Positions 1-64,000 of a stretch of 64,000 nt of DNA are shown here, one piece after another; the first letter of the stretch is position 1, and every line of letters begins with the position of its first letter. The notes under the pieces are model-generated. The model saw only the letters and a list, made by a program, of their open reading frames with translations, was not told the origin of the DNA and did not search any database. The translations under genes and the position numbers were made by a program. The DNA comes from Draconibacterium orientale. Its GTDB lineage: Bacteria; Bacteroidota; Bacteroidia; Bacteroidales; Prolixibacteraceae. The stretch is from the NCBI RefSeq assembly GCF_000626635.1, contig NZ_CP007451.1:2108001-2172000 (forward strand). Reading direction: 5' to 3'.

Positions 1-71
1 GCCACCACAACAAATGCAGCAAAAAACAATTGCGAAAAGGGTTTCAGATCTCTGAATGCAGTAAATTCCAT
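1..71 (-). CDS. N-terminus of a membrane protein (left-edge partial), possibly CPBP-type
   Basis: Reading leftward from an ATG at 71, an open frame gives about 23 residues (beginning MEFTAFRDLKPF) before the window ends. The segment becomes hydrophobic after LKPFSQL, consistent with the start of a first membrane helix. A short polar start with a LKPF-type motif followed by a helix resembles Bacteroidota CPBP intramembrane metalloproteases, but none of the catalytic motifs are in view, so that family call is only a guess. It lies upstream of the DUF1080 gene's stop on the same strand, with 80 bp between them. Confidence 0.4.
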   Translation of the reverse strand, partial: MEFTAFRDLKPFSQLFFAAFVVV

Positions 72-151
72 TTTTGAGAATGTTTCGGGCAAAGATAATT
101 TTTATTGAGAAACCTGTTCCGGGCTTGCCGATTTCGATAAGCTTACAGAAA

Positions 152-856
152 CTACAATTCCCTAATCTTAATATTCCGGAACATTGTTAATCCGCCATGA
201 TCCTGCAAGCCGATATGACCGGTTTTTGCCATTCCGTAGTCTGGTGTGTCGGCCCACTTGCTTGCAGCTTTATTTTGCAGCCATTGGTCGGTCCACAACT
301 CATATTCCACCACTAAGCTGCCGTTCAGCCAGTGTTCAACGTGTGGCCCGTTTACAATTACTCGGGTGGTATTCCACTCGTTAATCGGTTTTAGCTTTGC
401 ATTTTTGGGTGCATTCATCCCGTAATTGGCGCCTGAATGTTGCCAGGCTTCCAGTTTGTCAGGCCAGCCATTGTCATCAATCAACTGGTACTCCGGTGCT
501 GATTCGTAAATGGCATCGGTAAGCCCTTCCTGTACATGGTAAAAAATGCCCGAGTTACTTTCCGGTGCTACTTTCCATTCCAGGTACAATTCAAAATTGG
601 TGTATTGTTTTTTGGTGATAATGTCGCCGCCATGATCGGTGCCAACGCCCGAGTTGTGCAATTCGCCGTTAATTACCTTCCATCCGGTAACTGCGCCTCC
701 GTTAAAAGTTTTCCAGTTGTTGGTGGTTTTCCCGTCGAACAGCAATTCCCAGCCGTCCTCGATTTCTTCTTTTGTTAAGGTGTTTTCGCTTTTTTTTGTC
801 GAACACGACAGGAAAATAAGGACATAGCAGGCAAGCAAAAGGGAACTATTCTTCAT
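152..856 (-). CDS. DUF1080 (3-keto-disaccharide hydrolase-type) lipoprotein
   Basis: This is a 234-residue secreted protein with a lipoprotein signal (lipobox IFLSC, Cys18) and one DUF1080 domain from about residue 33 to the end. Family hallmarks visible are WELLFDGKTTNNW at the start of the domain, the GDIITKKQYTNFEL strand, SGIFYHV in the middle, and GHIGLQDHG near the C-terminus. The fold is a concanavalin-like beta sandwich; characterised DUF1080 members cleave 3-keto-glycosides made by Gfo/Idh/MocA-type oxidoreductases. A Gfo/Idh/MocA protein (18680) and a ThuA protein (62576) occur elsewhere in the window but not beside it. The specific substrate is unknown. The length matches single-domain members of the family. 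Confidence 0.88.
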   Translation of the reverse strand: MKNSSLLLACYVLIFLSCSTKKSENTLTKEEIEDGWELLFDGKTTNNWKTFNGGAVTGWKVINGELHNSGVGTDHGGDIITKKQYTNFELYLEWKVAPESNSGIFYHVQEGLTDAIYESAPEYQLIDDNGWPDKLEAWQHSGANYGMNAPKNAKLKPINEWNTTRVIVNGPHVEHWLNGSLVVEYELWTDQWLQNKAASKWADTPDYGMAKTGHIGLQDHGGLTMFRNIKIREL

Positions 857-993
857 CTTTCGTTTTTTTTGACTTAGGTTATGGAGTGTAAATGTACAAA
901 ATCAGTGGCAATCAAAACATAAGTGAATTGTTTTTAGAGATCGGTAGAAATTTCCTCAAATCGGTTAACTTTAAGAAACCAAAACAATAAAGC

Positions 994-1788
994 GTGGAAC
1001 TCAACAAATCAATAATTGGGATGGTGCATGTAGGAGCCTTACCTGGCACTCCCAAAAACCGCCTAAGCATAACTGAAATTATTAACGCCGCCATCAGCGA
1101 TGCACAAAAACTTGTGCAGGGCGGGGTTGATGCAATAATGATCGAGAATATGCACGACCGTCCGTATCTGAATCGTAAAGTAGGGTCCGAAATTGTGGCC
1201 TCAATGACCGCCGTTGCAATAAAACTAAGGCAGGAGGTTTCGCTTCCTCTGGGAATTCAGATTCTGGCCGGAGCCAACAAACAGGCGCTGGCTGTGGCTC
1301 ATGCTGCAGGTTTCGATTTTATCAGGGCCGAAGGATTTGTGTTTGGGCATTTGGCCGACGAGGGAATGATGGACAGCGATGCTGCCGAACTTTTGCGCTA
1401 CCGGAAGCAAATTGGTGCCGATAACATAAAAATATGGACCGATATTAAAAAGAAACACGCATCGCATGCTATTTCTGCCGATGTTTCGATTTGTGATATG
1501 GCCAAAGCTGCCGTGTTCTTTTTAGCCGATGGAGTTATTGTTACCGGAAATGCAACGGGCGAAGAAGCCTCGATAAAGGATGTGCAGGCTGTAGTTGAGG
1601 CTGTTCGGTTGCCGGTGCTGATTGGCTCGGGAATTACAGAGCAAAATATTGCCGGTTTCTGGCCCTATGCCGATGCTTTTATTGTAGGCTCATCTTTTAA
1701 ATACGATGGCAACTGGCAAAATGAGGTGGAGCTGGAAAGAGTTCAGTCGTTTATGAGCCGGGTGAAGCACTTACGAAACACTTATTGA
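994..1788 (+). CDS. BtpA/SgcQ family TIM-barrel protein
   Basis: The 264-residue product starts at a GTG (994) because no ATG precedes the conserved IIGMVHVGALPGTP segment, the strongest signature of the BtpA/SgcQ family. Further matches are GVDAIMIENMHDRPY, IRAEGFVFGHLADEG, and ADGVIVTGNATG, with the phosphate-binding-like GSGITEQN near the end. The whole chain is one (beta/alpha)8 barrel without signal peptide, so it is cytoplasmic. The family is named after a cyanobacterial photosystem I biogenesis factor, but members in non-phototrophs sit with sugar genes and their reaction is unknown; no photosynthetic role should be inferred here. It is divergent from the DUF1080 gene and stands alone. 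Confidence 0.85.
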   Translation: MELNKSIIGMVHVGALPGTPKNRLSITEIINAAISDAQKLVQGGVDAIMIENMHDRPYLNRKVGSEIVASMTAVAIKLRQEVSLPLGIQILAGANKQALAVAHAAGFDFIRAEGFVFGHLADEGMMDSDAAELLRYRKQIGADNIKIWTDIKKKHASHAISADVSICDMAKAAVFFLADGVIVTGNATGEEASIKDVQAVVEAVRLPVLIGSGITEQNIAGFWPYADAFIVGSSFKYDGNWQNEVELERVQSFMSRVKHLRNTY

Positions 1789-2190
1789 CATTCGTTTGAT
1801 TAAATTGCTTAGAATCAGTTGTGTGTGTTGGTTTGCAGCAAGGCGAATGGTGTCACTACATAGGCTAAAGCGTCTGAAATACAATAAGATGCTAATTTTT
1901 TTAATTTTATTTAAGTGTTAAATATCAAAATATTCTTTTTGCTGGTTGGCTGATATTTAATACTAATGGCATACTTTTGATTAACAAATTGATAGAACAT
2001 CATTTCCAAACCAACTTCGTACTAAAACAAATTTTAGAATTGAAAACAAGAACGATTCAGGAGAGTGTGCCGGATCGGTGATTAAAAGAAGGCTGTTGGA
2101 TTAACATCAGGCGCCGGATGGCAGTTCAAAAAGCATTCTTTAAAAACTAAGTGGGTAACTGTTCTGTTTCATAAAAAACAACTGTGAATT
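1789..2190. other. Intergenic, 402 bp, possible promoter only
   Basis: No ORF or stable hairpin is evident. A TACTTTTG box at 1972-1979 fits the Bacteroidota -7 consensus and could drive the CBM48-like gene with a leader of about 200 nt; a TTG lies 23 bp upstream of it. Otherwise the stretch is AT-rich and featureless. Confidence 0.4.
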
Positions 2191-2505
2191 ATGAGTATAA
2201 AAAAACAATATTTAAAAAGTAAACCGGAGTGTAAAGTAGCTTTCCGGGTTGCAAAAACTGATGCTCCGAATGCCGATACAATTAGAATTGTAGGTGAATT
2301 TAACGGCTGGAACGAAAATGTTGAGCCAATGAAAAAACTGAAAAGCGGTGATTTTACACAAACGCTGAATCTGGAAACCGGTAAAGTTTACCAGTTTAAA
2401 TATTTAATCGACGGTTCGGTTTGGGAAAACGAAAGCGAAGCCGACAGCACGGCTCCAACCGGTATTGTTGAGGGCGAATTTAATTCGGTACTTGACCTGA
2501 ATTAA
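2191..2505 (+). CDS. Isoamylase early-set / CBM48-like glycogen-binding domain protein
   Basis: The 104-residue protein consists almost entirely of an early-set beta sandwich of the AMPK/isoamylase glycogen-binding type. The diagnostic core is IRIVGEFNGWNE followed by the K-x-G-x-F-T turn, and YQFKYLIDGSVWEN before a loop that would contact the next strand. There is no signal peptide, so it should be cytoplasmic and may bind glycogen or another alpha-glucan. It is monocistronic: a strong intrinsic terminator follows at 2698. Small stand-alone proteins of this type are frequent in Bacteroidota and have no established partner. No catalytic domain is attached. Confidence 0.85.
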   Translation: MSIKKQYLKSKPECKVAFRVAKTDAPNADTIRIVGEFNGWNENVEPMKKLKSGDFTQTLNLETGKVYQFKYLIDGSVWENESEADSTAPTGIVEGEFNSVLDLN

Positions 2506-2697
2506 TCAATTTCTATAAATCAAAAACATAATGGATCTGTAGCTAAGCGAAAAGAAAATTTTCGCAGAACTAAGTTTGGTGTTTTGTTACACCCGATTTC
2601 CCAAAGGGATGCAAAGCGGCAAGGTTAGCTTCACTGCAGATTGACAAAATAATTAGTTCGGACTGTCTGATCCGGATTTCCATAAAGGTATTCCACA

Positions 2698-2733
2698 AAG
2701 CCGCTTTATCTTTCCCGGTAAAGCGGCTTTTTC
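2698..2733 (+). terminator. Intrinsic terminator after the CBM48-like gene
   Basis: Perfect 11-bp stem: AAGCCGCTTTA at 2698-2708 pairs with TAAAGCGGCTT at 2719-2729 over a 10-nt loop, followed by a T-rich run. It lies about 190 bp past the stop codon. Confidence 0.85.
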
Positions 2734-2780
2734 TTGTTTTCGCACTGAATGAAAACGGTTTTTCGGTCAACACAATTTTC

Positions 2781-2920
2781 ATCACTTGATGTCATAATTC
2801 TAATCACAAGACAGCAATAAATTTATCACTTGTGAAAAGAAAAAAGATCACTTGAGGAAAATAAAAAGATCACTTGAGGAAAAAACAAAAATGACAAGTG
2901 AAAAATATTCATGTGTCAAG
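2781..2920. repeat. 22-bp tandem array with phased A-tracts
   Basis: Units begin at 2781, 2803, 2825, 2847, 2869, 2891 and 2913, i.e. exactly every 22 bp. The 8-bp core is ATCACTTG in four units, ATCACAAG and ATGACAAG in two, and GTGTCAAG in the last; the variants partly invert the CACTTG core. Each of the central units is followed by an A-rich tract. The array fills the gap between the terminator and the ileS promoter. It has no spacers of unique sequence, so it is not a CRISPR, and 22 is not a multiple of three, so it is not a coding repeat. Confidence 0.85.
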
Positions 2921-3003
2921 ATCCCCGAAAATGCAGAGTAGACCTCCTTTTAAGTCTGGTTTAATAATGCCCGTTCATCTTCCCCCGCCCACTAAAATTT
3001 TTC

Positions 3004-3011
3004 TATATTTG
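3004..3011 (+). promoter_or_regulatory. Bacteroidota -7 box for ileS
   Basis: TATATTTG matches TAnnTTTG exactly and lies 37 bp before the ileS ATG. No good -33 TTG is seen at the usual spacing. Confidence 0.5.
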
Positions 3012-3048
3012 CATGTTTTTTAAAATCAGAAGATTATAGCAGTTTCTC

Positions 3049-6000
3049 ATGAGCAATAAATTTCAGGAATATAAGCAGTTAGATTTAGCACAGATAAACA
3101 AAGATGTGCTGGCGCGTTGGGAGAATGACGACACTTTTCATAAAAGTATTACCACCCGCGAAGGGCACGAAACATTTGTGTTTTACGAAGGACCGCCATC
3201 GGCAAACGGAATGCCGGGTATTCACCACGTAATGGCGCGTGCCATTAAAGATATTTTTTGCCGTTACAAAACCATGAAAGGTTTTCGTGTACACCGGAAA
3301 GCCGGTTGGGACACGCACGGTTTGCCTGTGGAACTGAGCGTTGAAAAAGCGCTGAACATTACAAAAGACGATATCGGTAAAAAAATTACCGTTGAAGAAT
3401 ACAGCGACGCCTGCCGCAAAGAGGTGATGAAATACACCCGCGAGTGGGAAGAACTGACCCGCAAGATGGGTTACTGGGTAAACATGGACGATCCGTATGT
3501 AACCTACGATAACCAGTACATTGAGTCGGTTTGGTGGTTGCTGAAACAAATCTACAACAAAGGATTGTTGTACAAGGGCTACACCATTCAGCCTTACTCG
3601 CCGGCCGCCGGAACAGGCTTGAGCTCGCACGAGCTGAACCAGCCGGGTTGTTACCGCGATGTAAAAGATACAACAGCAATTGCCCAGTTTAAAGCCACAC
3701 GAAACGAAAGATCGGAATTCCTTTTTGAAGGCGTGGAAACCGACCTGTATTTCCTGGCCTGGACGACAACTCCCTGGACTCTGCCGTCGAACACCGCGCT
3801 TTGTGTGGGACCGAACATCAACTACGTAAAAGTTCGTTCGTTTAATCCCTACACCGGCGATCCGGTAACGCTGATTCTGGCCAAAGACCTTTTCCCGGTT
3901 TATTTCAATTCGAAAAATGCTGAACTGGCATTGGAAGATTACAAACCGGGCGATAAAAACATTCCTTACCAGGTAATGGCCGAATATACCGGCGAGCAGC
4001 TAAAAGGCGTTCAGTACGAGCAGCTCATCGACTGGGTGAAACCTGAAGGAAAAGCTTTTGAGGTGATTACCGGCGATTTTGTAACCATTGAAGATGGTAC
4101 CGGAATCGTTCACATTGCGCCTACTTTTGGTGCCGATGACGACCGTGTTGCCAAACAACACGGAATTGCACCGCTGGTAGTCTTAGATACCGAAGGAAAG
4201 CGTCAGGCTTTGGTCGATAAGAAGGGACGTTTTTACCCAACCATCGACCTCGATCCGGAGTTTGTTGAGAAATACGTAAATACCGAAACCTATCACGAAT
4301 TTGCCGGCCGTTCGGTGAAAAACGAATACGACGACAAGCTGGAAGAAGACGCATCAACTGTTGATATCGATATTTCGGTAATGCTGAAACAGCAGAACAG
4401 AGCATTCAAAATTGAAAAGCACGTTCACAGTTATCCGCACTGCTGGAGAACTGATAAACCGGTGTTGTATTACCCGCTCGATTCGTGGTTTATCAAATCA
4501 ACAGCGGTGAAAGACAAAATGGTGGAGCTGAACAACACCATCAACTGGAAACCAAAATCAACCGGAACGGGTCGCTTTGGAAACTGGCTCGAAAACCTGG
4601 TGGATTGGAACCTTAGCCGCTCTCGTTTCTGGGGAACACCGCTGCCAATCTGGAGAACTGAAGATGGTTCGGAAGAGATCTGTATCGGTTCGATGGAAGA
4701 GCTGATGGCGGAAATCGATAAAGCGGTTGCAGCCGGTTTTATGACAGAAAATCCTTTTGCTGAATTTAAAGTTGGCGATTACAACAAAGCCAATTACGAA
4801 AAGATTGATCTGCATAAATCGCATGTCGATAATATTATTTTGGTTTCACCGTCGGGACAAAAAATGGAGCGCGAAGCCGACCTGATCGATGTTTGGTTCG
4901 ATTCGGGTGCGATGCCTTTTGCGCAACGCCATTATCCTTTCGAGTGGAAAGAGAATTTCAAAGATGTTTTCCCGGCCGATTTTATTGCCGAAGGGGTTGA
5001 CCAAACCCGTGGATGGTTCTTTACACTGCATGCCATTGCTACCATGATCGATGAGTCGGTAGCATTCAAAAATATTATATCAAACGGACTGGTACTCGAC
5101 AAAAACGGCGTGAAAATGTCGAAACGTCTGGGTAATGCTGTCGATCCGTTCGAAACCATCGATAAATACGGTTCCGACCCGCTGCGCTGGTACATGATTA
5201 CCAATGCACAGCCCTGGGATAACCTGAAATTTGATATCGAAGGTGTAGAGGAAGTTAAACGTAAATTCTTCGGAACGCTATATAATACCTACAATTTCTT
5301 TGCATTGTATGCCAATGTTGATGGCTTCAACTATGCAGAAGAAGAAATTCCGATGGAACAACGTCCGGAGATCGATCGTTGGATTATTTCGTTGCTGAAC
5401 TCGCTGATTAAAGAAGTGGGCGAGAGCTACGAAAATTACGAGCCAACACGTGCCGGCCGCGCCATTTCCGAGTTTGTAAGCGAAAACCTGAGTAACTGGT
5501 TTGTGCGTTTAAGCCGTAAACGTTACTGGGGTGGCGAATATTCTACCGACAAGATTTCGGCTTACCAAACACTGTACACCTGTTTGGAAGTTGTGGCTAA
5601 ATTAATGTCGCCAATTGCACCGTTTTATGCCGACCTGCTATACAACGACCTGAATAAAGCTACCGGAAAAGCCGAAGATCAGAGTGTTCACTTAGTTGAT
5701 TTCCCTGCTTATACTGAAGCCTTGATCGACAAGGATCTGGAAGAAAAAATGGCCATTGCGCAAAAGGCATCTTCAATGATTTTGGCACTGCGCCGCAAAG
5801 AAAAACTGAAAGTACGCCAGCCCTTGGCTAAAATTATGGTTCCGGTATTAAATCCGCACTTTAAAGAGCAATTCGAGGCAGTTTCAAACATTATTCTGGC
5901 AGAAGTTAACGTTAAAGAAGTTGAGTTTTTAACCGATACGGCCGGGGTGATCAAAAAGAAAATCAAGCCGAACTTTAAAGCGCTCGGACCGAAATACGGT

Positions 6001-6486
6001 AAAATGATGAAACAAATTGCCGGAGCTGTTAACCAGTTGGACCAGAATGCAATTTCGGCCTTTGAAAGTACCGGCGAATTTGAGCTGACAGTGGGAGACG
6101 AAAAAGTTATGCTGTCGCTTGACGATGTTGAAATTCAAACTGAAGATATTCCGGGATGGACAGTGGCTACTGAAGGACAAATGACTATCGCTTTGGATAT
6201 CAATCTTTCGGAAGAGCTGAAACAAGAGGGAATTGCCCGTGAGTTTATCAACAAAATACAGAACTTACGAAAGGAAAATGGTTTTGAGGTAACCGATCGG
6301 ATTAAGTTGCGTATTGCAAAGCACGAAGCGTATAATGTGGCGGTTGAAAACCACAAGGAATACATTTGTGCGCAAACACTCGCCGATGAGCTGGAATTAG
6401 CCGATAGCGTTGATTCAGCACGTTCGAAAGAAGTGGAGATCGACAAGGAAGTTCAGGCACAAATTGTGATCGAAAAGCTAGGTTAA
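3049..6486 (+). CDS. ileS: Isoleucyl-tRNA synthetase
   Basis: This 1145-residue class I synthetase charges tRNA-Ile with isoleucine in the cytoplasm. The HIGH-like motif appears as PGIHH (residues 56-60) after GPPSANG, and KMSKR is at residues 689-693, followed by LGNAVDP. Between them lie the editing domain (TTPWTLPSNTALCVG, then GIVHIAPTFGADD) and the WFDSGAMP and GVDQTRGWFFTLH segments typical of IleRS. After the anticodon-binding domain (RNWFVRLSRKR-like region near residue 820) the C-terminal extension corresponds to the DUF5915-type region of long Bacteroidota enzymes. The ATG start gives the conserved MSNKFQEY opening. Length is as expected for the phylum. The gene is followed 94 bp later by a dksA-like gene. 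Confidence 0.97.
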   Translation: MSNKFQEYKQLDLAQINKDVLARWENDDTFHKSITTREGHETFVFYEGPPSANGMPGIHHVMARAIKDIFCRYKTMKGFRVHRKAGWDTHGLPVELSVEKALNITKDDIGKKITVEEYSDACRKEVMKYTREWEELTRKMGYWVNMDDPYVTYDNQYIESVWWLLKQIYNKGLLYKGYTIQPYSPAAGTGLSSHELNQPGCYRDVKDTTAIAQFKATRNERSEFLFEGVETDLYFLAWTTTPWTLPSNTALCVGPNINYVKVRSFNPYTGDPVTLILAKDLFPVYFNSKNAELALEDYKPGDKNIPYQVMAEYTGEQLKGVQYEQLIDWVKPEGKAFEVITGDFVTIEDGTGIVHIAPTFGADDDRVAKQHGIAPLVVLDTEGKRQALVDKKGRFYPTIDLDPEFVEKYVNTETYHEFAGRSVKNEYDDKLEEDASTVDIDISVMLKQQNRAFKIEKHVHSYPHCWRTDKPVLYYPLDSWFIKSTAVKDKMVELNNTINWKPKSTGTGRFGNWLENLVDWNLSRSRFWGTPLPIWRTEDGSEEICIGSMEELMAEIDKAVAAGFMTENPFAEFKVGDYNKANYEKIDLHKSHVDNIILVSPSGQKMEREADLIDVWFDSGAMPFAQRHYPFEWKENFKDVFPADFIAEGVDQTRGWFFTLHAIATMIDESVAFKNIISNGLVLDKNGVKMSKRLGNAVDPFETIDKYGSDPLRWYMITNAQPWDNLKFDIEGVEEVKRKFFGTLYNTYNFFALYANVDGFNYAEEEIPMEQRPEIDRWIISLLNSLIKEVGESYENYEPTRAGRAISEFVSENLSNWFVRLSRKRYWGGEYSTDKISAYQTLYTCLEVVAKLMSPIAPFYADLLYNDLNKATGKAEDQSVHLVDFPAYTEALIDKDLEEKMAIAQKASSMILALRRKEKLKVRQPLAKIMVPVLNPHFKEQFEAVSNIILAEVNVKEVEFLTDTAGVIKKKIKPNFKALGPKYGKMMKQIAGAVNQLDQNAISAFESTGEFELTVGDEKVMLSLDDVEIQTEDIPGWTVATEGQMTIALDINLSEELKQEGIAREFINKIQNLRKENGFEVTDRIKLRIAKHEAYNVAVENHKEYICAQTLADELELADSVDSARSKEVEIDKEVQAQIVIEKLG

Positions 6487-6580
6487 AGAAATGTAGAAAG
6501 GCACTGTATTATGATGTAGTTTTTTATTACTTTAGGGCCTTGATCAAAAAAACTAGTGAGGAACTTAAAACCCAAAAACT

Positions 6581-6955
6581 ATGGGAGACAAAAACAGATA
6601 TTCTGATGAAGAGTTGATGGAATTCAAAAAAATCATTCTTGATAAGCTGGAAAAAGCGCAGGAAGATTATAAAATGTACAAGAATTCGATCACTCAAAGC
6701 GATGGTAACGATATTTCTGATACCTCGCCAACGTTTAAAGTATTGGAAGAGGGCGCTGCTACACTTTCTAAAGAGGAAGCTGGAAAATTAGCTCAGCGTC
6801 AGTTAAAATTTATTCAGCACTTACAAGCTGCTCTTATTCGTATCGAAAATAAAACTTATGGCGTTTGTCGCGAAACCGGTAAGTTAATAGCTAAAGAAAG
6901 ATTGCGTGCAGTTCCTCATGCAACACTTAGTATTGATGCGAAACAAGGAAAATAA
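6581..6955 (+). CDS. TraR/DksA family protein with degenerate zinc finger
   Basis: The 124-residue protein has a long N-terminal helical region (residues 8-45 and 60-90, probable coiled coil) and a C-terminal remnant of the DksA zinc finger, YGVCRETGKLIAKERLRAVPHAT. DksA proteins bind RNA polymerase through the secondary channel and modulate initiation with ppGpp. Here only the first of the four zinc cysteines remains; the second position is Thr and the last two are absent, so a classic C4 zinc site cannot form. Cysteine-poor versions are common in Bacteroidota. It sits between ileS and lspA, an order often conserved in this phylum, and a hairpin follows the stop. Confidence 0.85.
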   Translation: MGDKNRYSDEELMEFKKIILDKLEKAQEDYKMYKNSITQSDGNDISDTSPTFKVLEEGAATLSKEEAGKLAQRQLKFIQHLQAALIRIENKTYGVCRETGKLIAKERLRAVPHATLSIDAKQGK

Positions 6956-6979
6956 TAAGTAAAAAAACGAATTGGAATT

Positions 6980-7019
6980 GCTCTTCGAAAATACTGTTTA
7001 GAATTTTCGAAGAGCATTT
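6980..7019 (+). terminator. Hairpin between the dksA-like gene and lspA
   Basis: Perfect 13-bp stem, GCTCTTCGAAAAT (6980-6992) with ATTTTCGAAGAGC (7003-7015), 10-nt loop, then a weak T tract. It ends 21 bp before the lspA ATG, so read-through or attenuation is possible. Confidence 0.7.
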
Positions 7020-7039
7020 CTGTTATAAAGGGTTAGCAT

Positions 7040-7696
7040 ATGTCGCGTTCCGTTAAATCACTGATAATTATATTCTCCGTTTTAATTGTCGATCAGGTTC
7101 TGAAATTCTGGATTAAAACCAACCTGTCGATTGGCGATGAGATTGTGGTGTTTAAAGATTGGTTTATTCTTCATTTTGTGGAAAATAACGGTATGGCTTT
7201 CGGCTTTGAGTTTGCCGGCGAATACGGAAAAATGTTTTTAAGTGTTTTTCGTATCGTGGCGGTAATGGCCATTGGGTGGTACCTGTTTAAACTGGCCCGA
7301 CAAAAAGAAGTGCCTTTTGGCTTTATCGCCTGTATTGCGCTGATTTTTGCCGGCGCTATCGGAAATATTATCGACAGCCTTTTCTATGGAATGATATTCA
7401 ATCACAGCTACGGACAGGTCGCCTCTTTGTTTCCTGCCGAAGGCGGTTATTCCAGCTTCCTGCACGGAAGAGTGGTTGATATGTTCTATTTTCCGCTGCT
7501 TGAAGGTCGCTATCCCGAGTGGTTGCCCAGAGTTGGAGGAAATCCGTTTATCTTTTTCCGTCCGGTATTTAATGTTGCCGATTCGGCCATTACCGTGGGT
7601 ATCTTTTCAATTTTGTTTTTCTACCGCAAATATTTTAACAAGCTGGAAGAACACAAAAGTGAGAGTGAGGCGGCTGAAGCAGAACAAACAGCTTAG
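7040..7696 (+). CDS. lspA: Lipoprotein signal peptidase (signal peptidase II)
   Basis: The 218-residue inner-membrane aspartyl protease removes signal peptides from prolipoproteins after diacylglyceryl transfer. Four membrane helices are visible. Conserved elements are DQVLKFWI (residues 18-25), VENNGMAFGF (48-57), GAIGNIIDSLFYG (106-118), the catalytic Asp in GRVVDMF (Asp147) and the second catalytic Asp in FNVADSAIT (Asp181). An extended periplasmic loop of about 30 residues around 115-145 and another between the two catalytic aspartates make it longer than the E. coli enzyme, which is usual for Bacteroidota. The many lipoproteins in this window are its expected substrates. Confidence 0.96.
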   Translation: MSRSVKSLIIIFSVLIVDQVLKFWIKTNLSIGDEIVVFKDWFILHFVENNGMAFGFEFAGEYGKMFLSVFRIVAVMAIGWYLFKLARQKEVPFGFIACIALIFAGAIGNIIDSLFYGMIFNHSYGQVASLFPAEGGYSSFLHGRVVDMFYFPLLEGRYPEWLPRVGGNPFIFFRPVFNVADSAITVGIFSILFFYRKYFNKLEEHKSESEAAEAEQTA

Positions 7697-7725
7697 GCAT
7701 TCGGAACTTCAGGTTAATTACGGTT

Positions 7726-7785
7726 TACCTTTGTGCAGAGGGAGTTGGTAACAATCACAAAATCACTCATTTTGTTTTACCTTTG
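7726..7785 (+). promoter_or_regulatory. Tandem -7 boxes upstream of cysS
   Basis: Two TACCTTTG boxes, at 7726-7733 and 7778-7785, match TAnnTTTG exactly, 52 bp apart and in similar sequence contexts (GTTTACC/GTTTTACC). Either could start the cysS transcript. Confidence 0.5.
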
Positions 7786-7811
7786 CAAAATCATACGATT
7801 TCAAAAAAATT

Positions 7812-9284
7812 ATGAGTCAACTTTATATTTACAATACGCTGAGCCGGAAGAAGGAAGCGTTTAAACCGCTGGTGGAAGGTCATGTGGGTTTGTACGTTTG
7901 CGGACCAACCGTTTACAGCAACTCGCACCTGGGGCACGCCCGCCCGTTTATCACTTTCGATTTGTTGTACCGCTACCTTACTTTCCTCGGAAACAAGGTG
8001 CGCTATGTGCGCAATATTACCGATGTTGGCCATCTTGAAGATGAAGAAGCAGAACGTGGTGAAGATAAAATTTCGAAGAAAGCACGTTTGGAGCAGCTGG
8101 AGCCAATGGAAGTGGTTCAGAAATACATGAACACTTTCCATCGGAATATGGACGATCTGAATGTTACGCCGCCAAGTATCGAGCCGCGTGCATCGGGCCA
8201 TATCATCGAGCAAATTCAGGTGATAGAGGGGATTCTGAAAAACGGATATGCATACGAGGCCAACGGTTCGGTTTATTTTGATGTGGATAAATACAACAAC
8301 GATTACAACTACGGAAAACTTTCGGGCCGTAATCTGGATGATATAAAAACCAACACCCGCAAACTCGACGGGCAGGATGAAAAGAAAAACTCTTTCGATT
8401 TTGCCTTGTGGAAAAAAGCATCGCCGGAGCACATTATGCGCTGGCCTTCGCGCTGGAGCGAGGGTTTTCCGGGATGGCACCTCGAGTGTTCGGCAATGAG
8501 CACAAAATACCTGGGCGAGCAGTTCGATATTCACGGTGGAGGCATGGATTTAACCTTCCCGCACCACGAATGTGAAATTGCGCAAAATACAGCTTGTCGA
8601 GGACAAGAATCGGTGCGTTATTGGATGCACAATAACATGATTACTATTAACGGGCAGAAAATGGCACGCTCTCTGGGTAACTTTATCACGCTTGATGAAT
8701 TGTTTACCGGCACGCACGAAATTCTGGAGCAGGCCTATTCGCCAATGACCATCCGCTTCTTTATTTTGCAGGCGCATTACCGCAGCACCATCGATTTCTC
8801 GAATGAAGCTTTGCAAGCCTCTGAAAAAGGCTTGGAGCGGTTAATGACTGCCACAAAAACTTTGGGAGAATTAACGCCTTCCGATGCCTCAACAGTGGAT
8901 GTCGCGTCTTTAAAAGAAAAATGTTTTGCCGCTTTAAGCGACGATTTGAACAGTCCGATTGCTATTGCCCATCTTTTTGACGGCGTTAAAATGATCAACT
9001 CGATAAAAGCGGGTAGCGAGAAAATTTCGGCTGCTGATCTTGAAGATCTGAAAGTGTTTTATAACGCGGTGGTTTTCGATATTCTTGGATTAAAAGAAGA
9101 AGGTGACGCCGGAAGTGGAAGCAACGAAGTATTGGGTGGCGCTGTTGAATTGCTCATAAACCTGCGGAAAGATGCAAAAGCCAATAAAGATTGGGGCACT
9201 GCCGATAAAATTCGCGATGAATTAAGTGCCATTGGCATTGAGCTAAAAGACACCAAAGATGGTGTAGAGTGGAGCCTGAAATGA
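7812..9284 (+). CDS. cysS: Cysteinyl-tRNA synthetase
   Basis: A 490-residue class I synthetase attaching cysteine to tRNA-Cys. The zinc-binding and substrate-binding start [17 protein letters not shown] contains the HIGH motif (residues 39-42) and Cys30. The zinc site continues with [10 protein letters not shown] and PHHECEIAQ, and the KMSKS motif reads KMARS (residues 283-287). The C-terminal anticodon-binding helical domain ends with [12 protein letters not shown]. Length and motif order are normal. The TSS is probably given by one of the two upstream -7 boxes. The long antisense ORF on the other strand is a frame shadow. Confidence 0.97.
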
Positions 9285-9400
9285 TTTCAGATTGATGAAT
9301 GTCGATTAACGATTTTTGATTTAGGTTGTTTTCAATTTTTAATAAGGATAAATCGGGTTTTAAAGTCTTTGAACTTTGAACTCTAAACTTTAAACTAGAT

Positions 9401-10012
9401 ATGTTTTCAGGAATAGTTGAAGAATACGGAACGGTTGTAGCCGTTGAAAAAGATCAGGAGAATGTACATTTTACCTTAACCTGTTCGTTTGCCGACGAGC
9501 TGAAAGTTGACCAGAGTTTATCGCACAACGGCGTTTGTTTAACCGTTGTTTGGGTGGATAAAGCTGAGAAAAAATACAAAGTAACAGCCATTAAAGAAAC
9601 GCTGATAAAGTCGAATCTTGGTTTGTTGGAGGTAGGATCGAAAGTGAATCTGGAACGCAGCATGATGATGAATGGCCGTTTGGATGGCCACATTGTTCAG
9701 GGGCACGTTGACCAGACGGCGAAGTGTGTAAAAATTGAGGAAGCTGATGGAAGCTGGTACTACACTTTTGAATACGACTTTGACATTGAAAAGGCCAAAC
9801 AAGGCTATATGACCGTTGAAAAAGGATCGGTAACCGTTAATGGAGTAAGCTTAACCGTGGTAAACTCGAAAGACAATTCTTTCCAGGTTGCCATTATTCC
9901 TTTCACGCAGGAAGTTACCAATTTCCACACCTTTGAAGTGGGATCGGTTATCAACCTTGAGTTTGATATTATCGGGAAATACCTAAGTAAATTGAATTCG
10001 TACAGCAAATAG
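9401..10012 (+). CDS. ribE: Riboflavin synthase (alpha subunit type)
   Basis: The 203-residue enzyme converts two 6,7-dimethyl-8-ribityllumazine molecules into riboflavin and a pyrimidine. It begins with the invariant MFSGIVEEYG and has two tandem lumazine-binding domains, each with the repeat features: SHNGVCLTVV and VNLERSM in the first, GHIVQGHVDQ at the junction, VNGVSLTVVN and INLEFDIIGKYL in the second. No FMN riboswitch is recognisable in the 116-bp upstream gap, which is instead filled with AT-rich phylum-typical repeat sequence. An intrinsic terminator follows 24 bp after the stop. Confidence 0.95.
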   Translation: MFSGIVEEYGTVVAVEKDQENVHFTLTCSFADELKVDQSLSHNGVCLTVVWVDKAEKKYKVTAIKETLIKSNLGLLEVGSKVNLERSMMMNGRLDGHIVQGHVDQTAKCVKIEEADGSWYYTFEYDFDIEKAKQGYMTVEKGSVTVNGVSLTVVNSKDNSFQVAIIPFTQEVTNFHTFEVGSVINLEFDIIGKYLSKLNSYSK

Positions 10013-10035
10013 AAAAACCATATAGAGTTTTTAAG

Positions 10036-10062
10036 AAGGTCCGTATTGCGGGCCTTTTTTTT
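10036..10062 (+). terminator. Intrinsic terminator of ribE
   Basis: AAGGTCCG (10036-10043) pairs with CGGGCC plus TT (10049-10056) around a short loop, with one G-U pair, followed by an eight-T run. Confidence 0.85.
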
Positions 10063-10250
10063 GTATCAAATTTTATAAGCAGGATAAAAGAAAGAATGTT
10101 GACGCAGAGAACGCTAAGTTTGTCGCAAAGCAAACAAAGTCATGTTTAATACTTATATCATCTTTGCGAGCTTTGTGCTTCTTCATTTCTTTGCGTGAAA
10201 ACTATTTTTACCCTTCCGTTTCTGTTGGTCTTAAGCCGAAATCATGTTTG

Positions 10251-10258
10251 TAATTTTG
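10251..10258 (+). promoter_or_regulatory. Putative promoter of the folate cluster
   Basis: TAATTTTG fits TAnnTTTG; a TTG (10225-10227) lies 23 bp upstream. The box is 54 bp before the first gene of the cluster. Confidence 0.4.
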
Positions 10259-10312
10259 TGAACATAAGTCTGGTCATCCTGTTGTTATTAGAAAAATAAC
10301 TAACTTTTCAGT

Positions 10313-11041
10313 ATGATTCGAACAGCTTTAATTACCGGAGCATCAAAACGTATAGGACGTGCGTTAACAGAGCACCTGGCAGAAAAAGGGTGGAATGTTG
10401 TGGTGCACTATAATTCTTCTTCAAAAGGGGCAAATGCGCTGGTTGAAGAACTTGAGAAAAAATATCCTGATCAGGAATTCAGGGCAGTGCAAGCCAACCT
10501 TGCCGAAACTGATGAAGTAGCCGCATTGATTCCAAAATTGGCTGCCGGGAAGATCAACGTTGATCTGTTGATTAATAATGCGTCAGTTTTTAATCGTGGC
10601 TACCTGAAAGACACGTCGGTTGACCTTTTTGATTCGCAGTTAGATGTTAATTTAAAAGCCCCGTTTTTTCTTACCCGCGATTTTGCCAATTATTTCCAAA
10701 CCGGCAACATCATCAATTTTGTTGATACCCGAATAACAGCAAATGCATCGAATTTCGCTGCTTATTCCATTGCAAAAAAGGCACTTTGGGAACTCACTAA
10801 AATGGCGGCTTTGGAATTTGCCCCCGATATTCGGGTTAATGCCATAGCGCCTGGTGTTACACTACCTCCTGAAGACGAGGATGAAGATTACCTGGAAAAC
10901 CTGGCACAGGGCATTCCGATGAAAAAACCGGGAGGAGTGGAGCCGATTTTGAAAAGTTTGGATTATATTTTGGAAAACAATCACCTGACCGGGCAATTAC
11001 TGTTTGCCGATGGTGGCGAAAACCTTGGAAAAAATCGTTAA
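10313..11041 (+). CDS. SDR oxidoreductase of pteridine reductase (PTR1/FolM) type
   Basis: This 242-residue short-chain dehydrogenase carries TGASKRIG (residues 8-15). A basic TGxxxRxG loop in place of the usual TGxxxGxG marks pteridine reductases. The catalytic triad is also of the PTR1 kind: Asp138 replaces the usual Ser, with Tyr151 and Lys155 at the same 13- and 4-residue spacing. NNAS (88-91) is the typical SDR element. It should use NADPH to reduce a pterin such as dihydromonapterin or dihydrofolate. The folate context supports this: folB starts 2 bp after its stop and folK overlaps folB. The exact substrate cannot be read from sequence, so no gene symbol is assigned. Confidence 0.82.
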   Translation: MIRTALITGASKRIGRALTEHLAEKGWNVVVHYNSSSKGANALVEELEKKYPDQEFRAVQANLAETDEVAALIPKLAAGKINVDLLINNASVFNRGYLKDTSVDLFDSQLDVNLKAPFFLTRDFANYFQTGNIINFVDTRITANASNFAAYSIAKKALWELTKMAALEFAPDIRVNAIAPGVTLPPEDEDEDYLENLAQGIPMKKPGGVEPILKSLDYILENNHLTGQLLFADGGENLGKNR

Positions 11042-11043
11042 AT

Positions 11044-11397
11044 ATGGCTAGAATACGCGTAAAAAATCTGCTAATCAGAACCTACATCGGATTTAATCCC
11101 GATGAGTTGGTGAATAAACAGGATGTGGTAATCAACCTCGAAATTGAAACGGATATTCCGGAATCGGCTCTGGAATCGGACGAACCCGAAGATATTTTCA
11201 ATTATAAAGTGATCACCAAAAAAATAATTGCATTGGTTCAGGAGGGGCGTTTCAAATTATTGGAAGTGCTTACCAAGCGCATTCTCGATACGATAATGGA
11301 AGACAAAAAAGTAACGTGGGCCCGCGTTGAAGTAGACAAACCACATGCCTTGCGTTTTGCTGAATCGGTATCGATGGAAATGGAGGCCAGGCGATGA
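11044..11397 (+). CDS. folB: Dihydroneopterin aldolase
   Basis: The 117-residue enzyme cleaves 7,8-dihydroneopterin to 6-hydroxymethyl-dihydropterin and glycolaldehyde. Family landmarks are IRVKNLLIRTYIGFNPDE at the N-terminus (the IGxxxxE active-site region), INLEIETD, FNYKVITKKII, and KLLEVLTKRI with the catalytic region in the helix, then VEVDKPHALRFAESV. The length is standard. It lies 2 bp after the pteridine-reductase-like gene and shares a 4-bp ATGA overlap with folK, implying translational coupling in a three-gene folate operon. Confidence 0.93.
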   Translation: MARIRVKNLLIRTYIGFNPDELVNKQDVVINLEIETDIPESALESDEPEDIFNYKVITKKIIALVQEGRFKLLEVLTKRILDTIMEDKKVTWARVEVDKPHALRFAESVSMEMEARR

Positions 11398-11774
11398 ATA
11401 TTGTGATTATTGGCATCGGTTCTAACATTAACGCAGACGAAAATATCGCCAAAATGCTTGAAATCCTAAAAGGAGAAGTAACCGTGCTTCAGGTTTCATC
11501 GATGATAAAAACCAAACCGATTGGCATCGAAAACCAGGCCGATTTTACCAACGGAGCGGTAAAGGTTTGCACAAGTTTAAATGCGCCTGATCTGAAAAAA
11601 CTACTCAAAGAGATTGAAGATCGCATGGGGCGCGACCGGACGGGGCCAAAATTCGGGCCACGTTGTATCGATTTGGATATTGTTGTTTGGAATGGAGAAA
11701 TCGTGGATGAAGATTATTACACACGCGATTTTCTGCAAAAAAGTGTTGCCGAACTAGTACAGTCAAAGCATTAA
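11394..11774 (+). CDS. folK: HPPK, 2-amino-4-hydroxy-6-hydroxymethyldihydropteridine diphosphokinase (short form)
   Basis: This enzyme transfers pyrophosphate from ATP to the product of FolB. The N-terminal GIGSNIN and the signature GRDRTGPKFGPRCIDLDIV are intact, including the Asp pair (DLD) that binds magnesium. At 126 residues it is shorter than the usual 155-165; the C-terminal region after the signature is reduced, ending with an RDFLQKSVAEL segment. Short forms are found in several Bacteroidota, so it is probably functional. The start overlaps folB by 4 bp. A 33-nt near-perfect palindrome covers its stop codon. Confidence 0.88.
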   Translation: MNIVIIGIGSNINADENIAKMLEILKGEVTVLQVSSMIKTKPIGIENQADFTNGAVKVCTSLNAPDLKKLLKEIEDRMGRDRTGPKFGPRCIDLDIVVWNGEIVDEDYYTRDFLQKSVAELVQSKH

Positions 11775-11805
11775 TCATAGTATGACTTGAAGTCATACTA
11801 TGATT
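11773..11805. terminator. 33-nt palindrome between convergent genes
   Basis: Sixteen bases on each side of a single central G (11789) are perfectly complementary, beginning inside the folK stop codon. It lies between convergent folK and the HAD gene (stop at 11824), so it probably ends transcription from both sides, although no long T tract follows on either strand. Confidence 0.6.
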
Positions 11806-11823
11806 ACTTGTGTGACATTGTAT

Positions 11824-12591
11824 CTATTTCTTATTCTTTAAAAACAGTTCGTTTAAACCCAAAATTCCGCCAACTTCTTCAAGGTCGGTAACTACGAAAT
11901 CGGCACCTCCTTCAGCCAGTTCCTTCTCGTTGTTTTCGCGGGCGATTCCAAGTGTTAAGCCAAACTGCCCTTTTGCTCCGGCCTGAACTCCCGAAACAGC
12001 ATCTTCAACAACAATGGCTTTTGCCGGCGTTGATTTCAACATATCGCAGGCAGTGGTAAAAATATCCGGTTCGGGCTTGCCGTGTAGTCCCAGTTCGGCC
12101 GAAACAACACCGTCAACGCGGGCGCCAAACATTTTTAGCATGTCAACAGCTTCCAAAACCGGTGCGCAGTTTTTACTCGACGAGGCCACACCCAGTTTTA
12201 TTCCGGCGTTTTTTAAGTCGTTTAGCAATTGCGAAGTCGATTCGTAAACCTCAACACCATCGCGCGCAATTACTTCGTTAAAAGCTTCGTTTTTGCGGTT
12301 ACCCAGTCCGCAAACTGTTTCCATTCCGGGCGCGTCAGAAGGATCGCCAAACTCAATATTGATATTTCTCGACTCTAAAAACGATGACACGCCTTTGTAG
12401 CGCGGTTTCCCGTCAACAAAAGCCAGGTAATCGCTTTGTGTAAATTCTTCAAAAGTTTCGCCTTTTGCTTCAGCTCGTTTTAACAGATATTCGTCAAACA
12501 TTTTTTTCCACGCCGCAGCGTGTGTGATGGCAGTTTTGGTGATAACTCCATCCATGTCGAAAATAACTGCTTCAAATGCTAAGTTTCCCAT
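11824..12591 (-). CDS. HAD-superfamily hydrolase, beta-phosphoglucomutase-like
   Basis: The 255-residue protein has all four HAD motifs: FDMDGVI (nucleophile Asp12 and acid/base Asp14), VASSS in motif II, Lys in HGKPEPDIF for motif III, and VVEDAVSGVQAG for motif IV. A helical cap lies between residues 20 and 110. DMDGVITKT plus the KPEPDIF/EDAVSG pair is typical of the beta-phosphoglucomutase branch, which interconverts beta-glucose 1- and 6-phosphate, but related phosphatases share it. No maltose or trehalose phosphorylase is adjacent to confirm the role. A TAATTTTG box on the minus strand (12617-12624) is a good promoter candidate. Confidence 0.8.
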   Translation of the reverse strand: MGNLAFEAVIFDMDGVITKTAITHAAAWKKMFDEYLLKRAEAKGETFEEFTQSDYLAFVDGKPRYKGVSSFLESRNINIEFGDPSDAPGMETVCGLGNRKNEAFNEVIARDGVEVYESTSQLLNDLKNAGIKLGVASSSKNCAPVLEAVDMLKMFGARVDGVVSAELGLHGKPEPDIFTTACDMLKSTPAKAIVVEDAVSGVQAGAKGQFGLTLGIARENNEKELAEGGADFVVTDLEEVGGILGLNELFLKNKK

Positions 12592-12699
12592 TTTCTTTTC
12601 CTTTTCTTATTTGCCGCAAAATTAGACATTTATTACACAAGAGGATTTAAAATTGGCTAAAACTGATATTTATCGTGTTACAAAAGGGGTTAAGTACGT

Positions 12700-12707
12700 T
12701 AAATTTG
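12700..12707 (+). promoter_or_regulatory. Putative -7 box for the tryptophanase transcript
   Basis: TAAATTTG fits TAnnTTTG. It would place the transcript start just before the 26-codon ORF and about 270 nt before tnaA. No clear -33 TTG is seen. Confidence 0.4.
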
Positions 12708-12729
12708 TAGTGTAGTAAAATTAAAAGTT

Positions 12730-12810
12730 ATGATTAAATTTTTAATGGCTATCTACCTCCACAACCGAAGTTTCCTGAATATCAAAAACAGGGACGCTTT
12801 TAGAATGTAG
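12730..12810 (+). CDS. Candidate 26-codon leader ORF upstream of tnaA
   Basis: An ATG 23 bp after the -7 box opens a 26-codon frame ending in TAG, 175 bp before the tnaA start. The peptide begins MIKFLMAIYL and is rich in Ile, Leu, Asn and Arg. In E. coli a 24-codon leader (TnaC) at a similar place controls tryptophanase, but this peptide has no Trp and no TnaC-like residues, so any similarity is only in layout. It may be a chance ORF. Confidence 0.25.
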   Translation: MIKFLMAIYLHNRSFLNIKNRDAFRM

Positions 12811-12985
12811 ATTTCAGATTAACGATTTAGGATTTCAGATTTCTTCTGAAGTTTACGATCGTAAGTTTCATTTCATAAATCATTTTATTTTCTAAGACGA
12901 ACAACGATTTTGAATTGTATGGTTAGTTTTATTAGCTCCATTGCAAATCATCATTCGTTGATCATCATTCATAATTCATATTTAT

Positions 12986-14380
12986 ATGGAATTACCATTT
13001 GCAGAATCATATAAAATTAAGATGGTGGAGCCCATCTGGAAAAGTACGCGTGAACAGCGCGAAGAGTGGATAAAAAAAGCGAACTACAACCTTTTTAATT
13101 TACGAAGCGAACAGGTTTTTATCGACCTGCTGACCGATAGCGGAACAGGCTCGATGAGTCAGAATCAGTGGGCCGCAATAATGACCGGCGACGAAAGTTA
13201 TGCCGGATCATCATCGTATTATCATTTAAAAGATGCGATAAAAAATATCCTTGGTTTCGATTACTTTTTGCCAACACATCAGGGGCGCGCTGCCGAAAAT
13301 GTGTTGTTTTCGGTGTTGGTAAAAGAAGATGATGTGGTGCCGGGAAACAGTCATTTTGATACCACAAAAGGCCACATTGAATACCGTAAAGCAAGTGCTG
13401 TCGATTGCACTATCGACGAGGCTTTTGATACCGAATCGTTGCATCCGTTTAAGGGAAACATCGATTTGGAGAAACTTGAAGCCGTGTATTCAACACATCC
13501 GGCGGGGCAAATCCCTATGGTTATTGTAACAGTTACCTGTAATACTTCGGGCGGGCAGCCGGTGTCGATGCAAAACCTGCGCGATGTGCATGCTCTGTCG
13601 CAAAAATACGGAATTAAAGTGGTGTTCGATTCGGCGCGGTTTGCCGAAAATGCCTGGTTTATTCAGCAACGCGAAGATGAATACCGGAATAGTACCATCA
13701 AAGAAATTGTTGCTGAAATGTTTTCGTATGCCGATGCCATGACCATGAGCAGTAAAAAGGATGGTATGGTAAACATTGGCGGATTTATTGCCATGAAAGA
13801 CGAGGAGCTGCTAAAACAGGCTTCGGTTTTTAATATCATGTTCGAAGGATTTAATACCTACGGCGGAATGGCCGGCCGCGACATGAATGCGCTTGCTGTT
13901 GGCCTGGACGAGGTTACAACAGGATATTACCTGGAAAATCGAATTCAGCAGGTGGCTTATTTGGGCAATAAGTTGATTGAATGGGGAATTCCGGTGCAGA
14001 AACCCATTGGCGGGCATGCCGTTTTTGTAGATGCCAAAAAGTTTTTGGGACATGTGCCCAAAGAAGAGTACATCGCACAAACACTGGCGATTGAACTCTA
14101 CCTTGAAGCAGGAGTTCGTGGCGTAGAGGTAGGAACTTTGCTGGCCGACCGTGATCCCAAAACGCGCGAAAACCGTTATCCGAAACTGGAAATGCTACGG
14201 TTGGCAATTCCGCGCCGTACCTACACCAATAATCACATGGATGTGGTGGCGGTGGCGCTAAAAAATATCTTCGATCGGAGGGAAGAAATTGATCACGGAT
14301 ACCGCATTAAAAAGGAAGCGCCAATAATGCGCCACTTTTCGGTGGAGCTGGAACATGCCGAAAAGGTGCATAAGAAATAA
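12986..14380 (+). CDS. tnaA: Tryptophanase (tyrosine phenol-lyase family)
   Basis: This 464-residue PLP enzyme of the TnaA/Tpl family splits tryptophan into indole, pyruvate and ammonia. Signatures are FIDLLTDSGTGSMSQ, PTHQGRAAEN, the PLP-Asp region FDSARFAENAWFI and the lysine pair in MSSKKDGMVNIGG (Lys257-Lys258; the second is the Schiff-base lysine by comparison). Two positions separate it from tyrosine phenol-lyase: the residue after HF is Asp (FDTTKGH), as in TnaA, where Tpl has Thr; and in VRGVEVG a hydrophobic residue takes the place of the substrate-binding Arg of Tpl. The call for tryptophan is therefore preferred but not proven. No aromatic permease is adjacent. Confidence 0.86.
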   Translation: MELPFAESYKIKMVEPIWKSTREQREEWIKKANYNLFNLRSEQVFIDLLTDSGTGSMSQNQWAAIMTGDESYAGSSSYYHLKDAIKNILGFDYFLPTHQGRAAENVLFSVLVKEDDVVPGNSHFDTTKGHIEYRKASAVDCTIDEAFDTESLHPFKGNIDLEKLEAVYSTHPAGQIPMVIVTVTCNTSGGQPVSMQNLRDVHALSQKYGIKVVFDSARFAENAWFIQQREDEYRNSTIKEIVAEMFSYADAMTMSSKKDGMVNIGGFIAMKDEELLKQASVFNIMFEGFNTYGGMAGRDMNALAVGLDEVTTGYYLENRIQQVAYLGNKLIEWGIPVQKPIGGHAVFVDAKKFLGHVPKEEYIAQTLAIELYLEAGVRGVEVGTLLADRDPKTRENRYPKLEMLRLAIPRRTYTNNHMDVVAVALKNIFDRREEIDHGYRIKKEAPIMRHFSVELEHAEKVHKK

Positions 14381-14389
14381 GCCGGTTTG

Positions 14390-16924
14390 TTATAGCTGAT
14401 CGGCGTAATGATGGGTGAATTCTTTAAAGCTTAAGGCATAGGATTCACCCATTGTTTTTTCATATTTCGTACAGAAAGTCTCAAAGTTGAACTTCGCTAA
14501 ATGCGAGTTATTTGCTTTTTGTAAAGCCCAAATTTGCAGGTAAAGCGCTTCTTCGTTTAGGTCGTCGTAATCTAAAATTCGCTGCGATACTTTTTCAACT
14601 TCTTTGGGTTTGTTCTCTTTTTTGTAGTCGGAAGCCAGTTTTAACAGGTTGTCAATTACCTGGTTGCCGGTGAATCCTCTTATTTCGTCGAGCCATGGCC
14701 AGTCGATACCTTTTAATAACCGGCCTTTTTTTACCATATGGAAAAACAACTGTAGCTGTTGCCGCGACATTCCCTGTGGAATTTTACAAAGTTTGAAGGC
14801 TTCCACGTAGTCGCAGAAAAATTCTTCCGACAGATTTAAGTGTAAATAACCATTTTGTGAGGTGATTTCTACTTTGCTAAAATGCGCCAGAATTTTGCGC
14901 AGTTTATTCAGTGTAACCGCACGGTTGTTGGCTACTTTTTTGTCTTCAATTCCGTACCACAGCGTTTCGTTCACATCGGGAATAGGCGCACCGATTCCAT
15001 TCTTCATACTATAGATGAGGGTGAAAATAAACAGCTCGCGCACTTTTGGCGTGAATAGTTCTGTAACATCTTCGTTTTTGTTATTTATCGCCTTGAATTC
15101 GCCAAAAAGCTGAATCTGATTTTTTGACGGTGTTTCTGGTTTGTTGACAAGTATCGAATGTTTTCGTGCATTCATTTTTCGTAGCAGAACAAAAATCAAC
15201 ACCAGAAAAACAAAAGCGATGGATCCCAGAATGGCAACAAAGGTTTTGGTTGACAGTAAGGTGGTTGGATTTTCTGTGGCTTGATAAGTGATTTCTTCAT
15301 CAAGTGCCAGCCGGTTTATTTCTTCGTTGCCCAGCGGGCGGTTCCAGATGTACAGGTTGTCGATATAGCCTCTCAGACTTGCTCCGCCGGAAAGGGCACT
15401 GCCAATAAAAATATCGTTGGTGCCTGAGTAGGGCGGATGGCCGTCGGAACCACCAACATATTGTCCGTTCACAAAAATCGCCTGCTGGCCGGTTTCTAAA
15501 ATATAGCGCCAGGTAAGATGGTACCATTTGTTGGTTTCCAGCAGTTCGTCCGACATAAAATCGTTGGCCCAAAGGCCGAAATAAGGATGACCCGAGCGTA
15601 AAACCAGGTGAAGTCCTCTGCGGTAACCCTGTTCGTCGTTTCCCAGAATAGCGTTGTCGCCAAATTCCAAAATATCAATAAATTTTACAAAACAACTAAT
15701 GGTAAAACTACTGTTTGGCAGGCCATACTGTTCGGGATGGCCAATGTTAATATTGGCATTCTCCGGCAAGCGAAGTACATTTCCTCGGTCAATATCCTGG
15801 CTAAAAGTAAAGCCGTTTCCGTCGAAAGTACGTTCGGGATTTACCACGTCAGCCAATTCGTTCTCGAAATGAAAACTGGCCATTAACCCCCGGTTAAGAT
15901 CGAGCGGAGTTGCCAGTATCGAATACTGTTCGGGTTTTACCATTTCGGCAGTGATGGTAAGTTGCGAAGGTGTTAAACTAAAACCCGGAATAAAGGGCGT
16001 TAAAATCATTTCTTCGCCACCACGAATGGGAAAACTGAACTTTCCGCCGGTGATCAGCGTTTCGGCATTTTTCCAGAAAACACGTTCAAAGTTTTTCCCT
16101 ACTGTTCGTACCTGTCCTTTTACTGCCTCAAAAGAATTCAGCTGTTCAATAATAAAACCAAAGTTGTAAATGCTCCTTTCAACAAAAAGGAAATTGGGTT
16201 TTTTGCCATATTTGGTCCAGCTTTCCAGCAGGAAATTAATGTACTCAGGAAACAGGTTCCGGTTTACCTGTGATGTGGAAACACCTGTTGGTAAACGGTC
16301 GAAATTATTGATTTTGAAAAGCTCTTTATTGATGTTGGATTCCCGTTTCAGAATGACCGAATTAGGCGTTATCTGACTGGCGCCAATTTCAAGGGCATAG
16401 TTCGAAGTTTCGTGTAAAATCCGGCTTTCGTTTTCTATGTCTCCGTCAACAAAAAAAATCACCCTGCGGTTGGCTTGTACCAAATATTCTATCGATGGCC
16501 ATCGTTCGCCCTGTGGTAAATAGAATATCTGATCGGAAAGGCTGCTCGCGTTAATTACCGAATCGAGCACATGAACATTACCCGAAAAATTAATAAAAAC
16601 CGGAATTACTTTTGATTCTTCTGCTTCCAGTAACAACTCTATTTTTTCAAGAATAGCAGAAAACGGAACTGCGCTGTTTTGTAAGCTGATTACTTTTTTA
16701 TTTGATTCAACAGTCAATTCAATTCCGGTCCAGTTGTTACTTTTTATAAAGTCGAAAAGCCGGTTGTTTTGGTATTCGGCGGGTGTTAATTGGCCAATCA
16801 AAAAGGAGTTGTCGGCAAAATCGTTGGCTTTGCCCGGTAAACAAAAGGCAACTCCGGCAAAAAGCAATAAGAATAGCTTCAATATAATCTTGTTCGGCAT
16901 CCTATCTGTTCTTTTGATTGGCAT
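14390..16924 (-). CDS. Membrane-spanning one-component regulator: PLC-like barrel, LamG sensor, TM, winged-helix/BTAD-like output
   Basis: An 844-residue protein with an unusual domain order. A signal peptide (residues 1-33; an alternative start is the second Met at 16900) is followed by a periplasmic region resembling a PI-PLC-X-type barrel (about 35-330, with VIPVFINFSG and WPSIEYLVQANRRVIFFVDGD), then a LamG/concanavalin sandwich (346-541, including GLMASFHFENELADV and YIDNLYIWNRPL). One membrane helix spans about 558-582. The cytoplasmic part has an OmpR/SARP-like winged helix (608-700: QLFGEFKAIN, FTPKVRELFIFTLIY, NRAVTLNKLRKIL) and an all-helical BTAD-like tail. It should bind DNA directly in response to a periplasmic ligand. 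It is divergent from the cytochrome-SUMF1 operon, its likely target. Confidence 0.75.
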   Translation of the reverse strand: MPIKRTDRMPNKIILKLFLLLFAGVAFCLPGKANDFADNSFLIGQLTPAEYQNNRLFDFIKSNNWTGIELTVESNKKVISLQNSAVPFSAILEKIELLLEAEESKVIPVFINFSGNVHVLDSVINASSLSDQIFYLPQGERWPSIEYLVQANRRVIFFVDGDIENESRILHETSNYALEIGASQITPNSVILKRESNINKELFKINNFDRLPTGVSTSQVNRNLFPEYINFLLESWTKYGKKPNFLFVERSIYNFGFIIEQLNSFEAVKGQVRTVGKNFERVFWKNAETLITGGKFSFPIRGGEEMILTPFIPGFSLTPSQLTITAEMVKPEQYSILATPLDLNRGLMASFHFENELADVVNPERTFDGNGFTFSQDIDRGNVLRLPENANINIGHPEQYGLPNSSFTISCFVKFIDILEFGDNAILGNDEQGYRRGLHLVLRSGHPYFGLWANDFMSDELLETNKWYHLTWRYILETGQQAIFVNGQYVGGSDGHPPYSGTNDIFIGSALSGGASLRGYIDNLYIWNRPLGNEEINRLALDEEITYQATENPTTLLSTKTFVAILGSIAFVFLVLIFVLLRKMNARKHSILVNKPETPSKNQIQLFGEFKAINNKNEDVTELFTPKVRELFIFTLIYSMKNGIGAPIPDVNETLWYGIEDKKVANNRAVTLNKLRKILAHFSKVEITSQNGYLHLNLSEEFFCDYVEAFKLCKIPQGMSRQQLQLFFHMVKKGRLLKGIDWPWLDEIRGFTGNQVIDNLLKLASDYKKENKPKEVEKVSQRILDYDDLNEEALYLQIWALQKANNSHLAKFNFETFCTKYEKTMGESYALSFKEFTHHYADQL

Positions 16925-16938
16925 GATAATATCCTTAA

Positions 16939-17017
16939 TTTGATATTATTTTTAGCCCAAATATATTAAAATATACGAATATTGATATTTTTTATCAAAA
17001 AAATTAATTTTATCAAA
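16939..17017. promoter_or_regulatory. Cluster of TTTGATA/TATCAAA half-sites in the divergent promoter region
   Basis: The half-site occurs as TTTGATA (16939-16945), TTGATA (16982-16987), TATCAAA (16993-16999) and TATCAAA (17011-17017). The second and third form an inverted repeat with a 5-bp spacer; the third and fourth are direct repeats 18 bp apart. This lies between the regulator gene and the operon it probably controls. Confidence 0.4.
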
Positions 17018-17146
17018 GTGCTTTTTAATCAATATATTATCGAAAAAATTAAGATTAAATTAAGAGGTCGTTAAGACACATGTAGGACAAATATTAAGAA
17101 GCAGCTAATTACGCGCGTGTATAATTGCGGTTCAAATTGACGACGA

Positions 17147-18670
17147 ATGACTGATAAGACAATTAAACGCAAGCATTACATGCTGTTTATTGCGGGAGGA
17201 CTGAGTGTAATACTCTTTTTGCTGTTATTTAATAAAACAGTTGACTACACTTCAACGAACGATTTTTGTAATTCATGTCATGTTCATTCACACGCCGAAA
17301 CCAGTTGGAAATTATCAGTCCATCATAATACACCAAGTGGTGTTTCTGTTAAATGTGTTGATTGCCACTTACCGCCCGAAGATCAAACAGCCCGTTTTTT
17401 AACCCGGAAAGCGTATCATGGTATCCATGATTTGTATGCCTACCTTACAATGGATCCGGAAGAGATTGATTGGGCGGCTAAACGATCGGTTGAAGCATCG
17501 AAACATTTTGTTTACGAAGATGGATGTTTGAAATGCCATACGAATATGTTTCCGTCAACGCTGAATGAACAGGGTTCCTTGCAACATATAAAATATATCC
17601 GCGATCCGGAGAATAATTCGTGTATGCAGTGCCACCATGATGTTGGGCACTACCGCGGAGAAACCAACTTGCTGGTGGGACTGGAAGAGACGGTAGATCC
17701 GGCTGAAATTTTTACCGAGCCTGCTAAAGTAACGGCTTTTGAAACCTTTGAGGAACAGATACCCGGAACGGCGGTATCGTTTAAAATGATTGCCATTCCG
17801 GGTGGTCAGTTTAAAATGGGAAGCCCGGCTGATGAGCATTATCGCGAACGGGATGAAGGTCCGGTGCGCGATGTGGAAGTGGGTAATTTCTGGATGGCAG
17901 AAATTGAAGTTTCGTGGAATGAATACCTGGCCTTTTTTACAGCTACCGGCTCGCAGGGACGAAAAGAAGCTGTAGAAGTTGATGAAGAAACCGATGGCGT
18001 TTCGGGAGCAACACCACCATGGGGAGCACCCGATCAGGGATGGGGAAAAGGAACACGTCCGGCCATTACCATGAGCCATCATGCAGCACAAACGTATTGC
18101 CGTTGGTTAAGCCAGGAAACCGGAAGAAAATACCGCCTGCCAACCGAGGCCGAGTGGGAATATGCAGCGCGCGGAGGAACACAAATGCCCTATTTCTTCG
18201 AGGGGTCGCCTAACGATTTTGAAGCCGATGGATTTATTAAAAAATTATTCGGTAGCAATAAAGAAGTGATCAATCAGTATGTGATATCGCAATTAAACAG
18301 TCCGAATAAAACACAGCAGCCCGATGTGGTTGAGGCCAATCCGTATGGTTTAAAAAATATGCTGGGTAATGTGGCTGAGTTCTGCCTCGATTATTACGAT
18401 CCGCAGGTGTATGGAAAATATCCGAAAGGCGTAGTGAAAAACCCGAGAGGGCCACGCAGCGGAATGGAACATGTAGTTCGGGGAGGTTCGTTCCGCAACT
18501 CGCCAAAAGACTTGCGTGTGGCAGCCCGCGATTTCACTAAAACCGATGCCTGGTTAGTAACCGATCCGCAAATCCCAAAAAGTATCTGGTGGTATTCTGA
18601 TACCAAAAGTGTTGGATTCAGGGTGGTTTGCGAATACAATGAAGAAATGTTAACAACAGAAAAAAATTAA
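17147..18670 (+). CDS. Tetraheme NapC/NrfH-like cytochrome fused to a SUMF1 (FGE-fold) domain
   Basis: The 507-residue fusion has one N-terminal membrane anchor (residues 11-28) and four CxxCH heme motifs: CNSCH (41-45), CVDCH (70-74), CLKCH (127-131) and CMQCH (159-163). This matches NapC/NirT/NrfH quinol dehydrogenases, which pass electrons from the quinol pool to periplasmic partners. From about residue 205 a SUMF1/formylglycine-generating-enzyme fold follows (MIAIPGGQFKMGS, RLPTEAEWEYAARGG, NPYGLKNMLGNVAEFCLDYY, VRGGSFRNSPKDLRVAARD, VGFRVV). The FGE active-site cysteine pair expected near RGGS is missing, so sulfatase activation is unlikely. It is the first gene of a tight operon; the Tat-exported oxidoreductase starts 9 bp downstream. 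Confidence 0.9.
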   Translation: MTDKTIKRKHYMLFIAGGLSVILFLLLFNKTVDYTSTNDFCNSCHVHSHAETSWKLSVHHNTPSGVSVKCVDCHLPPEDQTARFLTRKAYHGIHDLYAYLTMDPEEIDWAAKRSVEASKHFVYEDGCLKCHTNMFPSTLNEQGSLQHIKYIRDPENNSCMQCHHDVGHYRGETNLLVGLEETVDPAEIFTEPAKVTAFETFEEQIPGTAVSFKMIAIPGGQFKMGSPADEHYRERDEGPVRDVEVGNFWMAEIEVSWNEYLAFFTATGSQGRKEAVEVDEETDGVSGATPPWGAPDQGWGKGTRPAITMSHHAAQTYCRWLSQETGRKYRLPTEAEWEYAARGGTQMPYFFEGSPNDFEADGFIKKLFGSNKEVINQYVISQLNSPNKTQQPDVVEANPYGLKNMLGNVAEFCLDYYDPQVYGKYPKGVVKNPRGPRSGMEHVVRGGSFRNSPKDLRVAARDFTKTDAWLVTDPQIPKSIWWYSDTKSVGFRVVCEYNEEMLTTEKN

Positions 18671-18679
18671 AAAAATACC

Positions 18680-20020
18680 ATGAGTAAAGATCAACTATCA
18701 CGCAGGAATTTTCTGGAGAAATCGGCACTAATAGGTGTTGCCGGAGTTATTGGCTTAAATGCACTGAGTTCTTGTAAAAACGCAACAAAAGAAGTTGATT
18801 ACGAGTTTCCCCCGTTGCTTGATCAGGCTCCCGATGGAAAGAAACTGAAAGTGGGATTGGTAGGCTGCGGAAACCGGGGTACCGGTGCTGCGCTGAACTT
18901 TTTGGCTGCGGGGCATGATTTACATCTGGTTGCTCTTGCTGATGTTTTTGAAGATAAGGTTTGGGATTGCCGCGATAAATTATTAAAACAACGTGTTGAA
19001 GTGCCGGAAACCAACTGTTTCTGGGGATTCGATGCTTATAAAAGTTTGTTGGATGTGGATTTGGATGTAGTAATTTTGGCTACACCTCCGCATTTTCGCC
19101 CTATGCATTTTGATGCTGCGGTGCAGGCAAAAAAACATGTATTTCTGGAAAAACCTGTTTGTGTTGATCCCGTTGGAGCGCGCCAGATAATGGCCACTTC
19201 AAAAAAAGCGGAAAGCATGGGCTTATCGGTTATTACCGGAACTCAGCGTCGCTACAGCCGCGATTACCTCGAAACTTACCGCCAGGTGGCATCGGGAGCG
19301 ATTGGTGATTTGGTGTCGGCAAAAGCCTACTGGCTGCAGTCGCATGTCTGGTTCCGCACCCGCGAAGAAGGCTGGAGCGATATGGAATACATGCTGCGTA
19401 ACTGGAACAGTTTCTGTTGGTTGGGCGGCGATCATATTCTGGATACACACGTTCATAACATCGATATTGTAAACTGGTTTATGGGAAAAACACCGGAATC
19501 TGCAATTGGTTTTGGCGGACGTCACCGAAGGTTAACCGGCGACCAGTACGATTTCTTTAGCATCGATTTTGATTTTGGAAATGGTATTTCGTCACATAGT
19601 TTTTCGCGTCAGATTGATGGTTGTGCCAACCAGCTTGGCGAAGTGATCATGGGAACTGAAGGTTACACGAATTGTAAAAATACGGTCTTCAACCACGATG
19701 GTTCGGTGAAATGGACCTACGAATATCCGAAAAATAAGGATGGCCGTTCTACCGGCGTTGTAGCGGTTTCGCCATACGTGCAGGAACACATTCACCTGGT
19801 AACTTCTATACGTACAAACAAGCCGGTGGTTGAGGCATACCGCACTGCCGAATCAACATTAACAGCGGTTATGGGACGAACAGCGGCTTACACCGGGCAA
19901 AAAGTAACCTGGGAAGATATGATGTCTTCGAACGAAAAGCTGGGACCTAAGAAGTACGAAATGGGACCGGTTGACATGGAATTTCCGGTACCGTTGCAAG
20001 GGACACAACATAAAGCATAA
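18680..20020 (+). CDS. Tat-exported Gfo/Idh/MocA family oxidoreductase (lipoprotein)
   Basis: The 446-residue protein begins with a twin-arginine signal (SRRNFLEKS, residues 7-15) ending in a lipobox-like LSSC. The NAD(P)-binding Rossmann region starts with KVGLVGCGNRGTG, and the family EKP motif appears as FLEKPVCVDP. LDTHVHNIDIVNWFMG carries the conserved catalytic-type histidine region. Export by Tat implies folding with a bound cofactor before translocation, as in glucose-fructose oxidoreductase and GH109-type enzymes. The substrate is presumably a sugar or glycoside, but nothing in the sequence specifies it. It sits between the cytochrome-SUMF1 fusion (9 bp) and a glycosyltransferase (9 bp), so coupling to the heme protein as electron acceptor is plausible. 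Confidence 0.88.
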   Translation: MSKDQLSRRNFLEKSALIGVAGVIGLNALSSCKNATKEVDYEFPPLLDQAPDGKKLKVGLVGCGNRGTGAALNFLAAGHDLHLVALADVFEDKVWDCRDKLLKQRVEVPETNCFWGFDAYKSLLDVDLDVVILATPPHFRPMHFDAAVQAKKHVFLEKPVCVDPVGARQIMATSKKAESMGLSVITGTQRRYSRDYLETYRQVASGAIGDLVSAKAYWLQSHVWFRTREEGWSDMEYMLRNWNSFCWLGGDHILDTHVHNIDIVNWFMGKTPESAIGFGGRHRRLTGDQYDFFSIDFDFGNGISSHSFSRQIDGCANQLGEVIMGTEGYTNCKNTVFNHDGSVKWTYEYPKNKDGRSTGVVAVSPYVQEHIHLVTSIRTNKPVVEAYRTAESTLTAVMGRTAAYTGQKVTWEDMMSSNEKLGPKKYEMGPVDMEFPVPLQGTQHKA

Positions 20021-20029
20021 AAGTAGCAT

Positions 20030-20947
20030 ATGAAACTATCCGTTGTTATACCATTATTTAACGAAAGCGCCGTTTTATCGCTGCTGATAAACGAATTGCA
20101 CCATAACCTGATGACTTTGGGTGAAGCTTTTGAAGTGGTTTGTGTTGACGACGGAAGTGCCGACGATACACTTCAGCAGCTTCTTGAAATGAAAGCGGAG
20201 AAGCCCGAGTTGAAAGTGGTATCGCTGTCGCGGAATTTTGGATTGCAGGCTGCTATTGCTGCCGGTTTGGAATATACCAAAGGCGAGTATGTGGTAGTAA
20301 TGGATGGCGATATGCAAGATCCGCCAGAGCTGATAAAAGAGCTTTTCAAAAAAATAAGTACCACCAAAGGCGATGTGGTTTCGGCCGTTCGTTCGGAGCG
20401 CGGCGAAAAGTTTAGTAAACGTTTTTACATCAACGTATTTCATAAAATTTTCCGGAATATTTCGGAAGAACAACAGCTGGAGCAGGCCGGTAACTTTTGT
20501 ATAATGAGCCGCAGAGCAGTTTCAGCCATATTAAAGTTTACCGAGCAAAACCGTTATTTCCCGGGTATCCGGAATTTTATCGGTTTTCAGCACGACACTA
20601 TTGTTTACAATCGTCCGGATAGAGCCGAAGGCCAGGCCAAAATGACCAGCAAAAAATTGTTTGCGCTGGCCGCTGATGCTATTTATTCGTTCTCGAAATG
20701 GCCCATTAAACTGTGTTTGTATTTGGGATTGCTGGGCGTGGTAGTTTTTCTGTTGGCCATTGTTTATACGCTGATTTCAAAATTTACAGGTTTGGCACCA
20801 ACTGGTTGGTCGTCAACCTTGTTGGTAATCAGTTTTTTTGGATCGGTGCAACTTACTTTTTTGGGACTTATTGGCGAATACATTTACCGCATTTACAAAG
20901 AGGTGCAAAAGCGCCCGGTTTACCTGGTAAAGGAGGTTTATGAATAA
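20030..20947 (+). CDS. Family 2 glycosyltransferase, DPM1/GtrB-like, with two C-terminal membrane helices
   Basis: This 305-residue enzyme has a GT-A catalytic domain: LSVVIPLFNES at the start, VDDGSADDT for nucleotide-sugar binding, SLSRNFGLQAAIAAGLEY, and the metal-binding MDGDMQDPPE. Two hydrophobic segments (about residues 228-250 and 262-285) anchor it in the inner membrane. Proteins of this type transfer a sugar from UDP- or GDP-sugar to polyprenyl phosphate, producing a lipid-linked donor for a periplasmic GT-C enzyme. The next gene, overlapping by 8 bp, encodes such a polytopic GT-C-like protein, which supports that pairing. The sugar is not predictable. Confidence 0.9.
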   Translation: MKLSVVIPLFNESAVLSLLINELHHNLMTLGEAFEVVCVDDGSADDTLQQLLEMKAEKPELKVVSLSRNFGLQAAIAAGLEYTKGEYVVVMDGDMQDPPELIKELFKKISTTKGDVVSAVRSERGEKFSKRFYINVFHKIFRNISEEQQLEQAGNFCIMSRRAVSAILKFTEQNRYFPGIRNFIGFQHDTIVYNRPDRAEGQAKMTSKKLFALAADAIYSFSKWPIKLCLYLGLLGVVVFLLAIVYTLISKFTGLAPTGWSSTLLVISFFGSVQLTFLGLIGEYIYRIYKEVQKRPVYLVKEVYE

Positions 20948-22883
20948 ATTAACCGACATATTAACTGCACGCAATGTGTTTCGCATCAGCTTATTTGTGG
21001 CTGCTGTAATCTTGCTGTTGTTAGCGCCTAAGGCTGCTGTTAATGTCGATGAAATGTTGCATTACCCGCACGCCAAACGAGTGGTAAACTGGTACTTTAC
21101 CGGTGGCGAAGATGTTTCGTGCCTGGATACTCCGGTTCACAACCTGAAATATTACGGTCAGTCGGTTGACAATCTCACAGCTTTAGTTAATCGCGTGTTC
21201 TCCATTGAGAATGAATTCCAGACAAGGCATTTTACAGGGGCTGCATTTTTCTTTTTCCTGTTGCTTTTTGCCGGTTTGCTCGGAAAAGAAATAAGTAACT
21301 CGTATTGGGTAGCCGCAACTGTGGTTTTATCGCTGATGCTCACACCACGTTTGTTTGGTCAGGCATTTGGCAACTTAAAAGATATTCCGTTTGCAGCCGG
21401 TTATGTGGCCGGCATTTGTTTCATAATAAAATACTTAAAACAATTTCCGAAAGTGAACCGGAAAACAGTGATTGGCCTTGGACTGGCCATCGCTTTTACC
21501 TGTTCGGTGCGCATTGGCGGATTAATACTGTTTGCCTATCTTGCATTGGGAATTGTGGTACTCATTCTTTCGAAGCCTTTTTTACTTAAATATATCGTTT
21601 CAACTAAATCTTGTTTTGTAAGGTTACTGGGCCAGTGGCTGGTAATAGTACTCGCAGGTTATTTCCTCGGACTATTATTCTGGCCCTTTGCCTTGCATGA
21701 CGTGGTGCGTCATCCGCTCGAAAGTTTATCGGTAATGGAGCACTACAAAATCAGCATTAAACAGTTGTTCGAAGGCGAGGTCATCTGGAGCTCATCGCTG
21801 CCATGGCATTACCTTATAAAATGGATTTTAATAGCAACACCCGAGTTTGTTTTACTCGGGATCCTATACTTTGGAGCCTTTTTAACCTATAAATTTTCTA
21901 AACCATTAAGCGAACAACTCAGCATTGAGTTGTTCGTGTTTTTTACACTACTTTTCCCGGTGGTGTATGTAATTGTTATCGGAGCAAACCTATACAGCGG
22001 GATGCGGCAAATGTTGTTTGTGCTCCCGGTAATGGTTGTTTTGGCAGTGACCGGTTTATTTCAATTCGCAAAATTAGGTATTAGCAAGAAGGTGAAAATT
22101 CCGGCAGTGGCGCTGTTTTTTTTGTTGATGATATTGCCCTTTCAACATCAGGCGAAAACTTTTCCGGCAGATTACATTTATTTTAATGCCATTTCGGGAG
22201 GAAACAAAGCGGCGTGGAGTAATTACGAGTACGATTATTATTTCCATGGAATGAAAGAGGCGACGGATTATTTAATTGCCGAAATTGGCGATAAGGAAGC
22301 CATAGTAGCGATGAATTGCCAGTTGCCAAATTATTTCGAGAAGAAATCCAACATCGATTTTCAATATACGCGCTACCTTGAACGGAGCTCGGTAGATTGG
22401 GATTATGCTTTGTTTGGCGTAAATTATATTTATCCGTATTTGCTGAAAAACGATACATGGCAATCTTCCCGAATTGTAAAAACCTTTTATCATAAAGGTA
22501 ATCCGCTGGTGGTACTGTTGGAAAGACAGTCGAAGGAGGATTATAAAGGGATCGACTTGTTGAAGCACCGACACTGGGACGAAGCCGAAGTATTATTAAA
22601 AAAGGAACTGGAAACAGATCCCAATAATGTTTGGATGTTTGTAAATTTGGCGAATTTGAAACTGGCACAACGCAAATATGCCGAGCTTGACGAACTGTTA
22701 GCGGATGGAAGGGCAATACATCCTTATTACGAGCCGTTGTATTTGATTGAAGCGCAAAAGTTTTTTGATCAGGGTAAGTTTGACGAAAGTTTTGCAGTTT
22801 TAAACGAGTTGATTGAAGTGAATCCGCGCTACAAAAATGCGGCAGCACTGCTTAAGAAAGTAAAAGAGAAATTAAATAAATAA
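20940..22883 (+). CDS. Polytopic GT-C/ArnT-like glycosyltransferase with C-terminal TPRs
   Basis: The 647-residue protein has about ten membrane helices from residue 15 to 405. The first periplasmic loop contains an acidic pair in NVDEMLHYPHA, the position of the catalytic DE/DD motif of GT-C transferases that use polyprenyl-phosphate sugars. A soluble region follows, ending in TPR-like helices (about 535-645: WDEAEVLLKKELETDPNNVWMF, then ESFAVLNELIEVNPRYKN). It overlaps the preceding GtrB-like gene by 8 bp. The pair probably moves a sugar across the membrane and onto an extracytoplasmic acceptor. The acceptor may be a product of this same operon, but this is inference. Confidence 0.78.
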   Translation: MNKLTDILTARNVFRISLFVAAVILLLLAPKAAVNVDEMLHYPHAKRVVNWYFTGGEDVSCLDTPVHNLKYYGQSVDNLTALVNRVFSIENEFQTRHFTGAAFFFFLLLFAGLLGKEISNSYWVAATVVLSLMLTPRLFGQAFGNLKDIPFAAGYVAGICFIIKYLKQFPKVNRKTVIGLGLAIAFTCSVRIGGLILFAYLALGIVVLILSKPFLLKYIVSTKSCFVRLLGQWLVIVLAGYFLGLLFWPFALHDVVRHPLESLSVMEHYKISIKQLFEGEVIWSSSLPWHYLIKWILIATPEFVLLGILYFGAFLTYKFSKPLSEQLSIELFVFFTLLFPVVYVIVIGANLYSGMRQMLFVLPVMVVLAVTGLFQFAKLGISKKVKIPAVALFFLLMILPFQHQAKTFPADYIYFNAISGGNKAAWSNYEYDYYFHGMKEATDYLIAEIGDKEAIVAMNCQLPNYFEKKSNIDFQYTRYLERSSVDWDYALFGVNYIYPYLLKNDTWQSSRIVKTFYHKGNPLVVLLERQSKEDYKGIDLLKHRHWDEAEVLLKKELETDPNNVWMFVNLANLKLAQRKYAELDELLADGRAIHPYYEPLYLIEAQKFFDQGKFDESFAVLNELIEVNPRYKNAAALLKKVKEKLNK

Positions 22884-22905
22884 TACGAATTAAAAATTTA
22901 AAGAA

Positions 22906-23151
22906 ATGAAGAGAGTAATTGCAATGATCGGATTGTTTATTATGAGTTTACCAACCATGTTGCTGATGGCGCAAGACCAGGGAACATACATTGATAATTT
23001 GGGCGCTCAGGACAGTTCGTATTTGGAAGAAGTGCCGTTGGCCGGTGCTGAACAAGCTTCAGGTTCCAACTCAACTGTAATCATTATTATTGTTGCTGTT
23101 GTAGTTATCGCAGCAGCTGTTTTCTTTTTTATGAAGAAAAAGAAAAAGTAA
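22906..23151 (+). CDS. Small single-pass membrane protein of unknown function
   Basis: I do not recognise a family. The 81-residue product has an N-terminal signal peptide (through about residue 22, ending LLMAQ), a short acidic exposed segment of about 30 residues, one very hydrophobic helix (STVIIIIVAVVVIAAAVFFF) and a terminal run of five lysines. The topology should be N-outside, C-inside. It begins 22 bp after the GT-C/TPR gene, and the next feature is a strong terminator, so it is the last gene of the cytochrome-SUMF1 operon. Its layout recalls small membrane subunits or a membrane-anchored acceptor, but no function can be assigned. Confidence 0.7.
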   Translation: MKRVIAMIGLFIMSLPTMLLMAQDQGTYIDNLGAQDSSYLEEVPLAGAEQASGSNSTVIIIIVAVVVIAAAVFFFMKKKKK

Positions 23152-23300
23152 TACCAATTGTTCTTTAAAGTGCCGTTAGGAATTTTAAAGTTACAATGGT
23201 TTATGCCGATTTTACAATAAAGGAGCAAACTGAACAGAGTGAAAGTGTGCGACAATTTATTGTTACATCGGTGTAATGTAGTGAAGTCTGATTATAAAAA

Positions 23301-23328
23301 AACCGGCTTAATTTAAGCCGGTTTTTTT
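23301..23328. terminator. Terminator ending the 17.1-23.2 kb operon
   Basis: AACCGGCTTAA (23301-23311) and TTAAGCCGGTT (23313-23323) are perfectly complementary about one central T. A T run follows and an A run precedes it, so it can act on both strands. Confidence 0.85.
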
Positions 23329-23438
23329 ATGGTAAGATGTTTAATGAAATGGTTCTGTGGTTGTCGGGCTGCTTATTGCCAGGAATTACTCACACCCGTA
23401 ATCATATTTTAAACGCCCGAAAAATGCCACTTTTAGGC

Positions 23439-23666
23439 ATTAACAAATGTTTAAGCCCCTAAAAAATACTTTTTGTACACTTAAACAAATGGTTAAGCCT
23501 TTCCAAAATACTTTTTACTGCCTTAAATAAATGTTTAAGCCTCTCCGAAATACTTTTTGATGCCTTAAACAAATGTTCATGCCGTGAAAAAACATTTTTT
23601 TATACCTTAAACAAATGGTTATGGCATGTTTTAGGGGTAATTAGGGGCTTAAACAAATGTTTACGC
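23439..23666. repeat. 42-bp tandem array with TTAAACAAATGTTTAA cores
   Basis: The core hexamer CAAATG (TAAATG in unit 3) starts at 23444, 23486, 23528, 23570, 23612 and 23654, an exact 42-bp period across six units. Units share a near-palindrome CTTAAACAAATGTTTAAGCC, and the first four also share an AAATACTTTTTG-like second half. A degenerate seventh copy lies near 23695. On the minus strand one frame is open from about 23599 to 23459 and spells a heptad-like pattern (KHLFKAV, KSILERL), but it has no ATG. Confidence 0.88.
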
Positions 23667-23730
23667 TATTAAAAAATAAAAAGTGGGCTATTAACATCTG
23701 TTCACGTGATGATTGCCTGACTTTTTGCCT

Positions 23731-23769
23731 AAAATAGCCGGAATCGTATTTCCGATTCCGGCTATTTTT
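23731..23769. terminator. Strong bidirectional terminator hairpin
   Basis: A perfect 16-bp stem (23731-23746 with 23753-23768), rich in CCGGAATCG, has a 6-nt loop and A/T runs outside. It could terminate gltX, whose stop is 180 bp away on the minus strand. The remainder up to 23948 shows nothing else. Confidence 0.75.
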
Positions 23770-23948
23770 ATAAAGGTACTATATAAACTAATAGCAATAG
23801 CTGCATCAAAATTTATTGACTCACCCGGATTGGGCCTCTTTTCATATAGAGACGGAATGAGGGGGAGTTAACTGTAAATTTGCAGTAGTTTCATTGCTGT
23901 GGTGATTCCTGAGAATCATGAATGTTTTTTGTGTTAATGTGCTGTCGG

Positions 23949-25475
23949 TTATATAGTTTCGATTGCCGTTTTTATACGTGCAATGCTTTCGTCTTTACCC
24001 AGCAGCTCGCAAATTACAAACAAATCGGGGCCCATATTTCCACCAACAAGCGCCAGTCGCAGTGGATTCATAATGGCACCAAATCCCCATTCTCTTTCGC
24101 TCATAAATGCCGAGAAAACTTCTTTTATGGCATCGGCTTTCCAGTTTTCAACGGTTTCAAAAACGTTTACTATTTCAGTTAACTGGGCTGATGTATTTTC
24201 TTTCCAGCGCTTTTTCACTGTTTTTTCGTCGTACTCGGTCGGAGCCACAAAAAAGTAACTGCTTTGGTCCCACAATTCGGCAACAAATTCGCAACGTTCT
24301 TTAATTTCAGCAACTACGGCATTTATTTTTTCATCCGAAGCTTCCACGCCTTTCTCTGCCAATACCGGTTTGAATAACCCGGCAAGTTCCTCTACGGATT
24401 TTCCCTGGAAATAATGTTTGTTAAACCACTTGGCTTTTTCCGGATCAAAACGCGATCCCGATTTCACTACGCGTTCCAAACTAAAGATTTCTCCCAGTTC
24501 TTCCAGCGAGAAAAATTCCTGCTCTGTTCCCGGGTTCCAGCCCAGTAAGGCCAACAAGTTGATAAATGCCTCAGGGAAATAACCGTCTTCGCGGTATCCG
24601 CGCGAAACATCGCCGGTTTTCGGATCAGTCCACAGTAAAGGGAAAACAGGGAATCCCAGTTTGTCGCCATCGCGTTTGCTGAGTTTTCCTTTTCCAACCG
24701 GTTTTAAAATTAGCGGAAGATGCGCAAAACGTGGTTGGGTTTCTTCCCAGCCCAACGCTTTATACAATAAAACGTGCAGCGGCATCGATGGCAGCCACTC
24801 TTCGCCACGGATAACGTGCGAAATCTCCATCAAATGGTCGTCAACCACATTGGCAAGGTGGTAAGTTGGCATTCCGTCCGATTTAAAAAGCACTTTGTCG
24901 TCGAGACTTTTTGTGGTGTTAAAAGTTACGTTGCCACGAATCAGGTCGGTTTCCGAAACGTCGGTATCCGCGGGCATTTTAAAGCGAATTACATAAGCCT
25001 CGCCTGCTGCTATTTTTTGCTGAACTTCTTCTTCCGATAAGTTGAGCGAGTTATTCAGCTTGTCGCGTGTGCCAATTCCGTACGAGAAAGTTTCTTTATT
25101 GGCTTCGGCTTCTTTACGCAAAGCATCAATCTCCTCTGAAGTGTCGAAAGCATAATACGCCCAGCCGCTTTCTACCAGCTGATCGGCATATTTCTTATAC
25201 AACTCTTTCCGCTCACTCTGGCGGTAGGGGCCAAAATCGCCTCCAATGCCCGGGCCTTCAACCGGTATTAATCCGCACCAGTTCAGGCTTTCAATAATAT
25301 AATCTTCGGCACCCGGAACAAAACGGGTTTGGTCGGTATCTTCAATTCGGAGTATAAATTCGCCACCATGTTTCTTTGCAAACAGGTAGTTGAATAAGGC
25401 TGTTCGAACACCGCCCATGTGCAATGGTCCGGTCGGACTTGGGGCAAATCGTACCCGTACTTTTTTGTCGCTCAT
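23949..25475 (-). CDS. gltX: Glutamyl-tRNA synthetase
   Basis: The enzyme charges tRNA-Glu in the cytoplasm. I start it at the ATG at 25475 (MSDKKVRVRFAPSPTG); the frame is open for another 25 codons upstream, but the conserved protein begins here and the -7 box lies within the upstream stretch. The HIGH motif is in SPTGPLHMGG (residues 13-22) and KMSKS reads KLSKR (264-268). RIEDTDQTRF and the C-terminal anticodon-binding helices are normal, giving about 508 residues. It is monocistronic. Confidence 0.96.
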   Translation of the reverse strand: MSDKKVRVRFAPSPTGPLHMGGVRTALFNYLFAKKHGGEFILRIEDTDQTRFVPGAEDYIIESLNWCGLIPVEGPGIGGDFGPYRQSERKELYKKYADQLVESGWAYYAFDTSEEIDALRKEAEANKETFSYGIGTRDKLNNSLNLSEEEVQQKIAAGEAYVIRFKMPADTDVSETDLIRGNVTFNTTKSLDDKVLFKSDGMPTYHLANVVDDHLMEISHVIRGEEWLPSMPLHVLLYKALGWEETQPRFAHLPLILKPVGKGKLSKRDGDKLGFPVFPLLWTDPKTGDVSRGYREDGYFPEAFINLLALLGWNPGTEQEFFSLEELGEIFSLERVVKSGSRFDPEKAKWFNKHYFQGKSVEELAGLFKPVLAEKGVEASDEKINAVVAEIKERCEFVAELWDQSSYFFVAPTEYDEKTVKKRWKENTSAQLTEIVNVFETVENWKADAIKEVFSAFMSEREWGFGAIMNPLRLALVGGNMGPDLFVICELLGKDESIARIKTAIETI

Positions 25476-25496
25476 TGTTCTTTCTTTATTTTGGCG

Positions 25497-25529
25497 CAAA
25501 GATAAGAATCTTGTGTTATTAGTAGGCAA
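25497..25529 (-). promoter_or_regulatory. gltX promoter
   Basis: On the minus strand TATCTTTG (25504-25497) fits TAnnTTTG and a TTG (25529-25527) lies 22 bp upstream of it. This supports the downstream start at 25475. Confidence 0.6.
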
Positions 25530-25788
25530 TAAGCAAAATTCAATAGGCAAATTGAAGTCGATAATATTGGTCGCTTATTGAATCACATGGTGGAGAATCG
25601 AGAATCCGGAGAAATATGTGCCACGTGGAGCAGGATAATAATCGGCAGTAAGCAAACTGGCGATAGGAAATGCTTAACCTAAGGCTTTTTTCTACTGCCA
25701 ACTGACCAAAAGAATCTGCCTTTTATCAATGTTTAGTATTATTGCTTTCCATTACTTTGCACTATGGTTTAACAAACAATCGAAAATC

Positions 25789-26976
25789 ATGTACGGAAAA
25801 ATTAAGAATGACCTTAGAAACACGCTTGAAGAGTTAAAAGAGCAGGGATTATATAAAAGCGAACGTATTATTACCACTTCGCAAAGTTCCGAAATTGCAG
25901 TGTCAACGGGAGAAACGGTGCTGAATTTTTGTGCCAACAATTACCTGGGACTGGCCAATAATCCCGAGGTGGTAAAAGCTGCTCAGGACATTATGAACGA
26001 CTGGGGATTCGGACTTTCATCAGTGCGTTTTATCTGCGGAACACAATCAATTCATAAGCAGTTGGAAGAAAAGGTTTCTGAATTCCTGGGAACTGAAGAC
26101 ACGATTCTTTACTGTGCCTGTTTTGATGCCAACGGAGGTGTTTTCGAACCACTGTTAGGTGCCGAATCGGCTATTATTTCTGATGAGTTAAACCATGCTT
26201 CGATTATTGATGGGGTGCGTTTGTGTAAGGCACAGCGTTTTCGTTACAAACACTCTGACATGGCCGAATTGGAGCAGTGTTTAAAAGATGCATCGGGAGC
26301 GAAATACCGTTTGATTGTTACCGATGGTGTTTTCTCGATGGATGGAGATATTGCCAACTTGCCCGACATTGTTAAGCTGGCAAAAAAATACGATGCGCTG
26401 GTAATGGTCGACGATTCTCACGCTACCGGTTACATCGGAAAAACAGGCCGTGGTACTGCAGAACATTATGGACTGCTTGGCGAAATCGATATTATAACCA
26501 CCACTTTCGGAAAAGCCATGGGTGGCGGAAACGGCGGATGTACATCTGGTCGCCGCGAAATTATTGATATGTTGCGTCAGCGTTCGCGCCCGTATTTGTT
26601 TTCGAATACTTTGGCACCTGCAACTGTTGGAGCAACCATGAAAGTGATTGAAATGCTTTCGGGGGGAGCGGATCTGCCAGCCAAAACAATGGCAAATGCC
26701 GATCGTTTCAGAACGAAAATGGAAGCTGCCGGTTTTGATCTTGTAAAAGGCGATACGGCTATTGTTCCGGTAATGGTGTATGATGAGCCGTTAGCCATAA
26801 AATTTGCCGACGAACTGTTAAAAGAAGGCGTTTATGTTATCGGATTCTGTTTCCCGGTTGTACCTCGCGGAAAGGCCAGGATACGGGTTCAGCTTTCGGC
26901 TGCTCACTCGTTTGAGGAAATCGACAGAGCTGTAGCTGCCTTTACTAAGGTTGGAAAAGAACTGGGTATTATTTAA
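25789..26976 (+). CDS. kbl: Glycine C-acetyltransferase (2-amino-3-ketobutyrate CoA ligase)
   Basis: This PLP enzyme of the alpha-oxoamine synthase family converts 2-amino-3-ketobutyrate and CoA to glycine and acetyl-CoA in threonine breakdown. I choose the ATG at 25789 (MYGKIKNDLRNTLEEL), which gives 395 residues, the family norm; the frame runs open for 20 codons upstream through promoter-like sequence. Motifs are CANNYLGLA, FGLSSVRFICGTQ, DELNHASIIDG, VDDSHATGYIG and TTTFGKAMGGGNGG with the Schiff-base Lys242. No threonine dehydrogenase gene is adjacent. 8-amino-7-oxononanoate synthase is an alternative, but the SVRFICGTQ segment favours Kbl. Confidence 0.92.
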   Translation: MYGKIKNDLRNTLEELKEQGLYKSERIITTSQSSEIAVSTGETVLNFCANNYLGLANNPEVVKAAQDIMNDWGFGLSSVRFICGTQSIHKQLEEKVSEFLGTEDTILYCACFDANGGVFEPLLGAESAIISDELNHASIIDGVRLCKAQRFRYKHSDMAELEQCLKDASGAKYRLIVTDGVFSMDGDIANLPDIVKLAKKYDALVMVDDSHATGYIGKTGRGTAEHYGLLGEIDIITTTFGKAMGGGNGGCTSGRREIIDMLRQRSRPYLFSNTLAPATVGATMKVIEMLSGGADLPAKTMANADRFRTKMEAAGFDLVKGDTAIVPVMVYDEPLAIKFADELLKEGVYVIGFCFPVVPRGKARIRVQLSAAHSFEEIDRAVAAFTKVGKELGII

Positions 26977-26995
26977 TACTGATATTTAATTTCAT

Positions 26996-27091
26996 AGCCC
27001 TGGCGGACTATGCTATAAAGTATCGGGGCCTTACTCCTTTTACTTCTTAGGGCTGAAAGTCCGGAACGTAATAGCGCAGTCCGTAAGGGCT
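26996..27091. repeat. Structured intergenic element after kbl
   Basis: Nested inverted arms AGCCC/GGGCT (26996-27000, 27087-27091) and GGACT/AGTCC (27005-27009, 27078-27082) bound a 96-nt segment 20 bp after the kbl stop. It may be a decayed repeat or a transcript-end structure. Confidence 0.4.
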
Positions 27092-27114
27092 GCGAATTAA
27101 AGGAATATAAAACT

Positions 27115-27196
27115 GTCATTTCGAAGGAGGAACGACTGAGAAATCTGTTAGGTCAGAGCTGTGAAGTAACAGATTTCTCACTTCGTTCGAAATGAC
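27115..27196. repeat. Dispersed palindromic element, GTCATTTCGAA family, copy 1
   Basis: Inverted arms of about 30 bp begin with GTCATTTCGAA and end TTCGAAATGAC, with GAGAAATCTGTTA inside each arm. A second copy is at 38724-38804. Confidence 0.8.
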
Positions 27197-27230
27197 ATAC
27201 AGTTTAAACTCACCCGCTGAATGTTTTAAA

Positions 27231-27758
27231 TTATTTTATCCCCCGAATAGACTGTGTTGAAATATCCTGGCCAATTTTATCCGCAGCTTTTTTGAATTTA
27301 GCTGCTGTGATTGCTTCTACAGATAGCCCAATTGAACCTCCGGAATTGTGAATGCCAAATTCAGCAATCGCATTAAATTTATCCTCTTCATCTAGCTCTT
27401 CGCGGAATATTGCCGAGAAATTCTCGCTTCGAATCCGCGAAATATTCCTGAATTTTATGGCAAAAAAACCTTCAGTTCCCTGGTAGTAATACGTTTTGTT
27501 TTTTGGGTTGTACGTGGCTTTGGTCATGGTTTCGTGCCGGGGCTTTTCTTTAATGTATTTCCCCTCTTGCTGCGGAAAAACCAAAAGCAATTTGTAGCTG
27601 CCTTCATCGAGGTGTTTAAAGCTCACTTTCCCTTTTTCGCCGGTAACCTGAAAGGCGATTAACTGGCCTCCCTTTTCGAGATAAACCCCGGTATTTTCGG
27701 CCGGTTTGCCAATAAAAATGGACAGAATGCTAAAAAAGAGTACAATAAATAAGTTCAT
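27231..27758 (-). CDS. Secreted hypothetical protein
   Basis: I do not recognise a named family. The 175-residue product has a short N-terminal hydrophobic segment (residues 1-17) that should direct export. Residues 22-60 (GVYLEKGGQLIAFQVTGEKGKVSFKHLDEGSYKLLLVFP, read as overlapping short strands) look like a beta-sandwich of the carboxypeptidase-regulatory type. The middle contains KTYYYQGTEGFFAIKFRNISRI, and the C-terminal part is mixed helical with a SVEAITAAKFKKAADK segment. There is no lipobox. It lies alone between repeat-rich gaps. Confidence 0.6.
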   Translation of the reverse strand: MNLFIVLFFSILSIFIGKPAENTGVYLEKGGQLIAFQVTGEKGKVSFKHLDEGSYKLLLVFPQQEGKYIKEKPRHETMTKATYNPKNKTYYYQGTEGFFAIKFRNISRIRSENFSAIFREELDEEDKFNAIAEFGIHNSGGSIGLSVEAITAAKFKKAADKIGQDISTQSIRGIK

Positions 27759-27874
27759 ATTGAGCTTAAAATTGGTGAAATTAGATTTGAATAAAAATTG
27801 GCGAGAGGATTTGTTTTAAACAATGGGGTGTGAACAAAAGAAAAGGATGTCCCGAAAGAAGCTCTTTTGGGGCC

Positions 27875-27935
27875 GTCACCCTGAACTTGTTTCAGGGTCT
27901 GTTTAATCTAGATTCTGAAACAAGTTAAGAATGAC
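27875..27935. repeat. Palindromic element, GTCACCCTGAACTTGTTTCAG family, copy 1
   Basis: Left arm GTCACCCTGAACTTGTTTCA and right arm AGATTCTGAAACAAGTT..GAC are approximately complementary. Elements of this form are widely dispersed in bacterial intergenic DNA. Confidence 0.75.
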
Positions 27936-28050
27936 GCAGTGAGCTTACTCTTTGAACATCCTAAAATGTCATAAGCGCTTAGCGCGTATTAAGTCAAAAT
28001 ATTATTGATTAATTGAATATCCGTTCTATGTCATAATTAATATTTAGCAC

Positions 28051-28133
28051 GTCATGCTGAACTTGTTTCAGCATCTTTCGCCACTAATAATCAGCTATTT
28101 GCAAAAAAGACCCTGAAATAAGTCCAGGGTGAC
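28051..28133. repeat. Palindromic element, GTCATGCTGAACTTGTTTCAG family, copy 2
   Basis: Same design as the copy at 27875: GTCATGCTGAACTTGTTTCA on the left and AGACCCTGAAATAAGTCCAG on the right. Here the two arms match different variants, suggesting recombination between copies. Confidence 0.75.
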
Positions 28134-28168
28134 GGTCTGGTTGTGACTAATTACGGACATTCAATTGA

Positions 28169-30763
28169 TTAAAAAGCATCATCCAAAGTGCGAATGCTCA
28201 ACACTTCGTTCAGCTTTTCTTCCGAAATATCGGTTTTTAAATTGATCGATACTTTTTCGTTTGGCAGCAAATCAAAGTAATTGTCGGAGAAGAAACCTTC
28301 TTCGTCGCCAATTTGCAGGTAAAGATTTTTTGCCAGCTTGTCGGTTTTTAAAGCAATATCAACACCGTTATCGGCTTTTGTAATGGCATATTCAACCTGC
28401 GGAGCTTTAACGCTAAGGTTTTTAAATGGCAGGAAGTAATAATTGTTTTTCGAAAGTACTTCGCCATTTGCAACCAGCTCGGTGGTGAATACAATGTTTT
28501 TCAGATTTCTTCTGTATTTGTAACGCCACTCGTTTTTGTTTACATCGAAATAGTCGTCGCTCGAGTTGGCAGGAATATCAACCAGGTGCGCTTCTTCCCA
28601 AATCACTTTGCCATCGAAATCAACCATTTGCATGCGAAGCTCGGCTTGTATTGGCTCAAGGTTGTCGTTAACAATACCCACTTTAAACTTAATTCCTTCT
28701 TCGTAGGGGCTCACCAAAACCTGGCTAAATCCTTTTTTCACGTAGTACTGCAGCGCCTTCCATTTTTGGTAGTAATCGGTTGAGCTCCACGAAGCCACCG
28801 GCCAAACATCGTTAATTTGCCAGTACAAACTTCCCATGCAATAGGGCATTGCACGACGGTGTCCTTCCAGTCCGAATTTAATTCCATCGGCTTGCAACAC
28901 GTGGTTTACATACAGGAACGATTCAAAATCCTTTGGTTTTTTATACTCCTGAAGCATGTAATATTCGATGGTTCCGTTGCCGATCGATGAGCGCTGGTGC
29001 GACTCCATCACTTCCGAGTAAATATCGTAATCTTCCGGCTTGGTGTATTTACGTACTGTTGCCATTTCAGGGAAACTCTGGAAACCGTATTCGCTCATAA
29101 AACGCGCCAGGTGTGTTGCGTAAGTGCTGAACGGCTCTTTGCCCCACCAAACACCCCAGTAGTGTTCGTCGCCATTTACAAGGTCGGCCTGTTCGCCAAG
29201 CCCCGACGATGGACTTGAGCCCCAGTAACTGCGCGAAGGATCGTATTCGTTTACCACATCGGGCAGTGTTTTATGGAAAATATCAACATAAGCCTGCCAA
29301 ACTTTCTCAGGTACATCTTCGCCTTCTTTTTCAGCCAGAGCTTTCCATCCCCAGGTGTTCCAGGCGGTAAGGATTTCGTTGTTTCCGCACCACAGTGCAA
29401 TACTTGGGTGATTGCGCAAACGTTTTACATTGTCGATTGCTTCGTATTTGATGCTTTCCAAAAACTCCGGATTATTGGGAAACATAGCACAGGCAAACAT
29501 AAAATCCTGCCATACCAGAATCCCGTTTTCGTCGCAGAGATCGTAGAAAATATCGTTTTCGTAGATGCCTCCACCCCAGATACGCAACATATTGTTGTTG
29601 GCATCTTTGGCATTGGTAACCACTTTTCGGTAATTTTCGTCGGTAACGCGTGGCAGGAACATGTCGTTCGGAATGTAGTTGGCACCTTTCATAAATACCG
29701 GATGTCCGTTCAGCTTGAAATAAAACGAAGTGCCATCGTCGTCTTTTTCGCGAACCAGTTCCAGCGTGCGAATTCCAATTCGGGTATTTTCTGTAACCGT
29801 GCGGCCTTTCACATTCAAAACGCCTGAGAGGTTATATAAATGAGCCTCTCCCAAACCGTTGGTCCACCAAAGTTGAGGATTGGCAATTTCGAATTCAACC
29901 GAATATTTGTTTACGCCCGGAGTCAGATTCACTTCGCTTGAAGCGAGTGGCTGTCCGTCGTTATTCATGGTTATTGTTGCTTTTGTTTTCTTGACTGCAT
30001 CTACTTCGAAAACAGCTGTAAATGTTGCTTTTTCGTCGGAAACTTCGTGCTGAACGATTTGCAGGTTTTCGATAGTGGCATTGTCCCAGGCTTTTAGGTA
30101 AACAGGTTTCCAGATACCGCTGGTTACCAGTCGTGGTCCCCAGTCCCATCCATAGTGATAACCTGCTTTACGGGTATAAATGCTTACGCGTTTGTTGCCT
30201 TCCACTTCGCCGCGTTCGGCCTGGTCGTTTTCACCACCCGGATAAACAAAACCGTTGGCGTCGTATTTTTTTAAGCCTTCAACAATTGGCGAACGGAAAA
30301 CAATGTGTATTTCGTTATCACCTTCTTTTAAAAGGTCTTTTACATCAACCTGCCACTCGCGAAACATGTTATCGGCCGAAAGTACTTTTTCTCCGTTCAG
30401 CGAAACATCGGCATAGGTGTCGAGTCCTTCAAAATCGAGAACAACTTTGTCGCGACTCAGAAATGATTTGTCAACTGTGAAAGTGCTTTTGTATTCCCAG
30501 TCAACTTTGTCGATCCATTGCTGATCCAGTTCATTCAAACGATAAAACGGATCTTCAATTTTTTCGTTGGCCAGTAAATCGGTGTGCACTGTTCCCGGAA
30601 CCGTTGCAGGCAACCATTCATTTTCACCTGCCTGGCTAAAGGTCCAGTTGGTGTTCAGTTCTTTTTGTATCATAAGGTCGGGGCCTGATTCATTGGTTGT
30701 ACACGCTACAGAAAAGAGCAGCGCAAAAATGGCCGGAAGCGGCCAGCGGTTAATCGCATTCAT
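28169..30763 (-). CDS. Beta-mannosidase, glycoside hydrolase family 2 (lipoprotein)
   Basis: This 864-residue exported enzyme should release mannose from the non-reducing end of beta-mannosides. A lipoprotein signal ends at FSVAC (Cys21). The GH2 order is visible: sugar-binding jelly roll (about 30-225, with VPGTVHTDLL and YRLNELDQQWIDKVDWEYK), immunoglobulin-like domain (230-330), TIM barrel (about 340-650) and C-terminal beta domains. The acid/base is Glu463 in WCGNNEI and the nucleophile Glu558 in FMSEYGFQS. GWDWGPRLVTSGIW is the beta-mannosidase-type segment. No SusC/SusD pair or other glycosidase is adjacent, so it is not part of a visible utilisation locus. Confidence 0.93.
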   Translation of the reverse strand: MNAINRWPLPAIFALLFSVACTTNESGPDLMIQKELNTNWTFSQAGENEWLPATVPGTVHTDLLANEKIEDPFYRLNELDQQWIDKVDWEYKSTFTVDKSFLSRDKVVLDFEGLDTYADVSLNGEKVLSADNMFREWQVDVKDLLKEGDNEIHIVFRSPIVEGLKKYDANGFVYPGGENDQAERGEVEGNKRVSIYTRKAGYHYGWDWGPRLVTSGIWKPVYLKAWDNATIENLQIVQHEVSDEKATFTAVFEVDAVKKTKATITMNNDGQPLASSEVNLTPGVNKYSVEFEIANPQLWWTNGLGEAHLYNLSGVLNVKGRTVTENTRIGIRTLELVREKDDDGTSFYFKLNGHPVFMKGANYIPNDMFLPRVTDENYRKVVTNAKDANNNMLRIWGGGIYENDIFYDLCDENGILVWQDFMFACAMFPNNPEFLESIKYEAIDNVKRLRNHPSIALWCGNNEILTAWNTWGWKALAEKEGEDVPEKVWQAYVDIFHKTLPDVVNEYDPSRSYWGSSPSSGLGEQADLVNGDEHYWGVWWGKEPFSTYATHLARFMSEYGFQSFPEMATVRKYTKPEDYDIYSEVMESHQRSSIGNGTIEYYMLQEYKKPKDFESFLYVNHVLQADGIKFGLEGHRRAMPYCMGSLYWQINDVWPVASWSSTDYYQKWKALQYYVKKGFSQVLVSPYEEGIKFKVGIVNDNLEPIQAELRMQMVDFDGKVIWEEAHLVDIPANSSDDYFDVNKNEWRYKYRRNLKNIVFTTELVANGEVLSKNNYYFLPFKNLSVKAPQVEYAITKADNGVDIALKTDKLAKNLYLQIGDEEGFFSDNYFDLLPNEKVSINLKTDISEEKLNEVLSIRTLDDAF

Positions 30764-30994
30764 AGTATAATCGTTTATTACTTGTCAAAATTGATAAAAA
30801 CACAAAGAATAACCTAGAGATTGCCCTTAAATATATTCAATTTTCTTGTTTTGGAGATTCTGTTTGCCGTGGAGAAAGGAAGAAAAGCAGGTACAGTAAT
30901 CTGGCGTTCAGGATCATTTTGAAATGAATGCTGCGAATTGGAACAGAGGGTAAATTTAACTGAATCGAAGGTGCAAAAAACGGCGCTTTGTAGT

Positions 30995-31183
30995 TTATTC
31001 GTCCTTTTCGGTGGTAGAGATTTTTAGCGGGAAATAAAGCGGGCAAAACCTAAAAAGTCCCGTGGCCAATGGAATGATGCCAATCAAACCCCACCAACTG
31101 TCGAAAATAACGCCGATAATCGCAATTATCAATCCTGCAATTATTCGTAATAGTCTGTCAATTGATCCTACGTTTGCTTTCAT
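30995..31183 (-). CDS. DUF2892 (YgaP-like) small membrane protein
   Basis: The 62-residue protein has the DUF2892 opening MKANVGSIDRLLRIIAGLII and two membrane helices separated by DSWWG, then GIIPLATGLFRFCPLY, the second family hallmark. In many bacteria the same module is fused to a rhodanese domain or stands alone; its function is unknown. The C-terminus is short and charged. No partner gene adjoins it. Confidence 0.88.
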   Translation of the reverse strand: MKANVGSIDRLLRIIAGLIIAIIGVIFDSWWGLIGIIPLATGLFRFCPLYFPLKISTTEKDE

Positions 31184-31363
31184 TTTTTCTCTGTTTTAAG
31201 TTTGTTCTGAAACAGTTAGGTGGGGTGTTATGTTCAAGGGGGATTGATAGACAAAGAAAGTCGTAAATTAGAAATTTGCCCCACTCTGAGCTTTTTTGTG
31301 CAATCAGTTTAAAGTTCCTTTCGGTTTTTTCGTCCGGGGCGGCGAACCATCTCTATCCAACTG

Positions 31364-31564
31364 TCTTCGCCGGACGAGTTCGACTTCACTCACTTTCCCG
31401 GCGCTTCCTGACTGCCGTCAGTCGCACCGGGTTATCGCTTTTCGCCCCTTTGGGGCTCTTAATTAAAGCGCTGAAAGTGCTTTTTACTTTAGCCTGGGGC
31501 GGCGTAATTCTTTGAATTACGTTGCCCTGGGTAAAAGGTTGTCGTGTAAATCGTCCGGCGAAGA
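31364..31564 (+). repeat. 201-bp hairpin-rich element bounded by 14-bp inverted repeats
   Basis: TCTTCGCCGGACGA (31364-31377) and TCGTCCGGCGAAGA (31551-31564) are perfect complements. Inside are a nested hairpin CCCGG..CTGAC/GTCAG..CCGGG (31397-31431), a GCCCC-TTT-GGGGC hairpin (31444-31456) and a long one at 31493-31531. The last has 18 consecutive pairs on the plus strand, four of them G-U, over a 3-nt loop. The segment is richer in G+C than its flanks and holds no credible ORF. It sits in a 539-bp gap (31184-31722). Confidence 0.7.
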
Positions 31565-31635
31565 AAGTAGTTCAATGCTCATGGTTGTTCTGGACGAAAA
31601 ATAGCTGTCTTCCCTTGATCGACTTTCAGTGAAAA

Positions 31636-31670
31636 AAAAGCCCGGTCCGAAATGAACCAGGCTTTTGAAA
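31636..31670 (-). terminator. Terminator of pgk
   Basis: AAAAGCCCGGT (31636-31646) pairs with ACCAGGCTTTT (31656-31666), one mismatch, T run on the minus strand. It lies 57 bp past the pgk stop. Confidence 0.75.
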
Positions 31671-31722
31671 AATATTGTAACCTTCTTATCAGTTCTTCCC
31701 TTTAGGGAAGTTAGAAGGGTTA

Positions 31723-32919
31723 TTATTCGCCACGAACAGCAGCAACACCAGGAAGTGTTTTTCCTTCGAGGTATTCGAGCAATGCGCCACCTGCAGTTGA
31801 GATGTACGAAACACCATCAGCAAAGCCCAATTGGTTAACCGCAGCTACCGAGTCGCCACCGCCAACAAGCGAGAATGCACCTTTTTTTGTTGCTTCAACA
31901 ACCGCTTCACCAACTGCTCTTGTTCCTTCAGCAAAAGCTTCCATTTCGAAAACACCGATCGGACCATTCCAAAGAATTGTTCCCGATTTTTCGATTACCT
32001 TTTTAAAGTCTTCAATAGCATCAGGACCGGCATCCAATCCCATCCATCCGTCAGGAATTTCGCCAATAGGAAGCACTTTTGTGTTGGCATCGTTGCTAAA
32101 TGCATCGGCAGCAACAACGTCGCTTGCCATGTATAAATTCACGCCTTTTTCTTTTGCCAGCTTTTCAATGTTCAATGCTGTTTCCAGGAATTCGTCTTCG
32201 CAAATTGAGCTACCTACTTTACCGCCGTGTGCTTTCACAAAAGTAAATTTCATTCCACCACCCAAAATAAGGTTGTCTACTTTGTCGAGCAGGTTTTCGA
32301 TAATGGTAATTTTCGACGAAACTTTAGCTCCACCCATAATTGCAGTAAGCGGACGCTGTGGAGCTTTTACCACTTTGTCAAGGCTTTCAACTTCGCTTTC
32401 AATCAGGTAACCAAACATTTTGTCGTTCGGGAAAAATTTGGCAATAACAGCTGTTGATGCGTGTGCACGGTGAGCTGTACCGAAAGCATCGTTTACCCAG
32501 CAGTCTCCGTTTTCAGCTAATTTAGCAGCAAATTCTTCGTCGCCGGCAGTTTCTTCTTTGTAAAAACGCAGGTTTTCCAGAATCAGAACTTCGCCCGGTT
32601 TTACATTCTCTGCCATGGCTTTTACTTCGTCGCCAATACAGTCAGGAGCAATCTTTACAGTAGCACCACCAAGCAACTCGCTCAGGTGATTTACCAACGG
32701 TTTCAGCGAGAATTTTTCTTCCGGCCCGTTTTTCGGACGACCAAGGTGCGACATGATGATTGGAGAACCACCACCTTCAATAATTTTTTTAATTGTAGGA
32801 AGTGCTGCACGCATACGTGTATCGTCGGTAATCTCGAATTTGTCGTTTAAAGGCACGTTGAAATCAACGCGAATAAGAGCTCTCTTTCCTTTAAAATCGT
32901 AGCTGCTAATAGTTTGCAT
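31723..32919 (-). CDS. pgk: Phosphoglycerate kinase
   Basis: The 398-residue glycolytic kinase transfers phosphate from 1,3-bisphosphoglycerate to ADP. I start it at 32919 ([23 protein letters not shown] read in two parts), since the 30 codons upstream carry no conserved sequence and include the -7 box. Features are RVDFNVPL and the triose-binding [17 protein letters not shown], and the ATP-binding GGGDSVAA near the C-terminus. Length is normal. A terminator follows on the same strand; the gene is monocistronic. Confidence 0.96.
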
Positions 32920-32956
32920 GATATTATATTTTTTAATGTTTTTTGAAAAATCCAAC

Positions 32957-32964
32957 CAAAGATA
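32957..32964 (-). promoter_or_regulatory. -7 box of pgk
   Basis: TATCTTTG on the minus strand fits TAnnTTTG and lies 38 bp upstream of the chosen ATG. No clear -33 TTG is at standard spacing. Confidence 0.5.
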
Positions 32965-33110
32965 GAAATTAATAGCACGAAAAAACAGCAGAATTTTAAG
33001 GCCTTTCATAATTTAATGTTGCGGTAAGATTTAAAGGAATGGAGGAGTGGTTGAATATTAGGATGTTGGAATAATCGAATGCGAAAATACAGAAATGCTT
33101 TAATGCATAA

Positions 33111-33172
33111 ATGTACTAAGGATCCGATCCGTATAATTTTTATCAAACACGGATCGGATCCTTTTTGTACAT
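33111..33172 (+). terminator. Orphan terminator-like hairpin
   Basis: A perfect 15-bp stem rich in GGATCCGATCC (33118-33132 with 33149-33163), flanked by matching ATGTAC/GTACAT arms, ends in TTTTT on the plus strand. No annotated gene precedes it on that strand. It could end an unrecognised small RNA. Confidence 0.55.
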
Positions 33173-33352
33173 AGAAAAATTTAGTAGTGCTAATTCTATG
33201 TGCTTAGCGCGTAAATCAAATCTACCGTGTCCTATGTGTCCATTGTGGTTCAAAAGAAAACTTCGTGTCTTAGCGTCTTAGTGTTAAAAGGTTTTTACCA
33301 CAAAGTGGCACAAAGAAGGCACCAAGTTTCACAAAGACGAAAAGCTCGTGGC
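33171..33352. repeat. TTAGCGCGTAAATC dispersed repeat, copy A
   Basis: About 182 bp, containing GCTTAGCGCGTAAATCAAAT, TGTCCTATGTGTC, CTTCGTGTCTTAGCGTCTTA and CCACAAAGTGGCACAAAGAA. Copy B, 262 bp downstream, is nearly identical. Confidence 0.85.
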
Positions 33353-33432
33353 TCGTTACGTAAATGAATTTCGATTGCAGAGAAAGAAAGTTGACAGTTT
33401 TCAGTCGCAGTTAACAGTTTAGCAATTCAGCA

Positions 33433-33612
33433 ATAGAACAATTTAGCAGCGCTAATTCTATACGCTTAGCGCGTAAATCAAATCTACCATGTCCTATGTG
33501 TCTATTGTGGTTCAAAAGAAAACTTCGTGTCTTAGCGTCTTCGTGTTAAAAGATTTCTACCACAAAGTGGCACAAAGAAGGCACAAAGTCACACAAAGAA
33601 GAAAAGCGCGTG
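33433..33612. repeat. TTAGCGCGTAAATC dispersed repeat, copy B
   Basis: Nearly identical to copy A over its whole length, in direct orientation. The two make a tandem duplication that fills most of the pgk-holB gap. Confidence 0.85.
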
Positions 33613-33657
33613 GATAGCGGCTCATAGCTCACAGCTTTGCCAACTGTATTTTGCATA

Positions 33658-33689
33658 TTGCCAATTTTCAGAATTAAGTACTATTTTTG
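33658..33689 (+). promoter_or_regulatory. holB promoter, possibly leaderless
   Basis: TTG (33658-33660) and TATTTTTG (33682-33689) are 21 bp apart, the best -33/-7 match in the window. The predicted transcript start falls at or within 2 nt of the holB ATG (33694). Confidence 0.6.
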
Positions 33690-33693
33690 GCTT

Positions 33694-34818
33694 ATGTTTT
33701 TCAAAGACGTAGTAGGACAAGAGAATATAAAAAGCCGTCTGATCAGGTCGGTACAGGAGCAACGAATCAGTCATGCACAATTATTTTCCGGCCATTCGGG
33801 AACCGGCAAACTGGCCATGGCTTTGGCGTATGCACAGTATGTTTCGTGCAAAAACCGCAGCGAAACCGATTCGTGCGGCACTTGCCCGTCGTGCCACAAA
33901 TATCAGAAAATGGCGCACCCCGATTTGCATTTTGTGTTCCCCATTTTCAATGCCAAACAGTTTAACAAGCCGGTTAGCGACGATTTTCTTCCGCAGTGGC
34001 GCGAGAAAGTATTGGCCAATCCGTATTTCGAACTCAGCGATTGGTTGAGCCACATCGACGCCGGAAATGCACAGGGCGAAATTTACGAACGCGAAAGCGA
34101 GTCGATTTTGCGAAAACTGAACCTCAAATCGTTCGAGTCGGAGTTTAAAGTGATGATTATCTGGTTGCCTGAAAAAATGAACATCGCCTGCTCAAACAAA
34201 CTGCTGAAAATGATTGAGGAGCCGCCCAGCAAAACACTTTTTATTCTGGTAACCGAAAACGAAGAAGGTGTGATCGGCACCATTCGTTCGCGGGCACAGT
34301 TGGTAAAATTTCCGTTTGTCGATAATCAATCGATAAAAAATGCTTTGCTGAAAATTGAGGGAGTTGATCCGGCAATCGTTCCCGATGCAGTTCACCTGGC
34401 TTCGGGAAGTTATTTGAAAGCACTCAGCTATTTATCGCCGTCGGAAGAAGAGCAGTTTTATTTCCAGAAATTCCAGGAAATGATGCGTTTTGCCTATGCC
34501 CGGCAGGTGAAAGACATGATTGACTGGGCCGATGAAATGGCAAAAATTGGCCGCGACAAACAAAAAGCCTTTTTTGCAGCTTCCCTGCGTTTAGTGCGCG
34601 AGTATTTTGTGTCGAACATGAAACGCAGCGAAATTGTGTATATGAACCGCGCCGAAAAAGACTGGGGCAAAAAATTCGCTCCTTTTATTAACGAGCGCAA
34701 CATTGTGGCTTTTGCCGACGAATTTGAGCTGGCCATAAAACACATCTCCATGAACGGTAATCCGCGTATTGTTTTTATGGATACCGGTTTGCGCATGGTA
34801 CGGCTGATTAAGCGGTAG
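33694..34818 (+). CDS. holB: DNA polymerase III delta-prime subunit
   Basis: The 374-residue clamp-loader subunit is taken from the ATG at 33694 (MFFKDVVGQENIK), the conserved start; upstream codons are promoter sequence. The Walker A-like loop is GHSGTGKL (33-40), and a four-cysteine zinc module follows (Cys52, Cys61, Cys64, Cys67 in SCKNRSETDSCGTCPSCHKY). The segment KLLKMIEEPPSKTLFILVTE and the arginine finger in IRSRAQLVKFP match AAA+ clamp-loader subunits. Together with DnaX and HolA it loads the sliding clamp. It stands alone here. Confidence 0.9.
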   Translation: MFFKDVVGQENIKSRLIRSVQEQRISHAQLFSGHSGTGKLAMALAYAQYVSCKNRSETDSCGTCPSCHKYQKMAHPDLHFVFPIFNAKQFNKPVSDDFLPQWREKVLANPYFELSDWLSHIDAGNAQGEIYERESESILRKLNLKSFESEFKVMIIWLPEKMNIACSNKLLKMIEEPPSKTLFILVTENEEGVIGTIRSRAQLVKFPFVDNQSIKNALLKIEGVDPAIVPDAVHLASGSYLKALSYLSPSEEEQFYFQKFQEMMRFAYARQVKDMIDWADEMAKIGRDKQKAFFAASLRLVREYFVSNMKRSEIVYMNRAEKDWGKKFAPFINERNIVAFADEFELAIKHISMNGNPRIVFMDTGLRMVRLIKR

Positions 34819-34893
34819 ATGTTTTGTGATTCCTCAGGCGCCAGTCGGTGTTGAACCGCTAAGCGCATAATGCAATCAGGTGTTACCGGAGCC

Positions 34894-35008
34894 AAAACAT
34901 TTGTTGATGTTAAACAAACCTAATGTAAACGGATTTAAACAAACTATCCGGAGAAGGAAACAATTAAGGCCGCAATTCAAACATTTGTCTAGCGGTTTAA
35001 AACATTTG
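34894..35008 (+). repeat. 21-bp periodic array with AAACATTTG cores
   Basis: AAAC-ending cores are at 34898, 34940, 34961, 34982 and 35003, so four are exactly 21 bp apart and the first is 42 bp upstream. Three cores read AAACATTTG, the complement of the 23.4 kb CAAATG core. A plus-strand ORF 34907-35044 (45 residues) reads through it with heptads such as FKQTIRR, RKQLRPQ, FKHLSSG and LKHLTTR. I see no sign that this is a real gene. Confidence 0.7.
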
Positions 35009-35112
35009 ACTACGCGAAGAGCGCAAGGGTCAGCTGGTGAGTGAGTTACGGTTGTCTGGATGAAGGAATGTCATCTTCTCAAAAAAGATGACATCCTATT
35101 AGGAACCAAGAA

Positions 35113-35544
35113 CTACTTGTTGAAAGAATACCGGATTCCCCACAAATGCCTCAGGGCAACAACGTCATCATTAAAATAAATTTCCGGAGCAAGTTCAACA
35201 ACCAGCGACAGCCTTTTAAACGATTGCAAGGGACAAATTTCTAAAGCCACGGGCACTGAAAAAAAGGCATCTTCTCCCGAATAAGGTATCAACCCAAACC
35301 CCAGTCCGGCAGAAAATTGGTGAAATTCGCCCGGCTTAAATTTGTAAGTGCTGTTTAATTCAATACCCGTATTTTCGAGCTCGCCGCTATTGGCAAAAAC
35401 TTTTAGTTCAGCATTGAATTTTTCATTTAATGGTACTGAAACTCCTAATGAATGGACGGAGTAACTGGTTACTTTTACCTGGCTAAAACCGGAGAATGAA
35501 ACCAGGAAAAGAAAAATCGGGAATAATAATTTAATCATTTTCAT
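35113..35544 (-). CDS. Small secreted beta-barrel-like hypothetical protein
   Basis: No named family is recognised. Taking the ATG at 35544 gives 144 residues with a clean signal peptide (MKMIKLLFPIFLFLVSFSGF, ending SQ). The mature part alternates polar and hydrophobic residues in strands (VKVTSYSVHSLGVSVPL, FNAELKVFAN, GIELNSTYKF, HQFSAGLGFGLI, RLSLVVELAPEIYF) and ends HLWGIRYSFNK, a C-terminal aromatic pattern common in outer-membrane barrels. Both features suggest a small outer-membrane protein. It lies alone. Confidence 0.65.
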   Translation of the reverse strand: MKMIKLLFPIFLFLVSFSGFSQVKVTSYSVHSLGVSVPLNEKFNAELKVFANSGELENTGIELNSTYKFKPGEFHQFSAGLGFGLIPYSGEDAFFSVPVALEICPLQSFKRLSLVVELAPEIYFNDDVVALRHLWGIRYSFNK

Positions 35545-36122
35545 CTGTATAAATTTTAAATGGAATCTGAATCCTTTCATGTAATCAGAATTCCTGTGTT
35601 CGCTTGTTTATTCGTACTATTAATCTACCAATGTATTTAATAGTCACCGTTAACTATTTTATCCAAAACACCTCTGTGTTTTTAGTTTTTCCCTCACTTA
35701 AGTTTACTGTCCTTGTCCTGAAAATGTGTGTTGATGAACAGGTGATCTTGAATCAACAGTACGAATATAGAATTACTTGTTTTCCATCACAAAGAATATG
35801 TTAAAAATATCATGGGGGGGTAATTTTTATTTCTTCTAAATAATTGTTCCTTTTTAGATTCATTTTAAAAACCAAGCCATTACTTATCAAATTGCTATTA
35901 ATCATTACTTTTGTGGGCTATGCCAATTGTTTTCATCGTGAGCTTAACCGAAACGATGAATTACACTGGTGAGTGCATTGTTAACTTGATGATTTGGATG
36001 AGATGAAATGAACTGGCAATTCAACTCAATTGCTAATCGGTATTAAATGATTATCTTGGCAAGGCCGGATAAAAAGGCTTTTAGTCTCAGATCTAAAGGT
36101 CTCTGTACTACGAATCTAAAAT
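35545..36122. other. Intergenic, 578 bp
   Basis: A TACTTTTG box at 35906-35913 could start the ricT-like transcript, leaving a leader of about 200 nt. The leader has no recognisable riboswitch. A GGGGGGG run sits near 35813. Nothing else is seen. Confidence 0.4.
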
Positions 36123-37391
36123 ATGAAAGAAGTAAATACTACAGATAGAGGGGTTTGTCAAACGAAAGTTGGAAATTGCGGAAAACTGCAGGTTACCGAC
36201 TGGCTTGGCGATGTACAGCCTGCTTACAAAGGCGAAGACATTGTTGAAGTGCGTTTTAAAAATACCCGAAAAGACTATTATAAAAACGTAAATAACCTAA
36301 AACTTAAAGTTGGCGAACTGGTGGCCGTTGAAGGAAATCCGGGGCACGATATCGGTATAATTTCGTTAAAAGGGGAGCTGGTGTTTGAGCAAATGAAACG
36401 CCACAAAGTTACGCTGAACAACGGCGAATACCGCAAAATTTACCGCCACGCCAAACCGGTTGACATCGACAAATGGAAAGAAGCCATTTCGCTGGAACAT
36501 GAAACCATGATTCGTTCGCGTCAGATTGTTCAGGATCTGCGTCTCGATATGAAAATTGGCGATGTGGAATACCAGGGCGACAAAACAAAAGCCATCTTCT
36601 ACTACATTGCTGATGGTCGTGTTGATTTTCGCCAGCTGATAAAAGTGCTGGCCGAAACGTTCCGCATCCGCATCGAAATGAAGCAGATTGGTGCGCGCCA
36701 GGAAGCCGGCCGTATTGGCGGAATTGGACCCTGCGGGCGTTCACTTTGCTGCTCAACGTGGATGAGCAATTTTGTGTCGGTAACCACCAATGCTGCGCGT
36801 CATCAGGAAATTTCGCTGAACCCGCAAAAACTGGCCGGGCAATGTGGAAAATTAAAGTGCTGCCTCAATTTCGAGGTGGATGCCTACATTGATGCACAAA
36901 AAGATTTCCCGCCAAACCATATTCCACTCGAAACAGAACACATGACCTATTCCTTCCTGAAAGCCGATATTTTTGGAGGAATTTACTGGTACGCTCCGCG
37001 TGGCGAAGGTCCCGGAACACTGGTGGCCGTGCCTGTGAAACGGGTAAAAGAGGTGTTGCGTTTAAATCGTAACGGCAAAAAACCGGAAAAACTGGTGATT
37101 GAAAAATACGATGCCGGAGCACAAAAACTCGATACCTTCCATAATGTGGTGGGCCAGGAGGATTTGGATCGTTTCGACCGGGCGAAGAAAAAGAGCCGCT
37201 CGAAAAAGCGCAGCAATCGTCGTAATCCTAACCAGGGCCGAAAGCAAAATCAGCCCAGCGCACAGGGGCCTAAACCCGAACGAAGGCAAGATAAAACCCA
37301 GGGAAACGGCCAGGGCCGCAAACCAAAGCAAACCAGAGGGGGAAGCCAAAACCGGCGATCCGGGCAAAATCGTAACCAAAACCGTAGTTAA
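36123..37391 (+). CDS. PSP1/RicT-like iron-sulfur protein with basic C-terminal tail
   Basis: The 422-residue protein has the PSP1 domain of RicT (YaaT). Two cysteine clusters, GPCGRSLCCSTW and GQCGKLKCCLNFE, match those binding an iron-sulfur cluster in RicT of Bacillus, where RicT, RicA and RicF control RNA maturation by RNase Y. The first 40 residues also carry two cysteines. From about residue 355 the chain becomes a low-complexity tail rich in Arg, Lys, Gln, Asn and Gly, a Bacteroidota addition that may bind RNA. The gene immediately precedes gldH (66 bp), a typical Bacteroidota arrangement. No RicA/RicF partner is visible here. Confidence 0.85.
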   Translation: MKEVNTTDRGVCQTKVGNCGKLQVTDWLGDVQPAYKGEDIVEVRFKNTRKDYYKNVNNLKLKVGELVAVEGNPGHDIGIISLKGELVFEQMKRHKVTLNNGEYRKIYRHAKPVDIDKWKEAISLEHETMIRSRQIVQDLRLDMKIGDVEYQGDKTKAIFYYIADGRVDFRQLIKVLAETFRIRIEMKQIGARQEAGRIGGIGPCGRSLCCSTWMSNFVSVTTNAARHQEISLNPQKLAGQCGKLKCCLNFEVDAYIDAQKDFPPNHIPLETEHMTYSFLKADIFGGIYWYAPRGEGPGTLVAVPVKRVKEVLRLNRNGKKPEKLVIEKYDAGAQKLDTFHNVVGQEDLDRFDRAKKKSRSKKRSNRRNPNQGRKQNQPSAQGPKPERRQDKTQGNGQGRKPKQTRGGSQNRRSGQNRNQNRS

Positions 37392-37457
37392 AGAAAACAA
37401 CTTGCGTTTTACAGCGTTTGATGTATTGATCTTTCGAAAAAAAATAGTTGAAGCAGA

Positions 37458-37928
37458 ATGAGTCGTTTTTTTCAGGTTATACTTTTTACGGGAATTGTGG
37501 CGATTATGGCAGCGTGCGAATCGCACAGTGTTTTCGATAAATACAAGCCAATTAACAAAGGCGTTTGGAACAAAGATTCGCTGGTGGTTTTTAACGTGCC
37601 GGTTACCGATACCTTGCAAAATCACAATCTTTATATTAATGTGCGCAACAAGGTGGATTACCGCTACAGCAACCTGTGGCTGTTTGTTACCATTGTGCAA
37701 CCCGGTGGCGAAGCGGTTACCGATACCTTCGAAATGGTGCTGGCCGATCCGTCGGGGAAATGGCTGGGCGAAGGTTTTGGCGGATTAAAAACCCGTGAGG
37801 CCATTTACCGGCGCAATGTGTTTTTCCCTCGCTCGGGCGATTACACCATACGCTTGCAGCAGGGCATGCGCAACGACGAGCTAAAAGGAATTTCCGACGT
37901 GGGTGTACGTGTTGAAAAAGTCAAATAG
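37458..37928 (+). CDS. gldH: Gliding motility lipoprotein GldH
   Basis: The 156-residue lipoprotein has a signal ending at AIMAAC (Cys20) and the characteristic ESHSVFDKYKPINKGVW opening of mature GldH. Further family features are the long beta strands NHNLYINVRNKVDYRYSNLWLF and the GKWLGEGFGGLKTREA and VFFPRSGDYTIRLQQGMR segments. GldH is needed for gliding in Flavobacterium but is also widespread in non-gliding Bacteroidota, so motility is not implied. Its neighbours, ricT-like and trmB, are the usual ones. Confidence 0.93.
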   Translation: MSRFFQVILFTGIVAIMAACESHSVFDKYKPINKGVWNKDSLVVFNVPVTDTLQNHNLYINVRNKVDYRYSNLWLFVTIVQPGGEAVTDTFEMVLADPSGKWLGEGFGGLKTREAIYRRNVFFPRSGDYTIRLQQGMRNDELKGISDVGVRVEKVK

Positions 37929-37972
37929 AAGATCAAAGAAATTTATAAATACCAACAGTTTATTTTTTAGAG

Positions 37973-38713
37973 GTGGGAAAAGGAAAGCTGAAGAAGTTTG
38001 ATGAAATGATGGGTTTTGAACATGTTGTTCAGGCACCGTTTCATAAGGTGGGACACGACGATTTTCATTTAAAAGGAAAATGGTCGGCCGAATTTTTTAA
38101 AAACGATCAGCCCATAATTTTGGAGCTGGGTTGTGGCAAGGGCGAATATACCGTGGAATTGGCGGCAATGAACCCGAACATCAATTATATTGGTGTGGAT
38201 ATTAAAGGGGCGCGGCTTTGGAAAGGTGCAAAACTGGCCTACCAGCGCGAAATGACAAATGTGGGATTCTTGCGTACCAACATCGAATTGATTCCTCAGT
38301 TTTTTGCCAAAGATGAGGTAGATGAGATCTGGCTAACTTTCCCCGATCCGCAAATGCGAAAAGCGAGGAAACGCTTAACGTCAACAACGTTTCTGAATAA
38401 ATACCGGACTTTTCTGAAACCCGGCGGTGTGGTGCACTTAAAAACCGACAGCAATTTTCAGTACAACTACACACTGGAAATGGCCAAACTGAATCAGTTT
38501 GAAATACTGGCCGAAACCGATAATCTGTACGAGTGGGAAGGATTGACTGATGTGTTGCGCATTCGTACGTTTTACGAAAAGCAGTGGCTCGACCGCGGAA
38601 TACCAAGTAAATATCTGGCTTTTATTCCGCACAACGGCGAATACATCGAACCCGAGATTGATATCGAACGCGACGAGTATCGCAGCTTTGGGCGTAGCGC
38701 TCGGGACTTATAG
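37973..38713 (+). CDS. trmB: tRNA (guanosine(46)-N7)-methyltransferase
   Basis: A 246-residue SAM-dependent methyltransferase that makes m7G46 in tRNA. The start is a GTG at 37973; there is no better ATG before the conserved region. The SAM loop is LELGCGKGEY (50-59), followed by YIGVDIKGARLWKGAK, and the catalytic/substrate segment is TFPDPQMRKARKRLTS. The C-terminal part ends VEYEF-like with YRSFGRSARDL. It is 45 bp after gldH and may share its transcript. Confidence 0.93.
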   Translation: MGKGKLKKFDEMMGFEHVVQAPFHKVGHDDFHLKGKWSAEFFKNDQPIILELGCGKGEYTVELAAMNPNINYIGVDIKGARLWKGAKLAYQREMTNVGFLRTNIELIPQFFAKDEVDEIWLTFPDPQMRKARKRLTSTTFLNKYRTFLKPGGVVHLKTDSNFQYNYTLEMAKLNQFEILAETDNLYEWEGLTDVLRIRTFYEKQWLDRGIPSKYLAFIPHNGEYIEPEIDIERDEYRSFGRSARDL

Positions 38714-38723
38714 ATAACCTGTT

Positions 38724-38804
38724 GTCATATCGAAGGAAGAATGACTGAGATATCTGTGACTTCGTTAATAATTGTAACAGATTTCTCACTGCGTTCGAAA
38801 TGAC
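38724..38804. repeat. GTCATTTCGAA palindromic element, copy 2
   Basis: Arms GTCATATCGAAGG and TTCGAAATGAC with internal ATCTGT/AACAGAT complementarity match the element at 27115-27196. It lies just after trmB. Confidence 0.8.
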
Positions 38805-38915
38805 AAATTAAGGTGAATTCTTTACCCCTTTAGCTGTAGTTATCCCGATAAAATCGGGACAGTTCTGAAATTAGGCAGAAGATTATTGGTTCAGCAACTG
38901 CGTGGTTTGAAACAT

Positions 38916-38957
38916 GCTCCCCTTTCAAGGGGAGCTCCCGACAGGGAGAGGGGTAGG
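38916..38957. repeat. GC-rich hairpin pair upstream of the ATL gene
   Basis: GCTCCCCTT/AAGGGGAGC (38916-38935) forms a 9-bp hairpin, followed immediately by CTCCCGACAGGGAG. An ATCGGG inverted repeat lies at about 38850-38860. The pattern is a common Bacteroidota intergenic repeat. Confidence 0.6.
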
Positions 38958-38986
38958 GGAAAAGAATAAAAGAATACTGGTTTAAA

Positions 38987-39310
38987 ATGAGCGATTTTTT
39001 CAATCAGGTTTACGAAGTAGTAAAGCAAATCCCTCCCGGACGGGTAACCTCATATGGTGCCATAGCCGCCAGTTTGGGTTCACCCGGAGCCGCACGAATG
39101 GTGGGCTGGGCAATGAATGCCAGTCATTCGCATCCCGAATTTGTTCCGGCGCACCGGGTGGTAAACCGCAACGGACTGCTAACCGGGAAACACCATTTTG
39201 ATAATCCAAATGCCATGCAGGAACTGCTTGAAGCCGAAGGGCTGAAACTGGAGGGCGACAAAATTCTCGATTTCAAGGAAAAATTCTGGGACCCGATGAA
39301 AGAATTGTAG
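38987..39310 (+). CDS. Alkyltransferase-like protein (MGMT family, catalytic Cys replaced)
   Basis: The 107-residue protein matches the C-terminal DNA-binding domain of O6-alkylguanine-DNA alkyltransferases: IPPGRVTSYGAIAASLGSPGAARMVGWAMNAS. In true MGMTs the active site is PCHRV; here it is PAHRV (residues 54-58), with Ala55 in place of the alkyl-accepting Cys. This is the hallmark of ATL proteins, which recognise O6-alkylguanine and hand it to nucleotide excision repair. Length fits ATL. It is a single gene after the repeat region. Confidence 0.9.
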   Translation: MSDFFNQVYEVVKQIPPGRVTSYGAIAASLGSPGAARMVGWAMNASHSHPEFVPAHRVVNRNGLLTGKHHFDNPNAMQELLEAEGLKLEGDKILDFKEKFWDPMKEL

Positions 39311-39469
39311 CTGTGCATTTTCTCAGAAAAAGAAAGGTAGTTTAAATCAACCAAAAGTTCATATTAATATTCAAAACATTTCCGTGTTTAAACTGTTCAT
39401 CTAATTGCATTTATTAAATTTGCAGTTTCAATTAACAGACAGTCAAAGTCAAAACAAAGCATTCTTAAA

Positions 39470-40585
39470 ATGGCAGATATACCAAGAAAATTAATTGTCC
39501 CGAAAGATGTTACCGATGCCTTACGCACCGTAAAATATCCGGGAAGCGACGAAGATGTGGTTCAACTGGAAATGCCACAGGAAATCCGCATTGCCGGACA
39601 GCGAATAAGTTTTTCGCTGGTTTTTCAGAAAAGCAACGACCCAAATATTGAAGCGCTGGTTGTAGCGTGCGAAGCGGCCATTAAAAAATACCTTGGCGAG
39701 CAGGTTGAAATTGAAGATAACATTGCCGTGAAATTTATTCACGATATGGAACGCCCGGTTTTGCCCAACGTGAAAAACATTGTGGCCATTGCATCGGGAA
39801 AAGGTGGTGTTGGTAAATCAACTGTGGCAGTAAATACTGCTGTAGCGTTAGCAAAAAGTGGTGCAAAAGTTGGCTTGCTCGATGCCGATATTTTTGGCCC
39901 CTCAATTCCAAAAATGTTTGGTGTTGAAGACGAACGTCCGGCTGGTGTAAAGATCGACGACAGAGAAATGATCAATCCGCTTGAAAAATACGGGGTGAAA
40001 TTCTTGTCGGTAGGCTTTTTTGTTGATCCCGACAGTGCCATTATCTGGCGCGGACCAATGGCATCGAATGCACTGAAACAACTGATTTCGGAAGGAAACT
40101 GGGGCGAACTGGATTATTTGCTGATCGACCTGCCTCCGGGCACCAGCGATATTCACCTTACCCTGGTACAAAGTGTTCCGGTAACCGGAGCGGTAATTGT
40201 AACTACCCCGCAGGATGTGGCTTTGGCCGACGTGGTTCGTGGAACCAGCATGTTCCAAAGTAAATCGGTTGATGTGCCTGTGCTTGGTTTGGTAGAAAAC
40301 ATGGCCTGGTTTACTCCGGAAGAACTGCCCGAAAACAAGTACTATATTTTTGGTAAAGAAGGTGGTAAAAAACTGGCCGATAAACTGGGCTTGCCCTTGT
40401 TGGGGCAAATTCCAATTGTGCAGAGTATTCGCGAAGGTGGCGACGAAGGAACACCCGTAGCTGCCAACGGCGACACAATTACCGGACAGGCTTTTGCCGA
40501 TGTGGCTGAAAAAGTGAAACACCGTGTACATGTGCGCAACATACAAATGGCGCCAACTAAAAAGGTAAAAATTACCCGAAAATAA
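39470..40585 (+). CDS. Mrp/NBP35-type iron-sulfur cluster carrier ATPase
   Basis: The 371-residue protein has an N-terminal MIP18/DUF59-like domain (residues 1-95) and a P-loop ATPase. The deviant Walker A is GKGGVGKST (110-118); LDADIFGPSIPKMFG, LIDLPPGTSDIHL and TTPQDVALADV are typical of Mrp/ApbC. The pair of cysteines that usually binds the cluster near the C-terminal third is absent: the segment reads NMAWFTPEELPENKYYIFG. Bacteroidota members often lack it. It likely helps deliver Fe-S clusters, although the lost cysteines make that less certain. Confidence 0.88.
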   Translation: MADIPRKLIVPKDVTDALRTVKYPGSDEDVVQLEMPQEIRIAGQRISFSLVFQKSNDPNIEALVVACEAAIKKYLGEQVEIEDNIAVKFIHDMERPVLPNVKNIVAIASGKGGVGKSTVAVNTAVALAKSGAKVGLLDADIFGPSIPKMFGVEDERPAGVKIDDREMINPLEKYGVKFLSVGFFVDPDSAIIWRGPMASNALKQLISEGNWGELDYLLIDLPPGTSDIHLTLVQSVPVTGAVIVTTPQDVALADVVRGTSMFQSKSVDVPVLGLVENMAWFTPEELPENKYYIFGKEGGKKLADKLGLPLLGQIPIVQSIREGGDEGTPVAANGDTITGQAFADVAEKVKHRVHVRNIQMAPTKKVKITRK

Positions 40586-40799
40586 ATCCGAAAAGTAGAG
40601 GTGTACAATGCGTGCATCTCTACCTTTTTTCAAGGCCGCAACTCCTTTAAAATGTAATATTCTCCCGCCCCGTCAATTAATTCTGTTGAACATTCATTTT
40701 TTCTTATTTTTACAGCGTTTGCAAAATGCAACAATTCAGGATGTACAGGCAATAATCTTGTGATTCCTGAGTTTATTCAATGAGTTAACAAAAAACTGC

Positions 40800-43700
40800 T
40801 TGAAGAAACGATTTTTACATACCATATTCCTGTTTTTATTGGTTTCGATTTTTGCCGGCTGTTCTACTGAAAAAAATACCCGGGCATCACGAACTTTCCA
40901 TAATGTTACTTCGCGTTATAATATTTATTTTAATGCCAACGAGGCAGTAAAAGAGGGCGTTGCAACGATTGAGGAGCGTGTTGAGGACGACTTTACCCGT
41001 GTTTTACCCATTTATAAGGCGAGCGATCCATCGGTGGCGCGCATGGTAAAATCGGATATGGATTATGCGGTTGTAAAATGCTCGAAATTGATCGAGATAC
41101 ACTCTATAACTAAAAAGCCAAAACGTAAAAGAGGTGGTGGTTCGCGCAAATACCAGGAGTTTGCCAGCCAGGAGGAGTTTAACAATTGGATCGACGACAG
41201 TTACCTCTTAATGGGGAAAGCCTATTTCTATCAGCACAATTTTTTTGCTGCCATCGATAATTTCTCGTATGTGGTGCGTAAATACCCCGACGAAGAAACG
41301 GCAGATGAGGCACAGGTTTGGCTGATACGTGCTTACACCGAGATGGAACGTTACATTGAAGCCAACGAAGTTATTCAGGCTATTCAGTCGTACGATGATT
41401 TTCCAAAAAGCCTGGAGCGCGATTTTGCCATTGCCACAGCTTTCTATTACAAAAAGCAGTTTGAATACGACAATGCCATTCGCCTGCTCGATATTGCCAT
41501 CGACAAAACATTCTGGAAAAAAGATAAAGCCCGCCTGCAATATATTGTGGCGCAACTGTACCAGGAGTTGGGCCAGAACCAGGCGGCAGCAGCAGCCTTT
41601 AGAAAGGTTACCAAAATGAATCCGGATTACACCATGGCCTTTAACGCAATGATAAACGGTGCAGGGGTATTCTCAGGCGAAGGAAATTCGGAAGATTTGA
41701 AAAAGCAGTTGAATAAAATGCTGCGCGACAAAAAGAACGTCGATTTCCGCGACCAGATTTATTATGCCTTAGGTAACATTTTTTTCCGCGAAGGAAACCG
41801 CGATGTGGCCAAGGATAACTACAAAGAATCGGTAGCTACAAGTTTTAAAAATCAATACCAACGGGCCTTATCGTCGATTACTTTGGCCGATATTTATTTC
41901 GAGGATCTGAATTACCGCGGCGCACAGTCGTATTACGATAGTGCAATGATTATTATCGATGAAACATACCCGAATTACGACAATGTATCAGCACGCTACC
42001 GGAGTTTAACTAATTTGGTGGATAATATATTGTTGGTTGAACGAGAAGACAGTTTGCAACGAGTGGCGCAAATGTCGGATGTAGAACGTGAAGCTTTAAT
42101 TGCGAACTTGATGCAGGAAGAGCAGGAACGCCAGCGAAACATGGAAAACCTGGCCATGCAGGATGCGCGAAGTCAGGGCTATTACCGCTCCAACCGTTAC
42201 CGCATGGGAATGGGAAATTCAGGTGGCGGAGGCTGGTATTTCTACAATCCGCAAACCGTGTCGTACGGGCGGGTAACTTTCCAGCAGCAATGGGGCCGGC
42301 GAACATTGGAAGACGACTGGCGACGATCGAATAAGGCTACTGTTTCGATGGAAGAAAGCGAAGAAATGGCAGAGGTAGAACCCGAAGAACAGCGTATTGA
42401 AGACCCGCTGAAAAAGGAATTTTATACGCAGGATTTACCTTTAACTGATTCGATGATGACAGTGTCGCACGCACGAATTCGCGATGCACTTTACAACTCA
42501 GGTAAAATATTTAAATCGGAATTTGAAGATTACGAGCGCTCGGCCGAGGCTTTTGAAGAGCTGATAAGGCGTTATCCAAACAATATTTACCTTTTGTCGG
42601 CTTATTTCGATTTGTACGATTTGTATGAGTTGATGGGCGATAAGGAAAGAGCAAACTACTACCGTAGTCTCATCATTTCTGAATATCCGAAAAGTAAGTT
42701 CGCGCAGTTCCTGCAAAATCCAAATTTCTTTGTGGAAATGGCGGCCAAAACCGATAGTCTCAACCGCTTGTACCAGGAAACATTCCGAAATTACAAGCAG
42801 GGAAGGTACCAAAATGTGTTGTCGCTTACCGGGCAAATGAAAAACATGGAGCCGGATACGGTGATCCTTCCAAAAATTGATTTTATGGAAATGGTTGCCG
42901 ATGGTGTTTTAACCGACGTGCACAATTTTGAAGTCTTGCTAAAAGGTTATTTGGCAGAATATCCGGCAAAAGAACCATCGCCACTGGCCGGGGAAATCCT
43001 ACAGCTTATTCAGGACAGTACCTTAACCGATTACCAGAAACTGGTGGAAATGGGCTACATCAGCGAAGAAATTCAAAACGAAGAGCTGCTGCCCGAAAAT
43101 TTCTTTGCCGATGATGAGTTTGGCGGAAAATTCAGTTACGACGAAGATTTGTTGCACTACTTTGTAATTGCCTATCCGCGCGAAGAAGAAGACAATATCG
43201 ATTTGAATCGACTGAAGTTTGACATTGCCAATTACAACATCGACCACTATACAAAAATAGATTTTGATATTGAAACGGAATACCTCGATGATAAACTGGC
43301 TTTTGTGCTGGTGCGCTCGATGACCAACAAAGAAAATGCGCTGATCTATCACGGAGCGATCATTCGAAAAGCCCCGGTTTTTAAAACTTTGCAGGGAATT
43401 GATTATATGAACTTTGTAATATCGTCGACCAATTACCGGGCGGTTATGCAGGAACGCTCAACAGCCGATTACATGAAGTTCTTCGTGAAGAATTACAGCC
43501 GTTTTATCCGTTCAAATTTCAGCGACGACGAAATGGATATCTCGCCTGAAGAGTTAATGGCGCGCGCCGCAGCCGAAGAAAATGCGCTAAACGAACGTGG
43601 TACTTTTGTTACGGTAAACGCTGGTCCGGCCGGATTATACGATACAAATGTTGATACCACGCAGAATTTTGTGATTGCCGTAAAAGACGTAAGCCTGTCG

Positions 43701-44489
43701 TTACGACCATTAATGCGCGGATTTGCCGATTTTAACCGCGATGAATTCAGGGCGTGGAACCTGGCGCTGCAGGCCAAAGAAGTGGGCGATTATCGCTTAC
43801 TGGTGGTTCACGGAATTCCGGCACTCAACGAATCGATGTCGTATTTCCGCAGGGCAATTACCACTCGTAGTTTGTTCGAACCGCTGGGACAATCCACTTA
43901 TCGCAACTTCCTGATTACGGATGATAACCTGCAAACTTTACTCGACGAGAATAAGGTGGAAGAGTACATTACTTTCTTCCGCAACAATTATATTCAGCGC
44001 AGGGCTTCCGATTCGTCGTCGGATAACCAAAGCCAGACAGCGGCACCAACTACAACTACACAAACTGCCGAGCCTGCGCCTGCCGCTCAGGCTGCACCTG
44101 CTTCGCTGACCGGTTCGCCGTACAACCAGAACATTTCAGGGCCACATCGCATTGTATTTGTAATTCCGGCAACGGGTGTATTTAAAGACGCCTTTATTAA
44201 CGGCATTGCGGCTTATAACCAGTCGAATTTTGCCAACTCGGGCTTCACCATCGAAGAGCAGCAGCTGGATCAGGCTCGCCAGCTCATTATTGTTCGCGGC
44301 ATGGAAGATGAGGCAACGGCACGTCAGTACTTTAGTGTGGTGGTGCGCAACCGCGATCTGTTCGATCCGTTGGGAACAGCTCAGTACCGTAATTTCCTGA
44401 TTTCGGAAGAGAACTTCAGTATTTTCCTTCGCGAGAAGAATATTACCGAATACATGGATTTCTACAAACAAGTTTACCTGAATAAGTAA
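40800..44489 (+). CDS. SprE/PorW-like TPR lipoprotein (type IX secretion) with three C-terminal repeats
   Basis: A 1229-residue lipoprotein. The start is TTG at 40800, chosen because the signal peptide (MKKRFLHTIF..., lipobox IFAGC, Cys21) begins there and no ATG fits. The mature N-terminus (TRASRTFHNVTSRYNIYFNANEA, read in parts) matches SprE/PorW, followed by TPRs (about 140-370 and 560-660) and a coiled glutamate-rich stretch. The C-terminal third contains three related modules (about 785-901, 955-1065, 1115-1226), each starting FVIA and ending YRNFLIS..NF..FL..K...EYM.FF. SprE/PorW is needed for type IX secretion. The porX gene follows 126 bp downstream. Confidence 0.78.
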   Translation: MKKRFLHTIFLFLLVSIFAGCSTEKNTRASRTFHNVTSRYNIYFNANEAVKEGVATIEERVEDDFTRVLPIYKASDPSVARMVKSDMDYAVVKCSKLIEIHSITKKPKRKRGGGSRKYQEFASQEEFNNWIDDSYLLMGKAYFYQHNFFAAIDNFSYVVRKYPDEETADEAQVWLIRAYTEMERYIEANEVIQAIQSYDDFPKSLERDFAIATAFYYKKQFEYDNAIRLLDIAIDKTFWKKDKARLQYIVAQLYQELGQNQAAAAAFRKVTKMNPDYTMAFNAMINGAGVFSGEGNSEDLKKQLNKMLRDKKNVDFRDQIYYALGNIFFREGNRDVAKDNYKESVATSFKNQYQRALSSITLADIYFEDLNYRGAQSYYDSAMIIIDETYPNYDNVSARYRSLTNLVDNILLVEREDSLQRVAQMSDVEREALIANLMQEEQERQRNMENLAMQDARSQGYYRSNRYRMGMGNSGGGGWYFYNPQTVSYGRVTFQQQWGRRTLEDDWRRSNKATVSMEESEEMAEVEPEEQRIEDPLKKEFYTQDLPLTDSMMTVSHARIRDALYNSGKIFKSEFEDYERSAEAFEELIRRYPNNIYLLSAYFDLYDLYELMGDKERANYYRSLIISEYPKSKFAQFLQNPNFFVEMAAKTDSLNRLYQETFRNYKQGRYQNVLSLTGQMKNMEPDTVILPKIDFMEMVADGVLTDVHNFEVLLKGYLAEYPAKEPSPLAGEILQLIQDSTLTDYQKLVEMGYISEEIQNEELLPENFFADDEFGGKFSYDEDLLHYFVIAYPREEEDNIDLNRLKFDIANYNIDHYTKIDFDIETEYLDDKLAFVLVRSMTNKENALIYHGAIIRKAPVFKTLQGIDYMNFVISSTNYRAVMQERSTADYMKFFVKNYSRFIRSNFSDDEMDISPEELMARAAAEENALNERGTFVTVNAGPAGLYDTNVDTTQNFVIAVKDVSLSLRPLMRGFADFNRDEFRAWNLALQAKEVGDYRLLVVHGIPALNESMSYFRRAITTRSLFEPLGQSTYRNFLITDDNLQTLLDENKVEEYITFFRNNYIQRRASDSSSDNQSQTAAPTTTTQTAEPAPAAQAAPASLTGSPYNQNISGPHRIVFVIPATGVFKDAFINGIAAYNQSNFANSGFTIEEQQLDQARQLIIVRGMEDEATARQYFSVVVRNRDLFDPLGTAQYRNFLISEENFSIFLREKNITEYMDFYKQVYLNK

Positions 44490-44491
44490 AT

Positions 44492-44544
44492 TGTCTTAAG
44501 AGGTGTAGTTTCTCGGAAGAGAACTCTTAAAGTTTGTTAAGACA
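44492..44544 (+). other. Nested stem-loops upstream of porX
   Basis: TGTCTTAA (44492-44499) pairs with TTAAGACA (44537-44544). An alternative, overlapping stem TTAAGAG/CTCTTAA encloses TTCTC-GGAA-GAGAA, a 5-bp stem with a GGAA tetraloop. It lies directly after the SprE-like stop and 72 bp before porX, so it could be a terminator or a porX leader structure. Confidence 0.5.
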
Positions 44545-44615
44545 TACTTTAACGGCACCTATTTTGTTCTTATCTTTAACTTATTGGAACAATTGAAACA
44601 GAAAACGAAAACAGA

Positions 44616-46172
44616 ATGAATAAGCCAAGAATACTCTGGACAGACGATGAAATAGATCTCTTACGGGCGCACATTATATTTTTACAGGAAAAAGGATACG
44701 AAGTTGAAACGGCTAATAACGGCCTCGATGCGATTGAGAAAGTTGAAGCCGGTTATTTCGACATTATCTTTCTTGATGAGAATATGCCGGGTCTGACAGG
44801 TTTAGAAACGTTGACAAAGATTAAAGATCTTGCGCCCAATGTGCCGGTGGTAATGATTACCAAAAGCGAAGAGGAAAATATAATGGATGAGGCGATTGGC
44901 GCTAAAATTGCCGATTACCTGATTAAGCCGGTAAACCCAAAACAGATTTTGCTGACACTGAAAAAGAACATCGATCAGAAGCGCCTGGTTACCGAGCAAA
45001 CCACATCGAAATACCAGATGCAGTTTGCCCAGATTGGGATGAAACTGAACGACCGCCTGACTTTTGACGAATGGAAAGATATTTACCGCCAGTTGGTGTA
45101 CTGGGAACTGGAATTGAGCGAGTCGGAAGATTCGGCCATGGACCAGATTCTTACCATGCAAAAGGAGGAGGCTAATAAGGCGTTTTTCCGTTTTATAAAA
45201 GAGAACTACCAGGATTGGTTTGATCAGGATTTTGAGGATCGGCCGATGTTGTCGCCCGATATTTTTAAACACCGTGTTTTTCCGCACCTCAACGATGGTA
45301 AAAAAACCTTTGTGCTGGTGGTCGACAATTTACGCTACGACCAGTGGCGTATTCTTAGTCCCGAGATAAATACCTATTTTCGCACGGTTTCGGAAGATAT
45401 GTACTGCGGAATATTGCCCACAGCAACCATGTACGCACGTAATGCGATGTTTGCCGGTTTAATGCCTTCTGAAATTGAAAGGTTGTACCCGCAACTGTGG
45501 CTCGACGACGACAATGAAGGGCACAAAAACTGGAATGAAGAGGAATTGCTGCGTAAGCAGCTACAGCGTTATTCGCGCAAAGAGAGCCTGTATTTCGAAA
45601 AAGGATCGGGAGCTAAAAAGGAGCGTTGGGTGCAGGATAATCTCAATAATATTCTGAAAAGCGATCTTTCGGTGATGGTGGTGAATTTTGTGGATATGAT
45701 TTCGCATGCCCGCACCGAAATGGACATGATTCGCGAGTTGGCCAATAACGAAAAAGCCTATCGTTCGTTAACCTTAAGCTGGTTTAAAAATTCGTCGTTG
45801 CTGGAGTTGCTCCGGGCGCTTGCTGATGAGGATATTCGGGTGGTAATTACTACCGACCACGGTGCTATTCGTGTTGACAATCCCGTGAAGATCATTGGCG
45901 ATCGCGAAACCAATACCAACCTGCGTTACAAGCTGGGTAAAAATTTGAATTTCAAAGCAAAAAATGTATTTGAAATTCGCGACCCGCGAAGTATTTACTT
46001 ACCATCGCGAAATGTGAGTACCAGCTATGTTTTTGCGCAGGGAAGCGACTTTTTTGCTTATCCGAATAACTACAATTATTACGCGAATTACTACAAAGAC
46101 ACATTCCAGCACGGCGGAATTTCGATGGAGGAATTGATTATTCCGGTGGTTACGCTGGATCCGAAGAAGTAG
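44616..46172 (+). CDS. porX: PorX, response regulator with PglZ phosphodiesterase domain
   Basis: The 518-residue protein has a CheY-like receiver (1-120): acidic pocket DDE (10-12), phosphoacceptor Asp54 in IIFLDENMPG, Thr/Ser in VMITKSEE and Lys in LIKPVNP. A helical linker leads to a PglZ-type alkaline-phosphatase-fold domain (about 210-515) with metal-binding segments LVVDNLRYD, PTATMYARNAMFAG, VNFVDMISHAR and TTDHGAIRV. PorX with the PorY kinase regulates type IX secretion genes, and its effector domain hydrolyses oligonucleotides. It follows the SprE/PorW-like gene. No PorY is in the window. Confidence 0.93.
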   Translation: MNKPRILWTDDEIDLLRAHIIFLQEKGYEVETANNGLDAIEKVEAGYFDIIFLDENMPGLTGLETLTKIKDLAPNVPVVMITKSEEENIMDEAIGAKIADYLIKPVNPKQILLTLKKNIDQKRLVTEQTTSKYQMQFAQIGMKLNDRLTFDEWKDIYRQLVYWELELSESEDSAMDQILTMQKEEANKAFFRFIKENYQDWFDQDFEDRPMLSPDIFKHRVFPHLNDGKKTFVLVVDNLRYDQWRILSPEINTYFRTVSEDMYCGILPTATMYARNAMFAGLMPSEIERLYPQLWLDDDNEGHKNWNEEELLRKQLQRYSRKESLYFEKGSGAKKERWVQDNLNNILKSDLSVMVVNFVDMISHARTEMDMIRELANNEKAYRSLTLSWFKNSSLLELLRALADEDIRVVITTDHGAIRVDNPVKIIGDRETNTNLRYKLGKNLNFKAKNVFEIRDPRSIYLPSRNVSTSYVFAQGSDFFAYPNNYNYYANYYKDTFQHGGISMEELIIPVVTLDPKK

Positions 46173-46651
46173 ATTAACACAAGAACACAAGGACTGAAGG
46201 ACTGATTTGTTGAAGGATTGAACAGCCCAATACAATAAATGAGTGCCAGTTATATGCGCTAAGCGGTTCAAAACCGCTAAGCGCGTAAATCGAATCTACT
46301 GTGTCCTATGTTTCTATGTGGTTCAAAAAAACTCCGTGTCTTTGCGACTTAGTGTTTAAAAGTTTTCAATTACCAGAAAGTATACAGTTTTCAGTTGTGG
46401 TTAACAGTTCAGCAATTTGACAATAGAACAGTTTGGCAGTTCTAAACGGCTAAGCGCGTAAATCGAACCGCAGAGACGCTAAGGCGCAAAGGTTTTGAAA
46501 CACAATAGGCACATAGAACTCAGTAGGTTGTTTAAACGTTTCAAGGTTTTGAAAACACTTTGAGGTTTTATTGTTTGCTAACTGCTATTTGCGTATTGCC
46601 TATTACTTCTGAAATCTAAAATCGTTAATCATCATTCGCAAATATTTGCGT
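46173..46651. other. Intergenic, 479 bp, repeat remnants
   Basis: Two more fragments of the TTAGCGCGTAAATC repeat (46256-46362 and about 46405-46500) fill this gap. The first begins with an imperfect inverted repeat GCGCTAAGCGG. The second begins with the same flank (CAATAGAACA..TTTGGCAG) that precedes copy B at 33433. Confidence 0.6.
46256..46362. repeat. TTAGCGCGTAAATC dispersed repeat, copy C (partial)
   Basis: Shares GCGCGTAAATCGAATCTAC, TGTCCTATGT and CCGTGTCTTTGCGACTTA with copies A and B. The CACAAAG tail is missing. Confidence 0.75.
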
Positions 46652-47499
46652 TTAGCTTTTGCTTCGTTTCACCACAAAGTCCCCTTTTTCAGCACCAACT
46701 TTTTGGCCGATAACCGGGCATTTTATCATCATCAGGTAAAACAGGCGCCGATCGTTTTCGTCCATCAATCCTTCAAAATTGCCCATGCCTTTTGAAATAA
46801 TGAGGTCAGCCGAACGGTAGATTTCCAAAAACTCTTTACTTACGCGGTGCAGCAGTGTTGATGGTGTATTGTCGCCATTGGTGATTAAGGTTGCAACTTT
46901 GTGCAAGCCAACTTCGCGGGCTTCTTTTAAAGTAGCATCGTTTAAAATGGGCTGGTCGCGAACCGCAAATACCACATTCGGGTGACCGATGGTTTCCAGA
47001 AAGAGTTTGTCCATTACAATTTCGCCGCAGTTATCACCCAGGTATAAAATGCTTTTAGCTTTTTTATTTCGGTTTTTAGGGCTTCCGAATCATCAACAGC
47101 AAAGGTGGTTTGAAACACCCGCTCGATTGTTCCATCTACATCAAAATGGTGTGTTGGCCCAAAATCGATTATGTTTCCGGCAATGGCATAACGCAGTGCT
47201 GTATCGAATTTATCTTCCGACTCTTCCACCTTATTTCTGAACTCATTGTAACGCGCTAATAATGCGTGGTTGCTTTCTTTTTTCTCAGCACCATACGGAT
47301 CTTTTACATCCGATTCCTTCTCCATTTCTCTTAGAATATTGCTGGTAATTTCGGGCGAAAAACTTTTGTCGAGGTCGATTCCGGCAATGGTTGAAATGGC
47401 CTGGCTTACAATTTTATTTCGTTTTTCCTCTGCAATTTCGTACTTGTCCATACGTTTTTGCAGTGCTTTTACCTGGCAAATAAGGCATTCGTAGTTCAT
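46652..47499 (-). pseudogene. DUF89/ARMT1-like metal-dependent phosphatase, split by a -1 frame change
   Basis: Two adjoining ORFs make one protein. The first (47499 to 47014, 161 residues) begins MNYECLICQVKAL, the CxxC-bearing N-terminus of DUF89 proteins. The second (47014 to 46652, 120 residues) has the C-terminal core, including NGDNTPSTLLHRV and ADLIISKGMGNFEGL. The conserved GDNCGE metal-site segment is encoded across the junction only in the shifted frame (ILYLGDNCGEIVMDKL). The frames change at an A AAA AAG heptamer (47065-47059). DUF89 enzymes are damage-control phosphatases. The split could be a mutation, an assembly error in the A6 run, or programmed frameshifting. The 0-frame stop overlaps the second ORF's start (TAATG). 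Confidence 0.75.
47059..47065 (-). promoter_or_regulatory. A AAA AAG slippery heptamer in the DUF89 gene
   Basis: In the 0 frame the codons read ATA AAA AAG, giving X XXY YYZ as A AAA AAG, the same heptamer used for -1 frameshifting in E. coli dnaX. A -1 slip continues with GCT AAA AGC and restores the full DUF89 reading frame. The 0-frame stop is 14 codons later. Confidence 0.5.
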
Positions 47500-47631
47500 G
47501 TTAAAAAAGTTTGTAGCCGGAAGACTGTTGTTCTTTTTCCGGAATTTTGAGTAAAAGTAACGGAAGTTTTTTAGTCAATCGGTATTGAACTAATGTTTTA
47601 AAAGATGTTTGCAAAAACTTAATTCAAATCA

Positions 47632-48387
47632 TTATTTTCCCTTCTTCATTTGTGCATAAAGTTTATTCGCAAAAATAAAGTCCTCCAGTTTTTGGTTTCC
47701 CGAGCTCAGAATCTCGTTTTTGGTACCTTCCCATTCTTTCTGGCCATGCGAAATAAACAGCACCGATTCGCCAATTTCTATCACCGAGTTCATATCGTGC
47801 GTATTAATAATGGTGGTCATCTGAAATTCTTTGGTAAGTGTTTGAATGAGTTGATCGATAACCGTTGCTGTTTCGGGGTCGAGGCCCGAGTTGGGTTCGT
47901 CGCAAAACAGGTATTTCGGATTCAGCGCAATGGCGCGGGCAATGGCTACACGTTTTTGCATTCCGCCACTAATTTCGCTGGGCGAAAGTTTAAAAGCCTG
48001 CTTTTCGATGTTTACGTGATCGAGGCAAAAATCAACACGCTTTTGTTTTTCGGCCGAACTCATTTCAGTAAACATATCGAGCGGAAAGCGTACGTTTCCT
48101 TCTACTGAAATACTGTCGAACAACGCACCGCCCTGAAAAACCATTCCCACCTCGCGTCGAAGAACTTTACGTTCCTTTTGATTCATCTGGGTAAAATTGC
48201 GTTCGTTGTACCAAATCTCGCCGCTATCTACCTCGAAAAGGCCAAGTGTTGATTTCAGCAAAACCGTTTTTCCTGAACCGCTTCGGCCAATAATCAGGTT
48301 GGTTTTTCCCTGCTCGAATACGGTAGATATGTTTTTCAGAACCGTATTGCCGTCGAATGTTTTTATAATGTTTTTAAGCGTAATCAT
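47632..48387 (-). CDS. ABC transporter ATPase, MlaF-like
   Basis: The 251-residue ATPase has Walker A GRSGSGKT (34-41), a Q loop in MVFQGGALFDS, signature ISGGMQKR, Walker B YLFCDEPNSGLDP and the switch His in NTHDMNSV. The MQKR variant of the signature and the pairing with a MlaE permease identify it as the energy subunit of an Mla-type phospholipid transporter that helps maintain outer-membrane asymmetry. It overlaps the permease gene by 4 bp. An MlaD-like substrate-binding gene is not adjacent, unlike in the E. coli mla cluster. Confidence 0.88.
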   Translation of the reverse strand: MITLKNIIKTFDGNTVLKNISTVFEQGKTNLIIGRSGSGKTVLLKSTLGLFEVDSGEIWYNERNFTQMNQKERKVLRREVGMVFQGGALFDSISVEGNVRFPLDMFTEMSSAEKQKRVDFCLDHVNIEKQAFKLSPSEISGGMQKRVAIARAIALNPKYLFCDEPNSGLDPETATVIDQLIQTLTKEFQMTTIINTHDMNSVIEIGESVLFISHGQKEWEGTKNEILSSGNQKLEDFIFANKLYAQMKKGK

Positions 48388-49124
48388 GTTAATAAGAGGC
48401 GGGTTAAAATTAAGTCGAAAAACAGGATCAGGATATTGGTGTTTACCACGGCTTTTGTACTGGCTTTACCTACCTCGAGTGCGCCACCCTGTACGTAATA
48501 GCCAAAATAGGCCGGCACCGATGCCACCAGAAATCCGAAAAACAGCGATTTTATAATCGAGAAAGTAATGTAATAAGGATAAAACAGCCACTGGATGCCC
48601 GAAATATAATCGGGAATAGAGATTACCCCTGCAATTGGACCCGTAACCATACCGCCCAGCAAACCAAAAAATACACTAATGATATACAAAAACGGGAAGA
48701 CAAAAACTACTGCAATAATTTTTGGAAGAATAAGGTAGCTTGCCGAATTTACTCCCATAATTTCCAACGAATCAATTTGTTCGGTAACACGCATGGTGCC
48801 TATTTCCGAAGTAATATTGGAGCCCACTTTTCCGGCCATAATCAGCGCCAGCATGGTTGACGAAAATTCGAGCAGCAGCGTGTCGCGTGTGCCCAAACCT
48901 ACCAGTTCAACAGGGTAAAGCGGGTTTGCCATACTGTAGGCGAACTGGATGGTCATAATTCCGCCAATAAAAATCGAAATGATAATTACAATGCCCACCG
49001 AGTTTACACCCAGGTTATCGATTTCGTGAAACAACTGCCTGATATAGAGTTTGTGTTTCTCGGGGCGTGCAAAAACACGCGCCAGCATCGAAAAATATCG
49101 GCCTATATGAAAGAAAAACCCCAT
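48384..49124 (-). CDS. ABC transporter permease, MlaE-like
   Basis: The 246-residue protein has five or six membrane helices and the MlaE family landmarks: FIGGIMTIQFAYSMA, ALIMAGKVGSNITSEIGTMRVTEQIDSLEIMGVNSASYLILPK (read in parts; the EIGTMRVTEQIDAL-type loop is the ATPase contact) and a C-terminal GGALEVGKASTKAVV. It forms the membrane core with MlaF. It is the first gene of the two-gene operon and overlaps the ATPase gene by ATGA. Confidence 0.9.
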   Translation of the reverse strand: MGFFFHIGRYFSMLARVFARPEKHKLYIRQLFHEIDNLGVNSVGIVIIISIFIGGIMTIQFAYSMANPLYPVELVGLGTRDTLLLEFSSTMLALIMAGKVGSNITSEIGTMRVTEQIDSLEIMGVNSASYLILPKIIAVVFVFPFLYIISVFFGLLGGMVTGPIAGVISIPDYISGIQWLFYPYYITFSIIKSLFFGFLVASVPAYFGYYVQGGALEVGKASTKAVVNTNILILFFDLILTRLLLT

Positions 49125-49290
49125 TGCTTAAAGTTTCTTGCTAATGTAATCGGCTAAAATTACAACTTAATAACCGGAAACAAAATTTTTATGAATTTGA
49201 ATGGGGCTGAGGCAACAATAACAAAATAATTCCGTACTTTCAAAGTTACAATCTCAGGATTAATCAATTTAAGGAACAAAACACAGACAG

Positions 49291-50379
49291 ATGGCTAACA
49301 ATTTTTGTGTGATAATGGCAGGTGGCGTAGGAAGTCGATTCTGGCCACTAAGCCGCACAGCACGACCAAAGCAATTTTTAGATATTTTAGGAACAGGAAA
49401 AACATTTATTCAACAGGCATACGAGCGGTTTCAGGAGATCGTACCCAAAGAGAATTTTATTATTGTTACAAACGTATTGTATAAAGATCTTGTAAAAGCG
49501 CAGCTTCCCGAGCTTAGCGATGAACAGATTTTGCTTGAACCCCTGCGGCGCAATACCGCACCGTGTTTGGCTTACGCTGCCAATAAAATTGCAGTTGTCG
49601 ATCCGGAGGCCAACATTATTGTAACGCCGTCTGATCATTTTATTCTGAAAGAAGAGGCGTTTAAAAAGCAAATCCGGAACGGCTTGGATTTTGTTACTGA
49701 AAAACCGGCGCTGCTAACGCTGGGAATAAAGCCCAACCGCCCCGAAACCGGTTATGGTTATATTCAGGTGAAACGGAAAAAGGAGTTTAATGACCTTGAC
49801 AACCTGTATAAAGTAAAAACCTTTACCGAGAAGCCCAACCAGGAAATGGCGAAGGTTTTTATCGAAAGCGGAGAGTTTTACTGGAACTCGGGAATTTTTA
49901 TTTCGTCGCTGTCAACCATGCTCGAATCGTTGCAGCAACATCTCACCGAAATTGCCTTGAAATTTGAACATGGCCGCAGCAAAATGAATACAGCAAGCGA
50001 GGAACCTTTTATACGGAAAACCTATTCGGAATGCCAGGCCATATCAATTGATTACGGTATTATGGAAAAGGCAAAAAATGTGTATGTGTTAACGGCCGAT
50101 TTTGGCTGGAGCGACCTGGGAACCTGGAGTTCGTTATACGAAAACAAAGATAAAGATGAACAGGGCAACGTAATCAGGGCCGATAATGTAATGCTGTACG
50201 ATACCGAAAACTGTATTGTAGATATTTCGAAAAACAAGATGGCAGTAATACAAGGCCTCGATGGTTTTATAATTGCCGAACGAAACGATACCTTAATGAT
50301 TTGCCGCCGCGAAGATGAAGATCAGATAAAGAAATTTGTTACCGATGTTCGTATTCAGAAAGGCGATTCGCTGGTTTAG
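49291..50379 (+). CDS. manC: Mannose-1-phosphate guanylyltransferase
   Basis: This 362-residue nucleotidyltransferase makes GDP-mannose from GTP and mannose 1-phosphate. The pyrophosphorylase loop is MAGGVGSRFWPLSRTARPKQF (with GGVGSR at 11-16), and LEPLRRNTAPCLAYAA, TPSDHFI, TFTEKPN and FYWNSGIF complete the signature set. There is no C-terminal phosphomannose isomerase fusion, so it is the monofunctional form. GDP-mannose may feed the glycosyltransferases at 20 kb or surface glycans. A shared terminator separates it from the convergent RND operon. Confidence 0.93.
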   Translation: MANNFCVIMAGGVGSRFWPLSRTARPKQFLDILGTGKTFIQQAYERFQEIVPKENFIIVTNVLYKDLVKAQLPELSDEQILLEPLRRNTAPCLAYAANKIAVVDPEANIIVTPSDHFILKEEAFKKQIRNGLDFVTEKPALLTLGIKPNRPETGYGYIQVKRKKEFNDLDNLYKVKTFTEKPNQEMAKVFIESGEFYWNSGIFISSLSTMLESLQQHLTEIALKFEHGRSKMNTASEEPFIRKTYSECQAISIDYGIMEKAKNVYVLTADFGWSDLGTWSSLYENKDKDEQGNVIRADNVMLYDTENCIVDISKNKMAVIQGLDGFIIAERNDTLMICRREDEDQIKKFVTDVRIQKGDSLV

Positions 50380-50458
50380 TAGTAGAAATTAATGGCACAC
50401 AGATCGAGGATCTGGGCAGCGATAATCAGGGTAATCCGCAAGAAATTTATAAAAATAA

Positions 50459-50490
50459 AAAACGGGTAGTCAATAATGGCTACCCGTTTT
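50459..50490. terminator. Bidirectional terminator between manC and the RND operon
   Basis: AAAACGGGTAG (50459-50469) and CTACCCGTTTT (50480-50490) are perfectly complementary over a 10-nt loop. A and T runs on the two sides suit both converging transcripts. Confidence 0.85.
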
Positions 50491-50507
50491 CTGTTTAAAG
50501 TATCGGT

Positions 50508-53500
50508 TTATTGCAGTACTTCTGCTTTCTTCAGCCTGTTGTCTTCCGGTAAATTACCGGTCCATTTTTTAATCGCGTAATTAATCCGGATGGTAATCAT
50601 ATACATTACCGGAGAAAGTAACAGCGTTAAGAAAGTGGCAAAGGTAAGACCGAAGATTACCGTCCACGACATTGGCCCCCAAAACGCTACACTTTCGCCA
50701 CCAACCGATATTTGCGGATCGAAACGCGTGTACAGCGTAAAGAAGTTAAAATTTAACCCGATGGCCAGTGGTAGCAAACCCAGCACTGTGGTAATTGCGG
50801 TTAGCAATACAGGGCGTAAACGGGTTTTTCCGGCTTCTACCAGTGCATCAATCTGCACTTGTTTGGGTAAAAAAGCTTTTTCAGAATAGCCCAGTTCTTC
50901 ACGTTTGCGTTTTCGGGTCAGGTCGATGTAGTCGATCAGTACAATACCGTTGTTCACCACAATTCCTGCCAGCGAAATAATTCCAATACCGGTCATAATT
51001 ACCACAAATTCCATTTGGAAGATTCCCAAACCAAGGAAAACGCCAATGGTGCTGAAAAGTACGGTGGCAATAATAATTGCCGGGCGGATAAACGAGTTAA
51101 ACTGCGTAACCATAATAATCATAATCATGGCTACGGCAATAATCAATGCATAAATCAGGAACTCCATACTTTCGGCCTGCTCCTGCTGCTCGCCCGAGAA
51201 TTCGAAAGTGTAGCCCTCGGGCATTTCATAGTCTTCAAGCAATTGTGCAATGCGGCTGTTAATTTCGTTGGCATTAAAACCTTCAACAACTCCCGATGTA
51301 ATGCTGATTACCCGTTTATTGTCGATACGGCTGATTTTATCATACGAAGTGGAATACTCGAACGATGCTACCGACGAAATGGGGATTTTACTTCCGTTAA
51401 CCGGAATTTTCTGGTTCATTAAAGTAGAAACATCGTTGCGGTATTTTTCATCCAGGCGAACAAAAATATCGTATTCGTCCTCGCCATCTTTAAACTGGCT
51501 GGCTTCGTAACCATAAATCGAGTTACGGAAAGCCATGGCAATTTGCTGGGTGGAAAGTTCGTACAAACGTGCCTGCTCGCGATCAACCTGGATAAGCATT
51601 TCGGGCTGGTTGGTATTAATGTTCAATTGCAGCTCATCAATTCCGGGAATGTTGTCTTCTTCAATTATCCGCATAAAATCGTCGGTAATCCGGATTAACA
51701 GGTCAAACTCATCGCCCGATACATCAATACTAACCGGATCTCCTGTTGGTGGCCCCTGGTCGTCTTTCTTTACAAAGATTTTAGCCCCAACAAACCCGTC
51801 GAGGTTTTTGGCAATATCCTGCATTATTATCGATGTACTTATGCCATCGCGCAGCTTGTATTCAACAAACGAAACCGATGTGAGCGACTTGTTCGGGCTT
51901 TCTTCATTACTGTCGAACGTGCCGCCGCTCATTCCAACACCAACATTGGTGGTAACCGATTTCACAATGTGGTTAACCGGTTTAATGGTTTCTTTTATAA
52001 TTCTTTCCACTTCGCGCGATACTTCGTCGGTTTTCTCGATTGAAGTTCCCAGTGGCAATTCCATGGTTACGTAAACTGTTGTGGGGTCAGTATCGGGGAA
52101 AAACACGGTTTTGGGATTGCTCCCGAAATAGAAGCCCACCGAAAAGAGCAGTAACAAAAATGTTCCACCGAAGTAAATGTAGGGCCATGGGCCTTTTAGC
52201 GCATGTCTCAGCTGCCTGGTGTACATGTGCTCGAGCCAAACCAGAAATTTGGTTTGGAACCAGCGGGCTGCCGGACGTAAAACAAACAGGTTGGCAACCA
52301 TTAAAAAGGCTACTGTTGCCAGTAGGTTCCCAAGCAGGAAAATCCGGGTTACGTAGAATACCACTGAAACTCCGGCAAAAACAGCTGCATTGCGCAACAC
52401 TTTTTTTGCATTCATTTTCCGGTTAATGTCATCCACTTTCATAAAGGACGAAATAAATGCCGGATTAATAATCAGCGCCACAAACAGCGATGAGGCCAGT
52501 ACCACAATTAATGTTCGCGGTAATATTTTCATAAACTCGCCAATAATACCTTCCCATGCCAATAGCGGGAAAAATGCGGCAAGTGTTGTTAATGTAGATG
52601 AAATAATGGGAAAGGCAATTTCGCTTACCCCTTGTTTGGTTGCTTTTTGCAGTGGATTTCCTTCGCTAAAAAGCCGGTACACATTTTCAACCACTACAAT
52701 GGCGTTGTCAACCAACATACCCAGTGCGAGAATTAGCCCGTAAAGTACCATGGAGTTGAGTGTAATGCCGCTTTGTTGCAGAATAACAAACGACAGGAAC
52801 ATGGACAAGGGAATGGCCAAACCGGCAAAAAGTGCATTGCGGAAACCCAGGAACAAAAACAGCACAAAAGTTACCAGTATCATCCCCAGAATAATACTGT
52901 TTTCGAGGTTCGATATGGTATCTTCAATGTAGTGGGTCATGTCGTCGGTAATAATAATATCAAGGTCTTTGGGGATTTGCCCGCGTGCTTTTAGCTGGTC
53001 AATTCCGTTGAGTACATTCTGCGAAGCCGCAAGTATATTTTCGCCCGATTTTTTGGTAACCGACAAGGTAATTACCGGCTGGTCGTTAAGGCGGGCAATG
53101 GTTGCTTGTTCTTTATACCCGTCAACAACAGTGGCAATGTCGCGTATGTACACCGGTTTACTCTCGTTTACCTTTATTATGGTGTTGGCAATCTGGTCGA
53201 TACTGGTGTAATTGGCATCGGTGCGAATGGTACGGCGGGTTTGGTCGGCAGTAAACTGGCCGGCTCCCATACTGATATTTTCCAGCTGAATGGCAAAAGC
53301 CACATCTTCGAACGTTAGTCCAACAGCATCGAGTTTATACGGATCGACATTGATTTGTATCTCGCGCTCTTCGATACCCCGGATGTTGGCTTCCGAAATT
53401 TCCCGGTAGCCTTCAAATTCATCCTGTAATATTTCGGCATACTTTTTCAGGTCGCGCATGTTGTATTCGCCCGAAACATTTACGTTCATTATCGGGAATT

Positions 53501-53951
53501 CCGAAAGGTCGAAATCGGTAACATACGGATCGCTGGGCAAATCGCCTGGTAATTCCGATTTTGCCTGGTCAACCCGGTCTTTGGTATCCTGCAAAGCCTG
53601 TTTTATGGTAACATTTGTATTGAATTCTACAATAATAGTACTCACATCCTGGTACGATGCCGAGGTTACTTCTTTCACCCCTTTTAGCCCTTTCAGTTCT
53701 TTTTCAATGGGGCGGGTACACAGGTTTTCAATGTCAACCGGCGAGTTCCCGGGGTACAATGTTTGAATAAAAATGTAGGGAACCACAATCTCGGGCATAG
53801 CCTCGCGGGGCATTTGCTGGTACGAGAAGATCCCGAATAAAACCAGTAGTGCCGTAAAAATATACACCGTGGTTTTATTCTTTAGCGCAAGAAAGGTTGG
53901 TTGAAACTTGCGCGTTATTTTAGATTTATGTTTTTCAGTTTCTTTCTCCAT
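50508..53951 (-). CDS. RND-superfamily efflux permease
   Basis: The 1147-residue inner-membrane pump is the proton-driven part of a tripartite efflux system. It shows twelve helices in two similar halves with large periplasmic loops, NSPVDIENLCTRPIEKELKGLKGVKEV near the start, and a single proton-relay acidic site in LILALGMLVDNAIVVVENVYR (read in parts) of helix 4. The second half has the matching GIVVNNGIVLIDYIDLTRKR. The pattern is of the hydrophobe/amphiphile exporter type seen across Bacteroidota. It is the last gene of the operon, 26 bp after the MFP gene. Confidence 0.93.
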   Translation of the reverse strand: MEKETEKHKSKITRKFQPTFLALKNKTTVYIFTALLVLFGIFSYQQMPREAMPEIVVPYIFIQTLYPGNSPVDIENLCTRPIEKELKGLKGVKEVTSASYQDVSTIIVEFNTNVTIKQALQDTKDRVDQAKSELPGDLPSDPYVTDFDLSEFPIMNVNVSGEYNMRDLKKYAEILQDEFEGYREISEANIRGIEEREIQINVDPYKLDAVGLTFEDVAFAIQLENISMGAGQFTADQTRRTIRTDANYTSIDQIANTIIKVNESKPVYIRDIATVVDGYKEQATIARLNDQPVITLSVTKKSGENILAASQNVLNGIDQLKARGQIPKDLDIIITDDMTHYIEDTISNLENSIILGMILVTFVLFLFLGFRNALFAGLAIPLSMFLSFVILQQSGITLNSMVLYGLILALGMLVDNAIVVVENVYRLFSEGNPLQKATKQGVSEIAFPIISSTLTTLAAFFPLLAWEGIIGEFMKILPRTLIVVLASSLFVALIINPAFISSFMKVDDINRKMNAKKVLRNAAVFAGVSVVFYVTRIFLLGNLLATVAFLMVANLFVLRPAARWFQTKFLVWLEHMYTRQLRHALKGPWPYIYFGGTFLLLLFSVGFYFGSNPKTVFFPDTDPTTVYVTMELPLGTSIEKTDEVSREVERIIKETIKPVNHIVKSVTTNVGVGMSGGTFDSNEESPNKSLTSVSFVEYKLRDGISTSIIMQDIAKNLDGFVGAKIFVKKDDQGPPTGDPVSIDVSGDEFDLLIRITDDFMRIIEEDNIPGIDELQLNINTNQPEMLIQVDREQARLYELSTQQIAMAFRNSIYGYEASQFKDGEDEYDIFVRLDEKYRNDVSTLMNQKIPVNGSKIPISSVASFEYSTSYDKISRIDNKRVISITSGVVEGFNANEINSRIAQLLEDYEMPEGYTFEFSGEQQEQAESMEFLIYALIIAVAMIMIIMVTQFNSFIRPAIIIATVLFSTIGVFLGLGIFQMEFVVIMTGIGIISLAGIVVNNGIVLIDYIDLTRKRKREELGYSEKAFLPKQVQIDALVEAGKTRLRPVLLTAITTVLGLLPLAIGLNFNFFTLYTRFDPQISVGGESVAFWGPMSWTVIFGLTFATFLTLLLSPVMYMITIRINYAIKKWTGNLPEDNRLKKAEVLQ

Positions 53952-53977
53952 TTTGAAGAATTTTTTTTGATAGGTGT

Positions 53978-55099
53978 TTAATTGATCTTAACGGCTGTTC
54001 CGTTAACAACCTGGTTGTAGCCTTCGGAAATAACCTGTGTTCCGGCAGTTAATCCGTCGGTAATTTCGGTCATGTTGTTATTACTAACGCCTGGTGTTAC
54101 ATAAACTTTCTTAGCTACATTTTTACCGCCGTTATTTTCAATAATATACAGGTAGTGGCCTTTAAAATCTTCTTTAATATAAAGCGAAGGCACCACAATA
54201 GCCGAGTCGTTTACATAGTCGCGCATTGAAAGAATAGAAACCAGGTTTGGTTTGATCATATTCGTTGGGTTGCTAATATTAATACGAACGCGGAATGTGC
54301 GGTTATTCGGATCGATGGTATTCCCGATCTGGTTAATCGTTGCATCAACAGTTTTGTTTAAGGCCGGGAAACGAATTTCAACATTGTCGCCTTTGTGTAC
54401 TTTGGTAATGTACGTTTCCGAAATTTCGCCGTAAATTTTAATGTTGCTCGTGTTAATCACCTTGGCAAACGGAGTTTGCGGACTGCCAATGTTTCCTTTC
54501 TTTTGGTAAACAATGTCGACCACCCCGTTGATAGGCGATTTTACCTCGGCCATTTCAATTTGGGTATTCAGGCTGTTAATTCTTTTCTCAAGGCTCTCTT
54601 TGTTATTTTTGGCTTGCAGAAATTCCATTTCAGAACCAATATTCTGGTCCCACAGGTTTTTCTGACGCTCGTAATTTGTTACGGCCAAATCCAACTGCAC
54701 CTGCAGCTCTTCAACCGATCGTTCCAACACATCGGTATTAAGGCGGGCCAAAACCTGTCCTTTGCTTACCTGTTGTCCTTCAGTAACCAAAACTTCTTTT
54801 ATAATACCTGCCGATTCAGGGCTTACATCTACATCCTGCTCGGCTTCTACTTTTCCGGTTACTTCAATAAAGTGTTCAAACTTTTGGTTTTCAAGCGTGT
54901 TGGCTTTAATGTTAACCAGTTCTTCGGTTTCGTTGGCGCTAAGTTCCATTTCAAGTACATGAATTTGTTGCTCGAGCGTGTGAACCTGCTGCTTTAGTTC
55001 CTGCAATTGTTTTCGTTTGGCGGCGTCGTCGGTAACGTTTGTGTTTCCGCAAGCCGAAACGATAAGGGCGGTTGTTACTATGAATAAAATCTTTTTCAT
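53978..55099 (-). CDS. Periplasmic adaptor (membrane fusion protein) of the RND efflux system
   Basis: The 373-residue lipoprotein has a signal ending at IVSAC (Cys17). A hairpin coiled coil (about 24-60 and 130-190) is flanked by a lipoyl-like half-motif: EVTGKVEAEQDVDVSPESAGIIKEV and ATLNTDVLE-type regions, then SPINGVVDIVYQKKGN. Beta-barrel and membrane-proximal domains follow. It links the RND pump with the TolC-like channel. It is 23 bp downstream of the channel gene. Confidence 0.9.
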   Translation of the reverse strand: MKKILFIVTTALIVSACGNTNVTDDAAKRKQLQELKQQVHTLEQQIHVLEMELSANETEELVNIKANTLENQKFEHFIEVTGKVEAEQDVDVSPESAGIIKEVLVTEGQQVSKGQVLARLNTDVLERSVEELQVQLDLAVTNYERQKNLWDQNIGSEMEFLQAKNNKESLEKRINSLNTQIEMAEVKSPINGVVDIVYQKKGNIGSPQTPFAKVINTSNIKIYGEISETYITKVHKGDNVEIRFPALNKTVDATINQIGNTIDPNNRTFRVRINISNPTNMIKPNLVSILSMRDYVNDSAIVVPSLYIKEDFKGHYLYIIENNGGKNVAKKVYVTPGVSNNNMTEITDGLTAGTQVISEGYNQVVNGTAVKIN

Positions 55100-55122
55100 T
55101 TTATGTGTTTTTTTGTTTTCGT

Positions 55123-56466
55123 TTATAATGCGCCGGCGGCTTTTTTCAGATTTAAATCGGCTTGCAGCAGCGCTAATGTTGAAGTTACCAATTGTTGCGA
55201 AGTGGTTATGTACTGTGTTTCCTGCTGGGTAAGCTCGGCACTGCTAACCATTCCGTTATTGAATTTTATTTGTGTTTTATCCAAAATGCTTTTTGCCAGG
55301 TCGCGGTTTTCGTGTGTGTTTAAGTACTGTTCGCGTGCTGTTTCCATTTCAGCCGATGCCGTTAAATAATCTTTCTGAAGTGTGATTTCGGCGTAGCGCA
55401 TATCGTTTTTTGCTTTGTCGAGTTCAATGCGGGCCTGTTGTACTTTAGCGCGTTTATTGCCTGAATTGAAAATGGGAATGGCTGCCTGAAATCCGATCAG
55501 CGACGATGGGAACCACTCTTCTTTAAACAGGTTGGCTTTGTTGCCATACGAGGTTCGCGTGTAGCTGTAAAATGCATCGAAACGAGGCAGATAGGCGACT
55601 TTTTCCAGTTTGTACAATTTTTCAGAAACCTTAAAATTCGACTGGGCCAAACGGTAGTCGATGTGGTTGATCAGGTCAAGATCGATGGAATTCAACTCCT
55701 GCACCAATGGCGAAACGAAAATATCCAGGTCGTCAACTAATTCAATCTCCTGATTCAGATCGTAGCCCATGGTATATTTCAAAACCGTTTTGGCAATTAT
55801 CAGTTCTCTTTCCGAGCGGATTACCTCGTTTTCGGCATTTTTTTGCAGTATTCTCAATTGGTCAACATCTTGCTGTTCGCGAAAACCGTTTTCGTAATAC
55901 ACCTTGGTTTCTTCGTACAAGCGTGTACTGTTTTCGAGGCTTTCAAGCATAATCTCGCGATAGCGTTGGCTAATTAGCACGGTGTAATAGGCCTGTGCCA
56001 CCGCGCTGCGAATGTCGATCTCCGTTTTTTCGTTGGCTTGTTTGGCCAGGTTTAAATACAGTTCGGCCGAGCTTACTCCAACAATCCACGAACCATCGAA
56101 GATTTGTTGCGATACGCTGAATCCGAAATCGGCACTGTAGTCTTGTCCAAATTTTACAGGAATGTAAGTTCCAGGGTCTTCTCCAAAAAATTCACCGGGA
56201 AGTAAGGAAACCGGTAGGTTCAGAAATGCACTGTAATTGGCTGTTCCCGAAACCTGTGGCAATCCGGTAGTGATGGTTTCCCAAACTTGTTTTTGGGCAA
56301 TGGTTACATCTTGTTTTGTATTGAATAAAACATACGAGTTTTGCATGGCATATTGCGTGGCCTGATGGAGCGAAAACCGGGTGGTTTCTTGCTCCTGAGC
56401 TTTCAGCGACAGTCCCACAACTGACAAGAATAAAAACAAGATGATTTGTTTAATTTGTTTCTTCAT
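55123..56466 (-). CDS. TolC-like outer-membrane efflux protein
   Basis: The 447-residue protein has a signal peptide (MKKQIKQIILFLFL..., cleaved after LKAQ) and the paired helical repeats of the TolC family: FSLHQATQYAMQNSYVLFNTKQDV near the start and a second OEP unit ending in TQYITTSQQLVTSTLALLQADLNL. FGFSVSQQIFDGSWIVG is the family strand segment. It forms the trimeric channel of the system. Its first 17 bp overlap the end of the tetR gene. Confidence 0.92.
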   Translation of the reverse strand: MKKQIKQIILFLFLSVVGLSLKAQEQETTRFSLHQATQYAMQNSYVLFNTKQDVTIAQKQVWETITTGLPQVSGTANYSAFLNLPVSLLPGEFFGEDPGTYIPVKFGQDYSADFGFSVSQQIFDGSWIVGVSSAELYLNLAKQANEKTEIDIRSAVAQAYYTVLISQRYREIMLESLENSTRLYEETKVYYENGFREQQDVDQLRILQKNAENEVIRSERELIIAKTVLKYTMGYDLNQEIELVDDLDIFVSPLVQELNSIDLDLINHIDYRLAQSNFKVSEKLYKLEKVAYLPRFDAFYSYTRTSYGNKANLFKEEWFPSSLIGFQAAIPIFNSGNKRAKVQQARIELDKAKNDMRYAEITLQKDYLTASAEMETAREQYLNTHENRDLAKSILDKTQIKFNNGMVSSAELTQQETQYITTSQQLVTSTLALLQADLNLKKAAGAL

Positions 56467-57076
56467 ACTGAACTTTGTTAAGTTGTTTTTTATAGTATTT
56501 TATTCCTTTATCGGTGCAAATGGCATTCATGTGGTAGTCCATCATGCTATCGAAAAATGGGAGCGAGTTTACTTCGTACTCTTCAAAAATTCCACAATCC
56601 GGATTCATGGTGTACAACATTCTTCCCACCTGCAGTTTGGCAATCAGGTACGGATCAAGGTCGGTGCGATACAGGTCTTGCGCCATTCCCAGTTTCAGAT
56701 TGTCGATAGTGTTGGTAAATATGCGCTTGCGTTTTACCTCGTTAATCTTTTTATATAGTTTGGGATAATACTTTTTCAGATCCTTTTCAATACCATTATT
56801 ATAGAACTTATAAATAAATGCCATATGTTTGCGAATGAGAAGAATGCTGTCGATGGCATTTTTGTCATCCAACTGCTTAAATGTTTTTCCACTTTCGTCG
56901 ATAAAAAACTCGATAACCTGATTCACCAGGTCTTCCTTGTCGGTAAAATATTGGTAAAGTGTTTTTTTCGATATTCCAAATTCGGCAGCCACGGTGTCCA
57001 TGGTTACCGCACGTATGCCTTTTTTAAAATAAAGATGGCCAACGTTTTCTATGATATATTTTTTCTTTTCTTCCAC
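56450..57076 (-). CDS. TetR-family regulator of the efflux operon
   Basis: The 208-residue repressor has an N-terminal helix-turn-helix (GIRAVTMDTVAAEFGISKKTLYQYFTDKEDL, residues about 20-50) and a helical ligand-binding domain of unrelated sequence. It is the first gene of the four-gene operon and overlaps the TolC gene by 17 bp, so it is probably co-transcribed and autoregulated. The -7-like TACTTTTG (57088-57081, minus strand) lies 5 bp before its ATG. Candidate operators are at 57180-57219. Confidence 0.92.
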   Translation of the reverse strand: MEEKKKYIIENVGHLYFKKGIRAVTMDTVAAEFGISKKTLYQYFTDKEDLVNQVIEFFIDESGKTFKQLDDKNAIDSILLIRKHMAFIYKFYNNGIEKDLKKYYPKLYKKINEVKRKRIFTNTIDNLKLGMAQDLYRTDLDPYLIAKLQVGRMLYTMNPDCGIFEEYEVNSLPFFDSMMDYHMNAICTDKGIKYYKKQLNKVQYEETN

Positions 57077-57179
57077 GTGGCAAAAGTATGCTTAATTTTC
57101 CGGGAAACTTTGTTCGGACAAAAAGTTTTTACATTTCGGTGTGTTTAAACTTCCCATAACTATAGACTTTTGAGTAGTA

Positions 57180-57219
57180 AAATAGTTACACAAAACTATT
57201 TCATTTCGGAAAGTTTCCG
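57180..57219. promoter_or_regulatory. Inverted repeats upstream of the tetR efflux operon
   Basis: AAATAGTT/AACTATTT (57180-57187 and 57194-57201, 6-bp spacer) overlaps a minus-strand -7 box TAGTTTTG (57198-57191). CGGAAA-G-TTTCCG (57207-57219) is a second palindrome. Either is a plausible TetR operator. Confidence 0.45.
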
Positions 57220-57268
57220 TGGGTTTAATCGGTGAGTGGCGAATATTTACCACTAAATGCCGATTTTC

Positions 57269-57940
57269 CTATTGTGGAAAAAGAAAGGTTTTGGCGATGA
57301 TAAGATCCTGGGGCCAGGTAATTTTTATGTTTTCGCGGTTGCCGCTAACCAGTTGGATTTTATGTCCGGTGTTTTCAAGTACTGAAGCGTCGTCGGTAAA
57401 ATTTTCGTGCTGAGCCTCCTGATACGCCTTTTTTATTGTTTGTACATCAAATGTTTGGGGTGTTTGCACCAAAAAGTATTTGCTTCGGTCAACAGCTTTG
57501 TTGCCGTTTTCATCCGCATAACGAATCGATTCCGCCGGAGGAACAACCGGCAAAGCGTTGCCCCATTTTTTAGCTGTGGTAAAACAATGATCTATGGTTT
57601 TCCGGGTAACAAGCGGCCGAACACCATCGTGGATAAAAACAATGCCATCATCGTTAATTTCTGCGAGCCCGTTTTTTACCGATTGAAAACGATTTTCGCC
57701 TCCAAAAGCAAGTTTGTACGGTGTGTTGAATGCATGTTTTTTGCAAAGTTTCTTCCAGTGCTCAAGCTGTGTTTCGGGTAAAACCAGCACAAATTCAATG
57801 TCGGGGTCGAAACGTAAAAAGGCTTCAAAAGTGTATAGCAGAACAGGCTTTCCCTCAATTTCGAGAAACTGTTTTGGAACGGAAGTCCCCATTCGGTTTC
57901 CGCTTCCACCTGCAACAATTAGGGCAAACTTTTTTAGCAT
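57269..57940 (-). CDS. ispD: 2-C-methyl-D-erythritol 4-phosphate cytidylyltransferase
   Basis: The 223-residue enzyme activates MEP with CTP in the non-mevalonate isoprenoid pathway. I start it at 57940 (MLKKFALIVAGGSGNRMG); the frame extends 14 codons upstream without conservation. Motifs are AGGSGNRMGTSVPKQF (9-24), FGGENRFQSVKNGL, IVFIHDGVRPLV, TPQTFD and NFTDDASVLE. It is followed downstream by the tetR operon and is divergent from the DUF2461 gene. Confidence 0.92.
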   Translation of the reverse strand: MLKKFALIVAGGSGNRMGTSVPKQFLEIEGKPVLLYTFEAFLRFDPDIEFVLVLPETQLEHWKKLCKKHAFNTPYKLAFGGENRFQSVKNGLAEINDDGIVFIHDGVRPLVTRKTIDHCFTTAKKWGNALPVVPPAESIRYADENGNKAVDRSKYFLVQTPQTFDVQTIKKAYQEAQHENFTDDASVLENTGHKIQLVSGNRENIKITWPQDLIIAKTFLFPQ

Positions 57941-57993
57941 CAATTCTGTTTTTTGTTTACATTGAAAGCTAAAATAGTGCAAAATATTCTACA

Positions 57994-58647
57994 ATGGAGA
58001 AAGTTCTTGGATTTTTGAAGCAGCTGGAAGAAAACAACAATCGCGAGTGGTTTAACGAGAACCGAAAATGGTACGAGGAAAGCAGAGAAAAGTTACTTTT
58101 TCTTACCGATGTGCTGATTAATGAGATTGGCGAATTTGATTCGGCAGTGCGGGGATTACAACCCAAAGATTGTGTTTTTAGAATCTTTCGCGATGTACGG
58201 TTTTCAAAAGATAAACGCCCATACAAAACCAATTTTGGCAGCTTTATTTGTAAAGGAGGCCGGAAAAGTATGAACCCGGGGTATTATTTACATATCGAGC
58301 CCGGTGCTTGTTTTATTGCCGGAGGAATATATATGCCACCGGCACCGGTGTTAAAATCGATACGGAATTATATGGCCGATCATGCCGAAGAGTTTCTGGA
58401 AATTTGCAATGAGCCCGGTTTTAAAAAACAATTTCCGGAAATGTTTGACGATAAATTAAAACTGGCGCCAAAGGGGTTTCCGAAAGATCATGAACACATT
58501 GATTTGCTGAAATACAAATCGTATATTTATTCAAAACAGCTGGGAGACAGGCTGGTATCCGGAAATGGCTACATTACAGAAGTGGTACAGCTTTACGAAC
58601 AGCTTTATCCTGTTAATGTATTTTTATACGAAGCATTGGCGGAGTAA
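57994..58647 (+). CDS. DUF2461 family protein
   Basis: The 217-residue cytoplasmic protein matches DUF2461 throughout: LGFLKQLEENNNREWFNENRKWYEE at the N-terminus, FRIFRDVRFSKDKRPYKTNFGSFI in the middle, and YYLHIEPGACFIAGGIYMPPAPVLKSIR. The function of the family is unknown. Length is typical. An intrinsic terminator at 58757 follows. Confidence 0.9.
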   Translation: MEKVLGFLKQLEENNNREWFNENRKWYEESREKLLFLTDVLINEIGEFDSAVRGLQPKDCVFRIFRDVRFSKDKRPYKTNFGSFICKGGRKSMNPGYYLHIEPGACFIAGGIYMPPAPVLKSIRNYMADHAEEFLEICNEPGFKKQFPEMFDDKLKLAPKGFPKDHEHIDLLKYKSYIYSKQLGDRLVSGNGYITEVVQLYEQLYPVNVFLYEALAE

Positions 58648-58756
58648 TTATTTTTACTGCATCTTAATAAAGTTTGGCCGGGTTACTTTTTAAGCTTCTG
58701 AAGAATATATATAATATAAGACCCTTATTTTTTATCTTCCCGATTTCAATGAAATG

Positions 58757-58788
58757 CCCTGGTCGTTCTGACCGGGGTTTTCTTTTTT
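58757..58788 (+). terminator. Terminator after the DUF2461 gene
   Basis: CCCTGGTC (58757-58764) pairs with GACCGGGG (58770-58777), one G-U, 5-nt loop, followed by TTTTCTTTTTT. Confidence 0.8.
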
Positions 58789-58829
58789 ATTTATAACGTT
58801 TCAATTCAGAGGGTGTTAGCCTACTTTGT

Positions 58830-58847
58830 GTTTCGTAAAAACGAAAC
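58830..58847 (+). promoter_or_regulatory. Candidate operator of the purine uptake pair
   Basis: GTTTCGT-AAAA-ACGAAAC is a perfect 7-bp inverted repeat directly behind a -7-like TACTTTG (58822-58828). No purine riboswitch is recognisable in the remaining 170 bp before the gene. The gap 58648-59020 is otherwise featureless. Confidence 0.35.
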
Positions 58848-59020
58848 TTTAATTATTTTAGCAGCTGCTAAATATCAATTCTTTTTATTTAATAAGTAGG
58901 AAGTGAGTTTAATTTGCAGTGACTGAGGATGAAGGAACAGTTCGAATCTGAACTTTTACACAACTGGTTTTACTGAATATTAGGTTTCATTTCAAAACAA
59001 AAACCAAAATTTTTAAACAA

Positions 59021-59719
59021 ATGAAAAAAGTTTTACTTGCAATTGCATTTGTTGCATTTGTTTTTGGCGTTAATGCACAAAATGTTCAATTACATTACGA
59101 TTTCGGTGATGGCCGGAAAATGCTAACTTCAACAGTAGAAATGTTCCGTCCCGATGCTTACGGATCGACTTTCTTTTTCATCGACATGGATTATGGTGCT
59201 GATGGAACAGGAATCGACAATGGTATTTCATTAGCTTACTGGGAAATTGCACGTGCTTTTAAATGGAACGAAACCCAGAAATTTATGCCACGTGTTGAAT
59301 ACAACGGCGGAACAATGAGTGTTGCCCCGGAAGCTTGGATTCCTATTGAAAACTGCTGGCTGGCAGGTGTGGAACGTACCTGGGCTTCGGCTGATTTCTC
59401 GAAAATTTTAACCCTGCAAGCCAACTACAAGAACATTAAAAATAAACTTGAAAACGGTACAAAAAATCAAAACTCTTTTCAGTTAACAGCTGTATGGACC
59501 GTGCAAATGGCAGAAGGTAAATTTACTTTTACCGGTTTTGCTGATTTCTGGAAAGAAGAAATGTACTGGGGAACTGACTATCGTTTCTTAACCGAGCCTC
59601 AATTGTGGTACAACCCATGTAAAAACTTCTCGTTTGGTACTGAAATCGAGTTAAGCAACAACTTCGTTGGTGATGAGTTTGCTGTTAAACCAACGTTAGC
59701 AGTAAAATATACTTTCTAA
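59021..59719 (+). CDS. DUF5020 outer-membrane protein, Tsx-like
   Basis: The 232-residue protein has a signal peptide ending at GVNA-Q and reads as a 12-strand barrel: QNVQLHYDFGD, STFFFIDMDYG, MSVAPEAWIP, NSFQLTAVWTV, MYWGTDYRFLTEPQLWYN and a terminal VKPTLAVKYTF with the C-terminal Phe of outer-membrane proteins. DUF5020 proteins resemble the Tsx nucleoside channel. The adjacent purine permease 21 bp downstream supports a role in bringing nucleosides or bases across the outer membrane. Confidence 0.85.
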   Translation: MKKVLLAIAFVAFVFGVNAQNVQLHYDFGDGRKMLTSTVEMFRPDAYGSTFFFIDMDYGADGTGIDNGISLAYWEIARAFKWNETQKFMPRVEYNGGTMSVAPEAWIPIENCWLAGVERTWASADFSKILTLQANYKNIKNKLENGTKNQNSFQLTAVWTVQMAEGKFTFTGFADFWKEEMYWGTDYRFLTEPQLWYNPCKNFSFGTEIELSNNFVGDEFAVKPTLAVKYTF

Positions 59720-59740
59720 ATTCAATAAAAAAACTGAATA

Positions 59741-61033
59741 ATGCTGAACAAGTTTTTTAAACTCGAAGAGAATAAAACAAACGTAAAAACGGAGATACTT
59801 GCAGGAGTAACTACGTTTATGACTATGGCCTATATTCTGGCAGTTAACCCGGATATATTAAGTGCCACAGGAATGGATAAACATGCGCTGTTTACTGCAA
59901 CTGCCTTATCGGCTTTTGTTGCAACCTTGGTTATGGCTCTGGTAGCCCGGTTGCCATTTGCCCTTGCCCCGGGAATGGGACTGAATGCTTTCTTTGCCTT
60001 CACCGTTGTTTTGGGAATGGGACATTCCTGGCAGTTTGCACTCACTGCAGTTTTTCTTGAAGGGGTAATTTTTATCCTGCTTACTGCCTTTAATATTCGC
60101 GAGTTAATTGTAAATGCAATTCCTCTTCCGCTAAAACATGCCGTTTCTGCTGGTATCGGATTGTTTATTGCGTTTATCGGACTTCAAAATTCCGGTATTG
60201 TAATAAATAATGATGCGACTTTGGTTGGTTTAGGCGATATGGGGTCGCCAGCCGTACTTATCGCTTTATTCGGAATTGTGCTTACAGCAGTTTTGTTGAT
60301 TCTGAAAGTTAAAGGTGCTCTATTGATTGGTATTTTTGCAGCAACTATAGCCGGAATTCCGTTTGGAGTTACTCACATGCCCGAAGGACATCTGGTAGAT
60401 GTACCACCGTCGTTGTCTCCTATTTTCATGAAATTTGAATTTAGCCAGATTTTCACGCTGGATATGCTGATTGTACTGTTTACTTTCCTTTTTGTGGATA
60501 TGTTCGATACAGTAGGAACACTGGTTGGCGTGTCGTCAAAAGCAGGGATGTTGGATGAAGAAGGAAAAGTCCCACGCGTAAAACAAGCACTTTTTGCCGA
60601 TTCAATTGGTACTTTCTTTGGTGCGATTTTCGGAACCAGTACAGTTACTACTTATGTAGAGAGTGCATCGGGTGTTGCCGAAGGCGGTAAAACAGGATTA
60701 ACTGCATTATCTACCGCTGTATTGTTCTTTATTGCTCTGTTCTTTGCACCATTGTTTACCATGGTGCCTGCAGCAGCAACAGCACCAGCATTAGTTTTGG
60801 TTGGTTTCTTTATGATGTCGCCAATCCTTAAAATTGATTTTGAAAATTATACCGAATCTATACCGGCGTTTATTACAATAATTGCAATGCCACTTACTTA
60901 TAGTATTGCTGAGGGTATTGTTTTTGGTATGCTTTCCTATGTATTGTTGAAGGTTTTAACCGGAAAAATGAAAGATATTTCAATCGTAATGATTGTACTG
61001 GTGATTTTGTTTGTTATCAAGTTTCTTATTTAA
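59741..61033 (+). CDS. NCS2-family (AzgA-like) purine permease
   Basis: The 430-residue protein has about 12 membrane helices and NCS2/AzgA signatures: TEILAGVTTFMTMAYILAVNPDIL at the start, ALAPGMGLNAFFAFTVV and VDMFDTVGTLVGVSSKAGM before helix 8, TSTVTTYVESASGVAEGGKTGLTAL after it. Such transporters move guanine, hypoxanthine or adenine with protons. It follows the DUF5020 channel by 21 bp and ends in a terminator, so the two form a purine uptake operon. Confidence 0.93.
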   Translation: MLNKFFKLEENKTNVKTEILAGVTTFMTMAYILAVNPDILSATGMDKHALFTATALSAFVATLVMALVARLPFALAPGMGLNAFFAFTVVLGMGHSWQFALTAVFLEGVIFILLTAFNIRELIVNAIPLPLKHAVSAGIGLFIAFIGLQNSGIVINNDATLVGLGDMGSPAVLIALFGIVLTAVLLILKVKGALLIGIFAATIAGIPFGVTHMPEGHLVDVPPSLSPIFMKFEFSQIFTLDMLIVLFTFLFVDMFDTVGTLVGVSSKAGMLDEEGKVPRVKQALFADSIGTFFGAIFGTSTVTTYVESASGVAEGGKTGLTALSTAVLFFIALFFAPLFTMVPAAATAPALVLVGFFMMSPILKIDFENYTESIPAFITIIAMPLTYSIAEGIVFGMLSYVLLKVLTGKMKDISIVMIVLVILFVIKFLI

Positions 61034-61059
61034 GCGAGATATACAGTAAATAAAACGAG

Positions 61060-61088
61060 AAAGAGACATTTAGCGATGTCTCTTTTTT
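61060..61088 (+). terminator. Terminator of the purine uptake operon
   Basis: AAAGAGACAT (61060-61069) and ATGTCTCTTT (61076-61085) form a perfect 10-bp stem with a 6-nt loop, followed by T's. Confidence 0.85.
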
Positions 61089-61109
61089 GTTATTTTTATG
61101 TCCTCTTCA

Positions 61110-61160
61110 GGAGGAATTAGCTCAGCTGGTTCAGTCCGTTAGCTGACGGATGACAGGGTA
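61110..61160 (+). pseudogene. tRNA-like remnant upstream of tRNA-Val
   Basis: GGAATTAGCTCAGCTGGTT (61112 onward) is a normal tRNA 5' side with D-arm, but what follows (CAGTCCGTTAGCTGACGG) cannot make an anticodon arm or T arm. It ends where the intact tRNA begins. It looks like a deleted tandem tRNA copy. Confidence 0.5.
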
Positions 61161-61161
61161 G

Positions 61162-61236
61162 GGGTCGTTAGTTCAGTTGGTTTAGAACGCATGCTTGACA
61201 GGCATGAGGTCGGCAGTTCGAATCTGCCACGACCCA
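61162..61236 (+). tRNA. tRNA-Val (GAC)
   Basis: All arms fold: acceptor GGGTCGT/ACGACCC, D arm with GTTCAGTTGGTT, anticodon stem CATGC/GCATG around the 7-nt loop TTGACAG, giving anticodon GAC, and T arm GGCAG-TTCGAAT-CTGCC. The discriminator is A. CCA is not encoded. A terminator follows at 61239. Confidence 0.93.
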
Positions 61237-61238
61237 CA

Positions 61239-61275
61239 AAAAAAGGAAGCAATCCTCACAACTGCTTCCTTTTTT
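61239..61275 (+). terminator. Terminator after tRNA-Val
   Basis: AAAAAAGGAAGCA (61239-61251) and TGCTTCCTTTTTT (61263-61275) pair perfectly, 11-nt loop. The A and T runs on both sides also suit the convergent NTF2-like gene. Confidence 0.85.
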
Positions 61276-61291
61276 CGTCTAATAGATTGTA

Positions 61292-62206
61292 TTACTCTGT
61301 TACGTGATTAGTGCTAAAATAAGCCATTTCGCGGATGATTTTTCCGTCATCATTAAATGAATGAGACAGCATTAAAGGCATCTCCACTTTTTTACCACTT
61401 TCTTCATCGGTGTACGAATAATTCCACCACGAATAAACTACATATCCATTATTCAGTTCGTAGAAAATACAATCGGGGTAACCAACCTGCTCGAAGTGGA
61501 TATCTTTTCGGGTGGCAAAATGGTCGGCAACATCCGCAGCTCTTTCTTCCAGGTTCATAGTTACATCGTAGCCACCGGGCAAACTACTGAAAATGGCATC
61601 TTCAGTGAAGAAATCTTTGAAACCTTCTACATCTTCAGCAACATAGGTATTCAGCAATTTTCTTACCGTGGCTATGTGAGGATGGTTAATATACACCTGC
61701 CCATTTTCGCGGGTTGTTTGAGCATCCCTAATGTTCTCGAAAACATTATTGTTATAATATTGAAAAAAGGCAGCTATTTTTCCATCGTCGTTGAAGGCGT
61801 ACAGGCAGTGCATGTGCAAATCCAGGTTTATGCCGGTTTTTTCGTTTGTTCCGGTGAGCTGCAACCAATCCTGAACCCACATTTTTCCGTCTGGGTATTC
61901 AATTGCATCGGGATACGAACCCGGTGAATCTTCAACGTTAAAATTCACAAAGTTATTGATCCAGTAACTCGTGTTTTTACTAAAGTTTTCAGCCGAGGTT
62001 TCCCAGTCATTACCGTTCCGAATAATCAGCACCGAGTCGGCAAAATAGGTTTTTACTTTTTCGGCATCGCCTTTTTTAACGGCATCCCAAAAGCCTCTTG
62101 TTGCGTCAATGGTTTCGTGTTCGTTAAACACGGTACCATTTTTTTTCTGAGCGACTGATGTACTTGCAAGGAGGGTTAAAATTAGCAATACAGCAAAATT
62201 TTTCAT
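61292..62206 (-). CDS. Secreted protein with tandem NTF2/SnoaL-like domains
   Basis: The 304-residue product has a signal peptide (MKNFAVLLILTLLASTSVAQ). Two cone-shaped NTF2-like domains follow: the first from about 35 to 160 (AVKKGDAEKVKTYFADSVLIIRNG, LHMHCLYAFNDDGKIAAFFQYYN) and the second from about 178 to 300 (VRKLLNTYVAEDVEGFKDFFTEDAIF, LMLSHSFNDDGKIIREMAYFS). The second repeats the DDGKI turn of the first. Function is unknown. It is convergent with tRNA-Val. Confidence 0.8.
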   Translation of the reverse strand: MKNFAVLLILTLLASTSVAQKKNGTVFNEHETIDATRGFWDAVKKGDAEKVKTYFADSVLIIRNGNDWETSAENFSKNTSYWINNFVNFNVEDSPGSYPDAIEYPDGKMWVQDWLQLTGTNEKTGINLDLHMHCLYAFNDDGKIAAFFQYYNNNVFENIRDAQTTRENGQVYINHPHIATVRKLLNTYVAEDVEGFKDFFTEDAIFSSLPGGYDVTMNLEERAADVADHFATRKDIHFEQVGYPDCIFYELNNGYVVYSWWNYSYTDEESGKKVEMPLMLSHSFNDDGKIIREMAYFSTNHVTE

Positions 62207-62575
62207 AATGTAATCTTTAGTTAATTGTTTTGAAAAATCTGGCTATAAATCACTTAACTCAATGGGTATGTCTATACAATTTACGCAATACTTCGTTAAA
62301 ATGAAAATGAAAAAAATGGTAAAGCGCAGAAATACAGCATGATAGTGGGCTTTGGGGAATTGTTATTTGGTGTGGAGGCAAGTCAAAATATTGATAGTAA
62401 GCATTATAAAAGAAAAAAGGGTCTGAAAATATAAAAAGGAAATTCATCATTTTATTTTTCTCCAACTGACTTTTTCTTGTTATGCGCTGTAACTTGAAAA
62501 GTGTATAAGTTGGTTTTCGATTTTATATTCCAACATTTTCGTTTATTTTGGGCGAAGTATTAAATCAACTAAACT
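62207..62575. other. Intergenic, 369 bp
   Basis: It is the divergent region between the NTF2-like and ThuA-like genes. I see no hairpin, repeat or clear TAnnTTTG box in it. Confidence 0.4.
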
Positions 62576-63385
62576 ATGTTACACAAGAGTAGAAGGAATT
62601 TTATAAAAACTGCCGCTTTGGCCGGAGCTGGTTTACTATTCTTAACTCCAAAAAGTTATGCCGTGGAGAAAATGCAAAATAATAACTCGTTGAAAGGAAA
62701 GAAAGTACTTTATGTTTATGGTGGTTGGAGTGGTCACGAGCCACAACAATCGGTCGACGTATTTGTGCCATGGCTAAAATCAGAGGGAGCAGAGCTTACG
62801 GTGTCGGACAACCTGGATAGCTACCTGGATGAAGAATTAATGGGATCGGTTGATCTGATTATCCAAAGCTGGACGATGGGAACCATCACCAACGAGCAGG
62901 AAAAGGGCCTGTTAAAAGCCGTACGAAACGGAGCCGGTTTTTCGGGCTGGCATGGCGGTATAGGCGATTCGTTCCGAAATAATACCGAATACCAGTTTAT
63001 GGTTGGCGGGCAGTGGGTCGCGCATCCAGGTGGTGTTACTGATTATTCGGTGCAAATTACCGATAAAAATGATCCGGTAACAAAAGGAATGGATGATTTT
63101 AAAATGCATTCGGAGCAGTATTACATGCATATCGATCCGAATGTAAAAGTGCTGGCGACAACAGAATTTACTGCTGAACATGCCTCGTGGATTGATGAAT
63201 GTGTGATGCCGGTTGTTTGGAAAAAATACTATGGTAACGGACGTATATTTTACAGTTCGTTGGGACACGTTATGACTGATTTTGAAGTGACGGAAGCGCT
63301 GGAAATTATGAAACGCGGAATCCGTTGGGCTGCCGAAAGTAAATATTCTCCAAAAGAAACGTGGGTGAGCCCGGTTTATAAATAG
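62576..63385 (+). CDS. Tat-exported ThuA domain protein
   Basis: The 269-residue protein begins with a twin-arginine signal (SRRNFIKTAALAGAG). The ThuA fold, related to class I glutamine amidotransferases, shows VLYVYGGWSGHEPQQSV, VDLIIQSWTMGTITNEQEKGLLKAV, GFSGWHGGIGDSFRNNTEYQFMVGGQWVAHPG and GRIFYSSLGH (each read as a short block). ThuA proteins occur with Gfo/Idh/MocA and DUF1080 proteins in the oxidation of disaccharides to 3-keto forms, but there is no such neighbour here. The enzymatic activity is unproven. Confidence 0.88.
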   Translation: MLHKSRRNFIKTAALAGAGLLFLTPKSYAVEKMQNNNSLKGKKVLYVYGGWSGHEPQQSVDVFVPWLKSEGAELTVSDNLDSYLDEELMGSVDLIIQSWTMGTITNEQEKGLLKAVRNGAGFSGWHGGIGDSFRNNTEYQFMVGGQWVAHPGGVTDYSVQITDKNDPVTKGMDDFKMHSEQYYMHIDPNVKVLATTEFTAEHASWIDECVMPVVWKKYYGNGRIFYSSLGHVMTDFEVTEALEIMKRGIRWAAESKYSPKETWVSPVYK

Positions 63386-63387
63386 AA

Positions 63388-63416
63388 AAACCGCTCTTCT
63401 TTCAAAGAACGGTTTC
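63388..63416. terminator. Hairpin between the ThuA gene and atpG
   Basis: AACCGCTCTT and AAGAACGGTT form an imperfect stem with one mismatch around CTTTCA. It lies between the convergent ThuA and atpG genes. Confidence 0.55.
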
Positions 63417-63438
63417 CTAATATTTTTATAAAAACGAA

Positions 63439-64000
63439 TTATCCGTTTAATGCTTCGGCACCACTTACAATTTCCAGGATTTCTCCGGTAATTGCTGCCT
63501 GACGTGCTTTGTTGTATTCCAAAGTAAGCGAACCAATCAATTCGGTAGCATTATCCGTTGCCTGATGCATTGCTGTCATTCGGGCACCGTGCTCGGCTGC
63601 ATTCGAATCGAGCAAAGCTTTGTAAAACTGAATTTTTAACGAACGTGGAATCAATTCCCGGATAATGTGCTCTTTTGATGGTTCGTAAATAAAATCGAAG
63701 TTGCCATTATCTTCACCTTCTTCCATTTCAACCGGGAGAAACTGCTCGGCAGCCTGTACCTGAACGGCGGCATTTTTAAACTGGTTATATACCAATTCAA
63801 TGCGGTCGTAATGTTTGTCGGCAAACGATTTCATACACTCTTCGGCAACTCTCGAAACATTGTCAAAAGTTAGCTCATCAAATAACTCGTTTTCGTCGGC
63901 CACAACCTTGTAACCACGGTGTTTTAACTGACGCGCTCCCTGTTTCCCGATGCACATAAAATCAAGGTTTCCCAATTGCAACTGTCGTGCATATTTTGTA
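63439..64000 (-). CDS. atpG: F1F0 ATP synthase gamma subunit (C-terminal part; right-edge partial)
   Basis: The frame stays open from 64000 through the stop at 63439, giving about 187 residues of the C-terminal half. The segment YARQLQLGNLDFMCIGKQGARQLKHRGYKV, read across the edge, and the end EHGARMTAMHQATDNATELIGSLTLEYNKARQAAITGEILEIVSGAEAL, read in parts, are the gamma-subunit family's conserved regions. The final helix inserts into the alpha3beta3 ring and turns with the rotor. The N-terminal part lies outside the window. Confidence 0.95.
   Translation of the reverse strand, partial: TKYARQLQLGNLDFMCIGKQGARQLKHRGYKVVADENELFDELTFDNVSRVAEECMKSFADKHYDRIELVYNQFKNAAVQVQAAEQFLPVEMEEGEDNGNFDFIYEPSKEHIIRELIPRSLKIQFYKALLDSNAAEHGARMTAMHQATDNATELIGSLTLEYNKARQAAITGEILEIVSGAEALNG

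Follow-up and report, generated by a model that had tools for sequence, protein, structure and literature searches.

Several described systems resemble parts of the locus analysed here: the cytochrome NrfH and its NapC/NirT family, the SUMF1-fold proteins FGE and PvdO, dehydrogenases of the Gfo/Idh/MocA family, and the carriers flavinylated by ApbE (FMN_bind, DUF2271, DUF3570). NapC/NrfH family members normally oxidise quinol, FGE pairs with sulfatase, and GH109 enzymes have the Gfo fold and an internal redox cycle. Work in Nature in 2024 is said to concern 3-keto glycan breakdown. How Tat-exported NAD-type dehydrogenases dispose of their electrons is, to our knowledge, an unsolved problem. 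In the locus described below, a heme-SUMF1 fusion is encoded next to an exported Gfo/Idh/MocA oxidoreductase, a pairing that suggests an undescribed way in which sugars outside the cytoplasm could supply respiration with electrons.

Layout of the locus

The window is the whole 64,000-nucleotide stretch of Draconibacterium orientale DNA that was analysed, and its domains were called with Pfam and NCBIfam profiles. CYT denotes the gene for the heme-SUMF1 fusion (507 aa), Gfo the Gfo/Idh/MocA gene, and L-numbers are locus labels.

14390..16924, minus strand: LamG transmembrane regulator-like protein, 844 aa (PF13385, E 1.1e-18)
16925..17146, no strand: intergenic region, regulator to operon (promoter pattern not found)
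17147..18670, plus strand: core gene 1, membrane-anchored NapC/NirT tetraheme cytochrome with SUMF1-fold domain, 507 aa (PF03264, PF03781)
17267..17287, plus strand: first heme motif CNSCHVH in core gene 1 (alignment with NrfH)
17993..18013, plus strand: D283-G-V-S-G-A-T289, candidate FMN site (match to published ApbE motif; putative function)
18560..18592, plus strand: TDPQIPKSIWW loop, signature of the SUMF1 clade (conservation; low-confidence prediction)
18680..20020, plus strand: core gene 2, Tat-exported Gfo/Idh/MocA oxidoreductase, probably a lipoprotein, 446 aa (PF01408, TIGR01409)
20030..20947, plus strand: accessory GT2 polyprenyl-phosphate-type glycosyltransferase, 305 aa (PF00535)
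20940..22883, plus strand: accessory PMT/GT-C-like membrane transferase with TPR tail, 647 aa (PF02366 and TPR)
22906..23151, plus strand: accessory small membrane protein, 81 aa (layout judged by eye)
23291..23333, plus strand: intrinsic terminator, possibly bidirectional (RNA folding)

The architecture proposed by the sequence-only reading was confirmed: five open reading frames are packed between 17147 and 23151 with gaps of 9, 9, -8 and 22 bp, a divergent LamG membrane regulator faces them, and a strong terminator closes the gene run (folding energy -24.3 kcal/mol, z -8.5). A simple terminator scan did not list this terminator; its flanks are A-rich before and T-rich after, so that it may act in both directions. 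The Bacteroidota promoter pattern TTTG-N17-22-TAnnTTTG had no match in the divergent region and occurred at chance level across the window, and the count of sigma-70-like matches within 13500-24500 equalled chance expectation. The idea that the LamG regulator reads the glycan found no support, as a similar regulator lies near CYT in the window and L047 only, of 40 heme loci, and its tie to the CYT-Gfo core is weak. The C-terminal part of the regulator has one further relative in the same genome.

A tetraheme cytochrome fused to a SUMF1 domain

The product of core gene 1 combines a NapC/NirT domain scoring above cut-off (E 1.4e-25, 90.5 bits against 24.1) with a SUMF1/FGE domain (E 1.3e-42). 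Matches to the fusion at E <= 1e-40 were found in 28 of the 247 genomes of the order (its own included), most of them spanning the full protein with 45-57% identity, and the fusion is therefore not a chance open reading frame. Heme-fused forms make up one clade of 40 on the tree (100/99), including L076, which starts inside the gene and was counted by its tree place, and excluding the contig-end fragment L077; a single event on this tree accounts for the NapC fusion, which occurs in Bacteroidales and in a second lineage of the phylum. All four CxxCH motifs are invariant across 30 aligned orthologues (alignment A1: the window plus every full-length locus but L065, 29 of 30).

Like NrfH (2j7a), the protein has an N-terminal transmembrane-like helix (residues 4-35 of the predicted model, placed in the membrane by eye) followed by four CxxCH motifs, and the quinol-site Lys and Asp of NrfH align with its invariant K88 and D95. 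It differs from NrfH in carrying His47 at the Met position of the first-heme CxxCHxM motif (His in 37/37 sequences), in its fusion to SUMF1 and in having a dehydrogenase as partner. Assignment as the nitrite-reductase anchor NrfH was rejected: the NCBIfam match has an E-value of 1.6e-21 yet reaches 76.9 bits against a cut-off of 134.2, and the neighbour is Gfo, not NrfA. Elsewhere in the genome there is an NrfH/NrfA-like pair, named by eye.

For the SUMF1 domain, the Pfam match and a Foldseek comparison (PvdO E 9e-16, FGE also matched) place the fold with FGE and PvdO. However, the copper-binding Cys pair of FGE has no counterpart in the window protein (GGSFRNSPKDL against GGSFLCHESYC) or among the conserved columns of A1, so that FGE-type sulfatase activation was rejected, and a TDPQxPKSxWW loop is specific to the clade. 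The predicted CYT model has a mean pLDDT of 73, with loops 271-293 and 464-484 and parts of the heme domain below 50, and no geometry is therefore claimed from it.

An exported Gfo/Idh/MocA oxidoreductase as partner

The 446-aa product of core gene 2 has a Rossmann domain above cut-off (PF01408, E 1.1e-13, 52.4 bits against 24) and a Tat signal (TIGR01409, 22.0 bits against 16.7), the Tat motif being present in 64 of the 74 Gfo proteins compared, and it is probably a lipoprotein. Fold, Gly-rich NAD loop and EKP motif recall IolG, levoglucosan dehydrogenase, the glycoside 3-dehydrogenase BT_2158 and DgpA, and E157-K158-P159 and H259 are invariant in the Gfo alignment (A2); unlike these dehydrogenases, however, the window Gfo is Tat-exported and tied to SUMF1. 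The Tat-signal model apart, it stayed under the cut-offs of all ten NCBIfam dehydrogenase models matched, the best matches falling far short (inositol dehydrogenase, 73.4 bits against 355; BT_2158 family, 36.8 against 750), and assignment to the BT_2158 family of glycoside 3-dehydrogenases was rejected on the latter score.

The claim that the heme-SUMF1 fusion and the exported oxidoreductase are partners held up: 39 of the 40 heme-fused loci have a Gfo gene no more than 600 bp from CYT (nearest copy on the opposite strand in L062 and L063). In the same scan, Gfo lay within 600 bp in 33 of 51 heme-less SUMF1 relatives versus one of 41 other SUMF1 loci; the remaining 18 heme-less loci include contigs that end, and absences are soft throughout, as loci differ in length (some contigs span 3-6 kb) and the two phylum scans were capped at three and four scored candidates per genome. 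The controls were L117-L157, of which L121 and L146 were later moved to the clade for carrying its motif; both have ApbE nearby and L146 also Gfo, both stand outside the sets of 91 and 104 described below, and raw counts are given. Heme-less pairs of a free SUMF1-like protein and Gfo occur in Bacteroidota, Planctomycetota and Verrucomicrobiota. By hand count in the phylum sample, Gfo lies directly downstream in 34 of 39 SUMF1-clade places (gap up to about 520 bp) and is divergent in one, neighbourhoods having been fetched for 23 of the 39, including four without a listed Gfo, which biases against pairing. The genome also holds a second, paralogous CYT-Gfo pair. The sequence-only interpretation is partly supported: rather than the single five-gene system first proposed, the real unit is a two-gene core of NapC-type tetraheme/SUMF1 fusion and Tat-exported Gfo/Idh/MocA protein.

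Neighbours of the heme loci include xylose-isomerase-like TIM proteins (17/40, several at 21-24% identity), ThuA (six) and 3-keto-disaccharide hydrolase (three), which fit keto-sugar chemistry. Their catabolic look speaks against running the pair in reverse, as a quinol-driven keto-sugar reductase; although such a direction would match the usual quinol oxidation by the NapC/NrfH family, menaquinol probably lacks the power to reduce a ketone, and we regard this alternative as highly improbable. PMC10628242 describes a protein of the sugar phosphate isomerase/epimerase type, located next to a glycoside dehydrogenase, as a 3-keto-glycoside eliminase.

A conserved Ser/Thr site and linkage to ApbE

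In the window protein, D283-G-V-S-G-A-T289 fits the published ApbE motif, D-x-x-[S/T]-G-A-[S/T], exactly. Asp283 and a Ser or Thr at 289 are present in 91/91 SUMF1-clade members chosen without use of the motif, and at the thresholds set no other column of the SUMF1 domain switches between Ser and Thr as 289 does. The pattern D.....[S/T] is, on the other hand, also present at the equivalent columns in 4/39 control SUMF1 proteins, which speaks against the site. The clade-specific TDPQxPKSxWW loop, for which, as for the motif loop, the structure prediction has low confidence, is also conserved, but it served as a retrieval pattern, which biases its conservation in the loci so retrieved; retrieval made no use of the 283/289 site. 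Besides A1 and A2, alignments comprised A3 (32 of 39 references plus the window; L094, L100, L108, L110, L111, L114 and L116 omitted), A4 (the window and 25 of 26, without L094) and A5 (19 of 21 ApbE-linked loci, without L092 and L104).

An ApbE gene is present no further than 8 kb away in 21 of the 51 heme-less loci, none of the 40 heme-fused loci (window included) and two of the 41 other SUMF1 loci (heme-less versus other, Fisher 6e-5, raw and without kinship correction), and all 19 ApbE proteins scanned from the 21 linked loci matched PF02424. As a fresh test, we took 20 hand-picked Gfo loci earlier scored as lacking SUMF1 (L239-L241 from one genus; L243, L245, L247 and L250 from another): a divergent SUMF1 turned up within 8 kb in 13, of which 11 also have ApbE. 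Ser or Thr stands at 289 in 13/13 of these SUMF1 proteins, for a total of 104/104, with Ala at the Asp283 position in three and Leu or Ala at position +3 in seven. ApbE also occurs beside Gfo without SUMF1 (L249, L256 and, in the genome of the window, L238), and three ApbE genes lie elsewhere in that genome.

The clade thus resembles ApbE-flavinylated carriers in the ApbE linkage of its heme-less members and in an extracytoplasmic D-x-x-[S/T]-x-[A/P]-[S/T] site, but differs in that its motif is mostly non-canonical. The canonical motif had nine matches in 479,017 ORF residues, eight of them at the 283-289 site of the SUMF1 clade, corresponding to 8/93 members; these eight have no ApbE within 8 kb in the sequence retrieved, and the canonical motif is absent from every ORF called in the 21 ApbE-linked loci. 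Pro replaces Ala in 31 of 40 heme-fused proteins, mostly as DAISGPT, and the ApbE-linked SUMF1 proteins read mostly D-A-[VI]-T-R-P-[ST].

This divergence from the canonical motif would suit a SUMF1 domain acting solely in docking or glycan binding, with ApbE serving another protein and electrons passing from Gfo or a mediator directly to the hemes, and a structural or ligand-binding role is possible for SUMF1 folds (the matches included PorK/GldK and a variable protein of Treponema). We nevertheless judge it unlikely, given the Ser/Thr at one site in 104/104 proteins, the five loci in which ApbE lies beside SUMF1 without Gfo within 8 kb (L087, L099, L106, L115, L199), and the 13 of 21 ApbE loci in which even [ST]GA[ST] is missing from every ORF called up to 5 kb from ApbE. 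Flavin apart, this alternative overlaps with our preferred explanation.

The main texts of two flavinylation surveys contain no occurrence of formylglycine, FGE or Gfo and do not name the SUMF1 fold as a substrate. In the open literature, which leaves most subscription journals outside its scope, nothing was found that joins flavinylation with formylglycine, or NrfH, formylglycine-generating and fusion; by title and the start of the abstract, no paper among the matches listed described the SUMF1-Gfo pairing.

Proposed electron route

Taken together, we lean, by a modest degree, toward the core being a quinone-linked extracytoplasmic sugar-oxidising module in which SUMF1 relays electrons, possibly via FMN, and the hemes pass them to menaquinone. 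Gfo would fold with NAD in the cytoplasm, be exported by Tat and be held at the membrane, where, from its relatives and neighbours, we infer that it would oxidise a glycoside at one of its secondary hydroxyls, the likeliest product being a 3-keto compound. The 507-aa protein would dock on Gfo by its SUMF1 domain, which would accept the electrons; an FMN possibly attached by ApbE to Thr289 would split the hydride pair into single electrons, and the fused tetraheme NapC domain would deliver these to menaquinone, the reverse of the usual quinol oxidation yet downhill from a sugar. In heme-less relatives the SUMF1 protein is a free one, and an ApbE gene often lies close by.

A different heme domain, PSCyt1, is fused to SUMF1 in two verrucomicrobial relatives (L086, E 9.6e-29; L099, E 8.8e-26), and two different heme domains on SUMF1 suggest steady electron flow. 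They thereby weigh against SUMF1-heme being a maturation or repair factor that re-oxidises or activates a Gfo stuck with NADH, the Gfo itself running a redox-neutral oxidation-elimination-reduction with trapped NAD. In favour of such a role, the SUMF1-Gfo pairing parallels that of FGE with sulfatase, Gfo-fold enzymes with internal redox cycles are known, and 2ixa and RgNanOx 6z3c were among the matches; levoglucosan enzymes, moreover, jointly resemble GH4 enzyme action according to PMC7676230. We consider this role improbable; the readings weighed here overlap, and their probabilities need not sum to one.

More broadly, and tentatively, with the odds falling somewhat short of even, the SUMF1 clade may be a new extracytoplasmic carrier, flavinylated by ApbE at Ser/Thr (Thr289 in the window), that hands the trapped NADH electrons of exported Gfo to the respiratory chain in at least three phyla, either as a free protein or via fused hemes (of the NapC type in Bacteroidales, of the PSCyt1 type in Verrucomicrobiota). 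Electron disposal by exported dehydrogenases would have a concrete answer in a conserved SUMF1 protein that works with ApbE or with hemes fused to it. If this is true, covalent-FMN proteins gain a fold, an FGE-like clade in Bacteroidota, Planctomycetota and Verrucomicrobiota gains a function, and a modular route emerges for respiring glycosides outside the cytoplasm.

Accessory glycosyltransferases and small membrane protein

Compared with GtrB/GtrS-like glycan modification, the GT2 is strong (PF00535, E 3.2e-29; the best NCBIfam match, PgfS, has E 7.6e-74 and scores 248.7 of the 500 bits required), and the PMT scores 23.9 bits against a cut-off of 22.7 (PF02366, E 3.7e-5, plus TPR). With the small membrane protein, these transferases might perhaps build or present a glycan near the enzyme. 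The glycosyltransferase link of the sequence-only reading stands insofar as the GT2-PMT pair is present beside CYT, but in five of 40 heme loci only (window, L047, L048, L051, L078). These five fall in three places of the tree as drawn, the forks between them not being strongly supported, and a small gene follows PMT in four of them, as would be expected of one dedicated five-gene glycan-building pathway whose cytochrome feeds on the glycan made by the two transferases. Yet the pair is missing within 8 kb in the other 35 (some on contigs that end), and we hold such a pathway to be very unlikely. Since the CYT-Gfo paralogue in the same genome lacks glycosyltransferases and 19 of 29 PMT genomes have no CYT match, we regard them as accessory, not obligatory. 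Of the 247 genomes, 28 carry CYT, 29 carry PMT and 10 carry both (Fisher p 3e-4, without kinship correction), and at 15 PMT loci away from CYT, GT2 is directly adjacent in two, within 2 kb in three and absent in 10. The 81-aa protein combines a signal peptide, a short acidic stretch, one transmembrane helix and a Lys tail; its positional counterparts after PMT, with the same layout by eye, are in L047, L048, L078 and on contig L216.

Conservation of the cytochrome–oxidoreductase pair

In the window, which belongs to a 5.13 Mb genome on a single contig, a sequence-only reading had correctly described all six ORFs with the gaps between them and the domains they encode, and the terminator claimed there is indeed strong:

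14390-16924, minus strand: divergent LamG transmembrane protein, regulator-like (the regulator below)
17147-18670, plus strand: CYT, a 507-aa NapC/NirT tetraheme protein fused to a SUMF1 (FGE-like) domain
18680-20020, plus strand: Gfo, a Tat-exported Gfo/Idh/MocA oxidoreductase (446 aa)
after Gfo: GT2 (305 aa), PMT (PMT/GT-C-like, 647 aa), and a small membrane gene (81 aa)
23291-23333: terminator

Directly after the terminator lies a degenerate tandem array (23442-23621; 42-bp unit, 4.3 copies, 76% matches), and a second strong hairpin (23726-23778; −28.5 kcal/mol, z −8.0 for the fold of 23725-23780) is placed between this array and an opposite-strand glutamyl-tRNA synthetase-like gene, named by eye. 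The end of a tryptophanase/tyrosine phenol-lyase-like gene (12986-14380; PF01212, E 3.3e-85) adjoins the regulator, and a 66% relative of this gene is found near CYT at locus L057.

The heme-SUMF1 fusion was detected at E ≤ 1e-40 in 28 of 247 genomes of the order. We compiled the fusion neighborhoods of these genomes and extended them with named loci found in a single genome scan and with a portion of a phylum sample, in which 37/395 genomes had a SUMF1-clade match (E ≤ 1e-50) and 64/395 a Gfo match (E ≤ 1e-60). Gfo was encoded ≤600 bp from the fusion in 39 of 40 heme-fused loci (L049 being the exception), and directly downstream in 34 of 39 SUMF1-clade places counted by hand in the phylum sample. 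The window genome itself carries a CYT paralogue (52% identity, about 112 kb away) directly followed by a paralogous Tat Gfo gene; no glycosyltransferase was among the ORFs listed there, and the wider surroundings include rhodanese-like and YeeE-like genes, identified by reading. Four CxxCH motifs, K88, and D95 were invariant in an alignment of 30 CYT proteins, and while the first heme motif of NrfH is CxxCHxM, that of CYT is CxxCHxH, with this last His present in 37/37 sequences. Overall, CYT and Gfo form a conserved redox pair, of which we found no description in the literature searched. A mechanism in which Gfo would oxidize a sugar and SUMF1 relay electrons, possibly through covalent FMN, to the hemes and on to menaquinone is plausible, its flavin step being the bold part.

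For Gfo, fold matches included inositol dehydrogenases, YjhC, RgNanOx, and, lower, GFOR, and both the NAD loop and the EKP motif are conserved. Heme-locus neighbors included TIM isomerase-like proteins (17/40), ThuA (6/40), and 3-keto-disaccharide hydrolase (3/40). In Agrobacterium, the neighbor of one glycoside dehydrogenase, a protein of the sugar phosphate isomerase/epimerase type, acts as a 3-keto-glycoside eliminase (PMC10628242, in part). A 3-keto product of Gfo is therefore likely.

An accessory glycosyltransferase unit

The earlier proposal of a five-gene system was supported for the CYT–Gfo pairing and partly for the glycosyltransferases: GT2 and PMT were near CYT in only 5/40 heme loci (window, L047, L048, L051, and L078), on its downstream side except in L051, where they lie upstream. 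These loci fall in three places on the tree as drawn, with weakly supported intervening forks. CYT and PMT occurred together in 10/247 genomes and were close in 4 of those 10, and a small gene with a signal peptide, transmembrane segment, and Lys tail follows PMT in the window, L047, L048, and L078, and was also found in L216. The GT2-PMT unit is accessory to the core pair, real but optional.

Heme-less relatives and linkage to ApbE

NapC-fused forms grouped as one clade of 40 (100/99) in a 96-row tree, which fits a single fusion event. Free, apparently secreted SUMF1 proteins of the same clade (about 33–43% identity) directly precede Gfo in Flavobacteriia, Sphingobacteriia, Chitinophagia, and Planctomycetota in the genome scan, and Gfo lay ≤600 bp away in 33/51 heme-less loci vs 1/41 other SUMF1 loci in the same scan. 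Verrucomicrobiota include forms in which PSCyt1 heme domains are fused to SUMF1. At L089, a clade SUMF1 has, in place of the hemes, a long N-terminal part that matches FG-GAP weakly, at 20.5 bits (cut-off 26.9).

The protein flavinylase ApbE was encoded ≤8 kb away in 21/51 heme-less, 0/40 heme-fused, and 2/41 other SUMF1 loci. Its placement in heme-less loci varied: it could precede SUMF1 (on either strand), follow Gfo, or follow a YceI-like gene. All 19 ApbE proteins scanned matched PF02424. To ask whether ApbE tracks Gfo or SUMF1, we collected a fresh set of 20 Gfo loci without a previously reported SUMF1: 13 had a divergent SUMF1 ≤8 kb away, 11 of these with ApbE too; of the other seven, two had ApbE but no SUMF1 and five lacked both. 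In five loci, ApbE was next to SUMF1 and no Gfo lay ≤8 kb away. L199 (similarly L087 and L115) runs SUMF1, YceI-like, ApbE, and cytochrome-bearing proteins, Gfo being absent within 8 kb and YceI and cytochromes identified by eye. L209 has Gfo and runs SUMF1, Gfo, ApbE, TIM, MFS-like transporter, and GMC-like oxidoreductase (last two by eye).

None of the three ApbE genes in the window genome is near the CYT locus. One adjoins DUF3570, a known ApbE substrate (PMC8238504, in part). The cluster that holds another (L238, C1:4168000-4175000) also encodes two Gfo proteins, a DUF6807 protein, and a 3-keto-disaccharide hydrolase, with no SUMF1 among the ORFs, and is a second ApbE–Gfo link in this genome.

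A candidate flavinylation site

ApbE recognizes D-x-x-[S/T]-G-A-[S/T], in which Asp-to-Ala had a minor effect and Gly-to-Ala or Ala-to-Val left ~50% flavinylation (PMC12052999, in part). Window CYT reads D283-G-V-S-G-A-T289, making Thr289 a candidate FMN site. Across 93 clade members (91 picked without using the motif, plus L121 and L146), Asp283 was invariant and residue 289 was Thr in 70 of them and Ser in the other 23, an alternation seen in no other column under the thresholds applied; in the 13 fresh SUMF1 proteins, 289 was Ser/Thr in 13/13 and 283 Asp in 10/13. The exact motif occurred in 6/40 heme-fused, 2/53 heme-less, and 0/39 other SUMF1 proteins, and a looser D-x-x-[ST]-x-[AP]-[ST] in 37/40, 45/53, and 0/39. 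Eight of the nine exact matches in 479,017 ORF residues of the loci were at this SUMF1-clade site.

Counting against flavinylation at this site, Pro was the dominant residue at +5 throughout, as was Arg at +4 among heme-less forms. Among called ORFs, the exact motif was absent from every ApbE-linked locus, and in 13/21 ApbE loci even [ST]GA[ST] was absent ≤5 kb from ApbE; matches in the remaining loci were scattered, e.g., in the NAD loop of Gfo. Because the site is mostly non-canonical and ApbE neighborhoods lack canonical sites, either the linked ApbE proteins accept an altered site or their substrate is located elsewhere. In the CYT structure model, confidence was high for most of the SUMF1 fold but not for two loops, 271-293 and 464-484, each of which is strongly conserved; a cofactor or partner missing from the model might account for this, but parts of the heme domain were modeled as poorly as these loops.

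The exact motif was also found in 4/5 GT2-PMT-linked heme loci (window, L047, L051, and L078) vs 2/35 others (Fisher 8e-4, kinship uncorrected).
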